From NCBI GenBank assembly GCA_003278345.1, contig QCFH01000005.1, forward strand, positions 1 to 64,000: DNA of 64,000 nucleotides, given 5' to 3'. How positions within the stretch are numbered: the stretch's first letter is position 1; every line of letters starts with the position of its first letter. The stretch is from Prochlorococcus sp. AG-363-C02 (GTDB lineage: Bacteria; Cyanobacteriota; Cyanobacteriia; PCC-6307; Cyanobiaceae). This document shows, in pieces, positions 1 to 64,000 of this stretch. The translations under genes and the position numbers were made by a program. A model generated the notes under the pieces. That model saw only the letters and a program-made list of their open reading frames with translations. It searched no databases and was not told where the DNA came from.

Positions 1-1379
1 GTTATATCTCCTGCACCCATAATTAAAATCAAATCATTTTCATTTGTATGATCACTTAAAATATTTTTTATTTCTGAAAAATCCTTAGAAATAATAATAG
101 GTTTATTTGGAAACTTTTCTAATATATTTTCTCTAAGCTTTGAGTTGCTGATTCCTTTAATTTTAGATTCTCCAGCACTATATATAGGTGCAAGTATGAT
201 AAAGTCGGCTGCTCCTAAGTTGTTTGCAAAATCATCCATCAAATCTTGGAGCCTGCTGTATCTATGTGGTTGAAATATAATAATTAATCGTTTTATTTTT
301 TCTTTTATGATATCTTCTTTCATTATTAAACGAGCCATTGATATCGTTTCTCTTATTTCAGTAGGATGATGAGCATAATCATCAACAATTTTCCTTCCAT
401 TCCATATTCCTTTGAATTCAAACCTTCTACTTGGTCTTTTTAAAAATGAAAGATTTTTATTTATATCAGAAAAACTAATTCCAGATAATCTAGAGGCTGC
501 TATAGCTAACAGGGTGTTATTAAGATTATGATTACCAGGTATATTAATTATTATACTATCAATTAAATTGCCTTTTTCATAATAATTAGCTTCGGTTTTA
601 TTTCCATCCATGCTTATTGGAATTGCAGCAAAATCTATGCCATTAGTTTTTACTGTAGAGCACCAATGTGCTTTTGCTGTAAGATATTTTTGTAGATTAG
701 GACAATCATAATTTGCAATTACATATTGAGAATTATTTGCAAATGTATTCATTGATTTTGTTAATGAATACATATCCTTGTAATGATTTGTATGATCCAG
801 CTCTAGATTAGTTATTACAGCTATATCCCCATTATACTTTATATGAGTTCCATCAGATTCATCAATCTCAGCAATTATAAATTTACTTTTTCCTAAATAT
901 GAATTGCTTTTGTAATGTGGAAGAATTCCTCCAATTATAACGGTTGGGTCTTCATCATTTTTTAAAAATAATGTTGATATGAAACTGCTAGTAGTTGTTT
1001 TTCCATGCGTTCCAGCAACTAAAATAGATTGATATTTCTTTATGAGAAAAGAAAGAATATCTGAACGATGTAATACTTCCAAATTATTTTTATAAGCTTC
1101 CTTTAATTCTGGATTATCTTTTGAAATAGCTGAAGAAATTACAATTACGAAATTTTCTTCATTTAAGTTTTGAAAAATTTGCGTTATATTGGATGATTTT
1201 TGATCATCAAAAATAGTTATACCTATACTTTTAAGCTTTTTCATGACATTATTTTTTCTTTTATCCGAACCAGAAATTGAGTAGCCTCTTTGCTTAAGAA
1301 TAAAAGCAATACCGGACATCCCAATTCCGCCAATCCCAATGAAGTGAAAATGTTGTTTCTTTTTTGAAGTGGTGATCAA
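1..1379 (-). CDS. murC: UDP-N-acetylmuramate--L-alanine ligase, partial (3' end beyond window)
   Basis: Reverse-strand translation from a TTG near 1379 gives (M)ITTSKKKQHFHFIGIGGIGMSGIAFILKQRGYSISGSDKRKN, the Mur ligase N-terminal motif; ORF runs off the window. Confidence 0.9.
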   Translation of the reverse strand, partial: MITTSKKKQHFHFIGIGGIGMSGIAFILKQRGYSISGSDKRKNNVMKKLKSIGITIFDDQKSSNITQIFQNLNEENFVIVISSAISKDNPELKEAYKNNLEVLHRSDILSFLIKKYQSILVAGTHGKTTTSSFISTLFLKNDEDPTVIIGGILPHYKSNSYLGKSKFIIAEIDESDGTHIKYNGDIAVITNLELDHTNHYKDMYSLTKSMNTFANNSQYVIANYDCPNLQKYLTAKAHWCSTVKTNGIDFAAIPISMDGNKTEANYYEKGNLIDSIIINIPGNHNLNNTLLAIAASRLSGISFSDINKNLSFLKRPSRRFEFKGIWNGRKIVDDYAHHPTEIRETISMARLIMKEDIIKEKIKRLIIIFQPHRYSRLQDLMDDFANNLGAADFIILAPIYSAGESKIKGISNSKLRENILEKFPNKPIIISKDFSEIKNILSDHTNENDLILIMGAGDI

Positions 1380-1565
1380 ATCGATTCTCTAGACGAATGA
1401 AGAATAACTCTGACCTTCAAAGTACGCTTAATTTTTGAATTTTTGAGTTTATGTTTAACGGTTTTATTGAGGTTTCAGACTTTTTTTCATGAAAAACCTC
1501 AAAAAATTTAGTAATTGCGCCACTTTTCTGTATGATCACAGGCCTTCTTGATTTTGTGTTTTAAA

Positions 1566-2588
1566 ATGACTTTGCGTGTTGCGATTAATGGATTCGGCCG
1601 GATTGGTCGCAACTTCATGAGGTGTTGGTTAAGTCGTGGTGCCAATACCGATCTCGAAGTTGTTGGAGTGAATGTAACTTCAGATCCTAAGACAAATGCT
1701 CATTTGCTCAAGTATGACTCAATTCTTGGTCAAATAAAGGATGCTCAAATTGATTACACTGATGACACCTTTATTATTAACGGTAAGGAAATAAAGTGTT
1801 TTTCTGACAGGAATCCAATGAATCTTCCATGGAAGGAGTGGGGGATAGACCTTGTGATTGAATCAACTGGTGTTTTCAATACTTTTGAAGGAGCTAGTAA
1901 GCATTTACAAGTAGGAGCAAAGAAAGTCATTCTTACAGCTCCTGGTAAGGGTGAAGGTGTGGGTACCTTTGTTGTTGGTGTAAACGCTGATCAATATCGT
2001 CATGATGATTATGACGTTTTGAGTAATGCAAGTTGTACAACTAATTGTCTTGCACCAATAGTCAAGGTTCTTGATCAGTCATTCGGAATAAATAAAGGCT
2101 TGATGACTACAATTCACAGTTATACAGGTGATCAGAGAATTCTTGATAACAGTCATAGAGATCTTAGAAGAGCTCGGGCAGCCGCAATGAATATTGTTCC
2201 TACATCTACTGGTGCTGCAAAGGCAGTGGCTTTGGTGTATCCAGAAATGAAAGGCAAATTAACTGGTATTGCGATGCGTGTTCCAACACCTAATGTTTCC
2301 GCAGTTGATTTGGTATTTGAGTCAGGACGTTCAATTACAGCAGATTCAATAAATGCAGCTCTTAAAACCGCTTCTGAGGGATCTATGAAGGGAATTATTA
2401 AATATGGAGATATACCTCTTGTATCAAGTGATTATGCTGGAACCAATGATTCAACAATAGTTGATACAGATTTAACCATGGCTATTGGAGATAACTTGGG
2501 TAAAGTTGTTGCTTGGTACGATAATGAGTGGGGTTACAGTCAAAGAGTGGTTGATTTAGCTGAAGTTGTGGCAAAAAATTGGAAGTAG
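1566..2588 (+). CDS. gap2: Glyceraldehyde-3-phosphate dehydrogenase (Gap2 type)
   Basis: [19 protein letters not shown]..., [12 protein letters not shown] active site, [17 protein letters not shown]; likely start is the internal ATG. Confidence 0.95.
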
Positions 2589-2607
2589 AAATTTAAAGCA
2601 AATTAAT

Positions 2608-3615
2608 TTAAAAGTGTCTAAAGGTTTCTTTGGAAACTCTATGAACTGGTTTTCCATCTGCCCAGAAAACCTCAGGAGGTCCTTCTTCTATTTTTCCTAT
2701 AGCTTTGCTGTCGGGTATTAAATTTAGCCATTCTTTGGCCCACTGAGGTGGAAGACTCACTACCAATTCAAAATCCTCACCGCCTTCTAGACACCATTCC
2801 ATCCATTGCTTTCCTTGTGGCCAGTGAGAATGCATAGGCAGTTCTTTTATATCAATAATTGCTTTGCAATTGCTACTATTGCAGATGCATTGGATTGCTT
2901 CTAATAATCCATCACTGCTGTCAGTTGCTGCTGCTCTCCAGAGCATATTTGAAGGTTTACAGCTTAATAGCTTTGATAGAGCATCTAGAGGCGGCATGGG
3001 CCGTTTGTGAGCCTGTATAGCACTTTGAATTAATAAATCATTTATTTTTATAGATTTAGTTAAAGGATCAGATAAGAGTAAACCCAGTCCTAATCGACTA
3101 AGGCCATGGTTTCCACTGGTAACTAAATAATCTCCAGGTCGAGCATTGGAGCGATGAAGATTTAAAGGACCTTGAGTGCCTATTGCAGTTATAGAAAGAA
3201 TCTTTTGATTTCCGCAGGAGCAGTCTCCTCCAAGTAATTTCCCACCAAATTTTTCTAAAGCACTATTTATTCCTGCATATGCAGCTTCCACCCAATCCCA
3301 CGATGTTGAAGAGGGTGCTACTAATCCAACTGTAATTCCTATAATTTTTTCTACACCACTGCAAGCAAGGTCCGATAAATTAATTGCGACTGCTTTCCAA
3401 CCAGCATCTTCTGGAGATAATGTTTCTTCACGAAAGTGAATGTCTTCCACAATAAGATCAGTATTAATTATTAAATTTTTACCGTAAGTATTAATTAAGG
3501 CTGTGTCGTCATCTATTTGTCCAATACTCATATATTTTTTAAGGCGATTTAAAATTTCCTTTTCGCCAATATTTGCAAGCGATTCGACTAATTTGTTTGC
3601 TTTAGGCATGTGCAA
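2608..3615 (-). CDS. thiL: Thiamine-monophosphate kinase
   Basis: DDTALI, VAINLSDLACSG, GGDCSCG, DSSDGL, LEGGEDFELV motifs. Confidence 0.9.
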   Translation of the reverse strand: MHMPKANKLVESLANIGEKEILNRLKKYMSIGQIDDDTALINTYGKNLIINTDLIVEDIHFREETLSPEDAGWKAVAINLSDLACSGVEKIIGITVGLVAPSSTSWDWVEAAYAGINSALEKFGGKLLGGDCSCGNQKILSITAIGTQGPLNLHRSNARPGDYLVTSGNHGLSRLGLGLLLSDPLTKSIKINDLLIQSAIQAHKRPMPPLDALSKLLSCKPSNMLWRAAATDSSDGLLEAIQCICNSSNCKAIIDIKELPMHSHWPQGKQWMEWCLEGGEDFELVVSLPPQWAKEWLNLIPDSKAIGKIEEGPPEVFWADGKPVHRVSKETFRHF

Positions 3616-4681
3616 GTAATTTATCTAAACCCTGAGTGACTTTTATGGAAATTATTTGATCGTTTACTCCTAAATTGTTAAGTATTTCTTCTCCTTCAAC
3701 TACATATCCAAAAGCTGCATTATTGCCATCAATTAAATTTCTTCCTGCTGGATTTAATTCTGCTTCATACAGAAAAAAGAAAAATTGAGATGATCCATCA
3801 TCAAGTGCTTCTCCAGAATGAGCCCAACCAAGAGTTCCAAGAGTTGCAAATGGTAAGACTGGTGTCTCTGTATAAAGACCAGCTTCTTCAAATGTTTGAT
3901 TGTAAAGAGTTTCTTCTCTATTAGGAACTCTTATTTCAAGAGGAATATGCCGCTCATTTTTTGTCTCTGGATCTACATACCCTATTGCTGATCCCTTAGG
4001 GTCCCCAGTCTGTAGTACAAAGAATTCTTCAGCCCTATTCATAGGCAGTCCATCATAAAATCCTTTATTGGCTAAATCGATAAATGATCCTGCTGTTAGG
4101 GGAGCATTAAATCCATCTATTACAGCGTAGAGAGTTCCCTTACTGGTTTTAATATCTACATTCGCTCTACCTAGAAGGCGCGGAAGATCATCAAATTCAT
4201 TGGGGATTTTATGGGGGAATTTTTCAGGCAAAATTAGTGCCTCTATTTCTCCAATTTCTTTAAGGGCTTTCCGGCGAATTTCTATGAATCTATTTTTATT
4301 TTTATTGCTTGATGCTTCGTTAAGGTTTGTTAGATCTGTTTTTAGTTCTGAGATAATTTGCTCACCCTTTTTCTTATCTTCCAAAGGTATAGCTTGTATT
4401 ATTTCATTTTTCTGTGTGTTGACCAAAAATAGGCTTCTTGAAGAAGCTTGATTAATGGCAGGCCATCTATTTCCTCTTATAAGGTCACTAGTATCTTCAA
4501 GAGTGTGTTGAATTTCTCTTATTTGTCTTTGATCTATAGGAAGAGAATTCCTTAGAATTGCATAAGGATCTTTAACCCTATTTCCTGTCGGAAGAGCTGC
4601 TTCAGCAGGCTCTAAATAGACAAAAACGTTTGCAATAGAAAACAGTGTTAAGAGAATTAGGAAGAGAAATTTTTTTGTCAT
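3602..4681 (-). CDS. Cyclophilin-type peptidyl-prolyl cis-trans isomerase, secreted
   Basis: Signal peptide; cyclophilin core [40 protein letters not shown]. Confidence 0.85.
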
Positions 4682-4744
4682 GTGATTTTCAACTCATGCA
4701 TAACTTTGGCACAGTCTTATGATCGCGTGGTATGTTCAGCGGAA

Positions 4745-5305
4745 ATGATTTCAAGTAACGACTTCCGTACTGGTACCACTATTGAGTTAGATGGTTCTGT
4801 GTGGCGGGTAATAGAATTCTTACATGTTAAACCTGGTAAGGGTTCTGCATTTGTTCGTACTAAATTAAAAGGAGTACAGACTGGGAGTGTTGTAGAAAAA
4901 ACTTTTCGAGCTGGAGAAATGGTGCCCCAAGCTTTACTTGAAAAAGCTACACTTCAACATACATACATGGAATCAGGGGATTATGTATTTATGGATATGA
5001 GTAGTTATGAAGAAACAAGACTTACTGCTCAACAAATTGGTGAAAGCAGGAAATATCTGAAAGAGGGTATGGAAGTAAATGTTGTGTCATGGAATGACAA
5101 ACCACTTGAGGTAGAGTTACCAAATTCTGTTGTACTTGAGATAAAAGAAACTGATCCTGGAGTTAAGGGAGATACTGCAACAGGAGGTACAAAACCGGCG
5201 ATTCTTGAAACTGGTGCACAAATTATGGTTCCCTTATTTATTTCAGTAGGTGAGAAGATCAAAGTTGATACCCGCAATGATAGTTATCTAGGTCGGGAGA
5301 ACTAA
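4745..5305 (+). CDS. efp: Translation elongation factor P
   Basis: [42 protein letters not shown]; start assigned to internal ATG. Confidence 0.95.
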
Positions 5306-5310
5306 TACAA

Positions 5311-5814
5311 ATGAATCTTGATCACAAACAACTTGATCATCTTTTGGCTACTTTGGCCGATAGTGATATTCAAGAATTCTGTTTAGAGGGAAAGGATTTC
5401 CGACTGGAAATCAAGAGAAATTTGCCTTCTCCCTCAGGTCCAACTTTAGTAAATGTGCCTTCTGCTTCTAATGAAATAGCACAAGTTGTTGTACCACCTG
5501 TAGCAGCAGCATCTGCTCCAGTTAATGATTCTTTAGGAACTCCTCCTCCAGCGGCTGCATCTACAAAGGGAGAATTTATTGAGATTACGGCTCCTATGGT
5601 TGGTACTTTTTATAGAGCTCCTGCACCAGGAGAGCCTGTTTTTGTAGAAGTGGGGTCTAGAATTTCTGTTGGCCAAACGGTATGCATTTTAGAAGCGATG
5701 AAATTAATGAATGAATTGGAATCAGAATTAAGTGGCGAAGTAGTTGAAATTCTTGTGGAAAATGGAACTCCAGTTGAATTTGGTCAGCCTTTAATAAAAG
5801 TTAGACCTGCTTAG
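5311..5814 (+). CDS. accB: Acetyl-CoA carboxylase biotin carboxyl carrier protein
   Basis: Biotinyl domain with CILEAMKLMNELES. Confidence 0.95.
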   Translation: MNLDHKQLDHLLATLADSDIQEFCLEGKDFRLEIKRNLPSPSGPTLVNVPSASNEIAQVVVPPVAAASAPVNDSLGTPPPAAASTKGEFIEITAPMVGTFYRAPAPGEPVFVEVGSRISVGQTVCILEAMKLMNELESELSGEVVEILVENGTPVEFGQPLIKVRPA

Positions 5815-6842
5815 TTTGTTATTGATAGTTCCCAGGCTGTTTTAATGGCAGAAAGCATACTCTCTGGCTTTGCTATTCCTTTACCTGCAATATCTAAACC
5901 AGTTCCATGATCTGGTGAAGTTCTTAAAAATGGCAATCCTAGAGTCGTATTTACTGCATGATCAAATGCAATAATTTTGATTGGAATTAAACCTTGATCA
6001 TGATAGAGAGCAAGAATTCCATCAGGGCAAATTACCTTTTCATTTTCTTGCCAAGCTTTTCCCGCTGAAATCCAGCAAGTATCTGGAGGCATAGGTCCAT
6101 TTAGTGTTATATCTGGATTTTCTTTTCTCCAAGTGTTTAAGGTTGGTATTAACCATTGAATTTCTTCGCACCCTAGATTCCCATTCTCTCCTGCATGTGG
6201 ATTTAGTCCTGCTATAGACAACTCTGGCACGGTTTTAAATTTTCTACAAAAAGCTAATAAAGTATCCAATTTTTCTTTTATCAACTCTGGGGAAAGAGCA
6301 TCAGGAATATCAGAAAAAGGAATGTGAGTTGTTGCTAAAAGAGTATTCAGCCTCCAATTATTATGTGGTGATTTTGCTGTAAATAGCATTGAAGGACTTC
6401 GGACGCTAGATAATTCAGCCAATCTTTCTGTTTGACCTGGATAACAGTATCCAGCAGAATGCCAAGCGAATTTTGCAATTGGAGCAGTAACTAAAGCTCT
6501 CCCATTTTTTTCAAGAACAATTTCTGCAGCTCTTGTTAACCAATTAAATGAAGCTGACCCTGTTTTTTTATTAGCTTCTCCTTCTTTAATCTCATCATCC
6601 AAGGGAATGTCCTCAAAATCTAGCTTGGATGGATTGGCTAAAGGTTTTACACCCTGAGATTTCAATTTGGAAAAAATAACTTCCACATTTTGTTTACAGC
6701 CAACTAGTAAAGGATGCATATCCTTAGGTAAGTCATCATTTCCTAGTGCTTTTAGCGTTACTTCAATTCCTATCCCTGCTGGGTCACCCAACGCTATAAC
6801 AACGCGGTTTTTTGCTTCAACGTGTGTATCTGTATTTTTCAT
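5811..6842 (-). CDS. pdxA: 4-hydroxythreonine-4-phosphate dehydrogenase
   Basis: GDPAGIGIEVTLKAL, GLNPHAGENG, ALYHDQGLIPIK, TSPDHGTGLDIAGKG. Confidence 0.93.
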   Translation of the reverse strand: MKNTDTHVEAKNRVVIALGDPAGIGIEVTLKALGNDDLPKDMHPLLVGCKQNVEVIFSKLKSQGVKPLANPSKLDFEDIPLDDEIKEGEANKKTGSASFNWLTRAAEIVLEKNGRALVTAPIAKFAWHSAGYCYPGQTERLAELSSVRSPSMLFTAKSPHNNWRLNTLLATTHIPFSDIPDALSPELIKEKLDTLLAFCRKFKTVPELSIAGLNPHAGENGNLGCEEIQWLIPTLNTWRKENPDITLNGPMPPDTCWISAGKAWQENEKVICPDGILALYHDQGLIPIKIIAFDHAVNTTLGLPFLRTSPDHGTGLDIAGKGIAKPESMLSAIKTAWELSITN

Positions 6843-7053
6843 GTTTCGCTTACTTTTTTTAATTTTGCTTAGTTACAGTATCGCCAGTGGAATGCGAGAT
6901 GGGTGGTTGATTATTAAGTGGAGTCGCTTCTTTCATACGATTGGTTTTACTAAAGTTGATCCCAATAAACCTATGAACTGGTCAGAGTTTATTATTAACA
7001 ATTTAGATAGAGATTCATTTAATGAATCAAAGGATAAATCATTAGCTGAATGA
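6841..7053 (+). CDS. Small conserved-type hypothetical protein
   Basis: ATG at 6841 divergent from pdxA: MFRLLFLILLSYSIASGMRDGWLIIKWSRFFHTIGF... Confidence 0.6.
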   Translation: MFRLLFLILLSYSIASGMRDGWLIIKWSRFFHTIGFTKVDPNKPMNWSEFIINNLDRDSFNESKDKSLAE

Positions 7054-7935
7054 TTTAAAGCAATCATTAAGACCAGATTTATAGTCAGAATGAATTAGAT
7101 TATAACCTAATATATTGCATAGAGTTGTATTACTTACCTTTCTATTCTCTTGCCAAAATGAACGTGCTATAGGACTCATATTTTTAGTTGCAATTTCAAA
7201 GGATTCAATACGAGGTAGAGGAATTTTTAATAGATTTGCCGCGTAAGTTAATACTTCAACATTATTAGCAGGATTATCATCAGCTATGTTAATAATTTTA
7301 GGGGTAATGCCATCAGAGAATAAATTTATAAGATGTATAATTGATCCCGCAATATCATCAATATGAATTCTAGAAAATACTTGCCCTGGCTTATGCACCA
7401 TAGTGTTTTTATTTTTTTTAATTGCTTCTAAGGCAGATCTTCCTGGACCATATATTCCTGGTAATCTTAATATTTGTAGTGGTAAGTTTAGGGATTGCCA
7501 TTCTCTCTCACAAGATAAACGTCTAATACTTCTTTCTTGTGTTGGGCAAGTAATGCTATTTTCATTTACCCATTCCCCTTTATAGTCCCCATATACTCCT
7601 GTAGTAGATAAATAACCCACCCATTTTAGAGGAATTTTTTTTAATATTTTTCCAAATCTATATATAACAGGATCTTGTCCAAGTTTATTAGGAGGAATGC
7701 AACTAATTATATGAGTAACATCATCAAAAATTGTTTCGGATATTAAAGCTTTATTTTCACTATCAAATTCAAAATCCGCCCCAATATTTTTTATATTTCT
7801 ACGACTACAAAGGACCTTTGCTCCTAGGGCTCTAGCAACTTTCGCAATGTGTTGACCGCTATAGCCGCCCCCAAAGATAAGAATCTTTGTTCTTGACGGT
7901 AACGATTTGGAAGACTTGACAACTTCTTCTAGCAT
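7042..7935 (-). CDS. NAD-dependent epimerase/dehydratase family protein
   Basis: Rossmann motif IFGGGYSGQHIAKVARALG, STTGVYGD, RLPGIYGPG. Confidence 0.8.
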   Translation of the reverse strand: MLEEVVKSSKSLPSRTKILIFGGGYSGQHIAKVARALGAKVLCSRRNIKNIGADFEFDSENKALISETIFDDVTHIISCIPPNKLGQDPVIYRFGKILKKIPLKWVGYLSTTGVYGDYKGEWVNENSITCPTQERSIRRLSCEREWQSLNLPLQILRLPGIYGPGRSALEAIKKNKNTMVHKPGQVFSRIHIDDIAGSIIHLINLFSDGITPKIINIADDNPANNVEVLTYAANLLKIPLPRIESFEIATKNMSPIARSFWQENRKVSNTTLCNILGYNLIHSDYKSGLNDCFKSFS

Positions 7936-8188
7936 GAGTACAAATGTATTACTGAATGTTTTTTCAATGAATAGTTTTTCTTCTCGGGCTTTTGTATCTA
8001 CTGATGATTACAGTAGCCAAGTTTCTAAAAACAATTGTGACATAGAAGAACGAAGTCGATTCCAATTTATTGTAGGAATGATGATTTTTTGTATGGGATT
8101 AGCGGTTTTCTTTGCTCCTGAGCAGCCTAAGCAATACGCTTCTATTTGTGAGAAATATAATACAGTCAATGCTTGCCAAGTTTGGTAA
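7934..8188 (+). CDS. Small hypothetical protein with one TM segment
   Basis: ORF MSTNVLLNVFSMNSF...RSRFQFIVGMMIFCMGLAVFFAPEQPKQYASICEKYNTVNACQVW. Confidence 0.6.
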   Translation: MSTNVLLNVFSMNSFSSRAFVSTDDYSSQVSKNNCDIEERSRFQFIVGMMIFCMGLAVFFAPEQPKQYASICEKYNTVNACQVW

Positions 8189-8191
8189 TTC

Positions 8192-8605
8192 TCAGGCTGC
8201 TTTTACGTCAAAATCATTATTTTTTGAATGTTTATCTAAATTTCCATCTCTTGAATTATTCTTTGGCTTTGCCCACTGTAGCAATCTTATTCCTAGCCTA
8301 AGATCTCCTTCTATCCAAGCTCGTATTGCCATTGCTCTTCTTGGGTCATAAAAACGTTGATTTCTATACCAGAAAAATACTTCTGAGTCTGATTTGCTGC
8401 CATTGCAAGATAAGCATGCAGGTACGCAATTATTAGTAATACTCACACCTCCTTTACTCAGTGGATTTATATGGTCTATTGATTCGGATTTTTTGCCACA
8501 ATATATGCACGATTGACCTGTAAACTTATGAAGTGATTTCCTCCAACGTCTGTCTTGTAACTTTGGGCACAAATCTTCTAAGAAAACCGCATCCCTGTTA
8601 TGCAT
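8192..8605 (-). CDS. HNH endonuclease
   Basis: CIYCGKKSESIDHINPLSKGGVSITNNCVPACLSCNGSKSD. Confidence 0.85.
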   Translation of the reverse strand: MHNRDAVFLEDLCPKLQDRRWRKSLHKFTGQSCIYCGKKSESIDHINPLSKGGVSITNNCVPACLSCNGSKSDSEVFFWYRNQRFYDPRRAMAIRAWIEGDLRLGIRLLQWAKPKNNSRDGNLDKHSKNNDFDVKAA

Positions 8606-8725
8606 TAGAGATATTTATTTAATAATATTCTGCCTTATTTGACTGTTGAGTCAACTTTATAATCGATGCAACTGATGAAAATTATTTAACAAAATTAATT
8701 CAAGCAAATTTTTTTGAGACATTTT

Positions 8726-9124
8726 TTAGTAGCTATACCTATCTTCTATATACTCTTCTGTTTCGTTTTCTTTATCTGAGTTACTATCGCTTGGAATCAT
8801 ATCTTCAGGCTTAGGTTTGGGATAAAGATCGCCAAGAAATTGAATGCAATCATCGTATTTTTCAGTATTTCCAACAACTTGCTGAACAATAATTGTTGCC
8901 GCTTGTTTCGGTGAAATTTTAAACAACCCTCCTCTTTCATTTTTTAGAGATGTATAGGCTGCTTGCCAGCTGGCTTCATGTGTATTTCCACCGTTTCTCA
9001 TCACACAGTAAATATCAACTGCTTGAGAACCAGCTTTAGCTGTTTCACCTCCAACGACAGATGCTATTGTCAGAACTCCTATTGATAATGGAAGTAAAAT
9101 GAGATTCTTTTGTCGACGCATCAC
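8726..9124 (-). CDS. Hypothetical secreted protein
   Basis: N-terminal signal peptide MMRRQKNLILLPLSIGVLTIASVVGGETAKA. Confidence 0.6.
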   Translation of the reverse strand: MMRRQKNLILLPLSIGVLTIASVVGGETAKAGSQAVDIYCVMRNGGNTHEASWQAAYTSLKNERGGLFKISPKQAATIIVQQVVGNTEKYDDCIQFLGDLYPKPKPEDMIPSDSNSDKENETEEYIEDRYSY

Positions 9125-9450
9125 TTAATTGAGACCTTTCTAATTTAAGATATCTATATGTTTTGGAATGTCTAGTTTAATTTCTTTATTTAATTACGCT
9201 TGGTTCACAGGCGCTTCTATAAAAAATACAATTTTTGTAAAATAAAATTAATTTCTAAAGAAAACCAGCTTCTATTTTAGCTTTATCTGAATTTGAAAGA
9301 ATCTAATTTTAACTCATATACCTTTATAAGAATTTAATATATTTAATAAGAGGAATTTATAACATTAAATATCTTATTCTAAATTATATTTTATCAAATA
9401 ATTTATTATTCAATGACCAATATTTAACTTGCTCATATATATTTAATATT

Positions 9451-10602
9451 TTAGTTATTTATTAATATTTTTGTAGCTGCAGCAACTCCTGTTCCAAGGG
9501 GTTTATTTAAAACTCCCATGTGATCTAGAGATGCTTCTAAGGCCGCTATAACAGTAATAATATCTCTATCATTAATGAATCCTAGATGACCTATACGAAA
9601 TACCTTTCCTTTTAAATGGTCTTGACCACCAGCAATTAATATATCGAATTTATTTTTTATATACTTTCTTATTTCCTCAGCATTTATGTCATTATTTGGA
9701 ATCACAGAAGTAATTGAGGGACTACCATAACCCTCTTTTGCAAATAATGTTAAACCGATGGCATTAACTGCTTCTTGAATGGCTTGCATATGTCTATTAT
9801 GTCTTTTGAAAATTGCTTCTAGCCCTTCTTCTTTCATTATTTTTAGGGCTTCTTCAAGAGCAAAATATAAATTGACTCCTGGTGTATAGGGATTGCTATT
9901 TTTATCAGCAGCTTTTTTATATGATCTAAGATCTAAGTAGAATTTTGGCAAGTCAGATCTTTCATTTGCTTCCCAAGCCTTTTGACTCATTGCAACGAAG
10001 CTTAGTCCTGGTGGCATCCTGTAACCTTTTTGAGATCCTGAAGCAATAACATCAATACTCCATTCATCCATTGGCACATTGCAAGCGCCAATACTTGTTA
10101 CACAGTCAGCGATCATTATTGCATTTTCATGAGATTTAACCAACTTACTAATTGCTTCTAGATTATTAATGACACCTGTAGATGTTTCTGAATGAGTAAT
10201 TATTACAGCTCTTATGTCTTTATCTTTATTGAGAAGATTTTTAAAAGATTCCGGATCTAATGGTTCTCCCCACTTTGCTTTTACAGTTGTTACATTTAGT
10301 CCATAGGCCTTAGCAACTTTTACCCATCGCTCACCAAACTTTCCATTTTCACCGCAAATAACTTTATCTCCTTTACTGAGTGTATTAATTATTCCAGCTT
10401 CCATTGCTGCAGTACCACTGCCAGTAATTGTGAGTACATCTCCTTTTGTTTGATGCAGCCATTTAAGAAGATTTGTTGTACTTTTTACTATCTCTTGGAA
10501 TTCTGGACTTCTATGACCAATGGGATGTTTCCCTAGTGCTTTTAGGACTCTTTCCGGCACAGGTGTTGGTCCCGGGATCATCAAAGTAAGCTTTTCTTTC
10601 AT
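9451..10602 (-). CDS. Class V aminotransferase, alanine/serine--glyoxylate type
   Basis: MIPGPTPVPERVLKALGKHPIGHRSPEF, TGSGTAAMEA, ASGSQKGYRMPPG. Confidence 0.88.
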   Translation of the reverse strand: MKEKLTLMIPGPTPVPERVLKALGKHPIGHRSPEFQEIVKSTTNLLKWLHQTKGDVLTITGSGTAAMEAGIINTLSKGDKVICGENGKFGERWVKVAKAYGLNVTTVKAKWGEPLDPESFKNLLNKDKDIRAVIITHSETSTGVINNLEAISKLVKSHENAIMIADCVTSIGACNVPMDEWSIDVIASGSQKGYRMPPGLSFVAMSQKAWEANERSDLPKFYLDLRSYKKAADKNSNPYTPGVNLYFALEEALKIMKEEGLEAIFKRHNRHMQAIQEAVNAIGLTLFAKEGYGSPSITSVIPNNDINAEEIRKYIKNKFDILIAGGQDHLKGKVFRIGHLGFINDRDIITVIAALEASLDHMGVLNKPLGTGVAAATKILINN

Positions 10603-10676
10603 GAACTGATTATCTATAAAATGTATTTTAAAAAACTATCAAGCAAATTTGGCTTGTTTTTTATTCTTTTGTTGAT

Positions 10677-11804
10677 TTGACAGGATTTACTTTGCCAGTT
10701 TGGGTTGCTGCTGCGGCACAGTCTGCAGCGCAGGTGTTAATTGGAAATGATTTTGAAAGTCAGCAGAGGATAGATTTTCCTGATCATAAGGACTCAATAA
10801 TTGTCCCTGTTCGATCAGCATCAGTTTTAGATCATTCCCAAAAAGCGATAGGAATTAGTAATTGTGATCCTGGAGAGTGTCTTGATATAACAAGTAATTT
10901 GGAAATTTGGACTTGTTTAGAGTATGTAGCACTTGATTGTTCTTCTTATGGAGAAAGTTGGTTAAAGATTATTGCTGGGCATGGAGTTGGAAAGTCTTCT
11001 TTAACAAATTATATATCTATTTCAGAGTTTGCGAGTCAACTACTTCTTTTTAATTTAGAGCCTTTTAAAAGAAAAGGATATTATTTAAAATTGGAAATTA
11101 TATTTCCTTCTGGTAAACAATTAGCTGAGAAAACAAGTAATAGTTCTTTTGGTATAGTTGATGGATTAGCTTTAATAGGTATGCAAGCTGAAGTGCAAAT
11201 TAGTGCTTCACCTGAACAACTTCAAAATACAATACAAGCTCTCCGAATAAAATGTGCACAAAATGATTTTTCTGGCTTTATTACATTTGTAATAGGTGAA
11301 AATGGTTTAAATCTGGCATTAGATTTAGGTATTCCTTTAAATTCCATTATAAAAATAGGTAACTGGGTAGGCCCTTTACTAGTCGAAGCTTCTAAGCAGG
11401 GAGTTAAGGAGTTATTATTATTTGGTTACCATGGAAAATTAATAAAGTTAGCCGGAGGGGTTTTTCATACGCATCATCATTTAGCCGACAATCGATTTGA
11501 AACTTTAATAACCATAGCTTTAAGAGAAAGTCTTTCTTTATCTTTAATAAAGGATATAGACCAAGCTAATTCAGTAGATGAAGCTTTTTTGATTTTAGAA
11601 AATAAAGATAAACTTTCTGCTAAAAAACTGTGGAATAGATTGTCTGTAGAAGTTGAAAGAAGATCAATTGGTTATGTGAAAAGATATTTAGCTTCATCTA
11701 TGCAAATAGGAACAGTTATGTTTGACCGAAAAAGAAAATTGAGATGGGCTGGTCTGGTTGGTTTGAAAAAAATAAATTCTCTTGGAATGACACTTGAAGA
11801 CTAG
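10677..11804 (+). CDS. cbiD: Cobalt-precorrin-5B (C1)-methyltransferase
   Basis: FTLPVWVAAAAQSA, GHGVGKSS, GNWVGPLLVEASKQGVKELLLFGYHGKLIKLAGGVFHTHHHLAD. Confidence 0.9.
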   Translation: MTGFTLPVWVAAAAQSAAQVLIGNDFESQQRIDFPDHKDSIIVPVRSASVLDHSQKAIGISNCDPGECLDITSNLEIWTCLEYVALDCSSYGESWLKIIAGHGVGKSSLTNYISISEFASQLLLFNLEPFKRKGYYLKLEIIFPSGKQLAEKTSNSSFGIVDGLALIGMQAEVQISASPEQLQNTIQALRIKCAQNDFSGFITFVIGENGLNLALDLGIPLNSIIKIGNWVGPLLVEASKQGVKELLLFGYHGKLIKLAGGVFHTHHHLADNRFETLITIALRESLSLSLIKDIDQANSVDEAFLILENKDKLSAKKLWNRLSVEVERRSIGYVKRYLASSMQIGTVMFDRKRKLRWAGLVGLKKINSLGMTLED

Positions 11805-11860
11805 TTCAAGAATTTTCTCTATTCTAAGTTTCAATATGATTTTCAGACTTTTCTGGCGAT

Positions 11861-13447
11861 ATGTGTGATTCTAAGAATTCAGCCAAGAGAAACCCATCAA
11901 TTGTCATACTTGATTTTGGTTCTCAGTATTCTGAGTTAATAGCAAGAAGAATTCGTGAGACGGATGTTTATTCGATAGTTGTTGCTTATACCGTTACAGC
12001 TGACCAATTAAGAATCATGGCACCTAAGGGAATTATTCTGAGCGGTGGACCTAGTTCTGTATATAAAGAATCAGCTCCTCTTTGTGACCCTGCAATTTGG
12101 GATTTAAATATACCGGTTTTGGGAGTTTGTTATGGAATGCAAGTAATGGTTAAACAGCTTGGCGGCCTTGTAGAAGCCGCAATTGGGAAAGCTGAATATG
12201 GAAAAGCACCTCTTGAAGTAGATGATCCAACGGCACTTTTAACAAATGTCGAAAATGGTTCGACTATGTGGATGAGTCATGGAGATTCTGTTCAAGAACT
12301 TCCCAATGGCTTTGTTCGCTTAGCTCATACTTCAAATACATCTGATGCAGCTATCGCTTGTCACAACCGAAGGTTTTATGGAGTTCAATTTCATCCAGAG
12401 GTTGTTCATTCAACTTTTGGAATGGTAATGATTAGAAATTTTGTTTATAACATTTGCCTTTGTTCTCCTGATTGGACTACCAATACCTTTATTGATGAAG
12501 CTATTGATGATGTTAAAAGGAAAGTAGGTAATAAAAGAGTTTTACTTGCTTTATCCGGTGGTGTTGATTCATCGACGCTTGCCTTTTTGTTAAAAAAGGC
12601 CATAGGAGATCAATTGACTTGTATGTTTATTGATCAAGGTTTTATGCGTAAAGGTGAACCTGAGTTTTTAATGGAATATTTTCATGAAAAGTTTCATATA
12701 AATGTAGAATATATCAATGCGCGAGAGCGTTTTGTTTCTAAATTACAGGGAGTGATCGATCCAGAGAGAAAAAGAAAAATAATTGGTGAAGAATTTATAC
12801 GTGTTTTTGAAGAAGAGAGTTTAAGATTAGGACCTTTCGATTATCTAGCTCAAGGAACTTTATATCCAGATGTTATTGAAAGTTCTGGTACTAATGTAGA
12901 TCCAAAAACAGGTGAAAGAATTGCTGTAAAGATTAAGAGTCATCATAATGTTGGTGGTTTGCCTAAGGATTTGCAGTTCAAATTAGTTGAGCCATTACGA
13001 ACATTATTCAAAGATGAGGTTAGGAAGGTCGGAAGATCTTTAGGTTTACCTGAAGAGATTGTTTCGCGCCATCCTTTTCCTGGTCCTGGCTTAGCTATTA
13101 GAATTCTTGGTGAAGTTACAAACGAAAAATTAAATTGTCTTCGTGATGCTGACTTTATAGTTAGAGAAGAAGTTGCTGAAGCTGGTTTATACCATGAGAT
13201 TTGGCAGGCATTTGCTGTATTACTACCTGTTAGGTCTGTTGGAGTTATGGGAGATCAACGAACTTATGCTTGGCCTATAGTTTTAAGATGTGTTTCTAGT
13301 GAAGATGGAATGACAGCTGATTGGTCGCGTTTACCAGATTCACTATTAGAAAGAATTTCTAATAGAATTGTTAATGAAGTACAAGGTGTTAATCGTGTTG
13401 TATTAGATATAACTAGTAAGCCTCCAGGAACTATTGAGTGGGAATAG
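11861..13447 (+). CDS. guaA: GMP synthase (glutamine-hydrolysing)
   Basis: [56 protein letters not shown]-terminus. Confidence 0.97.
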
Positions 13448-13518
13448 CATATACTGCAGCACTCTAGTCTTTAACTAGAAGTTTGTGGTATTAAATTTTG
13501 ATAGTTTATTGAAAGAAA

Positions 13519-15405
13519 TCAAGAAGATTTATTTGCAAATTCTATCAATATTTTATTTAAACTATTTACCAAAGAATTAGAAAGAGTCGAGGAAGTAATA
13601 AAAAGGTGATGTCTATCTCGGAAATAAAGATTATTTTTTGTCATGGGAACACATTCACTTTCTGGGCAGACAATAGATGTCACATCCCAAAGATGAAAGT
13701 TATTATATTTATCTGCATAATTAACCATCAATTCTCTAAAAGCTATATTTTTATTTAAAAAATCTTTTTTCGAGACTCCTTTTGCATTAAAACATTCAGG
13801 ATTTATGTAAGGTCGAAAAAATTCTTTTTTGCATAATAACGCTTCCCCTACTTTAGGAGAATTAACAGTTGGGTGAGGTAATTTTAGAATAGAAAATGCT
13901 TCTCTCTTTTCTAAAATAGGTAATATATAATCAAAATAGGCAATTATTTTTTTCGATTCATTATAATCTATCTTGTTTGTTTCTAAGAATATCGATGGTG
14001 CATAAAATGATGCAAAAATTACTACATCACCCTTATTAATCTTGCTAATTAATTTTTCTTGGTGCAAGATATGCTTTTTACATTTTTTAGAATTTATCTC
14101 ATAAAACTTGCATCCACCAATTTTCATGCTAATAGTTTTGAAAGATTTATTATTTAGTAAAAGATTTTCAATATCAGCAGCATGAGAGTCACCAATAATA
14201 AAGAACTTGCTATTGGTACGAATATTTTTAGGAGGATTCTTTGAGACATTGTTCCCTAAATAAAACTTTCCTTTAAAAATAGTTCCTAAAGATATACTGA
14301 AAATACCAATGAGGATAGATGTGAAAAATATTTTTAAACTTCTTTGTAATTTATTAATGGAAGGATTGATAACCCTAAATCTTTTTTCAATTACCTCATA
14401 AGATAGTGTGGAAATTAAATATATAAATAATATCTGAAAAGGTATGCTCCACCAATGAATTCCAATTGTCCACCGACTTATAGTTAAAATACCCCAATGC
14501 CATAAGTATAGTGAATATGAGATAAGTCCTATATAAACAACTCTCTTGTTAGAAAATAGATTGAATAATCTTGTACCTTTTCTTAATGATGTTATTAATA
14601 AATTGGATAAAAAGATGATTAAAATTGTTGCAAAAGTAATAGATGATTTAGGTAAAAACATAATAAAAATCATTATACCTAAAATAAAAAGAGGCGAAAT
14701 ATTTTCTAACTTATTTATAATTGAAACTTTTCTTTTTCTAAGAATAAATAGAATAGATCCACTAGCTATTTCCCAAAATCGATTTGGCATTAAAAAGTAA
14801 ATAGCAGATTCATTGCTTGAATAAAGGTAAAGATAAATAAAATAAATAAAAGAACAAGTTGTTAGAAATGATAGAACTATCAAAAGATTTCTTGAGCCTT
14901 CTCTATTTTGTTTACCAAAACCTGTAAACCAAATTAAAAAAGGGAAGAATAGATAAAATTGTTCTTCTACTCCTAACGACCAGGTATGTATAAAAGGATT
15001 CATTTGTGAATCTACACCCCAATACCCACCAGCTTGTAAACTCGAATATATATTGCTAACCCCTATAATGGAAAAAGCAGCAGTTAAGTAATATTGACCT
15101 GATCTATTTTGTATAAAGAGTTGAGTTAATATGGTCGTTATTAATATAAAAAATGTCAGTGCAGGAATTATCCTGTTAATTCTTCTTTGATAAAAACTAC
15201 CGATAAAATCTAAAAAATTTTTACTTTTTCTTCCTGCTAATGATGAAGTAATCACATAACCAGATATTACAAAAAATATATCAACACCTAAATACCCATT
15301 TGGAAGAATATTGTTGTTGAAGTGATAAAGAATGACAGCGCAAACTGCGAATGCTCTAAGGCCATCTATCTCTGGTCTGTAATTTTCTTTCTTTTGAGAT
15401 GACAA
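13519..15405 (-). CDS. Acyltransferase-3 family membrane protein with C-terminal SGNH-like domain
   Basis: YRPEIDGLRAFAVCAVILYHF, GYLGVDIFFVISGYVIT, SLGVEEQFYLFFPF; C-terminal FIIGDSHAADIE and RDRHHL. Confidence 0.88.
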   Translation of the reverse strand: MSSQKKENYRPEIDGLRAFAVCAVILYHFNNNILPNGYLGVDIFFVISGYVITSSLAGRKSKNFLDFIGSFYQRRINRIIPALTFFILITTILTQLFIQNRSGQYYLTAAFSIIGVSNIYSSLQAGGYWGVDSQMNPFIHTWSLGVEEQFYLFFPFLIWFTGFGKQNREGSRNLLIVLSFLTTCSFIYFIYLYLYSSNESAIYFLMPNRFWEIASGSILFILRKRKVSIINKLENISPLFILGIMIFIMFLPKSSITFATILIIFLSNLLITSLRKGTRLFNLFSNKRVVYIGLISYSLYLWHWGILTISRWTIGIHWWSIPFQILFIYLISTLSYEVIEKRFRVINPSINKLQRSLKIFFTSILIGIFSISLGTIFKGKFYLGNNVSKNPPKNIRTNSKFFIIGDSHAADIENLLLNNKSFKTISMKIGGCKFYEINSKKCKKHILHQEKLISKINKGDVVIFASFYAPSIFLETNKIDYNESKKIIAYFDYILPILEKREAFSILKLPHPTVNSPKVGEALLCKKEFFRPYINPECFNAKGVSKKDFLNKNIAFRELMVNYADKYNNFHLWDVTSIVCPESECVPMTKNNLYFRDRHHLFITSSTLSNSLVNSLNKILIEFANKSS

Positions 15406-15925
15406 TTAGAAAAATTAAATTTATTTTAATAGAGAATTGTAATTTCTTTAATTTTTGGTAAAAAATTTCTTGAAGTTTGATTATTTCTATAGCTTTTTAT
15501 TGGACTCTGAATTATAGACGATAATTTTAGAAAAATCTTTTAAATATATAATTTTATCACTCATACGCACAAGTAATTATTTGAAATAATTTAGAAAACC
15601 TCCTATCTTAATGTTTGTGCTTCGAGTAATACTAGATAATACTATTAGAGTTTATTTTCAAAGACTTCTTTTACGAGGCATTTAGTATAAGAAGGGCTAT
15701 GCACGTTAATATATTTTTTGATAAGAACCATTTATAGCAATTCAAATGGAGTTCAAAATTATTAAATCTTGGATGAATATAGTCATGACTACTAAAAAAA
15801 ATTATAACTAAATCGCATAATGAGATATTGAATATTATTTATCATACCTTTCTCTTCGATTTACAAAAAAGTTTAGATATTAGTTTTATCATTGATTAAA
15901 TTGTCTAGTCAAGTTATTTGAAGTC

Positions 15926-15954
15926 AAAAAAACCTGCCTTTAGGCAGGTTTTTT
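15926..15954. terminator. Strong, potentially bidirectional intrinsic terminator
   Basis: aaaaaaacctgcctttaggcaggtttttt: 8-bp perfect stem, A-tract/T-tract flanks. Confidence 0.85.
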
Positions 15955-16010
15955 GGAGGTCTATAATCTGTGTTACCTTGTTTCCACGGTTAAAGAGTCT
16001 CATCTCCTCA
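15926..16010 (-). ncRNA. Candidate small RNA, possibly Yfr2-like
   Basis: Minus strand GGAGATGAGACTCTTTAACCGTGGAAACAAGGTAACACAG...AACCTGCCTAAAGGCAGGTTTTTTT: a GGAAACAA core followed by a terminator, no host ORF. Confidence 0.4.
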
Positions 16011-16446
16011 CATATGAAATATCCCATGTGGATTTTCTTGCAGCAAGTGGTATGTCCGTACTTCTCTAACTGTCACATATGCCAGTTATAGTTTTCTAGG
16101 AAATTAGGTCAATAAGTCTTACCCCAGTTTTGGTTAGCAAATTATTGAAGTTTCAGTCTTCTATACCTGTTGGTTTTTAGAAATTATTATTTTCATCTAT
16201 GTAGTATATATACTTAATCTAAGTATAATGAATAGGCCCTCTGATTAGAACCTAGACCTGATAAGATATATTTTTAAAAGATATTTCGTAGTCAAACTCT
16301 TTAGTTGACTCTTTTTAGACCATCAAGAAATGACAAGTATTTATAATTTTATTTGCAATTGATTATTTAAGTAATTGTTTTGTGTTTGAAGACTGGTTAA
16401 ACAGTTTTATAGAAGCTATTTTGGCTTAGTAGCTTCTTAATTAACA

Positions 16447-17058
16447 TTGACAGTCGCCAATTATTCTAACTTGCGTGTAGATAGAAGATTGCAGCGTGAC
16501 AGCATCAAACTATCAGGTAAAACGATTTTCTTAAATCCGTTTTTATATTGGCGTAGATTTGATTCCAATACAGACAGATGGCTTAGAGAACCAGGTCAGA
16601 TCGGTGAAGATCAAATTATTCTAAATAGAACAAGGTTTTACCCTGAGTTGGATTGGAATTACTTGGAAGAGGAAGATCGTAAGATTAAAGATGGAGCAGT
16701 GGAAATGTTTTTGAAGAGTCTTGATTTGATTAATACTTTCCATCCAGATTTGAGCTCTGGTCAATTACTTGAAGTTGAGCGAAAAATGGCTGTAACAAAG
16801 AAACTTGCTTTTGAAAGATGGGTAGAAAAATCTTTTAGAAGAAAGTCCAACTTACAATTACAAGAAAGACAACGTTTTGCAAGAGAACGTTTTTTAAGAG
16901 AATGGAATGAGTGGTTTAATCTAGAGACTACGCAAAAAGCTCTTCTACCTTTCGTCGTCATATGCGTTCTTTCTATGTTTGGGGGTTGGTCCTTTGGTTT
17001 TTCAAGTAATAGTTGCACGCCATATTTTTCTTCTACAGAAACTACAGGAATGAATTAG
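16447..17058 (+). CDS. Hypothetical protein, C-terminal TM
   Basis: Long ORF in operon-like position before 17075 ORF and PBP gene; no recognised domain. Confidence 0.65.
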   Translation: MTVANYSNLRVDRRLQRDSIKLSGKTIFLNPFLYWRRFDSNTDRWLREPGQIGEDQIILNRTRFYPELDWNYLEEEDRKIKDGAVEMFLKSLDLINTFHPDLSSGQLLEVERKMAVTKKLAFERWVEKSFRRKSNLQLQERQRFARERFLREWNEWFNLETTQKALLPFVVICVLSMFGGWSFGFSSNSCTPYFSSTETTGMN

Positions 17059-17074
17059 GTTTATAATTCAGCTT

Positions 17075-17449
17075 ATGTCTGAGAATAAATTCCAAAACTT
17101 GCATTTTTCAATGTTGGAGGATTTCCTTCCAGTAGGGATGGCAATATTTGAAAGAGCCAAAGATGGTGGAGCTGATAAAGTTTTACAAGGATTATTTTCT
17201 TCAGATCATCCAATAGAAAAATTAAGAGATGAAGGTTTGTCAGCTGCTAAATCTCTTAGAGAAAAACTAGACAAAATAAGCCCAGGTCTTGGAAACCCTG
17301 CCTTTGAGGTGCGAGTAAATCCAAATAATTTAGGTGTAGATAATGATCAGCTTGATAATGAGTTGTTAGTTGATATTTTGCAACGAATTGAGGATAGACT
17401 ATCTGTATTGGAATCTTCCCTTGATGATGGAATGTTTGTAGATTCCTGA
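17075..17449 (+). CDS. Hypothetical protein
   Basis: 124-aa ORF MSENKFQNLHFSMLEDFLPVGMAIFERAKDGG..., colinear with the PBP gene. Confidence 0.65.
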   Translation: MSENKFQNLHFSMLEDFLPVGMAIFERAKDGGADKVLQGLFSSDHPIEKLRDEGLSAAKSLREKLDKISPGLGNPAFEVRVNPNNLGVDNDQLDNELLVDILQRIEDRLSVLESSLDDGMFVDS

Positions 17450-17467
17450 TTCCAACTATTTTAACCT

Positions 17468-19255
17468 GTGAGTAATAAGAAAAAGAAGCAGGTATCATTA
17501 ACAAATCAAAGCAATATTTTGATACTTTTTATTATTTTATTATTTTCTTTTATTTCCGGAAGATTATTTTGGCTGCAAATAATTAATGGTCAGTATTATA
17601 GAAAGCTTTCGGACGGTAATCGTATACGCTTAATATCTACTCCTCCAATAAGAGGAAAGATATTGGATACCAATGGAGTTTTATTAGCATCTAATAAACT
17701 TAGGTTTTCTTTAATTATTCAACCTCACCTAGTAGATGAATATAGATGGAAAGTATTATCAGCAAATTTGTCTAATTTACTGAACATTAATCGTAATAAT
17801 CTAGAAAGCAAATATAAAAAAGGACTTCAAAATAATGATTTTAGTATCATTTTGATTCCTGAGATGTCTCAAGAAGAAGTATTACGTTTTAGAGAGCAGG
17901 AAGCTCGTTTTAAGGGTTTGCAAATACAGGTTGCATCAATTCGTACTTACCCTCATCAAAAGGTTGCTGCTCATATTCTTGGTTATATTCAAGCAATTAA
18001 TAATCAAGAATATAAAAAACTTTCAGACAAAGGATATAAAATACAGGATGTTATTGGAAGAAGTGGATTAGAAGCCACTTTTGAAGAGCATTTAAGAGGT
18101 AAGTGGGGAGGAGAAATGTTGGAAGTTGATTCTGTAGGTAATATTCAACGCAGTCTAGGTTTTAAATCACCAGAAGCAGGTAATGATTTGCGATTAACAA
18201 TAGATTTTGAATTACAAAAGGCCGCTGAAGAAGCTCTTTCTGATAAAAAGGCAGGTGCCATAGTTGTATTAGATCCGCATACAGGAGCTATTAAAGCTAT
18301 GGCTAGTCAGCCAAGTTTTGATCCTAATTTCTTTACACAATCAATTACTACTCAAAGTGAATATGAAAAGATATTTTTGTCACCGACTACCCCATTATTA
18401 AGTCGTGCATTAAATGCTTATGACCCAGGAAGTACATGGAAAATTGTCACTGCAATGGCTGGTATGGAGAGCGGTCAATTTAAATCAGATGTTTTATTAA
18501 AGACTGCTCCATGTATTCAATATGGAGCACATTGCTTCCCTGAACATAATCGCAAAGGATGGGGAATAATTGGTTACGAAGATGCATTTAGAGTTTCTAG
18601 TAATACTTTTTTTTATCAAATTGGGGTTGAGGTTGGTATTAGAGAATTACATGCAACAGCACTTAAATTAGGATTTAATACTCGTACTGGTATTGAGTTG
18701 TCCAATGAAGAAAGTAGTGGATTTGTTGCTACTCAAAAATGGGCTGATCGAGGAAGAGGTTGGGGTTTGCCAGGTTCAACTCCTTGGCTTCCAGAGGATA
18801 TTGCAAGCGCTTCAATAGGACAAGCTGTTGTACAAGTGACACCTTTACAACTAGCCAGAGCTTATGCTGTTTTCGCAAACGGAGGTTATCTAATTACTCC
18901 TCATTTAGTTGAAGGAGATATTGATTGGCTTGATTCTCAATATCGAGAAAAAGTAGATATTACTCAGAATACTTATGATACAATCAGGAGAGGTCTTCGA
19001 AAAGTTGTTGAATCTGGTACTGGTAGAGATTTAGAGTTAAATTCACTTACATTGCCTCCTGTTGCAGGTAAGACAGGAACAGCTGAAGATAGTAGTGGAG
19101 GAGATGATCATGCTTGGTTTGTATGCTTTACCCCTTACGATTCAAGTGATATTGTGATAGTTGCTTTTGCACAAAATACTCCTGGAGGAGGTTCTGTGCA
19201 TGCAATTCCGATGGCACAAGATATTCTTAACATATGGCATAAAAGATCTCTTTAA
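17468..19255 (+). CDS. Penicillin-binding protein 2-type peptidoglycan transpeptidase
   Basis: PPIRGKILDTNGVLLASN, YDPGSTWKI (SxxK), SSNTFF (SxN), GKTGTAED (KTG). Confidence 0.9.
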   Translation: MSNKKKKQVSLTNQSNILILFIILLFSFISGRLFWLQIINGQYYRKLSDGNRIRLISTPPIRGKILDTNGVLLASNKLRFSLIIQPHLVDEYRWKVLSANLSNLLNINRNNLESKYKKGLQNNDFSIILIPEMSQEEVLRFREQEARFKGLQIQVASIRTYPHQKVAAHILGYIQAINNQEYKKLSDKGYKIQDVIGRSGLEATFEEHLRGKWGGEMLEVDSVGNIQRSLGFKSPEAGNDLRLTIDFELQKAAEEALSDKKAGAIVVLDPHTGAIKAMASQPSFDPNFFTQSITTQSEYEKIFLSPTTPLLSRALNAYDPGSTWKIVTAMAGMESGQFKSDVLLKTAPCIQYGAHCFPEHNRKGWGIIGYEDAFRVSSNTFFYQIGVEVGIRELHATALKLGFNTRTGIELSNEESSGFVATQKWADRGRGWGLPGSTPWLPEDIASASIGQAVVQVTPLQLARAYAVFANGGYLITPHLVEGDIDWLDSQYREKVDITQNTYDTIRRGLRKVVESGTGRDLELNSLTLPPVAGKTGTAEDSSGGDDHAWFVCFTPYDSSDIVIVAFAQNTPGGGSVHAIPMAQDILNIWHKRSL

Positions 19256-19345
19256 AATTATTGAATTAGGGCTATATATTGTAAATACTAAGAAAATATT
19301 TTTCCCTGTATAAATTATCTATACTCTTAATCAATTTGACTTGTT

Positions 19346-19870
19346 TTAAAGAATTAAAGGTTGCATTTGAATTAATCTTTTTAAAATATCTGTTATGGAT
19401 TCGTCTTTTGCTGGGTTTTTATTGTTGCTTGCCAAATGACGTCCTACAACTTGAGCGCCTAAGTGAGTAAGTTGTATGCGAAGTGATATCAGTAACTCCA
19501 TACAACCACCTCCTGAAAAACTAGCAATTGCAATGGGACGTCCGTTAAATAGGCTTCGAAAATTGTTATCTCTTACAGAAAGCCAAGCAATAGCATTTGT
19601 TAGTACAGGTGGAATTGAACCGTTGTATTCAGGAGAACAAATTACCCAATAAGGATTTGAGAGCATTTTATCTTCCAGAGATTTTATTTCGGATGGAATA
19701 CCCAATTTAGAATGGTTTTGTGGACTATAAAGTGCTAGATCAAGGCATGTAAGGTCTATTAATTCAGGATTAGTATTCATCTCTTTAGCTAAAGATAAAA
19801 AGCGTTTTCCTAGTTTTAAGTTCTCGCCGTTACTGGCTGTGATAATGAGCAGTTTTTTTTCAGAATTCAT
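19346..19870 (-). CDS. NAD(P)H-dependent FMN reductase-like flavoprotein
   Basis: VICSPEYNGSIPPVLTNAIAWLS motif of the NADPH-dependent FMN reductase family. Confidence 0.8.
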   Translation of the reverse strand: MNSEKKLLIITASNGENLKLGKRFLSLAKEMNTNPELIDLTCLDLALYSPQNHSKLGIPSEIKSLEDKMLSNPYWVICSPEYNGSIPPVLTNAIAWLSVRDNNFRSLFNGRPIAIASFSGGGCMELLISLRIQLTHLGAQVVGRHLASNNKNPAKDESITDILKRLIQMQPLIL

Positions 19871-19917
19871 TAGATGCTTTAAATAGACTATTTACTTCTT
19901 TCTATCAGATCTTGTGT

Positions 19918-21762
19918 CTAATAAGTGGCTCCAGTGCGACGATGATGTACAGCTGTAATTCCATTTTGGTTTAGAACTTTTCCATGTAATATTTCTGCAT
20001 AAATAAGCCAATGATCACCACACTCCATTCGTTGCTTGACGCAACCTTCTATCCATGCCAATGCCTCTGGAAGGATTGGCTGCTTTCCTGGACTACTTAA
20101 CAGGTCAAGTCCTGACAATCGATTGGAACCAGGTGTAAAAGGCTGAAGAAATTGTTTTAATAGTTTTTGGTAATTATTTTCATCAAGGATATTTAGTGCA
20201 AACATATCATCTGTATGGAGAAGAGCTTCTACTGCTCTGTCTTTAGCGACAGCGACTGTAATACCTGGTGGGGAGAAGCTTGCTTGGCTGATCCAACTTG
20301 CAATCATCGCACTATTTATTGTATCTTCTTCCTCACCTTTTTGAGCTGTTAATACCGATAATGAGCCTATTACTTTACCAAGTGCTAGTAATGCAGGATC
20401 ACTTTTGGTAGTACTTATACCGCCAGATAGTTGTCGTTGCTGACGTTTCTCTTCTTTGATCAATTTTCTTGCAAACATAACACCTGTTTCTTCAATCATT
20501 TTCAAACTCTGTGCATTTGGACTGAATTTGATTTTTATTGGATTGAAAGCAAATTCAAAACCTCCATCGTGTAATTTACTTTCTAATAAATCTACGGCTT
20601 CACCACTCCAGCCATAGCTTCCAAAAATACCTACTGGTTTATTTCTATCTCCTTCAGCTAGTAGGGTTCCCAAGGCCGAAATAATAGGTGTTGGTGCATG
20701 ACCTCCAAGAGTGGGAGAGCCAATAAGGTACGCGTTTGCTTCTTTTATACTTTCTACTAATTCACTTGCTTTTGCAAACTCACAGTTTAAACTTTTTACC
20801 TGAACGCCTGTTGAATTAATACCTTTAGCAAGAGTATCTGCAATTGATGCAGTATTACCATAGGCACTTGCAAATAATAGAACTATTTTTATGGAAGCTT
20901 TTGTTTGTTGATCTCCCCATCTCTGATAGTCATTTAAAAGACTACGCCAGCTTGTTTCAATGGCTGGTCCATGACATGGTGCAATAGCAGATATATTGAG
21001 TAGCTCTAATTTCTCAACAATTCTATTAATTTGATTAACCATTGGTCTCATCAGGCAATCAAAATAATGTCTTCGTTCTTCATCTGTACTTGCTCTATTT
21101 GACTCTGCCCACTCTTCGGTACAAATATGACCACCAAATAATTTGTCACTCATGAGCAAACCTGTTTTTTCTTCAAAAGTTATTAGTCCACCTGGCCATC
21201 TAGCTGTTGGTGCTGGTATTAACTTTAATTCGTAGTCATTCTGGATAGATATAGTTTCTTCTTGCTTAACTAAAGTTAATTGTGGTATGGGTAGAATTCT
21301 TGAATTCTGCTTGTTAATAATATTTTTTTGTGATGGTTTTGTTTGATTCCATAATTCTTTGAGAAGAATTCCTGCTGGATTTGAGCAAATAATGCGAACT
21401 TGGGAAAATTCTATAGCAATTTCGCGAAGTAATTTAACTCGATTTGGATTAACATGCCCTATTATTATGACTAACTCTTCTGATTTATCGGAGATAATTT
21501 TTTTTAATTCAGGAATAAATACTTCTTGAAAATTGGCTCCAGGTGGATTAATCAAAATTGTTTTTCTATTTAGTAAAGACTTATTTTCTCGATAAAAAAG
21601 AAATGCGTTAGATGTAGTTCCTTTTCCTAAAGAGTACTCGATTTCAAATCTTAATTTTTTTGGGCTTAGCCCTCGGAGGCAGGAGAATCCATTATCAATG
21701 GGTAAATGAATAATACTTTTCATATTATTGGATGAATTTATAAGATTATTTTGAGTAGACAT
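19918..21762 (-). CDS. Flavodiiron protein with C-terminal flavin reductase domain
   Basis: Metallo-beta-lactamase-like, flavodoxin-like (FASAYGNTASIADTLAKG) and flavin reductase-like domains. Confidence 0.88.
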   Translation of the reverse strand: MSTQNNLINSSNNMKSIIHLPIDNGFSCLRGLSPKKLRFEIEYSLGKGTTSNAFLFYRENKSLLNRKTILINPPGANFQEVFIPELKKIISDKSEELVIIIGHVNPNRVKLLREIAIEFSQVRIICSNPAGILLKELWNQTKPSQKNIINKQNSRILPIPQLTLVKQEETISIQNDYELKLIPAPTARWPGGLITFEEKTGLLMSDKLFGGHICTEEWAESNRASTDEERRHYFDCLMRPMVNQINRIVEKLELLNISAIAPCHGPAIETSWRSLLNDYQRWGDQQTKASIKIVLLFASAYGNTASIADTLAKGINSTGVQVKSLNCEFAKASELVESIKEANAYLIGSPTLGGHAPTPIISALGTLLAEGDRNKPVGIFGSYGWSGEAVDLLESKLHDGGFEFAFNPIKIKFSPNAQSLKMIEETGVMFARKLIKEEKRQQRQLSGGISTTKSDPALLALGKVIGSLSVLTAQKGEEEDTINSAMIASWISQASFSPPGITVAVAKDRAVEALLHTDDMFALNILDENNYQKLLKQFLQPFTPGSNRLSGLDLLSSPGKQPILPEALAWIEGCVKQRMECGDHWLIYAEILHGKVLNQNGITAVHHRRTGATY

Positions 21763-23534
21763 TAATAAGAAGTACCAACTTTGCGATGATGAACAGCTGT
21801 TTTAGCATTTATATTTGAAATGTTTCCATGTTCAACTAATGCATATGTTATCCAGTGATCAGTAGTTTCAAGCCGTTTGTCTACAACGCAATCAAGATAT
21901 GCAAGAGCATCAACCAATACTGGACCACCTTTTGCGGCCTCTTCAATTAAATCAATACCTTTGAATCTATCAGCACCTGGAGGAAAACGTTTGAGAAATT
22001 GTCTAAATAATTTCTGATATTTATCTTCTTCCAGTACATTTAATACAAAACGATCACCTACTTGCATTAAGGATTCAATAGCTCGATCTTTGGCTACTGC
22101 AATTGTTAATCCAGGAGGATTGAAACTTGCTTGGCTAACCCAACTTGCTATCATTGCACCTTGCCTTTTTTCATTATCTTTTCCTTGGCTTGCGGTAACT
22201 ACATATAGGCCTCCACTAATACGACCCATTGCTTTCATTAGGTCTCCATCAAAGCTTTTTATAGTTGCAATATTTTTTTTTCGATTTAATAGTTGACCTA
22301 GATCTGCCCCTGCTTCTTCAAATTGTTGAAATATCTTGGCGTCAGGTGATTTTTTAACTCTTAGTGGAGAAAACCCTTCTTTCTGTCCAAGACTTCTCAA
22401 CTGATTGGCAATCACATCAATTGGCTCGTCATTTGTGCCATAACTTTCATATATTCCTATCCATTGTTTAGGTTTTAATGCAGCTAGTAAGGTGCCTATT
22501 GAGCTTTGTAATTCTGTATCTGGATTATTTTGCCAGCTGGGAACAACTACTGCATTGGCTTCTCCAATAAGAGATGTCAGTTCTTGAGCATCAGTTGCTC
22601 TTATGTCCACAAGTTGCACCTGTGCATCTGCTTTGTTTATACCTAATGCAATTGCTTGACTTAGGCGATCACAAAATCCATATTGGCTTATATAGCAAAC
22701 GGCTGCATATTCCTCTCCCTTGCTTCTTTGAGTACTCCAATTGGCATAATTATCTAACCAGTATTCTATGTTTTGACTTAAAAGTGGACCATGGCCAACA
22801 GCTATTGTTTCTATTTTTGGAAATTTCTTTATGCGTTTTAGTGCTTGCAGGACGCTTCTTGCATTTGGACCCATCAAGCAATCATAGTAGTATCGAAAAT
22901 CTGCTGCAATTTTTTCTGGTTCAATATCGAATAACGCATTTGTACAGTAATGTAGTCCAAATGCATCACATGTATATAGAATTTTTGTTCCATGATCAAA
23001 AGAAAAAATTGTATCTGGCCAATGAAGATTTGGTGCACTTAAAAATTCAATTTTGTGCTCAATTCTATTAGATGAATTCACACCTAAATTGAGTTCAGAA
23101 CCTGTTTTTATAGCTGTTGATTTAAAAGGCCTATGCACTTGACTCTCTAAAAACTGAATAGCAACTTTTGAGGCGACAATCTCAATGTTATTGTTTAGGT
23201 CAAGAAGATTACTAATTAATCCTGAATGATCCGGCTCTGTATGACTTACAATTAAATAATCAATTTTTTTCGGGTCTACTTGCTCTATTAAAAGATTGAA
23301 CCAAATATCTCGAAACTTTTCATGACTAGTATCAATTAATGCTGTTTTTTCGCCTTTAATAATAAAACTGTTATACGTAGTTCCGTTACGTAACCCAAAC
23401 TCTATATCAAAACGACTACGTTCCCAATCAAGTGAGCGAATTGTTGTTGTATTTTCAGCAATCTTTTCGCATTGCAAAGATAGTTTCGGTATGTTTGATT
23501 TTTGATGCGTGACGTTTTCTGAGTCAATGGTCAT
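21762..23534 (-). CDS. Flavodiiron protein, paralogue of the adjacent gene
   Basis: VSHTEPDHSGLI, CDAFGLHYC, flavodoxin-like YISQYGFCDRLSQAIALG, flavin reductase domain. Confidence 0.9.
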   Translation of the reverse strand: MTIDSENVTHQKSNIPKLSLQCEKIAENTTTIRSLDWERSRFDIEFGLRNGTTYNSFIIKGEKTALIDTSHEKFRDIWFNLLIEQVDPKKIDYLIVSHTEPDHSGLISNLLDLNNNIEIVASKVAIQFLESQVHRPFKSTAIKTGSELNLGVNSSNRIEHKIEFLSAPNLHWPDTIFSFDHGTKILYTCDAFGLHYCTNALFDIEPEKIAADFRYYYDCLMGPNARSVLQALKRIKKFPKIETIAVGHGPLLSQNIEYWLDNYANWSTQRSKGEEYAAVCYISQYGFCDRLSQAIALGINKADAQVQLVDIRATDAQELTSLIGEANAVVVPSWQNNPDTELQSSIGTLLAALKPKQWIGIYESYGTNDEPIDVIANQLRSLGQKEGFSPLRVKKSPDAKIFQQFEEAGADLGQLLNRKKNIATIKSFDGDLMKAMGRISGGLYVVTASQGKDNEKRQGAMIASWVSQASFNPPGLTIAVAKDRAIESLMQVGDRFVLNVLEEDKYQKLFRQFLKRFPPGADRFKGIDLIEEAAKGGPVLVDALAYLDCVVDKRLETTDHWITYALVEHGNISNINAKTAVHHRKVGTSY

Positions 23535-23655
23535 TGATTCTATCTTTCATCCTAATCATTTTATTCTGCTCTCTTGTGAATTCGTGGCTTTTATTGATGA
23601 AAGAAATTATTTTTTATGAATGACTTTACTTATATATAACAACATTAAGAGGACA

Positions 23656-24546
23656 TCAATGCATATTAGTTGTTGGGTTTTTTATCGACATTGCTTGAAG
23701 CATTGCTTTCTCTCCTTGGATTTGACTGTGTGAAATTAAATTTTTAATAAATGTTTTTTGTGATTCAGGAAATTTTGGATCTTTTGCTAATGGTAATTCA
23801 CCTGCTATAGATGGGCCAGTTGTTTCTTCAGGAGAAGTCGTTATTACAACTAGATCATCATCTAAGTTGTACTTGTAGGACCACCAATGATCTGGATTAC
23901 TCATAATGGAATTCCCTATAAATTCATTAGTAATTTTGTGCAATGTGTGAGTGTGCCGTTTAACTTTCTCGAAATTCTTTTTATGGCCATGGATCCTTTT
24001 TTGAGCTAAATCTGATAATAATTTATTTTTATCTCTACCACGTAACCGAAAAAGAATAAAAGGATCTTCTTTGAATTGCTCTCCCATCAAGAAATAAATT
24101 GCACTTACATGTTTGCAGGGATTGGCTTTATCTGGACATGTACATTCGCTCTTTATTTCTTGAAGATTGAAAGGAAATAGCCTTTTTCCAGTGGATGCAA
24201 AGGCTTTTTCTATATCATTTGGCATTACTCCAGCTAATAATTGTGCTGACCATTTTGCCTTTTGTGCTAAAGCATCTATAACATATGACCAGTCTTCATC
24301 ATCAAGAACGTCTAGCCACAGTTTTATTTTATATGGTTCTTTTTCTGTTCCTTGAACCCTTGCATGAATTCTTCTACCTTCAAACCGTATCGACAACACA
24401 TTGCCTTGTCTAGCATAATTCCAAGCTCGTTCTAGGCGTTTTTTATATCTATAAGAATTAATTAATTCCATCCATTGTTGAACCCACCATGATTGTTCTC
24501 CAAGTCCTTCTGTTCCTATAGCTGTTGTAATTTCTTGATTAGTCAT
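23656..24546 (-). CDS. SWIM zinc finger protein
   Basis: CTCPDKANPCKHVSAIYF (CxCx(n)CxH); adjacent to SNF2 gene. Confidence 0.85.
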   Translation of the reverse strand: MTNQEITTAIGTEGLGEQSWWVQQWMELINSYRYKKRLERAWNYARQGNVLSIRFEGRRIHARVQGTEKEPYKIKLWLDVLDDEDWSYVIDALAQKAKWSAQLLAGVMPNDIEKAFASTGKRLFPFNLQEIKSECTCPDKANPCKHVSAIYFLMGEQFKEDPFILFRLRGRDKNKLLSDLAQKRIHGHKKNFEKVKRHTHTLHKITNEFIGNSIMSNPDHWWSYKYNLDDDLVVITTSPEETTGPSIAGELPLAKDPKFPESQKTFIKNLISHSQIQGEKAMLQAMSIKNPTTNMH

Positions 24547-24551
24547 TGGCT

Positions 24552-27500
24552 TTAAAATTCAGAATCATGGGTATCTAAGGTAACTAATTTGCTTAGATCA
24601 TCTATATTGAGAGAACTTAACCAAGTTTCTCCTGATCCAACAATATCTTCAGCAAGTTGAGACTTTTCAATAATCATTTGATGAATTTTCTCTTCGATTG
24701 AACCTTTGCTAATGAATTTATGGACAATAACACTTTTAGTTTGTCCAATTCGATATGCACGGTCAGTGGCTTGGTTCTCCACTGCGGGATTCCACCATCT
24801 ATCAATATGGAAGACATGGTTTGCACGTGTTAGATTAAGACCTAAACCGCCTGCTTTTAAGGAAAGTAGAAATAGTTTTGGCCCTCTTGGGTCTTCCTGA
24901 AATCTATCTATCATAGCTTGCCTATTTTTTTTTGATGTACCTCCATGTAGGAACAAAACGTCTGATTTATACTTTCTTTCTAAGTATTCCTGAAGTAAAT
25001 ATCCCCATTCAGAAAATTGTGTAAAGAGTAAAGCGCGGTCATTGGATTCCCAAATTTCATCAAGTATTTCTTCAAGTCTTTGAAGCTTTGTGGAACGCTT
25101 AAAAAAATCTAAGCTACTAGTTTTTTCTTTTAATGCAAGTGCTGGATGATTACAAATTTGTTTTAGACGTGTAAGAAGACCAAGCGTTTTACTATTTCTT
25201 AGATTAGGAGATGTTGCTTTTATTTCATGAAGACTCTTCTCCACTATTTTGTTATATAGTTCTTCTTGTTCTTTATTTAGTTTGATCCATTCAAGAATTT
25301 CGATTTTTTTTGGTAAATCTGAAATGATTGATTTATCTGTTTTAATTCTTCTAAGAATAAAAGGATTTACACGTATTTTGAGATCTTTGAAAGATGAGAT
25401 ATCTCCATAATGTTCAATGGGTAGCTTGTATCTTTGATTAAAAAAGTTTTCTGCTCCTAAAACTTTTGGATTGAGGAAATTCATCATTGCCCAAAGTTCA
25501 CTAACACGATTTTCTATTGGGGTTCCTGTTAAAGCAATTCGTAAAGGGCTATTTTTTAGGCTTTGACTTATATCTCTAATGGCTATACTTTGTTTTGATT
25601 TGGGATTTTTTATAGTTTGTGCTTCATCTATAATAATTCCCTGCCAATTAATTACTCTAAATAGTCCGATATCTCTATAGACTAATCCATAACTTGTTAA
25701 CAGAATATCTATATTTTTTAGTGATTCTTGAAAATTGTTTTTTTCAGAGCAACGCTTAGGACCATAGTGTTCTAATAACGATAGTGTTGGAGTAAATTTA
25801 GAAGCTTCTCTTTTCCAATTTGTTAGAATAGACGTGGGTGCTATTAATAGCAATGGTCCTGATAGCTCGTTTTGATTTTTTAGATGTTGGATAAAAGCTA
25901 GAAGTTGAATAGTTTTTCCAAGTCCCATGTCATCAGCTAAACATGCTCCTTGGTTGAAACGATTTAGGAATGAAAGCCAGCCAAGACCAAGTTCTTGATA
26001 CGGTCTTAATCGTCCATTAAATTTTTCTGGAGTTGTTATGGCTTCAGGTTTTTTCTGATGATGGTATTTCTCTAAAACATTTTTGAGTCTTGGTCCAGCT
26101 TCAAAATTATGTACAGGTAGTTTCTTCAGTGTATTGCCTTTCGTAGCAGTTAGTTGTAATGCTTCATCAAGACTAAGTTCTGGAGGGTTTGCAAAGAATT
26201 CTTCTGAATGTTTTTGATCGTTAGGACGCAATTCTATCCATGTTCCTTTGTGATTTAAGAGAGGACTTTTTTTGTTTGCTAGTATTGAAAGCTCTTTAAT
26301 TGACAATTTTTTACCTCCTATCATTAATTCCCAAGTCCATTGAAGGCTTTCTCCAAGAAGTGTACCTTTTGAGTTATCTTTAAGTTCAGCTTGAATTGTT
26401 ATACCCAGTCGACTAGCTAATCCTTTGGAAAGACTTTCTGGAAGTATTACGCCAACGCCACAATCTCTGAGTTTTTTTGCTGCGGTTTTAATAAATACAA
26501 ATGCTTCCTGAGGTGTAAGTTTTACTTCTGTAGGTGTTGGACTTTCTAGTCCTTTTTCAAGAATAGGAAAAAGCTTGAGTGTTCTTCCAAGACCTTCAAG
26601 TAGTATTTCACTTGCATCGTGAATTCTTATGTCACGAATTTGAATATCATGTGATTCTGATGCCCAGACTTCCTCTGCGCGAATTTTAATTGCAGGATTC
26701 TCTTCTGATTGTAAAAAGAACTCTAGGCTCCATACTTCGTCATTTTTAATTGGTGCAATTAATTTTAGACATGTTTTTGCAGCTCTAACTTTACTGGATA
26801 GCCCATCCTTCCAAGTTCTTGTTGCTTTTTCTAATCGCTTTGCATCTTCAATAGCTAAATCTAATACTCCATTTGCTGAACCAAGTGCTATTTGCCATTT
26901 AGCTAACAAGGGATCAAGACCATCATTATTAGGTTTAAATTCATTTCTTAGTTGTGCATCTAGAATCTCTGTAAGAATTTCCATAATTTCTATACGATTA
27001 TGCCTAGGTAGACATGATGCAAGTGGATTATTGACGGACCATATTTTTAATTGAGATGAGTCTTTGCCTTTAGGATGTTTCTCTTTGATAGTTGTCCATC
27101 GGACTCCACAATTAATGACTAGCGGCATTCTTTTGACAAATTCTTCTAAACGACTTCTTTCTTTCTCTTGATTTAGTAAAGGAACCCATCGCGCCCTATG
27201 ATCAGATATAACAGAATTAGCTAATTTAACTTCAGGTAGCCATAAACCATGTGCAAGTAGATTAAAACTCCATCGCTGTAGATGTATCCACCATAGAATT
27301 TCTTCACTTAGTTCGGAATCATTATTTGACAATGGTAAGCTAGCAAGCCATTTTGAGGCTTCTAAAGAATTCAATGCAAGCCCTTCTATTTTCCAAGGCC
27401 ACCATTCATAGTTTTTACTAATTGATTCTTCAGCTTGAAGTGGTAAATAAGACCAAAGTTTTTTCTTGGAAAATTGATCATTTTGATTTGTATTAGTTTC

Positions 27501-27758
27501 AAGTGCCTTTGTTGGTAGCGTCAGACATGCAGATTGATCAATTAGCTTTTCAGGTAACAATTGCTTATTACTTAACCAATTTCTTAATTCTTTACTGGTG
27601 AGAGTATAAGGATGAGTCGCAGGTTCGAATTTATTTTGAATTGGAGTTGCTACTTTCCAGCTGTCTGCCCAAAGGAATAAAACTGGGCAGCTGGGATGTG
27701 ACCAATTTTCAATATTTTTTAACCAAGTCGCGTGTAGCAAGCTCATAAGATGGATCAA
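24552..27758 (-). CDS. SNF2/Rad54-family helicase
   Basis: DDMGLGKTIQLLAF, IIDEAQTIKN, LTGTPIENR, LFLLSLKAGGLGLNLT, DRAYRIGQ. Confidence 0.93.
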   Translation of the reverse strand: MIHLMSLLHATWLKNIENWSHPSCPVLFLWADSWKVATPIQNKFEPATHPYTLTSKELRNWLSNKQLLPEKLIDQSACLTLPTKALETNTNQNDQFSKKKLWSYLPLQAEESISKNYEWWPWKIEGLALNSLEASKWLASLPLSNNDSELSEEILWWIHLQRWSFNLLAHGLWLPEVKLANSVISDHRARWVPLLNQEKERSRLEEFVKRMPLVINCGVRWTTIKEKHPKGKDSSQLKIWSVNNPLASCLPRHNRIEIMEILTEILDAQLRNEFKPNNDGLDPLLAKWQIALGSANGVLDLAIEDAKRLEKATRTWKDGLSSKVRAAKTCLKLIAPIKNDEVWSLEFFLQSEENPAIKIRAEEVWASESHDIQIRDIRIHDASEILLEGLGRTLKLFPILEKGLESPTPTEVKLTPQEAFVFIKTAAKKLRDCGVGVILPESLSKGLASRLGITIQAELKDNSKGTLLGESLQWTWELMIGGKKLSIKELSILANKKSPLLNHKGTWIELRPNDQKHSEEFFANPPELSLDEALQLTATKGNTLKKLPVHNFEAGPRLKNVLEKYHHQKKPEAITTPEKFNGRLRPYQELGLGWLSFLNRFNQGACLADDMGLGKTIQLLAFIQHLKNQNELSGPLLLIAPTSILTNWKREASKFTPTLSLLEHYGPKRCSEKNNFQESLKNIDILLTSYGLVYRDIGLFRVINWQGIIIDEAQTIKNPKSKQSIAIRDISQSLKNSPLRIALTGTPIENRVSELWAMMNFLNPKVLGAENFFNQRYKLPIEHYGDISSFKDLKIRVNPFILRRIKTDKSIISDLPKKIEILEWIKLNKEQEELYNKIVEKSLHEIKATSPNLRNSKTLGLLTRLKQICNHPALALKEKTSSLDFFKRSTKLQRLEEILDEIWESNDRALLFTQFSEWGYLLQEYLERKYKSDVLFLHGGTSKKNRQAMIDRFQEDPRGPKLFLLSLKAGGLGLNLTRANHVFHIDRWWNPAVENQATDRAYRIGQTKSVIVHKFISKGSIEEKIHQMIIEKSQLAEDIVGSGETWLSSLNIDDLSKLVTLDTHDSEF

Positions 27759-27900
27759 TTAAACATCAATTGTTTTTTGATGTTGTTCTTGTAAGCAATA
27801 AAAATAATAATTTTGAGAAATTATACAGCTAATAATGACAGTTAATTAGCTAGATTTTGTGAGAAGCTAAGTATTCTTTAGTTTTCAACTTGCATCATAC

Positions 27901-30630
27901 TTGGTGCATTTTCTCCTCAGTTACAAGGTTGTTATGGCAGTAGAACGAGTATCGTCAAAATCTGATATGAAATCAATGACAGGTGATGAGATAAGAGCTG
28001 CATTTTTGAATTTCTATGCGCAGCGTTCCCATAAAGTTATTCAGAGTGCTTCTTTAGTTCCTAAGGATCCAACAGTTTTACTTACAATTGCAGGAATGCT
28101 TCCTTTTAAGCCCATTTTCTTAGGACATGAAGATAGGCCATCGAAGAGAGCAGCAAGTAGTCAGAAATGTATACGAACAAATGACATTGAAAATGTTGGA
28201 AGAACAGCAAGACATCATACTTTTTTTGAGATGTTGGGGAACTTCTCTTTTGGTGATTATTTTAAAAAGGAGGCAATAGAATGGGCTTGGGAACTAACTA
28301 CTCAAGTTTTTGGATTAAAGCCAAGGAATTTAGTGGTTAGCATTTTTCAAGAAGATGATGAAGCTGAGGATATATGGAGAAATGTTGTTGGTGTAAACCC
28401 TAACCGTATTATTAGAATGGGCGAAGAAGATAACTTTTGGTCGTCAGGACCAACTGGACCTTGTGGTCCTTGTTCAGAACTTTACTATGACTTTCACCCA
28501 GAACTTGGTGATGAGAAAATAGATTTAGAAGATGATAGTCGATTTATCGAGTTCTATAATTTGGTCTTTATGCAATACAACAGAGATGCTGAGGGAACTT
28601 TAACATCCCTTGCGCATTGCAATATTGATACAGGAATGGGGTTAGAGAGAATGGCCCAAATTTTACAGGGAGTTTCTAACAATTATGAAACTGATTTAAT
28701 CTTTCCGCTTTTGGAGAAGGTTGTTTCTTTAACAGGCCTTAACTATCACAAATTGGATGAACAAAATAAAATTTCTTTTAAGGTTATTGGTGATCATATT
28801 AGAGCTTGTGTCCATTTAATTAGTGATGGAGTTTTGTCTAGTAATTTAGGTCGAGGTTATGTTTTGAGAAGATTAATTAGACGTATTGTTAGACATGGTC
28901 GTTTACTAGGAATAAACGAGCTTTTTTTGACTGCGATTGCACAAGTTGCTATTGAACTAATGAAAGGCTCTTACCCTCAACTTATAGAAAGAAAGGAACA
29001 AATATTGGCAGAATTGCAGCGGGAGGAAATTCGTTTTCTTGAAACCTTGGAACGAGGTGAGAAGTTATTGAATGATTTATTGTTATCTAAACCAATTGAG
29101 ATTACTGGAGACCAGGCATTTGAATTATATGACACATTTGGGTTTCCAGTGGAATTGACAGAAGAGATTGCAGCGGAAAATTCTGTTGGAATTGATTTAA
29201 AGGGTTTTCATGAGGCTATGGATCAACAACGTCAAAGAGCCAAGGATGCGAATACGACAATTGATTTAACACTACAAGATACTATTGATAAGGTTGTATC
29301 TGAACTTGGTGTTACTAATTTTCTTGGATATCAACAATTAGAACATAGTAGTAATGTACAAGCGATAGTTGTTAATGGTGTTTCTTCGAATGAATGTAAT
29401 ATGGGAGATAAGGTTGAGCTAGTGTTAGACGCTACTCCGTTTTATGGAGAGAGTGGAGGGCAAATAGGGGATAGAGGTTTGATAAGTAATATGTCTTCGG
29501 AAAAATTGGATTGTCTAATTGAAGTTGCCGATGTTCGCTGTATTCATGGAGCATTTGTTCATTCTGGAGTTGTGAAAACTGGAAAACTATTGTTAGGGGA
29601 TAATGTCAAAACTACAGTAGATGGATTCACTAGAAGATGTGCTCAAGTTCACCATACATCTACTCATCTTTTGCAAGCAGCATTAAAGCAAATAGTTGAT
29701 TCTGGTATTAGTCAAGCAGGTTCCTTAGTAGGTTTTGATCGTATGCGTTTTGATTTTCATTCTTCGCGTCCTCTAGAAATAGAGGAATTGGAAAAAGTAG
29801 AAAAATTGATTAATATTTGGATTTCTGAAGGGCACTCTTTGCATGTGTCCGAAATGACTATAGATGATGCTAAGAGTGCTGGTGCGCTTGCAATGTTTGG
29901 TGAGAAGTATGGGGATATAGTTCGAGTAGTTGATATTCCCAATATTTCTATGGAGCTTTGCGGGGGTACGCATGTGAAAAATACATCTGAGATAGGATTA
30001 CTTAAAATAATTAGTGAAACTGGAATTGCTGCAGGTATACGTAGGATTGAGGCAATAGCAGGAAAACCTGCTTTGGATTATTTAAATGATCGAGATATGA
30101 TCGTGAAAAACTTAAGTGAGTTATTTAAGACACAATCAAATGAAATTATTGAACGGGTCAGTGCATTACAGTGTGAAGTTAAAAGTTTAAGAAAATCATT
30201 ACAAATTGCACAGAGGGAAGTTGCTTCTTCTAAAGCTTTATCTTTAATGAGTAAAAGAATAACTATCGGTAGTAGTCAATTTATAGTTCATCGTCTTGAT
30301 AATCTCTCTAATGAAGCATTGCAATCGGCAGCTACAACTTTGTTAGATGAGTTAGGTGTCGATTCGGCTGTAGTATTAGCTGGAATACCAGACCTTAAAG
30401 AGAATAATAAAGTTGTTTTAGTTACCGCTTTTGGTTCAAATATAGTTGCTCATGGAATGCATGCGGGAAAGTTCCTTGCACCAATAGCTAAGCTGTGTGG
30501 AGGAGGAGGAGGAGGTAAGCCCAACTTTGCTCAAGCAGGCGGCAGAGAACCTCGAGCATTAGATGATGCTTTAAATTGTGCAAAAGATGAATTGAGTAAA
30601 TTCTTTCAGAACTTTTATTCTTGTAGGTAA
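27901..30630 (+). CDS. alaS: Alanyl-tRNA synthetase (true start probably MAVERVSSK... or later)
   Basis: FLNFYAQRSHKVIQSASLVP, HHTFFEMLGNFSFGDYFK, HTSTHLLQAALK, MELCGGTHV. Confidence 0.97.
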   Translation: MVHFLLSYKVVMAVERVSSKSDMKSMTGDEIRAAFLNFYAQRSHKVIQSASLVPKDPTVLLTIAGMLPFKPIFLGHEDRPSKRAASSQKCIRTNDIENVGRTARHHTFFEMLGNFSFGDYFKKEAIEWAWELTTQVFGLKPRNLVVSIFQEDDEAEDIWRNVVGVNPNRIIRMGEEDNFWSSGPTGPCGPCSELYYDFHPELGDEKIDLEDDSRFIEFYNLVFMQYNRDAEGTLTSLAHCNIDTGMGLERMAQILQGVSNNYETDLIFPLLEKVVSLTGLNYHKLDEQNKISFKVIGDHIRACVHLISDGVLSSNLGRGYVLRRLIRRIVRHGRLLGINELFLTAIAQVAIELMKGSYPQLIERKEQILAELQREEIRFLETLERGEKLLNDLLLSKPIEITGDQAFELYDTFGFPVELTEEIAAENSVGIDLKGFHEAMDQQRQRAKDANTTIDLTLQDTIDKVVSELGVTNFLGYQQLEHSSNVQAIVVNGVSSNECNMGDKVELVLDATPFYGESGGQIGDRGLISNMSSEKLDCLIEVADVRCIHGAFVHSGVVKTGKLLLGDNVKTTVDGFTRRCAQVHHTSTHLLQAALKQIVDSGISQAGSLVGFDRMRFDFHSSRPLEIEELEKVEKLINIWISEGHSLHVSEMTIDDAKSAGALAMFGEKYGDIVRVVDIPNISMELCGGTHVKNTSEIGLLKIISETGIAAGIRRIEAIAGKPALDYLNDRDMIVKNLSELFKTQSNEIIERVSALQCEVKSLRKSLQIAQREVASSKALSLMSKRITIGSSQFIVHRLDNLSNEALQSAATTLLDELGVDSAVVLAGIPDLKENNKVVLVTAFGSNIVAHGMHAGKFLAPIAKLCGGGGGGKPNFAQAGGREPRALDDALNCAKDELSKFFQNFYSCR

Positions 30631-32561
30631 GTAATTTTCCTTAGACTGGTCTCTATATGTTCTATGAGACGTTGTGCATCATTGATTTTAAGATCTCCTT
30701 TTTGGATTGCTAACTCGCTGGCTATTCGTAATTTTTCAAGTAACTCCTCTGCGTCATGCTCCATCGCTTCAAGTACATCGCTTTTTGTATTTCCTCTAAC
30801 CACGTGATCAAGTTGGTAACTTTTATTTTTCTTCAGTCGTACATGTACTGCATTTGTACTTCCAAAAAGGTTGTGTAGATTTCCCATTACTTCTTGATAG
30901 GCTCCCCCTAAAAATAAGCCTATCCAATAATCGTCATTAGGTTTAAATGGGTGTAATTCTAGCAATGATTTTGTTTGACCATTGTCAATAAATGTTGATA
31001 GTTTTCCATCTGAGTCACATGTTAGATCTGCAAAATGGCCTAATTGATTAGGTTGTATATCTAGTCTATGAATTGGCATGATAGGAAAAAGTTGATTAAT
31101 AGCCCATGTATCTGGTGCTGATCGGAAAATAGACATATTGGAGTAATAGGTTGACGCTAGTGCTGCTTGTAATGCTTTCAGTTCTTCTGGTACTAATTGA
31201 CTATTGGGCAAAAGTGTAGTTATACGTTTTGCACAAGCCCATGTCAGTTGTTCTGCTGTAGCTCTTGTTGTTAAATCTATAAACCCTAGTCTAAAAGCAG
31301 CCAAGGCATCTTCCTTAAATTTCAATGCATCATTCCATGCTTCTTGAAGTTTAGAAATGTCTACTTTCTTTCCGTTATCAATTTCATTAAGAGTATTTAA
31401 AGTATCTCTTAGGTTTTTAACAATGAGTGATTCATTTTTGGTTAAAGGTGGTATGTCTGTTTGAACAGCACTTGTTCCTAAGACATTAAATATAAGTACT
31501 GAGAAATGACTTGAGAGACTGCGACCGCTTTCACTAATTAAGATTGGTGCTTCTATGTTATTGGACATACAACACTCTTGAATTGTTGCTACTACATCAT
31601 TTGCATAATTTTGTAAGGAATAGTTAGTAGAAGCAGAGCTCGATGTTTTGCTACCGTCATAGTCGACTCCAAGACCACCTCCTACATCCAGATGCCCCAT
31701 TGGTGCACCTAGACGCTTAAGTTCAACATAAATTTGGCCGGCTTCTTGTAAAGCATTTTTTAGAACAGCGATATCATTAATTTGACTTCCAATATGAAAA
31801 TGAAGGAGAGATAGTTCTTTTAGAAGGCCTGCTTTATTTAAATGCTTTACTGTTTTTAAGATTTCTGGTATTGACAATCCAAATTTGGATTTTTCTCCTG
31901 TGGAAGATTTCCATCTTCCACTACTTTGACTTGATAACTTCGCTCTGATTCCAATGAGTGGTGCTGCACGCAGCTCATTACTGGCAGAAATGATGCGTTC
32001 TACTTCATCATATTGTTCAATAACTACTACTGGCTGCTTCCCTAGTTGTCTTGCTAGAATTGCAGTTTCTATATAGCGTTTATCTTTATATCCATTACAT
32101 ATTAAAAGAGATTGGGGGTCATCAACAAGTGACAATGCAATTAAAAGTTCAGCTTTACTTCCAGCTTCGAGTCCAAAGTGCCATTTCTTACCAATGGTTA
32201 TTATTTTTTCTAGAACATGGCGTTGTTGATTGCATTTGATTGGAAACACACCTTTGTAATTATTGGCGTAGTCATATTTATTTATTGCATTTTCAAATGC
32301 TTGATGAAGTTTATGAATTCTGTCTTCAAGAATGTCATCGAAGCGAATTAAAAGTGGTGGTTTCAGATTTCGACCTTTTAGCTCTTTCAGTAAATGTATG
32401 AGATCAAGACTATGCCCTTTTTTACCTTTTGGATGAACGTTGATATTCCCAGAGTTATTAATTGAGAAATAATCTTCTCCCCACCGGTCCAGCCCATATA
32501 AGGAGCTACTGTTTTGCGTAGTCCAAGTGCTTTTTTGATAATTAGGATCTGACTTTGTCAA
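30615..32561 (-). CDS. speA: Biosynthetic arginine decarboxylase
   Basis: YKGVFPIKCNQQRHV, LHFHIGSQI, LDVGGGLGVDYDGS, ISESGRS. Confidence 0.95.
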   Translation of the reverse strand: MTKSDPNYQKSTWTTQNSSSLYGLDRWGEDYFSINNSGNINVHPKGKKGHSLDLIHLLKELKGRNLKPPLLIRFDDILEDRIHKLHQAFENAINKYDYANNYKGVFPIKCNQQRHVLEKIITIGKKWHFGLEAGSKAELLIALSLVDDPQSLLICNGYKDKRYIETAILARQLGKQPVVVIEQYDEVERIISASNELRAAPLIGIRAKLSSQSSGRWKSSTGEKSKFGLSIPEILKTVKHLNKAGLLKELSLLHFHIGSQINDIAVLKNALQEAGQIYVELKRLGAPMGHLDVGGGLGVDYDGSKTSSSASTNYSLQNYANDVVATIQECCMSNNIEAPILISESGRSLSSHFSVLIFNVLGTSAVQTDIPPLTKNESLIVKNLRDTLNTLNEIDNGKKVDISKLQEAWNDALKFKEDALAAFRLGFIDLTTRATAEQLTWACAKRITTLLPNSQLVPEELKALQAALASTYYSNMSIFRSAPDTWAINQLFPIMPIHRLDIQPNQLGHFADLTCDSDGKLSTFIDNGQTKSLLELHPFKPNDDYWIGLFLGGAYQEVMGNLHNLFGSTNAVHVRLKKNKSYQLDHVVRGNTKSDVLEAMEHDAEELLEKLRIASELAIQKGDLKINDAQRLIEHIETSLRKITYLQE

Positions 32562-32711
32562 GTGATACGGAGAAGGAGAAGCCTTAAAATCTTTGAGATT
32601 TCAATTTTTTGCAATTAGTGTAAGAGAATATGTATTTAATCCTATTTGTTTTACTTGCCAAGAGGGGGCTTTTCAGAAGACGATAGCTTTATTATTAATT
32701 TTTTGATTGTT

Positions 32712-33167
32712 ATGGTTGCTGAAAGAACTTTTCTTGCGATCAAGCCTGATGGTGTTCAAAGAGGATTGGTTGGTGAAATTTTAGGACGTTTTGAAAGGAA
32801 GGGATTTAAGTTAATTGCACTTAAGCAACTAATTCCAAGTAAAGAGTTAGCAGAGAAGCATTATGGAGTACATAAAGAAAGACCTTTTTTTCAGGGCTTG
32901 GTTGCATTCATTACTAGTGGCCCTGTTGTTGCAATGGTGTGGGAAGGAGAAGGTGTTATTGGAAGTGCCCGAAAGATTATAGGTTCAACAAAACCGCTTG
33001 AGGCTGAACCAGGAACTATTAGAGGAGATTTAGCTATCAATATCGGAAGAAATGTAATACATGGATCTGATGGACCTGAAACAGCAAAATTTGAAATTGA
33101 ATTATGGTTTAGCTCAGATGAAGTAAATGATTGGAATCCTTCTGATCAAAAATGGAGAGTTGAATAA
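32712..33167 (+). CDS. ndk: Nucleoside diphosphate kinase
   Basis: [35 protein letters not shown]. Confidence 0.97.
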
Positions 33168-33198
33168 ATGCTTTTGTTTTACATAAAAAATTAATCGT

Positions 33199-34314
33199 TT
33201 AATTAATTTGATTAAAACGATTCCATCTGAAAGCTCTGAGTAGATTGGTTTCTTCGATTTCTAGAGTTTCTTTGCAAATTAGTTTTGTCAGCAGGTCTGA
33301 TGTTATAGCAGCTAATAGTACTCCGTTTCGATGGTGACCAGTTGCAAGCCATAATCCCTTTAAAGAGGAAATGCCGATAATCGGAGCTTCATCTGGTGAA
33401 CATGGCCTAAAGCCCCACCAACGTTCCATATGTGGCCAGTTGCTTGCTATAGGAAGCAATGAATTTATCCCTTCTTGCAATTGAGATTGACCAATTGGAG
33501 TTAAACCTTCTTTAAACCCAGCATTTCTTTCACTTGTAGCACCAACAACTATTAGCCCATCTTCTCTAGGAACTAAATAAACTCCTGGGCCAAAAATTAT
33601 TCGTTTAAGAGCGTCTTTAGGCCCTTGAATTGAGAACATTTGGCCTTTTACAGGAAAAATCGGAACCTCCTTGCAAAGATTCTGACTCCATGCACCACTA
33701 CTTAAGATTGCCTCTTTCGCCCTTATTTTTTCTATTTGTCCTTCAGCTGTTTGAATCACAACGCCTTTAAAAACATCTTTTTGACTTATTATTTTTAATA
33801 CCTCACTGCCTTCTTGAAAATTTACTCCTAATTCCACACAAGCTTTTTCAAGTGCTCTCATTAATCTTCTTCTGTTATCAATTTGTCCGTCTTGCTTGAA
33901 GAGTAACCCTGTTTTCCATTTTGAGTCTATTCCGGGCACTTCTTGATTGAGTTCATATTTCGTGAGCGGATCACCCAAGTATGCAGTTGGATATTGTTTT
34001 CGATTTTCAATATTTAAGAAAGGTACAACTATGCCACAGTTTCTAAGTCCACAATTGATACCACTATCTTCTTCTATTGTTTTAACCCAATTAGGGATTA
34101 GGCGTTGACTTGCTTGTCCAAGTTCTAAAAGATTACCTTCAAGTCCTTCTGCGTGTGGTGCAAGCATTCCAGCTGCTACAAATCCCGCAGCTTCATGCCT
34201 TCTTCGGCTTAATACTTCTACAGATTTTCCTTTTTTAGCTAATGCATGCGCCAGAGATAATCCTATTAAGCCTCCACCAAGGATTAATACTTTGTTAGTG
34301 CTCAATGTAGCCAT
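33199..34314 (-). CDS. thiO: Glycine oxidase ThiO / FAD-dependent oxidoreductase
   Basis: VLILGGGLIGLSLAHALAKKG, GMLAPHAEG, ATGHHRNGVLLAAI. Confidence 0.85.
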   Translation of the reverse strand: MATLSTNKVLILGGGLIGLSLAHALAKKGKSVEVLSRRRHEAAGFVAAGMLAPHAEGLEGNLLELGQASQRLIPNWVKTIEEDSGINCGLRNCGIVVPFLNIENRKQYPTAYLGDPLTKYELNQEVPGIDSKWKTGLLFKQDGQIDNRRRLMRALEKACVELGVNFQEGSEVLKIISQKDVFKGVVIQTAEGQIEKIRAKEAILSSGAWSQNLCKEVPIFPVKGQMFSIQGPKDALKRIIFGPGVYLVPREDGLIVVGATSERNAGFKEGLTPIGQSQLQEGINSLLPIASNWPHMERWWGFRPCSPDEAPIIGISSLKGLWLATGHHRNGVLLAAITSDLLTKLICKETLEIEETNLLRAFRWNRFNQIN

Positions 34315-34422
34315 TCGTTAGGCCATTAATATTTCTAATTTTGAGTTTTTTAAATCATTATGTCTATCCAATGTGTTGCTCTTTTCCATAGTATGGATAT
34401 ATATCAATATTTGATGTAAGCA

Positions 34423-35898
34423 ATGGCTGATGTTCAAGCGGAATGGGAACCTGTGATTGGCTTAGAGACGCATGTTCAGTTAGCTACCAAGAGTAAGATA
34501 TTTACCTCTGCTTCTACAAGCTTTGGTAATGAGCCTAATAAACATATTGATCCTGTCGTTTGTGGGTTACCTGGCACTTTGCCAGTATTAAATAAAAAAG
34601 TTCTTGAGTATGCTGTTAAGGCGGCGATGGCATTGAATTTAAAAATTGCTAAGCATTGTAAGTTCGATAGAAAGCAATACTTTTACCCTGATCTTCCTAA
34701 GAATTACCAAATTTCTCAATTTGATGAACCAATTGCAGAGGAAGGGTGGATAGAAGTTGAAGTAGCAGAAAAAGGTAAAGAAACTTATTTAAAGAAGATA
34801 GGTATAGAGAGGTTACATATGGAGGAAGATGCCGGTAAATTGGTACATGCAGGTAGCGATCGTCTTGCTGGATCTTCGTATTCATTAGTTGATTACAATC
34901 GTGCTGGAGTTCCTTTGGCTGAGATTGTTAGCAAGCCAGATTTGCGCACTGGTAGAGAAGCGTCTGAATATGCTTCTGAGATAAGAAGGATAGTTAGATA
35001 CTTAGGAGTGTCTGACGGCAATATGCAGGAAGGTTCATTGAGATGTGATGTCAATATTTCTGTAAGACGTGGACCAAATGCTCCCTTTGGAACCAAAGTT
35101 GAAATTAAAAATATGAATTCATTCTCTGCTATTCAGAAAGCTTGTGAGTATGAGATAAAGCGTCAAATTAAAACTTATGAATCCGGTGGAACAGTTCATC
35201 AGGAAACTCGTCTTTGGGATGAGAGTAAGCAGCTTACAAAAAGCATGAGATCTAAAGAAGGTAGTAGTGACTATAGGTATTTTCCTGACCCTGATCTTGG
35301 CCCAATAGAAGTTAGTTCTGAGTTGCAAGAAAAGTGGAGGTCTGAATTACCAGAATTGCCTGCGGCAAAAAGGCATAGATATGCAGATCAGATGGGATTG
35401 TCTATGTATGACGCTCGTGTCTTAACAGATGACTTTCAAATGGCAAAATATTTTGAAGCTACTGTTGGAGCTGGTGCTGAACCTAAGCAGGTTTCCAATT
35501 GGATTACTGGTGATATAGCTGCATACGTTAATGCAAGTAAAATGAGCTTTGCTGACCTTTTGTTTCCCCCTGAATACTTATCAGAGATGCTTGAGTTAAT
35601 AGTTAAAGGTAAAATTAGTGGCAAAATTGCGAAAGAACTTTTGCCAGAATTATTGGAAACAGGCTCTTCTCCCCGAGAAATAGTGGAGCAGAGAGGACTC
35701 GGAATGATTAGTGATCCGGTAATTATAGAAGAAATAGTTGATGAATTATTAGCAAATCATTCGAATGAAGTGGCCTTGTATAGAGCTGGCAAGAAAAAAC
35801 TCCAAGGTTTTTTTGTTGGCCAATTGATGAAAAAAACTAGTGGTAAGGCAGATCCAAAACTAGTCAATCAAATACTTTCGCGTAAATTGCAGGGTTAA
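34423..35898 (+). CDS. gatB: Aspartyl/glutamyl-tRNA amidotransferase subunit B
   Basis: VIGLETHVQLATKSKIF, YFYPDLPKNYQISQFD, VDYNRAGVPLAEIV, VEIKNMNSF. Confidence 0.97.
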   Translation: MADVQAEWEPVIGLETHVQLATKSKIFTSASTSFGNEPNKHIDPVVCGLPGTLPVLNKKVLEYAVKAAMALNLKIAKHCKFDRKQYFYPDLPKNYQISQFDEPIAEEGWIEVEVAEKGKETYLKKIGIERLHMEEDAGKLVHAGSDRLAGSSYSLVDYNRAGVPLAEIVSKPDLRTGREASEYASEIRRIVRYLGVSDGNMQEGSLRCDVNISVRRGPNAPFGTKVEIKNMNSFSAIQKACEYEIKRQIKTYESGGTVHQETRLWDESKQLTKSMRSKEGSSDYRYFPDPDLGPIEVSSELQEKWRSELPELPAAKRHRYADQMGLSMYDARVLTDDFQMAKYFEATVGAGAEPKQVSNWITGDIAAYVNASKMSFADLLFPPEYLSEMLELIVKGKISGKIAKELLPELLETGSSPREIVEQRGLGMISDPVIIEEIVDELLANHSNEVALYRAGKKKLQGFFVGQLMKKTSGKADPKLVNQILSRKLQG

Positions 35899-35899
35899 A

Positions 35900-36540
35900 T
35901 TATAACAATAACTTATTTACTTGCTCTTTAAAAAAATCTAATTTTTGTGAATTATCTATAATCTTATCAGCAAGTTCTTTTTTATATATTATTGATAATT
36001 GAGATTCAATTCTACACTTAGCTTGACTAGTATTTAATTTATCTCGATACATTAAACGCTCGTATTGTTGTTCGGGATCACAATATATCAGCCAACTCTC
36101 GCTGCATAAATAAGTTAAATCAGCTTCAAATAATAAAGGAATAATGAGAGCAATCAAGGGGAGGTCTTTTGCTTTACTTAGTTCATTATCCAGACGCTCT
36201 AATATTATTGGATGTAGTAGATTTTCCAGCCATATCTTTTCAATTTTATTGGAAAAAATAATATCACCTAATCTCAATCGATTAATAGATAGCCCTGTGC
36301 TGGTTTCTTTTAAAATTATTTTCCCGTATCTTTTGATGACTTCTTTAGTTGCTTCTGTGCCTGGATTTAGTGCCTCATGTGAATAAATATCTACATCAAG
36401 AATTGGTACTTTTTTCTCAATCTGTAAGTAATTAGCAATAGTACTCTTGCCACTAGCTATTCCGCCAGTAATGCCTATACGTCGTTGAACTCCATTCCAA
36501 CGTTTTTGAGATGTAGCCTTTAAAACTTGAACGAAATAGC
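35900..36540 (-). CDS. coaE: Dephospho-CoA kinase; start codon unresolved
   Basis: Open frame ...LKATSQKRWNGVQRRIGITGGIASGKSTIANYLQIEKKVPILDVDIYSHEALNPGT joined to the listed 125-aa ORF; canonical starts occur only from TTG at 36277 inward, so the 5' end given is approximate. Confidence 0.85.
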
Positions 36541-36547
36541 GCAGGAT

Positions 36548-37822
36548 ATGAAAGAGTTTACTTTCTTAAGCATCGGATTGAGTAATTTTGAATCATCGAC
36601 ATGGTCTCTTATATCAGGAGGCATAACTGCACCTTACGGTTTTAAGGCATCTGGGATTAGGGCTGGGCTGAAAAACTCTGAAAAAAAATTAGATTTAGCA
36701 TTAATATTGGCACCCGAAGATGCTTTGTGCGCAGGCACTTTTACCCAATCGAGAGTTCGCGCTAATTGTATAGATCTTTGCATCGAACGTTTGCTGGAGA
36801 CGTCTGGTAGAGCAAGAGCAATACTTATAAATTCTGGCCAAGCAAATGCTTGTACTGGTAAGAAAGGTTTCGAAGACAGTGTTATTGCAACAAAAGCATT
36901 AGCTCAAAAACTAGGAATATCTGAATCTGAGGTCTTGATTTGTTCGACTGGTGTTATAGGAGAACGAATTCGTATGCAAAACCTTTTAAAAGGAATTGAT
37001 TTATTGGTTGATTCATTAAGTGATTCGGGAAGTAGAGATGCTGCAAAAGCGATATTGACAACTGATTTAATAGAAAAAGAGATTGCTATTGAAGGTTATT
37101 TAGGGGGTAGACGTGTTCGTATAGGAGGAATTGCAAAAGGATCTGGAATGATTCATCCAGATATGGCAACAATGTTGGCTTTTCTAGCGTGTGATGTGGG
37201 ATTACCTAAAAAAGCTTGGGATGACATAATTAAACGAGTTGTTAACTCTTCATTTAATGCAATTAGTGTTGATGGTGATACAAGTACTAATGATTCTTTT
37301 TTAGCTTTTTGTGCAGGAGATGTTTTAGATAAGGAATACTTTAATGAACTTGAAATGGGATTAAAATTTGCATCAACCATTCTTGCAAAATCAATAGCAC
37401 GAGACGGTGAGGGCTCTAATTGCCTAATTGAAGTAAAAGTTGAGGGTGCGGAAAGCGTCATGGATGCTCAGATAATTGCACGTACAATATGTAGTTCCTC
37501 TTTAGTTAAAACAGCTGTACATGGGTGTGATCCTAATTGGGGAAGAATATTGGCTGCAGCTGGTAGGTCAGGAATCATATTTTCTCCAGAGGACGTTTCT
37601 CTTTGGATTGGATCTATTCAAATCATGAGCGAAGGACTACCTATAGAATTTGATAGGAAGATGGTAGTTAGGTATATGAATGAAATTGTAAAAGTTAAGA
37701 ATTCAAATAAAGAAACTTTATTGATTTGTTTGCGAATAGGAACTGGTAATTTTGAGGCTTATTCATGGGGATGTGACTTATCATCTGAATATATTCACAT
37801 CAATGCCGATTACACCACTTAG
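36548..37822 (+). CDS. argJ: Bifunctional ornithine acetyltransferase/N-acetylglutamate synthase
   Basis: ISGGITAPYGFKASGIRAG, SGQANACTG, KGSGMIHPDMATMLAFLACD, CDPNWGRILAAAGRSG. Confidence 0.95.
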   Translation: MKEFTFLSIGLSNFESSTWSLISGGITAPYGFKASGIRAGLKNSEKKLDLALILAPEDALCAGTFTQSRVRANCIDLCIERLLETSGRARAILINSGQANACTGKKGFEDSVIATKALAQKLGISESEVLICSTGVIGERIRMQNLLKGIDLLVDSLSDSGSRDAAKAILTTDLIEKEIAIEGYLGGRRVRIGGIAKGSGMIHPDMATMLAFLACDVGLPKKAWDDIIKRVVNSSFNAISVDGDTSTNDSFLAFCAGDVLDKEYFNELEMGLKFASTILAKSIARDGEGSNCLIEVKVEGAESVMDAQIIARTICSSSLVKTAVHGCDPNWGRILAAAGRSGIIFSPEDVSLWIGSIQIMSEGLPIEFDRKMVVRYMNEIVKVKNSNKETLLICLRIGTGNFEAYSWGCDLSSEYIHINADYTT

Positions 37823-37949
37823 GTAAAGATTGTATTCAAGCAATTTAGAATCAATCCCAATTTATAACTAAAATTTTGGTTCTTATTACAAGTAAATATA
37901 TTTTTTCTAGAGTTTTTGAGGATAAGAAGTATTAGAGTTGATATTCAAG

Positions 37950-38063
37950 AGGTTCCAATTGAGATCAGCTATTGGAGGTAACGGGGAAAAGTGGTGAAAA
38001 TCCATTACTGTCCCGCAGCTGTGAAATATCGAGATTCTCGATATCAGTCAGAATGCCCGCCTT
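37950..38063 (+). promoter_or_regulatory. Cobalamin (AdoCbl) riboswitch
   Basis: Conserved core aacggggaaaagtggtgaaaatccattactgtcccgcagctgtgaa and 3' gtcagaatgcccgcc, immediately upstream of the HupE ORF. Confidence 0.92.
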
Positions 38064-38090
38064 ATTTCAAAATTCGACGAGGATCGATCA

Positions 38091-38723
38091 ATGACTTTCA
38101 CCTCTTTAATGCGTAAGCATTTTCTTCAAGCTTTACTTTCATTGTTTTTTTTAATTAATGTTTTAGCTGATTCAGCTCTTGCTCATCATCCCTTCGGGAT
38201 GGGGAAAATTTCCGATTTATCCGTTTGGCAAGCTCTACTTAGTGGTGTCGGTCATCCATTATTGGGACCTGATCATCTGCTTTTTATGTTAGGCATAGCT
38301 CTTGTGGGATTAAAAAAAGACAAGAAATGGGTCTTTCCCCTTCTGGCTGTTGGTTTGGCAGGAAGTGCATTAGTACAGTTGCAACCCCTCCCTGATTCAT
38401 TAGAACCATGGGCAGAAGCACTTGTCTCTTTTTCTTTAACTGTAGAAGGCTTAGTTGTTCTAAATCTTTTGAGTTCAAAATGGTTGTTGCCAATGTTTGC
38501 TTTTCATGGATACTTACTTGGAAACACAATTGTTGGGGCTGAAGCTACACCTTTATTAGGTTATTTCTTTGGCCTCCTTATAGCGCAGTTATCTCTTTTG
38601 TTATTTGTAACATCAGCTTCTACAAAAGTCATCAAAAAGTTTGGCGTCAATGGTCGCATTTTATCTGCTGGGATTTGGATTGGAATAGGACTTGCCTTCT
38701 CTTGGGTTGCCCTTATCCCATAA
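38091..38723 (+). CDS. HupE/UreJ family protein, predicted metal (cobalt or nickel) transporter
   Basis: AHHPFGMGK, GVGHPLLGPDHLLFMLGIAL, AFHGYLLGNTIVGAE. Confidence 0.88.
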   Translation: MTFTSLMRKHFLQALLSLFFLINVLADSALAHHPFGMGKISDLSVWQALLSGVGHPLLGPDHLLFMLGIALVGLKKDKKWVFPLLAVGLAGSALVQLQPLPDSLEPWAEALVSFSLTVEGLVVLNLLSSKWLLPMFAFHGYLLGNTIVGAEATPLLGYFFGLLIAQLSLLLFVTSASTKVIKKFGVNGRILSAGIWIGIGLAFSWVALIP

Positions 38724-39116
38724 CATCTAAAATGAATAGATTTCCATAGAAGTCAAAAGGTATTTAATTTACTCATTTATTTTAGGGATATTCTGAAATT
38801 AAATTATTGGCTAATATTTTTGCTTTGTAATTGCTTAAACCAATTTCTCTAGTTTTTCTAAATTTTCGTTTTAGATAGCAAAAAGATTATAATTTATGAT
38901 TTTCTTTTATATATTCCTTGCTTTCGAATTTGTAAATTTTGTATGTTCTTTAAAAAGTTTCTAAACTAAACACCCTATACAGATTGAGATAAACTTTTTA
39001 TATCAAACCTTCTTAACGCTATACATAAACTTTTTTAAAGAAAATTGTTTAATTTTTTATCTAAGTATTTCATCTAGAATTTAAGTTATTATAGTAAGGA
39101 AAAGGAATTTACTAAC

Positions 39117-39740
39117 ATGTTCAGTAAGAAATTATTGCCTGGTCTTTTTGCTGCAGTTGTATTAGGAGCTTCCCCTTGTATTGCTGATGGCGATTTTTAT
39201 GATGATCTAGCTGATGAAGAGCTTTATCAAGAATCTGCAAAAGATAATGGTGTTTATGTTCTTCTCGGAGCGGGAATTGGAGATGCAAAGGAAATAACTT
39301 ACTCCGCCACTGATTTTAGTGTTGGGTCTAGATTTGCTTTTGAAACAGGTATAGGTTATAGATTTAATCCTAATTTAAGAGTTGAAGCGACATATGGACG
39401 TAATAAATTGGATGTTGATGGATCTGGTTTGTTTGATGATGTAATTGCTAAAAGTTTCTTTTTAAGTGGTTTATATGATTTTGATAATGATTCTAAGATA
39501 ACTCCATATGTAGGTTTGGGTATTGGTTCGTCTAATGTAGATACAGATGCAACCACTGATGACGATGATACATCAATTAGTTATCAAGGCAAAGGTGGAC
39601 TTTCATATGATTTATCAGAAAAAGTTGATGTTTTTGGGGAGCTAACCTATCAGATTATTGACGACACTAATATTGGAAATAAGGATATAGACGCAATAAG
39701 ACTTTGGAAAGGACAATTAGGTATTAGATTCTTTTTCTAA
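39117..39740 (+). CDS. Outer membrane beta-barrel protein
   Basis: Signal peptide, alternating beta strands, aromatic C-terminus ...GQLGIRFFF. Confidence 0.8.
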   Translation: MFSKKLLPGLFAAVVLGASPCIADGDFYDDLADEELYQESAKDNGVYVLLGAGIGDAKEITYSATDFSVGSRFAFETGIGYRFNPNLRVEATYGRNKLDVDGSGLFDDVIAKSFFLSGLYDFDNDSKITPYVGLGIGSSNVDTDATTDDDDTSISYQGKGGLSYDLSEKVDVFGELTYQIIDDTNIGNKDIDAIRLWKGQLGIRFFF

Positions 39741-39786
39741 AATCATTTATTTTTAAGAATTTGTTTTTATCTTGCAGATTATTTTG

Positions 39787-40395
39787 TTAACTTTTGATAG
39801 CTTTTTGTGAGACTTTGCTCCAAAAGAAAACCCAGCAACTTATCCCTGTAAATTTAAACCCTTCTTCGAATATCTGAACTGTGTTGTAATTAATAGGTAA
39901 AAAGTCTTGGAAAACATCACTTATAATAGACATACCTAGCAAAAAAATTGTACTGAGAAATAAAATCGGATCAATTTTTACAATTAATTTTTTAAAGTTT
40001 ATTAATAAATATAATGCCAAGAAGATATATATAGTATAGAGAATATCCTGGTTTAATTGTTGCATGTCATGTAATAGGAATAGATCATCTAAACAAAGTA
40101 AAACTGAAAAAAAACATCCTATATTTAATATTTTTCTATATGAATTATCTTTAATTATATTAGAATGTAAAGTGAAGAATGTTATCGCACTAGCTCCAGA
40201 CCACAGGAGAACACCTAAGTTAGAAATCATTCCTACACCAATTGATACGTTGCAGGTTTGTAGCAAGTCTCTTAGAACTAAACCAGGTTCAATTCCATTT
40301 GAAGAGGTATATAGGAGTATTAATATGTATATTATAAGCGAAGGAAAAACAGAGAAAAAAATAGTTCTATGAAATAAATGTTTGTAATTTTGCAT
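39787..40395 (-). CDS. Multi-pass membrane protein of unknown function
   Basis: About six hydrophobic segments; LCLDDLFLLHD and FEEGFKFTGI motifs. Confidence 0.7.
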   Translation of the reverse strand: MQNYKHLFHRTIFFSVFPSLIIYILILLYTSSNGIEPGLVLRDLLQTCNVSIGVGMISNLGVLLWSGASAITFFTLHSNIIKDNSYRKILNIGCFFSVLLCLDDLFLLHDMQQLNQDILYTIYIFLALYLLINFKKLIVKIDPILFLSTIFLLGMSIISDVFQDFLPINYNTVQIFEEGFKFTGISCWVFFWSKVSQKAIKS

Positions 40396-40507
40396 AATGC
40401 ATGTTTCCCAAATTCAACTGCTTGAATCTAAAAATCTAGTTAATTTATAAAATTTGAATCTAATTTGAAGCTTCTTTAGCAAATGTCAAGGTTTTTAATT
40501 GGAAGAT

Positions 40508-40572
40508 GAGACTCTTTGCACTGGAATAAAAGAGCAGCCCTTTCAGGCTCCATAGATCATGTGGGTAATAAG
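40508..40572. repeat. Diverged copy (A) of tmRNA-terminator-like element
   Basis: Aligns without gaps over 65 nt with 41286-41350; 16 mismatches by my hand count, stem partly conserved. Confidence 0.65.
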
Positions 40573-40693
40573 TATAAACAAGTTTAAATTTCAAACGAGT
40601 ATCTTTAGAATTCTATTTTTTCAACTCTTTTATTCATTTTGGTTCCCCATTTTTTCTTAGGGGATAGAATTTTGTAGATATATTTTTCAATTA

Positions 40694-41134
40694 ATGCTTA
40701 AAAAGATCTTTAGCCTTATAGCCTTCATGGCTTTCTCTTTGATGAGTTATGCACCGATTGCTATTGCCATTGAAGATAATGCTCCTGTTGATGTTCAAGA
40801 GATTTTCACAAGTACAAAGCCAATTTATGGTGAGTCATTTACATACCCCGAAGGCAAAGGAGAAATGCGTCTTTATAAAGTTGATGTTCAACCAGGTGGA
40901 GTTGTACCCCTTCATTTTCATGAGGCACCATTAACTAGTTATATCGAATTGGGTCAATTAACACTTAAGACTAAGCAAGGTAGGAGTACAACTTTTCGTG
41001 AGGGTGATTCTTTTGTCTTAGCAGCTGATACTCCTCCTCATACCATGGCTAATAATGGAAAAGTACCAGCAGTTATGTGGGTAACTGTTGCAGCAGCTGA
41101 GGGTGTTCCTACTCTGACCAATGTTGAAGAATAA
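40694..41134 (+). CDS. Secreted cupin-domain protein
   Basis: Signal peptide MLKKIFSLIAFMAFSLMSYAPIAIA; cupin PLHFHEAPLTSYIELGQL, PHTMANNG. Confidence 0.85.
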   Translation: MLKKIFSLIAFMAFSLMSYAPIAIAIEDNAPVDVQEIFTSTKPIYGESFTYPEGKGEMRLYKVDVQPGGVVPLHFHEAPLTSYIELGQLTLKTKQGRSTTFREGDSFVLAADTPPHTMANNGKVPAVMWVTVAAAEGVPTLTNVEE

Positions 41135-41147
41135 TTAGTTGCGTTTT

Positions 41148-41351
41148 ACAGCCGATTGCTATCGGAACTAGATGGGCTGACTGAGGTCAGTCCTTTTTTA
41201 TGGGTTAGAGACGATTGAGAATTCCTTTTGAAGAGAAATATTGGATTTTGCCCCCAAAGCCTTTTTTCCCTTTTTCTGAGATATTGAGACTCACTGCGCT
41301 GCAATTAAAAAGGACGCCTTCCAGCGTCCATGGATCAATTGGGTCATAAGG
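41148..41351. repeat. 204-bp direct repeat, copy B
   Basis: Identical by eye to 41882-42085. Confidence 0.95.
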
Positions 41352-41416
41352 GACATCAAATATTTATGCTTGATTCGCCTAGTTCAGCTATAACTTGCTG
41401 GTATCTCTAGAACTTA

Positions 41417-41848
41417 ATGCGCCGTTTTTTACTTCTTGCACTAACAGCTGGAATTTCTATCCCAATAGTTGCTTGTAGTCCTAAGAAGCAAACATCACGT
41501 GAACCTGTGGTGGTGGAAACTCTTATTACTGCAACTGAATCTTGGAATGGAGATTCTTTTAAGTATCCAGCAGGGCAAGCAGAAATGAAATTAGAAAAAA
41601 TAACTGCTCAACCAGGTTTTAAAACACCTCTTCACTTACATCCACAACCTGGAATTATTTATGTACAAAGAGGAACTCTTTATTGTGAGACTAGTGATGG
41701 AAAATCCTTGACAGTAGGTGCTGGAGAAAGCTTTGCTTCTTCGCAGGATACTATTCATTACTGTGAAAATAATGGTGATGCAGAGATGGTAGTTTTTGTT
41801 GCTTCCGCTGGTTCTAAAGGCAAAAAAACAACTGTTACTAAGGAATAA
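41417..41848 (+). CDS. Cupin-domain protein, possible lipoprotein
   Basis: MRRFLLLALTAGISIPIVACS lipobox-like leader; cupin PLHLHPQPGIIYVQRGTL. Confidence 0.83.
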   Translation: MRRFLLLALTAGISIPIVACSPKKQTSREPVVVETLITATESWNGDSFKYPAGQAEMKLEKITAQPGFKTPLHLHPQPGIIYVQRGTLYCETSDGKSLTVGAGESFASSQDTIHYCENNGDAEMVVFVASAGSKGKKTTVTKE

Positions 41849-41881
41849 ATCAAACTTTCAATGCTTGAATAAAGAAGGTTG

Positions 41882-42085
41882 ACAGCCGATTGCTATCGGA
41901 ACTAGATGGGCTGACTGAGGTCAGTCCTTTTTTATGGGTTAGAGACGATTGAGAATTCCTTTTGAAGAGAAATATTGGATTTTGCCCCCAAAGCCTTTTT
42001 TCCCTTTTTCTGAGATATTGAGACTCACTGCGCTGCAATTAAAAAGGACGCCTTCCAGCGTCCATGGATCAATTGGGTCATAAGG
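41882..42085. repeat. 204-bp direct repeat, copy C, ending at the 3' end of the tmRNA coding piece
   Basis: Identical by eye to 41148-41351, offset 734 bp. Confidence 0.95.
42041..42064 (-). terminator. tmRNA intrinsic terminator
   Basis: Minus strand ggacgc-tggaag-gcgtcc-ttttt. Confidence 0.8.
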
Positions 42086-42300
42086 TTGATCTAACCCCAT
42101 CTCCTTTATAGGGTCAAGCAGCAACAGGGGCTGTTTGACGGGAGAAACTAACGATTTTGTTAGCAGTTATGGTTTTGCTCTAACCGAGCAGGTTTCAGTA
42201 AAACTCCTTGAATCCCGTCGAAACCATTGCAGCCCCAATGTTATGGAGCTGAGCGGAATCGAACCGCTGTCCGAGATACTGGTGTGATCCACCTAGTTCA
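42084..42300 (-). ncRNA. ssrA: Permuted (two-piece) tmRNA; tag peptide ANKIVSFSRQTAPVAA
   Basis: Minus strand: acceptor piece ...GGACAGCGGTTCGATTCCGCTCAGCTCCA first, then GGGGCTGCAATGGTTTCGACGGG... with reading frame GCTAACAAAATCGTTAGTTTCTCCCGTCAAACAGCCCCTGTTGCTGCTTGA; GGGGCTG/CAGCTCC acceptor pairing. Confidence 0.95.
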
Positions 42301-42386
42301 TTCAAAATGAACATAACTATTCTGACAGATTTCTAAACTATGAACTAATTTCATCTAATCAATGCAAACAAACTTCTTAGCCACTG

Positions 42387-43520
42387 GTGAAAAATATTAA
42401 TTTAGTAGTTCTTCTTCCTCATGGATTGGAAGAAATTGGTGCTGTTGAATTGCAAAGTTTAGGGGCTAAAGCTATCAAAATAGTTAGAGGTAGTGTTTTC
42501 TGTAGAGTTGATTTACGGTGTTTTTATCGTATACATCTTCAGGCAAGAGTCCCTTTTCGAATTCTTAGAGAAGTTAGTAAATTTAGATGTAATGGAAAAC
42601 AATCTTTATATTATGAGATTCAAAACGCATTTGATTTTTCAGAATGGTTAGATCCATCTAAAAGTTTTCGTGTAGATATTTCTGGAGTTACTAAAGAGTT
42701 AAATCATAGTCATTTCACAGCTTTACAAGTTAAAAATGCAATTATTGACTTACAAAGAAAAATCTGGGGTGAAAGATCATCTGTAAATTTATCTGAACCA
42801 GATGTATGTATTCATGTACATCTGAAATCTGATTATGCAAGCTTGAGCTTTGCTACTTCTAGTAGTAGCTTGCATCGCAGAGGCTATAAAACTGCTGTTG
42901 GTATTGCACCTTTAAAAGAAAATATTGCTGCTGGACTTTTAAAGATTTCCAATTGGGATGAATCATTAACTTTATTAGATCCTTTTTGTGGCTCAGGTAC
43001 TTTTCTTTTAGAAGCTGCCAGTATGGCTAGAGGAATTGCCCCTGGTTTAAATAGAAAATATTTATTTGAGACTTGGCCTGACTTTAATAAGAGTCTTTGG
43101 AATTTAGAGAAAAAAGAAGCTATAAGTCTTTTTGATCCTGTAAAAAATTTGCCAAAGATTTTAGGTTTTGAAATGGATATTGATATTTTTAATGATGTAA
43201 AAACTAATATTAATCATACTAAATTTGAACAAGATATTGAAATAAAATTAGGTAGATTTAATGAATTCAAATTGCCAAATACAGCAGGTATTGTAGTTTG
43301 TAATCCTCCTTATGGAAAACGATTAGGTGATGAACAAGATCTAGAAATTCTATATAAAGATTTAGGTAATTTTCTTAAAATCAATGCATCTGGATGGGAT
43401 CTTTGGTTATTAAATGGTAACCGTAGGTTAAGTTCATGCCTTGGTATGAGATGCTCAAGACGCTTCCCAGTAAGTAATGGTGGAATAGATTGTAGATGGA
43501 TGCATTATGAAATTCATTGA
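42387..43520 (+). CDS. THUMP-domain class I SAM-dependent RNA methyltransferase (RlmL-like)
   Basis: SLHRRGYKTAVGIAPLKENIAAGLL, LLDPFCGSGTFLLEA, VVCNPPYGKRLG. Confidence 0.9.
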   Translation: MKNINLVVLLPHGLEEIGAVELQSLGAKAIKIVRGSVFCRVDLRCFYRIHLQARVPFRILREVSKFRCNGKQSLYYEIQNAFDFSEWLDPSKSFRVDISGVTKELNHSHFTALQVKNAIIDLQRKIWGERSSVNLSEPDVCIHVHLKSDYASLSFATSSSSLHRRGYKTAVGIAPLKENIAAGLLKISNWDESLTLLDPFCGSGTFLLEAASMARGIAPGLNRKYLFETWPDFNKSLWNLEKKEAISLFDPVKNLPKILGFEMDIDIFNDVKTNINHTKFEQDIEIKLGRFNEFKLPNTAGIVVCNPPYGKRLGDEQDLEILYKDLGNFLKINASGWDLWLLNGNRRLSSCLGMRCSRRFPVSNGGIDCRWMHYEIH

Positions 43521-43903
43521 GTTTTTCCAAAAACAGCTTTGGTACTTTTAGATAAACCTTCTAACGTTTCTGGTAAATAAGGACCTTTTGTTAGATAACC
43601 TCCTAATCTGAAACTTATTCCTGCAAATGTTATATCCATTAAGGATAAAATTAACAATGAATTTCCAATATTCAAATTAAAGGTATTTTGCATCCAAAGG
43701 ATTGTGATGATGTGAAAAGCTAGTAAAGCAAAAAGCATTAATATTCCACCAATTGCTAAGAATATTCCTCCACTAATTAGCCTTCTTCTTTCTCGACTTA
43801 CTTCTTTTAGTGCAATACGAACATGCAGATCCATTATTGAACTTGCTAGAGCACTAACTCTTGCAGCTGCACCAATCCCTCGTGAATCTTGTGAATCGCT
43901 CAT
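43514..43903 (-). CDS. Holin-like / YqjE-like two-TM membrane protein
   Basis: ALASSIMDLHVRIALKEVSRERRRLISGGIFLAIGGILMLFALLAFH. Confidence 0.7.
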   Translation of the reverse strand: MSDSQDSRGIGAAARVSALASSIMDLHVRIALKEVSRERRRLISGGIFLAIGGILMLFALLAFHIITILWMQNTFNLNIGNSLLILSLMDITFAGISFRLGGYLTKGPYLPETLEGLSKSTKAVFGKTQ

Positions 43904-44367
43904 TAGGATCTCCTGCCTCCTACCATAAGTATGCCTAATAAAACACCAATACCTGCTGCAATGCCTATAGCAACAAGCGGTCGTTGGCGCACAGGTTTTT
44001 CTATGCGAGGCCTTAGAGTGCTATTTAGCTCATCTAATAGATCTTCTAATTGCTTTTCAAGTGGTTCTAGGCTTTCTGCAATTTCTTTTGTACGATCACT
44101 AGCTACATTCAATAAATCTTCTAGTTGCTCTAATACACCTTCTGATGTTTTTCCAGAGTGCAATGAAATAATTTCGACTAAATCATCAAGGCTTCCTCTT
44201 GTTGCTTCAATTGTTTGTTTTGCTAAATCAGGCCATTGTTCTTGAATTTTCGGTAATAATTCATCAAACTGTTGAGAAAACCATTTATTAGAGAGAGTAT
44301 TTCTCTCTGGGCTAGGAGTATCAACTTGGGCCTGGTTTTCCCAAGAGGCGGAATTCTCTGATTCCAT
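43903..44367 (-). CDS. YqjD/DUF883-like protein with glycine-zipper TM tail
   Basis: Amphipathic helix followed by RPLVAIGIAAGIGVLLGILMVGGRRS. Confidence 0.65.
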   Translation of the reverse strand: MESENSASWENQAQVDTPSPERNTLSNKWFSQQFDELLPKIQEQWPDLAKQTIEATRGSLDDLVEIISLHSGKTSEGVLEQLEDLLNVASDRTKEIAESLEPLEKQLEDLLDELNSTLRPRIEKPVRQRPLVAIGIAAGIGVLLGILMVGGRRS

Positions 44368-44609
44368 AAGTTCCAGACTGTTTTATAAAGCGTAGTGAGC
44401 TATTTGCTTTTATGGAACCCTTTTATTCTTTGATTCTTTCAAACCCAACTTTTGAATGGTTGTTGAGAGATACTTGTAAATCTAGTCCCAATCTATGATC
44501 TGTACCTTTTTCTGCTGATTTATTAACATTCAGACGTCGTCTTTGCTTACATTTATTGCTATATGAATGCTTCTAGTGCTAAAAGTTCATTGTAATTAAC
44601 TTTGTGATC

Positions 44610-44741
44610 ATGGACGTCGGGTTGTCTTCAATGTTTTTTGCGTCCAATACTATCCCTACAGATTTTGGCTTAGTTCTTGCTGCAATTGCGGGTGCAGGAA
44701 GCTTGCTTTTAATTGCTTTAAGGTTTGTACCCTCTGATTAA
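44610..44741 (+). CDS. Small single-TM protein (43 aa)
   Basis: ATG...TAA: MDVGLSSMFFASNTIPTDFGLVLAAIAGAGSLLLIALRFVPSD; not in the supplied ORF track. Confidence 0.6.
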   Translation: MDVGLSSMFFASNTIPTDFGLVLAAIAGAGSLLLIALRFVPSD

Positions 44742-45082
44742 AAAGGGCTAGATTAACAGGTTCAATTCACTTGGTTTATCCTTATCCTTAAGGGTTAATT
44801 GCTTGTGAATAAAAATATTTTTAAAAGTTACTAAATTATTAAAATTTTTTAATAAGATATTAGTTATAGCTTTAATTGAAAATTCATTTTTCTTTTTGTA
44901 CTTATCTTCTTAATATTATATAGTTTTTTACCTATAAAATTTAGGAATTTATTGGTCTAATTATAGTTCTAGCAACCATAGTTTATAAAATCTTGTTATA
45001 TAACACCATTAAAAACTAAAATGGCACTTAGCTGTTTATTCTATAAATAATAATTATGATTTTTGAAATCATTTAAATAATT

Positions 45083-45463
45083 GTGAATAGTCGGTGGGTA
45101 ATCCTTAGACATACTCTTTCTAAGGATTCTTTAGATGGATTGCACTACGATTTGTTGTTGGAAGACTATGAATATTGTCGAACATGGCGCTTGCCTCGCA
45201 TTCCAAAAATTAATGGTTCTTTAGTAGAGGCTATTTCTATTTCTCCTCATAAACTTCATTGGTTAGACAAAGAAGAGTCTGAGGTTTCTGGTGGAAGAGG
45301 ATGGGCTAAGCGAATTTATGGAGGAACATTTATAGGATCTTTACCTTTATCTAAAAGTGAAATTTTATCTGTAGAAATCAGAAGTACTAGTCTCAAAGGT
45401 AAGTTGGAAATAGTTGATGGCCTATGCAGAATTAGTTCTAATTCTAAATTCGATTTCATTTAA
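45083..45463 (+). CDS. Small protein resembling the LigD 3'-phosphoesterase domain
   Basis: WVILRHTLSKDSLDGLHYDLLLEDYEYCRTWRLPRIP...HKLHWLDKEESEVSGGRGWAKRIYGGTFIG. Confidence 0.6.
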   Translation: MNSRWVILRHTLSKDSLDGLHYDLLLEDYEYCRTWRLPRIPKINGSLVEAISISPHKLHWLDKEESEVSGGRGWAKRIYGGTFIGSLPLSKSEILSVEIRSTSLKGKLEIVDGLCRISSNSKFDFI

Positions 45464-45526
45464 GTATTGAGCCCTTGAGCTTCTCTTATGTTTCGCTAAT
45501 GTTTGTGTTCAAGTTCATGAGTTCTG

Positions 45527-48500
45527 TTGGTTTACATCAATCAAGTAGGCCTAACAAATTTCAAGTCTTTTGGAGGGTCGATGACTATCCCTCTAGAGGA
45601 AGGCTTTACTGTGGTTACAGGACCAAATGGATCAGGTAAAAGTAATATTCTTGATGGTGTTCTTTTTTGTCTTGGCTTAGCAACTAGTCGCGGAATGCGA
45701 GCTGAAAGACTGACAGATTTAGTTAATAGTTCTGTTTTAAAAGCAGGAAAATCAGCAGAGACGGTTGTAAGTGTTCGATTTGATTTAGAGGGATGGCAGC
45801 CTGATTTAGCTGAGGAGGGACTTGAGATTCCCGAGGAAGGACCATGGATTAAGCCTGGTCAAAAAGAATGGAACGTAACAAGGAAATTGAGAGTGATGCC
45901 AGGTGGCTCTTATAGTTCTACGTATATTGTTGATGGAGAGGTATGCAATTTGCAGCAACTTCAGACTCAGTTGCGTCGACTTAGAATTGACCCTGAAGGA
46001 AGCAATGTTGTCATGCAAGGAGATGTGACAAGAGTTGTTTCCATGAGCAATAAAGATAGGAGAGGCTTGATTGATGAACTTGCTGGTGTGGCATTATTTG
46101 ACAATCGAATAGATCAGGCAAAGCAAAAGTTAGATGATGTTTTTGACCGTCAGGAACGTTGTCGCATAGTTGAACAGGAACTGCTTTCTTCTAAACAACG
46201 CTTAGAAAAAGATTGTGAAAAAGCTCGTCTTTATAAAAAGCTTAAGGATCAGATGAAGATTGGCAGAGAACAGGAGTCTATCTTGGTTTTTGAGAATGCA
46301 AAGAAAGATCTTGTAAATTTAAAGTCACGTCAAAAGGATTGTATAGAGAAGGAAGTTATAGATCAGAAAGTTCTTTTAGAATCTAAGGTAAAAGTAAATG
46401 AAGCTGAAAAAAAATTAAAAGTACTTCAATTTGAAGTTAAGGCTTTAGGAGAAGATAAATTAATTAAAATTCAAGGTGAAATTGCGGGGTTGGAGACTAA
46501 GTCTCGCGAGTTAGATCGTCAGGCTATATATCACAAGGAAGAAGGAGAAAAACTTAAAGAAAAGAGCCAAGAGTTAAAGTTAGAAAAGCAAAATTTGCTG
46601 CAAAATAGACTAAATAATAACGATGACTTATTAGATAAGAAAATTGAAATAGCAGAGAAGAAATTTAAAGATGCCCAAGCAGCTGTTGAAGTTTCTAGAC
46701 GAAGACTTACAGATATTGCTGGTCGTTCTGGAGAATGGGTGGAAGAATTTAAAGAACGTAGTCTTCATAGACAAAATTTACAAAATAAATTGAAGCCCCT
46801 CCAAGAAGAACAGCAAAAATTAACGGAGAGATTAGTTCAAATTAATGAACGGTTAGAAGAATTAATTATTGATAAAGATAGAGATTTATTAGAGAATAAA
46901 AAACTTAATGATGAATTAAAGATTCTTGAAACCGAATGGGAATCTGTTCTTAAAGTAATATCTCTTCAAGAGTTAGAGATTGCCAATTTAAATAGTGAAC
47001 TACAATTAAATAAACAGACTAGAGCTCGTTTAGAAATTGATCAATCTAAATTAGAAAGAGAAATAGCACGTTTGGAAAGTAGAAGGGAAACTTTGCATGA
47101 AAGTAGAGGTACAGGTGCTCTACGGCTTTTATTGGAATCAGGAATGGAAGGAATTCATGGACCTGTTGCAGATTTAGGAGAAGTTGATCAAAAATTTAGA
47201 TTAGCTCTTGAAGTTGCTGCAGGAGCAAGGATTGGTCATATAGTTGTTGATGATGATGATATTGCCTCAAATGCAATAGAACTACTTAAAAAACGTAAAG
47301 CAGGGAGATTAACTTTTTTACCACTTAATAAAATTAAAAGTAAATTATCTAAAAATAAAACTGTTTTCCAAAGACCAGATTTAGAATTGAGAGAGGAAGG
47401 ATTAATAGGAGGTGCTTTTGATTTAATTAGATTCGAAAGTATTTATAGTGAAGTATTTAAATATGTTTTTGGAGATACTATTGTCTTTAATAATTTGCAA
47501 TCAGCTCGTACGCAACTTGGAAAATCAAGAGCTGTAACACTTGCTGGGGAATTGATTGAAAAGAGTGGTGCAATGACAGGAGGTGGTTTTATAGGAAGAA
47601 GTAGTTCATTAAGTTTTGGTAGTTGTAATGAAAAAGATGATATAGAGCCTCTAAGAAAAAGGTTATTAGTTTTAGGAGAGACTTTAATTAAAGTAAAAAG
47701 TGAAGAGAATAGATTAACTAATAAATTGGATGAATTAATACCTAAGTTAAAGAAAGTTGAAAATAAAAAAGCATCTTTAGATGCACAGAGATCAGCTTTT
47801 AGTAGATCAAATGGACCTTTTCTTGAAAGACAGGAAGAGCATAAAGATAGATTTAATATCCTTAATCAATCTAAAGACGAGCATAAGAATCGTTTAACAT
47901 TAATTGAACAAGAGATTCAACCTCTTTTAATAAATTTAAATGATATTGATTCAAAGGAAGATAGCCCAATCTCTGAGGAAGTTGATAGCAATATATCTAA
48001 ATTACAAGAACATCTTAATCTCTCAGAAGATATTCTTTTTAAGGCAAAGGAGGAAAGAGATAGTTTAATTAATCAAAAGAGACATGAAGAATTAGATTTG
48101 GAAAGATTTACTGTTCAACAAAAATCTTTAATTAAAGAAGAAAAATCATTGCAAAGTTCTATTGATTTATTAACTCAGCAGCATCAAAAGTGGAGAGAAG
48201 AAAATCAAAACTTAAAAATAGAACATAAGAAGCTTGAAGTATTAAAAAAGGATCTTGAAACTTGTTTTGGACAAAAAAGATATGAAAGGGATGCTGCAGA
48301 ACAAGAATTATCTAATTGCAGGCAGAAATCTCAAGATTTAGAATGGAAGCTTGAGAGATTAAAAGATGATCTTAGGGCAATGGAGGAAGAGCTTAGGAGT
48401 AGTGAAATACGCGTGCAAGAATTAGAAAAACTTTTGCCAGATCCATGCCCTGAGATTTCAGATGAAATTCTCGAAAAAGGATTAGAGTCTCTACAAAATG

Positions 48501-49126
48501 AGTTGCAAGATTTGCAAAATCGTATTGAAGCTTTAGAACCTGTAAATATGTTGGCTTTAGAGGAACTTGAAAAATTAGATATTCGATTGAAGGATTTGGT
48601 GGAAAGACTTGAAATTTTGACAGAAGAACGTTCTGAACTATTACTTCGAGTTGAGACTGTTGCCACTCTTCGCCAACAAGCTTTTATGGAGGCTTTTGAG
48701 GCAGTAGATGTACATTTTCGTGAAATTTTTGCCAGTCTTTCCGATGGTGATGGCCATCTTCAGTTAGAAAATCCTCAAAATCCTTTGGAAGGAGGATTAA
48801 CTTTAGTTGCCCACCCCAAAGGCAAAGCAGTACGCAGATTAGCTGCAATGTCGGGAGGTGAAAAGTCATTGACTGCATTAAGTTTTCTCTTTGCATTACA
48901 ACGCTTTAGGCCTTCACCTTTTTATGCTTTAGATGAGGTGGATAGTTTTCTCGATGGAGTAAATGTTGAAAGGCTTTCTGATTTAATTGCGAAACAGTCT
49001 GAAAATGCTCAGTTTATGGTAGTAAGTCATAGACGACCAATGATTAGTGCGGCCACTCGGACTATTGGAGTAACACAAGCTAGAGGTGCTAATACACAGG
49101 TAATTGGTTTGCCTTTGGTGGCGTGA
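45527..49126 (+). CDS. smc: Chromosome segregation protein SMC
   Basis: TNFKSFGG, VVTGPNGSGKSNILDGVLFCLG, coiled coils, hinge, MSGGEKSLTALSFLFALQ, ALDEVDSFLDGVN. Confidence 0.96.
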   Translation: MVYINQVGLTNFKSFGGSMTIPLEEGFTVVTGPNGSGKSNILDGVLFCLGLATSRGMRAERLTDLVNSSVLKAGKSAETVVSVRFDLEGWQPDLAEEGLEIPEEGPWIKPGQKEWNVTRKLRVMPGGSYSSTYIVDGEVCNLQQLQTQLRRLRIDPEGSNVVMQGDVTRVVSMSNKDRRGLIDELAGVALFDNRIDQAKQKLDDVFDRQERCRIVEQELLSSKQRLEKDCEKARLYKKLKDQMKIGREQESILVFENAKKDLVNLKSRQKDCIEKEVIDQKVLLESKVKVNEAEKKLKVLQFEVKALGEDKLIKIQGEIAGLETKSRELDRQAIYHKEEGEKLKEKSQELKLEKQNLLQNRLNNNDDLLDKKIEIAEKKFKDAQAAVEVSRRRLTDIAGRSGEWVEEFKERSLHRQNLQNKLKPLQEEQQKLTERLVQINERLEELIIDKDRDLLENKKLNDELKILETEWESVLKVISLQELEIANLNSELQLNKQTRARLEIDQSKLEREIARLESRRETLHESRGTGALRLLLESGMEGIHGPVADLGEVDQKFRLALEVAAGARIGHIVVDDDDIASNAIELLKKRKAGRLTFLPLNKIKSKLSKNKTVFQRPDLELREEGLIGGAFDLIRFESIYSEVFKYVFGDTIVFNNLQSARTQLGKSRAVTLAGELIEKSGAMTGGGFIGRSSSLSFGSCNEKDDIEPLRKRLLVLGETLIKVKSEENRLTNKLDELIPKLKKVENKKASLDAQRSAFSRSNGPFLERQEEHKDRFNILNQSKDEHKNRLTLIEQEIQPLLINLNDIDSKEDSPISEEVDSNISKLQEHLNLSEDILFKAKEERDSLINQKRHEELDLERFTVQQKSLIKEEKSLQSSIDLLTQQHQKWREENQNLKIEHKKLEVLKKDLETCFGQKRYERDAAEQELSNCRQKSQDLEWKLERLKDDLRAMEEELRSSEIRVQELEKLLPDPCPEISDEILEKGLESLQNELQDLQNRIEALEPVNMLALEELEKLDIRLKDLVERLEILTEERSELLLRVETVATLRQQAFMEAFEAVDVHFREIFASLSDGDGHLQLENPQNPLEGGLTLVAHPKGKAVRRLAAMSGGEKSLTALSFLFALQRFRPSPFYALDEVDSFLDGVNVERLSDLIAKQSENAQFMVVSHRRPMISAATRTIGVTQARGANTQVIGLPLVA

Positions 49127-49188
49127 AATGAAATTAGGCTTGTTATGCTTCAAAATGATTCTCATACTTTAACTCTAAATCTTTAAGC

Positions 49189-50262
49189 TTGACCAATTCG
49201 CAATTTCCAAACGATTTAGGTGAAACTGTTCCCAGTGAAAGACTTTGGCTTCGATCAGAGTTAATGGGTACTCAGGTTATTACACGTGATAGTGGACGGC
49301 GCTTAGGTGTTGTTGGAGAAGTTGTTGTAGATATTGACAGGAGAGAAATTGTTGCTCTTGGTTTGAGAGACAACCCTCTTACGAGATTTTTACCTGGTTT
49401 ACCAAAGTGGATGCTTCTAGAACGCATTCGTCAAGTTGGAGATGTAATTTTAGTTGACTCAATAGACTCTTTAAGTGAAGAATTTACTCCAGATAGATAT
49501 AGCAATGTAATTAATTGTCAAGTAATTACTGAATCTGGAGAGCAATTAGGACGAGTTCTTGGTTTTTCCTTTGATATTGAAACCGGCGAGCTAATTAGTC
49601 TCGTCATGGGAGCAATGGGGGTACCTCTTCTAGGGGAAGGGGTACTTAGTACTTGGGAAATACCAGTAAATGAGATTGTAAGTAGCGGAACTGATCGAAT
49701 TATTGTTTATGAAGGTGCAGAAGATAAGTTAAAGCAATTAAGTAGTGGTTTGCTTGAAAAAATGGGCGTAGGAGGTGGAGCATGGGACGAAAGAGAAAGA
49801 GAGCGTTATAGAGTAAATTTGGTTCCTGTAGAGAATCAATTAACTTCTGGAGAAGAAATTGAACAGAATCAAAAGGCTCTCAATGCTTCATTAGACTTGG
49901 CTTTTAATCAAGAAGAAGATCAGGATCAGCAAGATTTAGAATATGAAGAATTAGAAGAAGAAAATGATTTTTATGAGAAACAGTCTCGCTATTTAGAAGA
50001 AAATAATCCACCCTTAGAATCTAATAATGATTCATTATATGTTGACGAAAATGATTCATTTCAATATCAAGAAGAGAATTATTCTTCTTCAAGAAAACCA
50101 GATTCAATTTCCTTAAATAAAGCTTCAAGCCGTAAGGCTATTGAAAATTTTGAGGATCCATTGGATGTTGAACCCCTTAAGATCAATAAATCTAAAATAA
50201 AAGAAAAAGATGAAATAAATAACGACTTAAATAAAAATGATCCTATAGAAGATCCTTGGTAA
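49189..50262 (+). CDS. PRC-barrel domain protein with acidic low-complexity tail
   Basis: Two PRC-barrel-like repeats (GRRLGVVGEVVVDIDRREIVALGL; GEQLGRVLGFSFDIETGELISLVM). Confidence 0.8.
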   Translation: MTNSQFPNDLGETVPSERLWLRSELMGTQVITRDSGRRLGVVGEVVVDIDRREIVALGLRDNPLTRFLPGLPKWMLLERIRQVGDVILVDSIDSLSEEFTPDRYSNVINCQVITESGEQLGRVLGFSFDIETGELISLVMGAMGVPLLGEGVLSTWEIPVNEIVSSGTDRIIVYEGAEDKLKQLSSGLLEKMGVGGGAWDERERERYRVNLVPVENQLTSGEEIEQNQKALNASLDLAFNQEEDQDQQDLEYEELEEENDFYEKQSRYLEENNPPLESNNDSLYVDENDSFQYQEENYSSSRKPDSISLNKASSRKAIENFEDPLDVEPLKINKSKIKEKDEINNDLNKNDPIEDPW

Positions 50263-50283
50263 TTAATATTCTCTATAGATTAA

Positions 50284-51576
50284 TTATAATTTAGATATTA
50301 TTAATTTAATTTCTGCAACAATTGATTGAATCGCCCCGCTTTTACCTCTTAATAATTTTAATTCTTCTTTTAGATCTTTCAATCTTTCTTTAGAATTTAT
50401 CCAATAATTTGCTTCTTTTGCTATTTCTATTGGGCTTATTATACCTACTCTTTCTGGTACAATCATTCTATTTGCTTTTATATTTGGCCAAGCTACATAT
50501 TTATGACCTCTAAGTCTCCAATAATTAATTAACCATCCAATGCAAGATTTAATTAAAGGAAATCTTCCAAATATTCCAATTAACCCATCCCAAGCCTCCA
50601 TTACATTAAGATGCTGTGTTGGTAAAACTACAATCATTGGAATACATAATGAGCCTAATTCAGAGGTATTAGCTCCAACTGTTGTTATAGCTAAATCACA
50701 TTGACTTAAGAATTTATATGCAGGATTTTCTTCTATTAGATGTATCTGTGTATTCTTAATTGTTATTATTTTTTTCCATAAAATTTCATCATTTGCTTCC
50801 TCTATTTCTTTTATATTTGATGAATATTGTTGAGAGATTTTATTACTAGGACTGTTGAAATATTGTATTTCTTCAATGCTAGTTGTGGGTGCTATAGGTA
50901 TTAGCAAATTAGCGTCAGGGATCATTTTTTGAATATGATCTGCTACTTCTAAGAAAAATGGAACTCCTACTGAAAGCTTTGCTTTTTTAGATCCAGGTAA
51001 TAATGCTATCCATTTCCCTTTTGGAAGTGGATTTTCCCTTTCAGCATTTTTCTGAATATCGGCCATTAGATCACCAACTACAACGCAACGCTTTTGTAAT
51101 TTTTTAGGTAATAGTTCTTTAACTTGTTCAGACATTGCAGCGATTCGGTCATTCCAGAAAGGCCACCTAGCAACCCATTCTGCATATGTAATATTTTTGT
51201 AATTGAGTCTTCTTGCTAAAAGTACACTCCAAAATTGATCACCTCCAAGAAATATAACGACTCCCTTTGAAGGCCAATAATTAAATTTTTTTGGGTTAAA
51301 TAAGAGTCTCCAGAAATCTTTAGCTTTTGATATAGATCCAAATATTTTCCATTTCGCTGCAACTTTTTCCTCATTGCCTGTTGCATTTGGGCATGGAACT
51401 AGAACCAGTCTCAAGCTTATTGGTGCTGAGGGATCATAGGAGGTTTTAATTGGAAGACTGTTTTTTAGTTTTTCTGCAATAGGCTTTACCCAAGTATTAA
51501 GCTCACCCGGACCATTGGAAACTATAACTATTACAAGTTCAGTTTCTTTAGTTTCTGAAAATTGGCTGAAATTCAA
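50284..51576 (-). CDS. Lipid-A-disaccharide synthase-related (LpxB-like) protein
   Basis: VIVVSNGPGELNTWVKPIAEKL, GDLMADIQ, ALLPGSKKAKL, AITTVGANTSELGSL. Confidence 0.7.
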   Translation of the reverse strand: MNFSQFSETKETELVIVIVSNGPGELNTWVKPIAEKLKNSLPIKTSYDPSAPISLRLVLVPCPNATGNEEKVAAKWKIFGSISKAKDFWRLLFNPKKFNYWPSKGVVIFLGGDQFWSVLLARRLNYKNITYAEWVARWPFWNDRIAAMSEQVKELLPKKLQKRCVVVGDLMADIQKNAERENPLPKGKWIALLPGSKKAKLSVGVPFFLEVADHIQKMIPDANLLIPIAPTTSIEEIQYFNSPSNKISQQYSSNIKEIEEANDEILWKKIITIKNTQIHLIEENPAYKFLSQCDLAITTVGANTSELGSLCIPMIVVLPTQHLNVMEAWDGLIGIFGRFPLIKSCIGWLINYWRLRGHKYVAWPNIKANRMIVPERVGIISPIEIAKEANYWINSKERLKDLKEELKLLRGKSGAIQSIVAEIKLIISKL

Positions 51577-51588
51577 GGTTTTTAATTA

Positions 51589-51670
51589 TGCGGATGGCGA
51601 GACTTGAACTCGCAAGGCCGAAGCCACACGCTCCTTAGACGTGCGTGTCTACCAATTCCACCACATCCGC
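51589..51670 (-). tRNA. tRNA-Leu, anticodon read as AAG, CCA not encoded
   Basis: GCGGATG-TGGTGGAATTGGTAGACAC-G-CACGT-CTAAGGA-GCGTG-variable arm TGGCTTCGGCCTT-GCGAG-TTCAAGT-CTCGC-CATCCGC-A. Confidence 0.92.
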
Positions 51671-51778
51671 AGACAAAACAAAGTTTTGAACTAATTCAAA
51701 GTTGATCATATACCGTATACCTTTTAAAAGGATGGGTCTAAGCACTGATACGATCTTTTTAATGAATTAAGATCTTGA

Positions 51779-53125
51779 GTGTCTCTAGGCAAAGTCCTAA
51801 TAGCAAATCGCGGCGAGATTGCCTTAAGAATTCTCCGCAGTTGTAGAGAGTTAGGCATTGCAACTGTTGCTGTTTATAGCACTACTGATCGTAATGCCTT
51901 GCATGTGCAACTTGCTGATGAGGCCGTATGTGTTGGTGACTCTCCTAGTAACAAAAGCTATTTAAATATTCCAAATATTCTTGCTGCGGCAACATCTAGA
52001 GGGGTAGATGCAATTCATCCAGGGTATGGATTTCTTGCTGAGAATGATCGTTTTGCAGAAATCTGTCAGGATCATGGAATTGTTTTTATAGGTCCCTCTC
52101 CTCATGCAATTAGGTCTATGGGGGATAAAGCAACAGCAAAATCAACAATGTTGAGTGTTGGCGTACCCACAGTGCCTGGCAGTAAGGGATTACTGCCTAG
52201 TTGGGAAGATGCTGCCTCCTTAGCAAGTGAAATGGGTTATCCAGTAATGATTAAAGCCACCGCAGGCGGAGGTGGAAGAGGCATGAGACTTGTTAATGAT
52301 GCAGATTCGATTGAAGAGCTCTTTAAGGCTGCTCAGGGGGAGTCAGAAGCTGCTTTTGGTAATGCAGGTTTGTATATGGAGAAATTTATTGATAAGCCTC
52401 GGCATGTTGAAGTACAGATTTTGGCAGATAGTTTTGGAAATGTTGTTCATTTGGGTGAAAGAGATTGTTCTATTCAAAGAAGGCATCAGAAATTATTAGA
52501 AGAATCTCCTAGTCCCGCATTAGATAGTGAATTAAGAGTTCGAATGGGTGAGGCAGCAGTTTCGGCTGCTAAGAGTATTAAGTATGAGGGTGCAGGAACA
52601 GTTGAATTTCTTTTAGATCGTTCTGGAAATTTTTACTTTATGGAAATGAATACTCGGATTCAGGTTGAACATCCTGTTACCGAAATGGTTACTGGAATTG
52701 ATTTAGTAGCAGAGCAACTAAGAATTGCTGGTGGTGAATCAATTTCGTTTAGTCAAAATGAAATTCAATTACGAGGCCATGCAATTGAATGCAGAATTAA
52801 TGCTGAGGATTCTTTGCATAATTTTCGACCTTCACCTGGAAAAATTACAGGGTGGTTACCTCCTGGAGGTCCAGGGGTAAGGGTGGATAGCCATGTTTAT
52901 ACCGGTTATGACATTCCACCTTTCTATGATTCCTTAATAGGAAAGTTGATTGTATGGGACCATAATCGGGAATCTGCTTTAAAGCGCATGAAAAGAGCCC
53001 TAAATGAGTGCGCTGTTACGGGTATTCCAACAACAATTGATTTTCATTTGAAATTATTAGATCGAAATGAATTCTTGAAAGGCGATGTTCATACAAAATT
53101 TGTAGAACAGGAAATGCTTAATTAA
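51779..53125 (+). CDS. accC: Acetyl-CoA carboxylase, biotin carboxylase subunit
   Basis: [56 protein letters not shown]. Confidence 0.97.
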
Positions 53126-53131
53126 TCAGTT

Positions 53132-53449
53132 TTATTGGATTGGATGTTTAAGCGCGATTAGGAGCAATATTCCTTGTTGTCCAACAAGTAATTCTCTCGC
53201 AAGAGTTATTAATGCAAACCATATAACTGGGGTAATATCAACACCACCAATTGGGGAAATAAACCGCCTAGTAGGGGACAAAAAGGCTTCGGTTGGAACG
53301 GAAAATAAAAGCCAAAATCCCTTTTCAGTATTGACTTGTGGATACCAAGTAAGCACTATTCGCATTAGGAATGACAATGCCCAGGCAGACAAAATTAATC
53401 CTGTGAGAAAACGGATAGTTGGTAGTGAATTAATCAAGGTTGGCGTCAC
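53132..53449 (-). CDS. YggT family membrane protein
   Basis: LSFLMRIVLTWYPQVN, TEAFLSPTRRFISPIGGVDITPVIWF. Confidence 0.85.
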   Translation of the reverse strand: MTPTLINSLPTIRFLTGLILSAWALSFLMRIVLTWYPQVNTEKGFWLLFSVPTEAFLSPTRRFISPIGGVDITPVIWFALITLARELLVGQQGILLLIALKHPIQ

Positions 53450-53535
53450 AAAGCTCTAAGTATCTATACATCTATCGTATAAAGATGCTTTTAATTCGTA
53501 AGATTGTTGAGCTTTTGCTTTTATAAAGAGCTGTA

Positions 53536-53718
53536 ATGGCTTTCATTTTGTCAAATTTTCTTCTCGGTACAGCTGTCTCAAGTCAGGTAGCTACTAATTC
53601 AGCTATAGGCATGATTGGTAGCTTTTTGGCTGCCGCAGCTTTAATAGTTGTTCCTGCTGCATCATTTTTGATTTGGGTTTCTCAGAAAGATGCCCTAGAA
53701 AGATCTGGCAGCCGTTAG
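53536..53718 (+). CDS. psbX: Photosystem II PsbX
   Basis: C-terminal [34 protein letters not shown] resembles PsbX; adjacent to ycf66. Confidence 0.8.
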
Positions 53719-53805
53719 GACTAGGCAATTCCTGCTTATTTCATAGACTGTAGTTAAACGATTAGTTTTACTATTCGTTTAACTGTCAATTCGCGGAGCT
53801 TTATT

Positions 53806-54789
53806 TTGGTCAATGCCAGTCTGAATTGGGCGAGCATTGTAGGTATAGCCTTGGCCATTTGTGGCGGAGGCTTATATTTCTTGCGATCATTTAAGCCAGC
53901 TCTTGCTAGGGATTATGATGTTTTTTTTGCTGCAATAGGTTTACTTTGCGGAGGGATATTATTTTTTCAGGGATGGCGACTTGATCCAATTCTTCAATTT
54001 GGTCAGTTTTTACTTGCTGGAACAACAGTTTTCTTTGCTTATGAGAGTGTTCGCCTTAGAGGGATTGCTACTGATCAAGCTAGGCGTTCAACCTATTTTG
54101 ATGATGAATATGAAACCCCACCTTCTCGATCAAACCCTGGATTTAGATCTCGTAATGAAGATAATTTTAATCGATTTGAAGAGTCTCAACCCTTAAATAG
54201 AAGGTTTAGAAGTATAGATGATTCAGACTATGAATCAGATGAAGATGAATTCTATACTTCTAGAAAGACTTCGCGAGCTGCAATTCCAGAGCAAGCTGCT
54301 AGTAGAAGAAATCGATTAGAAAGTGACCCTTTAAAGAGAGAACGAATGGAATCTAGGCGAATGGCCAGATTTTCAAATTCTGATGCTGATGCTGCTCGAG
54401 AAAATAGAGGGAGATCTAATTTTGGAGATAGAAGAACTATTAGGCAAGAAGAGAAAAGAGGAAGTAGACCAAGAGCCAACAATCCAACTCCTAGAACAGG
54501 AAGGAATGATTTAGAAGCTCAGACGAAAGATTTTGGAAAGAATAAAAATAATTTTGAATCTTCTTCTAATAGATATTCTCCTCCTAAAGGAATTTCTATA
54601 TCATCTAGGGCTGAAGATGCTGCTTATACTTCTCCTTCAACGGACAGATCAAATAAAAGAAGATCGAGTCAATCAGAATCAAAAACACGAAGAAGATCTA
54701 TGGATGGCCCAAATAGACAACCTCAATCAAGGAGATCTAATTTAAGAAATTCTAATTCTCGAGACAATACCTCTCGATTTGATGATTGA
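53806..54789 (+). CDS. Ycf66 family protein with long Arg/Ser-rich C-terminal extension
   Basis: N-terminal WASIVGIALAICGGGLYFLRSFKPALARDYDVFFAAIGLLCGGILFFQGWRLDPILQFGQFLLAG. Confidence 0.82.
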   Translation: MVNASLNWASIVGIALAICGGGLYFLRSFKPALARDYDVFFAAIGLLCGGILFFQGWRLDPILQFGQFLLAGTTVFFAYESVRLRGIATDQARRSTYFDDEYETPPSRSNPGFRSRNEDNFNRFEESQPLNRRFRSIDDSDYESDEDEFYTSRKTSRAAIPEQAASRRNRLESDPLKRERMESRRMARFSNSDADAARENRGRSNFGDRRTIRQEEKRGSRPRANNPTPRTGRNDLEAQTKDFGKNKNNFESSSNRYSPPKGISISSRAEDAAYTSPSTDRSNKRRSSQSESKTRRRSMDGPNRQPQSRRSNLRNSNSRDNTSRFDD

Positions 54790-54808
54790 TTTATTAACTT
54801 TCAGTGAT

Positions 54809-55054
54809 TCATGGGACTAGACCAGCCCAATGAAGAAAGCCAGAGTGACTAATAGTTTCTATAATGAGTATTGCTGAGAATCCAATCATTGCAAAGCGTC
54901 CGTTTACTCTTTCAGCGTATTCACTCCATCCAAATGAAGGAATATCTGGAGTAGTTGCACTTGGAGAAGTTAGATCAGTTTGAGTTTCTTCCGTTGTAGA
55001 TGAGTCGTTGATTTCGATCTCATTGGAATTAGTGGATTCAGGAGAGGATGTCAT
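54809..55054 (-). CDS. High-light-inducible / chlorophyll a/b-binding-like protein
   Basis: WSEYAERVNGRFAMIGFSAILIIE HLIP motif. Confidence 0.88.
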   Translation of the reverse strand: MTSSPESTNSNEIEINDSSTTEETQTDLTSPSATTPDIPSFGWSEYAERVNGRFAMIGFSAILIIETISHSGFLHWAGLVP

Positions 55055-57060
55055 TACAACTGTGAGTTGATGTTGAATTCATAGCTTTCTGAAGGAAAGA
55101 GTTTCCATCCTCCTGAGCCATCAAGTTCAAGGACAGTATCGTGAAACTCTTTTAAAGTTGGTCTATGTCCCACACTTACAAAAGCCATTTCTCGATTGGA
55201 AAGCAACTGATAGAGATGTTTCTCAGTATTCACATCTAATGCACTAGTTGCCTCATCAAGTATTACAAACCTAGGAGAATTCAATAGTAATCTGGCAAAA
55301 GCAAGACGTTGTTGTTCTCCTAGAGAAAGTAACCTTGGCCAATCTTGTTTAATATCAAAATCTGGGTAGCGTTGATTAATTTCTTGTAATCTTACCTCTT
55401 CCAAAACAGACCTTAAGTGTTCGTTAGTAAACCTACTAGTTTCTTGTGGGTAGCATAACTGCTCCCTAAGAGTTCCAAGAATCATATATGGTTTCTGAGG
55501 GATGAACAATAGCTCTTCATTGGAAGGACGCTTGACTTCTCCTTTAACTGCTGGCCAGAGACCACTAAGGAGTCTTAAAAAAGAAGTTTTACCACATCCA
55601 CTAGGACCTACAACTAAAACTTTCTGCTGAGGAGCAACTTCAATTGATAAATCTTTTATTAGACATTTTTTACTTTTAGGAGGAAATAAATCAATATTTT
55701 TTAGCAAGATTGAGTATTCTTCAGTATTAATTAAGGTCTGATCTTTAATATCAAGTGTGCTTATATCCTCGACTTTTCCTTGAAAGGCTTCTAATCTGCT
55801 AATTGATGCAGAAAATGCTGATAATCTATCAATATTATTTACTATATAGCTTACTGAACCTAATACTTGACTAAAGGCAATAAATGCCTGACCAAATACT
55901 CCAAAGTCTACTTCCTTCGCAAAATAAATCGGTGCAATTACTAGCCAAGGTAAAAATCTTGAGAAATAATCATATGAGCGCTGAATTACACTTATTAAAG
56001 CTTCCCAAATAATTAACTTATTATAATTTTTAATTGCACCTCCAAGTCTTCTTTGAGCCTCCTTAGATTCTTGATCTTCTCCTCTATAAAAGGCAATAGA
56101 TTCTGCATTATCTCTAATATGAACTAAACCATATCTAAAATCAGCTTCTAATCTTAATTGCTGATTATTTAAAACAACTAATTTCCTGCTTGCAATAATT
56201 ACTAATGCAGTTCCACCTACAGAATAAATCAAGAGCCACAAGGCAAGCTTTGAACTTATGGTCCATAAAACTATTATAAAGCTAAAAAAGGTTAAAAATG
56301 AAGCTAATATTTCTACTATTACAGCAAGACTAGTATTGGTGAAGCTTGCTGTATCTTGTGAAATCCTTTGATCAGGGTTGTCAATTTCTTCAGCTTCTTC
56401 ATCATTAGGATTTAATTGATAATACGCACGATTTGACATGTATTTATTGAGCATTTTGTCACTTAGCCATTCTCTCCAAAGTAGACCTAAGCGAGGCACT
56501 AGATAACTTTGTAATGCTCTAATAGGTAAAGCAAGTATTAAACAAAAGGCATATATAGTTACTACTTTCCAGAACCCATCTTGATCATATCCAACTAATG
56601 CATTTTCTACATTTCTAGCAACAAAACTAATACCAACATTTATTCCATTGATCACTAATATAAGTAATAAAATGGCCCCTAACATTAACCAGGGTAGCCA
56701 TCTTCCATCTCTTAATTTTGTTCTAGATGAAGTAAAACAAAGAATTCCACCAATCATAAATCCACTTGCTATTGCTCCTACAGGACTTTCCCAAATAGAG
56801 GAAATCTTTTCAGGTACACCAGGTAGAAATCTTTGCTGAAGTTCAGGTGCAATGAAATTTAATCCAGAAACTATAACTGTTAAAAGAATTAAAGTGCTTC
56901 CAATTACAACTGCAATTAAGGCAAAAATTAGTAAAACAAATTGCCAAGAGTTTGTTTCTTCAACTGGAAGAAAATAAGGTTGGGCTAACTTTCTAAGTTT
57001 GCCAAGTTGGATTATGAAAGATTGTCCCAAAGGTTTTGGAGTTTTTTCAGCTATGTTCAT
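55054..57060 (-). CDS. ABC transporter ATP-binding/permease protein, SbmA/YddA type
   Basis: VVGPSGCGKTSFLRLLSGLWP, LSLGEQQRLAFARLLLNSPRFVILDEATSALD. Confidence 0.88.
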   Translation of the reverse strand: MNIAEKTPKPLGQSFIIQLGKLRKLAQPYFLPVEETNSWQFVLLIFALIAVVIGSTLILLTVIVSGLNFIAPELQQRFLPGVPEKISSIWESPVGAIASGFMIGGILCFTSSRTKLRDGRWLPWLMLGAILLLILVINGINVGISFVARNVENALVGYDQDGFWKVVTIYAFCLILALPIRALQSYLVPRLGLLWREWLSDKMLNKYMSNRAYYQLNPNDEEAEEIDNPDQRISQDTASFTNTSLAVIVEILASFLTFFSFIIVLWTISSKLALWLLIYSVGGTALVIIASRKLVVLNNQQLRLEADFRYGLVHIRDNAESIAFYRGEDQESKEAQRRLGGAIKNYNKLIIWEALISVIQRSYDYFSRFLPWLVIAPIYFAKEVDFGVFGQAFIAFSQVLGSVSYIVNNIDRLSAFSASISRLEAFQGKVEDISTLDIKDQTLINTEEYSILLKNIDLFPPKSKKCLIKDLSIEVAPQQKVLVVGPSGCGKTSFLRLLSGLWPAVKGEVKRPSNEELLFIPQKPYMILGTLREQLCYPQETSRFTNEHLRSVLEEVRLQEINQRYPDFDIKQDWPRLLSLGEQQRLAFARLLLNSPRFVILDEATSALDVNTEKHLYQLLSNREMAFVSVGHRPTLKEFHDTVLELDGSGGWKLFPSESYEFNINSQL

Positions 57061-57069
57061 TCTTATTTT

Positions 57070-57468
57070 TTAACCGGGTGGCCACTTTAAGGGACGACCC
57101 CCAATTACATGTAAATGTAAGTGAAAAACAGTTTGACCTGACTCTTCTCCGGTATTTATTACTGTTCTCCAGTTGTCTAGACCCTCTTGAATTGCAACTT
57201 TTTTTGAAATAATTAGCAAGTGACCCAGTAAGTCTATGTCTTCATCTTTCGCTTCTTTAAGACTTGTTATAGGTTTTCTTGGAATAATAAGAATGTGAAC
57301 TGGTGCTTGAGGTTGAATATCTCTAAATGCAATGCATAAAGAATCACTATGAATTTTATCGCAAGGAATTTCTCCTTTCAGAATTTTCCCAAAGATTGTT
57401 TCTTCATTCATAATAGATTCTCTTTTCAATTCTAAACTTTTAATAATTCTAGAATTAATTTTCTCCAT
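57070..57468 (-). CDS. HIT family hydrolase
   Basis: IFGKILKGEIPCDKI, FHLHLHVIGGR. Confidence 0.92.
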   Translation of the reverse strand: MEKINSRIIKSLELKRESIMNEETIFGKILKGEIPCDKIHSDSLCIAFRDIQPQAPVHILIIPRKPITSLKEAKDEDIDLLGHLLIISKKVAIQEGLDNWRTVINTGEESGQTVFHLHLHVIGGRPLKWPPG

Positions 57469-57519
57469 TAAACTAATTGATTGGATTAATTAAGCTATTT
57501 TTATAGTTATTTTACTTTA

Positions 57520-58128
57520 TCAATCCTTTATTTTGACTACATCCTTGTTATTAAACCCGTGCTCTTTTAATTCTTTTTTCAAATCCTCTTCATTATTCAC
57601 TCTGTCTACAAAAAGTACACCATTCAAATGATCCAGTTCATGCTGAATACATCTTGCTAAGAGCCCATCAGTATTTAATTTTTTTGGTCTTCCCATTTCA
57701 TCTCTAAAATTCACTTTAATTGATGATGGTCTAATTACATTTAAGTAAACACCTGGAATACTTAAACAACCTTCTTCATAGGTTTCTATAGAGGCACTAA
57801 ATTCTGTAATTTCAGGATTAATGAAAATTATTGGGGGTGTACTGGGATTCTCAATATCCAAGTCAATCACTAATAGTTGCTTGTGAATTCCTACTTGAGG
57901 TGCAGCAAGGCCAATACCTTTAGCAGAATACATGCTATGCAGCATTTTTTTAATTAAATCTCTAATGCTTGCATCTACTTTGCTAATTCGCTTGGCAGGT
58001 TTTCTTAAAACAGAGTTTCCAAGTGTATGTATAGCTAGCTCAGGCTTTTTGATTGGATTCTTTGAGATAGCAATGGAAGTCCTTTGCTTTTCTGCATTTA
58101 TTGCAAGTTGCGAAAAACTTCGTGCCAA
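57520..58128 (-). CDS. def: Peptide deformylase
   Basis: GIGLAAPQVGIHKQLLVID, EEGCLSIPGV, IQHELDHLNGVLFVDR. Confidence 0.96.
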   Translation of the reverse strand: MARSFSQLAINAEKQRTSIAISKNPIKKPELAIHTLGNSVLRKPAKRISKVDASIRDLIKKMLHSMYSAKGIGLAAPQVGIHKQLLVIDLDIENPSTPPIIFINPEITEFSASIETYEEGCLSIPGVYLNVIRPSSIKVNFRDEMGRPKKLNTDGLLARCIQHELDHLNGVLFVDRVNNEEDLKKELKEHGFNNKDVVKIKD

Positions 58129-58234
58129 GGGATGTTTAATACTAACTCAATTTGATTTTACCTATTTTTAGAACCAATAGGCGAGTATTCTATTAATTTC
58201 AAGGGTATTAGATGTATATGAGCAAACTAAGAAT

Positions 58235-60157
58235 ATGCAAAAGTTGGATGCAGAAAGTGTTTTTGGATTCTCTTCCAAATTAAAAGAAACTAAATTGATT
58301 GATGACTTCGTTCTTTGGTTAGAGCAAAGACCTAATGAATGTGGACGAACAACCTTATTAATACGCCGTTTGGAAGAACCTGACTCTTGTCCATTTGAGT
58401 TGACTCCTGCTCCATTTAATCTTCGAACTAGAATTCATGGATATGGAGGTGCTCCATATGCAGTTGAATGTTACTTAGATCAATTAATATTGGTTTGGAT
58501 AGACGATTCAAATGGCTGTTTATGGAAACAATCTTGGTCTTTATCCAATAAGAAATTATTCGAACAAAATATATTAAATTTAAAGCCATCTTCTAAACCA
58601 ATCTGTCTTTCAAAAGAAGATAATAGTTATCTAGGTGATGGCCTTATTGATTTAAAAAGAATGCAATGGATAGGTTTAATGGAGAAAGATGATAAAGATT
58701 ATATAGTTACATTTTCATTATTAGATGAATTAGAAGAACCTTATATTCTGTATCGAGCTAGTGGTTTTTTAGGCTATTTTAAATTAAATCCTAACGGAGA
58801 TCGATTAGCTTGGATTGAATGGCAAAATAAAGATATGCCTTGGGAACGAAGCCAGCTATGGAAAGGAGATTTAGGTGATAATGGTGAATTAACTTCCTTG
58901 ATTTTTGTAGCTGGAAGTAAATCTAATGATAATATATCGGTCTTTCAGCCTATTTGGTTTAATAACTTTAAACTGATATTTACTGAAGATTATACTGGAT
59001 GGTGGAATCTTAAATCTGTTGATTTTGATATAAATAATAAGATAATTGCACATGACCAGATATGTAATATAGAAGCTGATTTAGGTTTGCCTCAATGGGT
59101 GGCTGGAATGTCTACTATTGCGATTTCTAATGATCAAATTGTTGCCCTAAGTTGTTCCAAATCAATATGGAGTCTTATATTAATTAGTTTAACTGGATTA
59201 ATTAAAAAAATAGATATTCCTTATGATGATATGTCCTATTTAGATGCAAAAAATGGTAAAGCTATTCTTATTGCTAGTAATTCTATGAAGGAACCTATAT
59301 TGATAGAAGTTGATTTAATCTTATCAGACTATAATGAACAAAAGAATCATAATAAGTTACCTTTAAAAAGTGAAGAAATTAGTGTAGGAGAAAGTATTTG
59401 GTACTCTGGTTTTAATAAACTATTAACACAAGCTTGGTATTACCCTCCTTGTATTTATAGATTTAAGAAGACACCTCTTTTGGTTAAAATACATAGTGGT
59501 CCTACATCCATGACATCTAGATCCTTGGATTTAACTATTCAGTATTGGACTTCACGAGGATGGGCAGTATTAGATGTTAATTATGGGGGATCTACTGGCT
59601 TCGGGAAAAAGTATAGAGATCGTCTTAAAGGCGGATGGGGTGAAGTTGATTCCTTTGATTGTATTTCAGCTGCTTCAGAATTAGTTCGATTAGGAAAAGT
59701 AGATAATGAATTAATTGTTGTTGAAGGCTCTAGTGCAGGTGGTTTCACAGCTTTATCTAGCATTTTCCGCTCGGATATTTTTAAAGCTGCTGCTTGTAAA
59801 TATCCAGTGACAGATTTAATAGACATGCATAAAAATACTCATCGATTTGAGTCTGGCTATTTAAATTTTTTATTAGGTACTTTTGAAGATAATCAAGATA
59901 GATATTTTGCACGGTCTCCTATTAATAATATCGATAAAATAAATACTCCAATTATTCTCTTTCATGGATTAAAAGACAATGTAGTTAATATAGAACAATC
60001 TAAACAAATTTTTCATGCTTTAAAAAATCGAAAGGTACCTGTTGAGTTTCATAAGATTCCTAATGAAGGGCATGGTTTTAAAGACAAAAGTGTTAATGTT
60101 GATGTTTTACATTTAACAGAATATTTTTTTACAAAGCATTTAGGAATTGCTTTTTAA
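58235..60157 (+). CDS. S9 family prolyl oligopeptidase-type peptidase
   Basis: VLDVNYGGSTGFGKKYRDRLKGGWGEVD, VEGSSAGGFTAL, FHGLKDNVV, NEGHGF. Confidence 0.9.
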   Translation: MQKLDAESVFGFSSKLKETKLIDDFVLWLEQRPNECGRTTLLIRRLEEPDSCPFELTPAPFNLRTRIHGYGGAPYAVECYLDQLILVWIDDSNGCLWKQSWSLSNKKLFEQNILNLKPSSKPICLSKEDNSYLGDGLIDLKRMQWIGLMEKDDKDYIVTFSLLDELEEPYILYRASGFLGYFKLNPNGDRLAWIEWQNKDMPWERSQLWKGDLGDNGELTSLIFVAGSKSNDNISVFQPIWFNNFKLIFTEDYTGWWNLKSVDFDINNKIIAHDQICNIEADLGLPQWVAGMSTIAISNDQIVALSCSKSIWSLILISLTGLIKKIDIPYDDMSYLDAKNGKAILIASNSMKEPILIEVDLILSDYNEQKNHNKLPLKSEEISVGESIWYSGFNKLLTQAWYYPPCIYRFKKTPLLVKIHSGPTSMTSRSLDLTIQYWTSRGWAVLDVNYGGSTGFGKKYRDRLKGGWGEVDSFDCISAASELVRLGKVDNELIVVEGSSAGGFTALSSIFRSDIFKAAACKYPVTDLIDMHKNTHRFESGYLNFLLGTFEDNQDRYFARSPINNIDKINTPIILFHGLKDNVVNIEQSKQIFHALKNRKVPVEFHKIPNEGHGFKDKSVNVDVLHLTEYFFTKHLGIAF

Positions 60158-61393
60158 GAAATTAATAGCTGATTTAAGTTCTTCTACAAATAAATCAATT
60201 TCATCTGTTGTAGAGGTAAAACTAAGACTTACTCTTGCTGACGAAGTTAGCTTGTAATATTTATGCAGTGGTTGACAACAATGGTGGCCACTTCTAATAC
60301 AAATATTTTTTGAATCTAATAATTCAGCTATATCATTTGAGTGAATATTTTTCACGTAAAAAGTAGCTAAGGCCGCTCTATTCTCTTGTTTTTCTGGAGA
60401 TGGACCTAAAATATTTATACCTTTTACATCTTGAAGTTGATTAAAGAGATATTTTGTCATTTCTCTTTCATGCATTTGTATGTTATTTAAACCAATAGAT
60501 TGAAGATAATTAATGGCTGCTCCCATGCCAATTGCTTCTCCAATTGCTGGAGTACCAGCTTCAAATTTAAATGGTAAATCCGACCAGCTACTTTCAAATA
60601 GAGAAACATCCTGTATCATTTCACCTCCGCCTAGGAAGGGGGGCATACTTTCTAAAATATTTTCATGAGCCCATAGGAAACCACAGCCAGTTGGACCACA
60701 TATTTTATGAGAAGAACCTGCTAGAAAATCAATATTTAATGAGTCTATATCAATAGATTGATGGGCAAGGCTTTGACAAGCATCTAATAGAACCAAAGCA
60801 CCATAATCATGAGCAATCTTTGATATTTTCTGAATTGGATTACAGGTACCCAATGTATTACTTATATGTAGAAGACTGACTAGTTTAGTTCTATCATTAA
60901 TTTGATTGCAAAAGTCGTCAAAATCTAGTAAGCCTTCATCGGTAATTCCTATATACCTTAGTTTGCATCCTTTACGTTTTGCGAGCAATTGCCATGGAAC
61001 CAAATTGCTATGGTGTTCCATTAGACTAAGTATTATTTCATCATCTTCTTTTAATTCAGAGTTTCCCCAAGAATATGCAACTAAATTTATAGCTTCAGTT
61101 GCATTTCTAGTAAAAATTATTTCTTTTGATGATTTTGCATTAATAAATTCTGAGGTAATTTTTCTGGCTTGTTCAAATTCTTCAGTTGCCTTAGCACTTA
61201 GTTGATGAGCTCCTCTATGAACATTTGCATTTTCATACTTATAGTAATTAGATAACTTTTTAATCACTTGAATAGGCTTTTGACTTGTTGCTGCATGGTC
61301 AAGATAGATTAAATTACTTACAACATCTCTTTGACTGGAGAATAGGGGAAAATCTTTTCTTGTTATGTTTGCTAAATTATTTAATTTATTCAT
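60140..61393 (-). CDS. sufS: SufS cysteine desulfurase
   Basis: YLDHAATSQKP, ANVHRGAHQLS, GSSHKICGPTGCGFLW, IRSGHHCCQPL. Confidence 0.95.
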   Translation of the reverse strand: MNKLNNLANITRKDFPLFSSQRDVVSNLIYLDHAATSQKPIQVIKKLSNYYKYENANVHRGAHQLSAKATEEFEQARKITSEFINAKSSKEIIFTRNATEAINLVAYSWGNSELKEDDEIILSLMEHHSNLVPWQLLAKRKGCKLRYIGITDEGLLDFDDFCNQINDRTKLVSLLHISNTLGTCNPIQKISKIAHDYGALVLLDACQSLAHQSIDIDSLNIDFLAGSSHKICGPTGCGFLWAHENILESMPPFLGGGEMIQDVSLFESSWSDLPFKFEAGTPAIGEAIGMGAAINYLQSIGLNNIQMHEREMTKYLFNQLQDVKGINILGPSPEKQENRAALATFYVKNIHSNDIAELLDSKNICIRSGHHCCQPLHKYYKLTSSARVSLSFTSTTDEIDLFVEELKSAINFLKSNS

Positions 61394-61394
61394 T

Positions 61395-62576
61395 TTATTT
61401 AGAATTCCTTAAATGTTCGTAAAGATCGAAATTTTCATCATTTGTTAATTTGATATTATTGGTAATTTCTTGACAAAATCCTTTAATTAATAAAGAATTA
61501 GCTTGATCTTTATTAATGCCTCTACTTTGAAGATAAAATATTTGATTCTCTTCTAATTGGCTAATTGTTGCACCATGACTACATTTAACATCATCTGCAA
61601 TAATTTTTAGCTTTGGAATTGTATTTATTCTTCCCTTTGAAGATAGAAGAAGATTTTTACTTAATTGGGATGCTTGTGTTTTTTGTGCAACTTTGGGGAC
61701 TTCAATTAGGCCATCAAAAATATAATGAGATTCATCTTCTACGATAGCTTTATTGAGTTGGTTTAATGAACCATTTGGACCTTTAAATTTAACATAAGTG
61801 TGTGAAGCTAACTCTTCATTATCTTTTGCAATTGAAAGGCTTTTTATTGTTGTATTAGCTTTTCCATCTAGCTGTACAATTTTTTTCTCTAATCTGCTTA
61901 AATACCATCCTTCTTGAAATGTAATTAATGAATAGTTACTATTTTCTTTTTGTTTTACTTTAATAGTTCCCAATAAGTTAGATAATTTCTTTCCTATTGC
62001 CACAAAATTATGATTAACGGTTGAATTCTCTTTTAAATGAATTTCAATTAAATGACTATGTGCAGATAATATAGATCCTTTTATAACTTGTAATAAATTT
62101 AATTGGCAATTATTCTCAACCACAATTATTATTTTAGTAGGCGATAATTCTTTTTCTAAATTAGATATTGTCAGATCAAGGTTAATTGTATTTGTACTCT
62201 TAACTTTTAATCCTATGATATCATTATTAATTGCTTGATTAAAAATATTTAGAAGATTATTATTGCCATCAAAATTGTTCGAATAATATTTTAGTATTTC
62301 ATCTTCGCTTAGTATTTCTATACTATCAGGTAGATTTTTAACATTAATTGTTTTGTCAAAATTTAATTTTATTGATTGAGTGTGTTTTTTATTTGCAATA
62401 GGAATCTTTAAAATCCTTTTAAAACGTTCTATATTAGTGATACGCCATTCTTCTAATTGTTTGGATGGTAAGCCTTCTTCTTTAAGACTTTGTTTGGCTT
62501 TTCTTTGCGACTCTGATAGAAAAGGTTCTGATTTTTCTAGGGAATCTATCCAATGTATAAACTCTTCTTGTTTCAT
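61395..62576 (-). CDS. sufD: Fe-S cluster assembly protein SufD
   Basis: [38 protein letters not shown]. Confidence 0.93.
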   Translation of the reverse strand: MKQEEFIHWIDSLEKSEPFLSESQRKAKQSLKEEGLPSKQLEEWRITNIERFKRILKIPIANKKHTQSIKLNFDKTINVKNLPDSIEILSEDEILKYYSNNFDGNNNLLNIFNQAINNDIIGLKVKSTNTINLDLTISNLEKELSPTKIIIVVENNCQLNLLQVIKGSILSAHSHLIEIHLKENSTVNHNFVAIGKKLSNLLGTIKVKQKENSNYSLITFQEGWYLSRLEKKIVQLDGKANTTIKSLSIAKDNEELASHTYVKFKGPNGSLNQLNKAIVEDESHYIFDGLIEVPKVAQKTQASQLSKNLLLSSKGRINTIPKLKIIADDVKCSHGATISQLEENQIFYLQSRGINKDQANSLLIKGFCQEITNNIKLTNDENFDLYEHLRNSK

Positions 62577-63349
62577 TAAGAAATCTTAGATTCGTTTTGT
62601 ATGGCTTCATAACCAGATTCTTCTAGTTCTATCGCTAGTTCTTTTCCGCCTGTTTTAATTATTTTGCCATTCTCCATAATATGGACAAAGTCAGGCTTGA
62701 TTTCATTTAATAACCGTTGATAATGAGTTATTAGAATCGTTGCTTTTTTTTCTGAATGTAGTCGATTTATCCCCGATGCAACTATTCTCAAAGCATCTAT
62801 ATCTAAACCTGAATCTGTTTCATCCAATATTGAAAGATTGGGCTGAAGTAATGCCATTTGCAGAATTTCATTTCTTTTCTTTTCACCTCCTGAAAATCCC
62901 TCATTAACTGCTCTATCAAGGAAAGACTTATTCATTTTTACTATATCTAATTTATCCTCTACCCACTCTTCAAATTCGAATGTATCTAATTCACTTTGAT
63001 TTAGATCTTTTCTTCGAGAATTTACTGCGACTCTAAGAAAATCTATATTTTTTACACCTGGAATCTCAACGGGATATTGAAATCCTAAGAATATTCCTTT
63101 ATTCGATCTTTCCTCTGGTTCTAAATCTTCTATATTTTGATTTTCATAATAAATCTCGCCTTTATTTATTGTATAGATAGGATCACCAGCAATAATCTTT
63201 GATAAGGTGCTTTTCCCACTTCCATTTCTACCCATTATTGCATGAATTTCACCTTCATTTACTGTTAGATTAACTCCATTTAATATCAATTTATTCTCTA
63301 TACTTGCATAGAGATTTTTTATTTCTAAGATTATTTTTTTAGATGTCAT
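62576..63349 (-). CDS. sufC: Fe-S cluster assembly ATPase SufC
   Basis: [51 protein letters not shown]. Confidence 0.96.
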
Positions 63350-63371
63350 GATTAAAATAGATTATTCGCTT

Positions 63372-64000
63372 TCATCCTACAGAACCTTCTAATTTAAGTC
63401 CTAATAGACTATCTGCTTCTGAAGCAAATTCCATTGGCAGATGATTAAAAACATCTCTGCAGAAACCACTCACCATCATCGATATAGCTTCTTCATTACC
63501 TATACCTCTACTTTGCAAATAAAACAATTGATCTTCTGAAATTTTAGAAGTGCTTGCTTCGTGTTCTATAGATGCATCTTTTTGTTTTGATTGTATATAA
63601 GGATAAGTATTTGCCTCTGCTTGATCTCCAATTAATAGAGAATCACATTGGCTATAATTTTTTGCACCAATTGCTTTTGGTGAAATTTGTACTAGTCCTC
63701 TGTAACTGTTTTTTGAATGTCCAGCACTAATACCTTTACTTATAATTGTAGATTTTGTATTTTTACCAAGATGTATCATTTTAGTTCCAGTATCTGCTAT
63801 TTGTTTGTTATTAGTTAACGCAACTGAATAGAATTCTCCAATTGAATCCTCTCCCTCTAACAGACAACTAGGGTATTTCCAAGTTATTGAAGAACCTGTT
63901 TCGACTTGAGACCAACTAATTTTGCTTCTATTACCTTTACATCTACCTCTTTTGGTAACGAAATTATATATGCCCCCTTTCCCATCCTTATCTCCTGCAT
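63372..64000 (-). CDS. sufB: Fe-S cluster assembly protein SufB, partial (5' end beyond window)
   Basis: [64 protein letters not shown]; frame open to window edge. Confidence 0.95.

Follow-up and report, generated by a model that had tools for sequence, protein, structure and literature searches.

Copies of the ssrA 3' end bound small gene cassettes next to the tmRNA gene in Prochlorococcus

Williams, in 'Traffic at the tmRNA gene' of 2003, is said to have described integrative elements and islands at the tmRNA gene ssrA, including the 3' end of the permuted cyanobacterial ssrA, and for the tycheposons of Prochlorococcus described by Hackl et al. in 2023 the reported targets are seven tRNA genes. 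We examined an interval beside ssrA in a Prochlorococcus genome, within a stretch of 64 kb (the window), and consider it probable that the repeats found there are copies of an attachment (att) site at the ssrA 3' end and that the interval is an additive, site-specific cassette array with a cupin gene as its newest cargo. Additive flexible genomic islands offer a further comparison: fGI-2 at tRNA-Lys in Methylopumilus (PMC10872708) and the tRNA-targeted cassettes of Alteromonas (PMC4119200) are likewise islands bounded by repeats of an RNA-gene 3' end that vary in size and in what they contain, the smallest in Methylopumilus being 330 bp. PMC10872708 also describes the Prochlorococcus tycheposons, at second hand.

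The window contains, in order, copy A of the ssrA end, the gene cupin1, copy B, the gene cupin2 and copy C, which forms the end of the present ssrA (Table 1). Copies B and C are identical at 204 of 204 nt with an offset of 734; they are the sole exact direct repeat of at least 20 nt within the window, and ungapped extension lengthens them to 216 nt at 98% identity. Each begins just past a cupin stop codon and covers the entire intergenic region from that stop to ssrA, comprising a plus-strand terminator, a spacer, the minus-strand ssrA terminator and some 39 nt belonging to the ssrA gene. The first-pass annotation had described a perfect 204-bp repeat at this offset that ends at the tmRNA 3' end. 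The repeat is exact as claimed, and its end can be placed more finely, 39 nt inside ssrA by the Rfam boundaries (42047-42328) and, in the predicted fold, on the first base (42085) of the 13-nt loop of the ssrA 3' hairpin (the CCTTATTAACC loop). In relatives, changes in the stem of this hairpin are compensated (for example, GACCA/TGGTC and GTCA/TGAC) and the loop is kept. Copy A, absent from the first-pass annotation, lies upstream of cupin1 and consists of the terminator hairpin and half of the ssrA 3' hairpin. A search of the window genome for further ssrA-end copies outside these three found none.

Table 1. Positions of the repeat copies, genes and candidate sites within the window
Feature	Position	Strand	Basis or remark
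Copy A, outermost, diverged ssrA 3'-end fragment	40533..40572	-	R1, 55.8 bits; profile match E 2.7e-8
cupin1, 146 aa, single-domain cupin, signal-like N-terminus	40694..41134	+	Pfam Cupin_2 E 2.9e-10
Copy B, displaced ssrA 3' end with terminators and spacer	41148..41351	.	exact repeat, 204 nt
Plus-strand terminator of cupin1, in copy B	41174..41199	+	GGGCTGAC TGAG GTCAGTCC TTTTTT; read from sequence
Single arm-site-like unit TTTTGCCCCC, copy B	41246..41255	+	relatives have a 12-bp-period pair at the same place
ssrA-derived core and ssrA terminator, copy B	41311..41351	-	covariance model R1, 62 bits
cupin2, 143 aa, lipoprotein-like N-terminus	41417..41848	+	Pfam Cupin_2 E 2.5e-12
Copy C, present ssrA 3' end	41882..42085	.	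exact repeat, 204 nt
Plus-strand terminator of cupin2, in copy C	41908..41933	+	read from sequence
Single arm-site-like unit TTTTGCCCCC, copy C	41980..41989	+	
Core at ssrA 3' end and ssrA terminator, copy C	42045..42085	-	R1, 62 bits
ssrA, permuted two-piece cyanobacterial tmRNA, tag ANKIVSFSRQTAPVAA	42047..42328	-	Rfam cyano_tmRNA 290.9 bits; ARAGORN
ssrA 3' hairpin, proposed crossover region	42067..42091	-	fold

A recent tandem duplication of the cupin gene can be ruled out: cupin1 and cupin2 are just 34% identical, as the earlier description of two clearly diverged paralogues implied, and the enclosed gene is thus no recent duplicate of its neighbour. They are best read as the cargo of two cassettes, cupin1 of an older one between A and B and cupin2 of the ssrA-proximal one, the newest insert, between B and C. 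The cupin1 cassette is also present in G007, G263, G270, G283, G294, G306 and G382, and all 13 of the cupin1 gene holders among the named genomes are Prochlorococcus records; the type of terminator seen after cupin1 is conserved behind cupins in other genomes as well. Matches to cupin2 (85-88% at the nucleotide level) occur in G003, G007, G009, G010 and G016 at sites away from ssrA. G007 has the order A'-cupin1-IR-ssrA, with the second cupin absent there and its cupin2 on another contig. In G016 (L050:6392-8928), a stand-alone cupin2 lies about 0.9 kb upstream of a gene for a 417-aa tyrosine recombinase, a neighbourhood that suggests that cupin2 is also cargo of other elements. A motif, GGTTGACAGC[CT]GATTG followed by a terminator, recurs 3' of cupin genes (downstream of cupin2 in L044, L045, L046, L047 and L050), and the same motif occurs at L049:6711-6741, an island site near an integrase and tRNA-Pro for which no cupin gene is listed.

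To place this locus among its relatives, we ran a covariance model of the ssrA end (R1; 40 positions, 17 sequences) over 251 family genomes and the fetched loci. Extra ssrA-end copies, one to four each, are present at 23 of the 41 ssrA loci read, in two Prochlorococcus-type genera, a count that includes three weak copies (E 0.03-0.07). The window's own genus contributes 4 of 12 loci and the second genus (g79) 19 of 29, a fraction that overstates the frequency in g79 because nine of its loci were fetched on search hints of extra copies. Neighbouring copies define 33 intervals, 32 of them 0.5-2.6 kb long and one of 9.0 kb. The short intervals mostly hold one main gene, the product of which is often secreted: by a crude test, a signal-like start is found in 22 of 31 cassette ORFs of at least 90 aa compared with 6 of 49 control window ORFs, the 22 not being independent cases because several are the same cupin. 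The interval between argJ and ssrA varies between strains, being empty in G028, occupied by surface-polysaccharide-type genes in G002 and G012, and by small genes elsewhere. At 37933-38078, where the variable interval of the window starts, a cobalamin riboswitch lies immediately 5' of a HupE/UreJ-family gene. An unusual cargo, related to photosystem II, is found in G001 and G011 (L031:7826-8149 and the L039 interval at ssrA), where the cassette encodes a protein of 107-110 aa with a Cytochrom_B559 match (E 2e-9) together with a 53-aa ORF.

The order of cassettes varies as well. The cupin1 cassette adjoins ssrA in G007, G283, G294 and G382, is second in the window and G270, and third in G306; a cassette encoding a 62-aa protein is first in G270 and G376, second in G120 and G382, and fourth in G306. 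These two cassettes are found in both orders, cupin1-62aa-ssrA in G270 (in which the outermost copy is weak, E 0.065) and 62aa-cupin1-ssrA in G382. The flank behind the 62-aa cassette, ssrA-adjacent in G270 and part of a displaced copy in G382, is 92% identical between the two genomes, each being the best match of the other. In many genomes the copies stop at one and the same position of ssrA, and those within one array usually differ in their terminators, which is what one would expect if every incoming piece came with an ssrA end of its own. The earlier annotation had named, as the finding that would speak against it, an arrangement common to all relatives with repeats as diverged as the cupin genes; the arrangement is not universal, and copies elsewhere are diverged.

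Variable cassettes thus occupy the same location in different strains between repeats of an RNA-gene end, and the ssrA array works like an additive island. Its target differs from those of the Methylopumilus and Alteromonas islands in being the non-tRNA-like end of a permuted tmRNA, and it has conserved flanks of about 200 nt, arm-like repeats and a matching recombinase clade. With the ssrA elements attributed to Williams it shares the target gene, a 3' end restored with its terminator, tandem elements and a tyrosine recombinase, and direct copies of the ssrA 3' end delimit the window cassettes, ssrA itself remaining intact; here, however, most units are cassettes of 0.5-2.6 kb that have one or two genes and no integrase, spread across a whole clade. 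Because ssrA was reportedly described as a target in that work, the novelty of the target is lower, that of the cassette array not.

The single 9-kb interval, in G240, is bounded by a copy at L064:25-64 and, on the ssrA side, by the copy at 9030-9069. The first gene of the element, 133 nt in from its outer copy, encodes a 401-aa recombinase that has no match in Pfam or NCBIfam and is 26% identical, over nearly its full length, to a 417-aa protein that matches Phage_integrase below the threshold; the element also encodes a 191-aa recombinase (Phage_integrase E 3.3e-22) and an 803-aa protein of DUF3987/helicase type. We searched 121 genomes for relatives of the 401-aa protein and then applied the ssrA-end model to the genomes matched. 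Among relatives of at least 39% identity, eight of nine sit 131-164 nt from an ssrA-end copy (in G061, G109, G113, G031, G023, G019, G118 and G080, all of other genera; the G109 copy is weak, E 0.001), the ninth, from G126 (39%), being away from any such copy. None of the six weaker relatives checked (G134, G103, G148, G099, G025 and G117) is near one. Copy adjacency in the close relatives and its absence in the weaker ones indicate that one recombinase clade is tied to the ssrA site. In G080, G109, G113 and G118, islands of about 10-19 kb lie between this copy and ssrA. Islands of 5-13 kb between ssrA-end copies were also seen in other genera at L055, L056 and L057 (G214, G080 and G198), each with a similar protein of 261-262 aa (M.R.PR.LP.GHSFHITLRCNSRQFLIAKG). 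The two window cassettes contain no integrase or tyrosine recombinase, which are present in the G240 element and the eight others. Elsewhere in the window genome (contig C1, L124:834-1997), a 387-aa tyrosine recombinase adjoins a cobO-like gene and is a possible helper; of the 14 genomes of the genus, most have recombinase matches of about 387 aa. This enzyme is only distantly similar to that of G240.

Features that may be shared with tycheposons are the divergent tyrosine recombinase of about 400 aa beside the site in the G240 element, its helicase/primase-type gene and the remodelling of islands. Tycheposon hallmark genes are absent from the window cassettes; the target here is ssrA rather than a tRNA gene, and most units have no recombinase. 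The array is also reminiscent of integrons in its tandem small one-gene cassettes, the newest probably adjoining the fixed site. An integron of the IntI type was rejected, as neither a recombinase nor attC was seen in the array and the copies are ssrA ends; the site is the end of an RNA gene and the recombinase is of another kind. The att site of phage P-SS2 (PMC2784084) is unrelated, being a tRNA-Met site, and a search of phage records with the flank gave no match. Viral contigs with the core motif were rejected as attachment sites, most being chance matches and the two good ones whole tmRNA genes. These two contigs appear to carry a complete permuted tmRNA gene (L103:1457-1755 and L100:1318-1695), and the presence of psbA-type (D1-like) genes on L103 makes it look like a cyanophage that has a tmRNA of its own.

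Many of the flanks carry pairs of units with a 12-bp period (TTTTGCCCCCGA TTTTGCCCCCAA, TTTTCCCGCA, TTTTCGCCCA or AATTTGGCTT). By one fixed criterion (score of at least 9), such repeats are found in 18 of 76 flanks compared with 29 of 3,000 random stretches of the same loci, counts that are not independent, given the homology among the flanks. In nine of these 18 flanks the repeat begins 76-78 nt from the core although its sequence differs, and the G240 element has its repeat unit at both ends. The pairs resemble arm-type binding sites of lambda-like integrases, for which they are candidates called by their geometry; the window keeps one arm-like unit per copy.

The att-site reading is well supported, and, as far as sequence comparison reaches, the duplicated site, its boundaries, the variable cassettes and their order, the integrase beside the site in larger elements and the arm-like repeats are established. 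In the mechanism we propose, an element carrying its own ssrA end, terminator and flank of about 200 nt would recombine with the resident site in the hairpin loop; the incoming copy would restore ssrA, and the old copy would be displaced outward. Repeated rounds would give a tandem array with the newest cassette adjoining ssrA, a direction of growth that would place the insertion of cupin1 (A-B) first in the window and that of cupin2 (B-C) last. The large elements encode a dedicated tyrosine recombinase, and the small cassettes without one may be moved and excised in trans by such enzymes or may be cut-down remnants. The suggestion of the first-pass annotation that the unit is a one-gene cargo cassette at ssrA, flanked by copies of an integration site, gains support from comparison with G007, which lacks cupin2 there, from the 23 loci with extra copies and from the recombinases of G240 and the eight other genomes.

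What speaks against the att reading is that B and C are identical far beyond the core of about 40 nt that integration alone needs. The lack of an integrase in the window cassettes, the G126 recombinase away from any copy and the single arm-like unit in each window copy also count against it. The longest exact run in the 32 other neighbouring copy pairs is 40 nt, compared with 203-204 nt in the window, and the 204-bp identity is peculiar to the window genome among the pairs compared. G263 has both cupins too, and its two flanks are only 69% identical, so the arrangement does not by itself entail perfect identity. The identity suggests that something happened very recently in this lineage, either a conversion or an insertion whose donor carried the same flank, and the assembler may possibly have polished the last few percent. 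Homologous recombination could in principle explain the locus by itself: RecA would cross over between flanks of about 200 nt, gene conversion or unequal crossover would account for the identity of B and C, and no site-specific enzyme would act on the small cassettes. The 204 nt shared by B and C well beyond the core, the flank of about 200 nt common to cassettes with unrelated genes and an identity confined to this genome, which gene conversion would explain, all fit such an account. We nevertheless consider it unlikely, since many neighbouring copies share just 30-60 nt at low identity, a poor substrate for RecA, and since the copies end precisely in the hairpin loop and dedicated recombinases are found at the same site.

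The att-site reading leaves room for the possibility that the small cassettes are leftovers of larger integrated elements after deletion and are now immobile, for which we see a rather low probability. A 2.6-kb interval of G306 opens with about 145 nt similar to the left end of the 9-kb element in G240, and some copies and flanks are decayed, such as the cupin1 flank of G263, which is without a core; yet the compact cassettes of one genome reappear in others with their left boundaries unchanged and not always in the same order, and cupin2 is found far from ssrA too. The small cassettes are likely to be mobile as units and not the worn-down state of larger elements. That the assembler merged two similar flanks, making the perfect identity partly false, is improbable even for this fragmented assembly (42 contigs, 77% complete), as the same architecture is seen in assemblies made independently, the single-contig genomes G091, G120 and G191 among them, and the boundaries coincide with copy ends in other genomes.

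The best reading of these results is that the ssrA 3' end is a site at which Prochlorococcus strains collect different small, mostly one-gene cassettes, in an integron-like manner and with an unrelated integrase. A more specific proposal, which we offer tentatively, is a tmRNA-based mobile system of single-gene cassettes: integrase-free units with an att flank of about 200 nt, arm sites and a spare ssrA end would be mobilised by ssrA-specific recombinases that larger elements supply in trans, and ssrA would serve Prochlorococcus-type cells as an integron-like capture site for small secreted proteins. On the att-site reading, the 3' end and terminator of ssrA have been replaced repeatedly and the gene has been kept. 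Because one site is linked to a tyrosine recombinase clade and to suggested variants of arm sites, mobilisation of one-gene cassettes in trans is directly testable. For streamlined ocean cyanobacteria, the locus offers a view of the gain and loss of single genes at a fixed, short position that shows the cassette, its order and its att flank.
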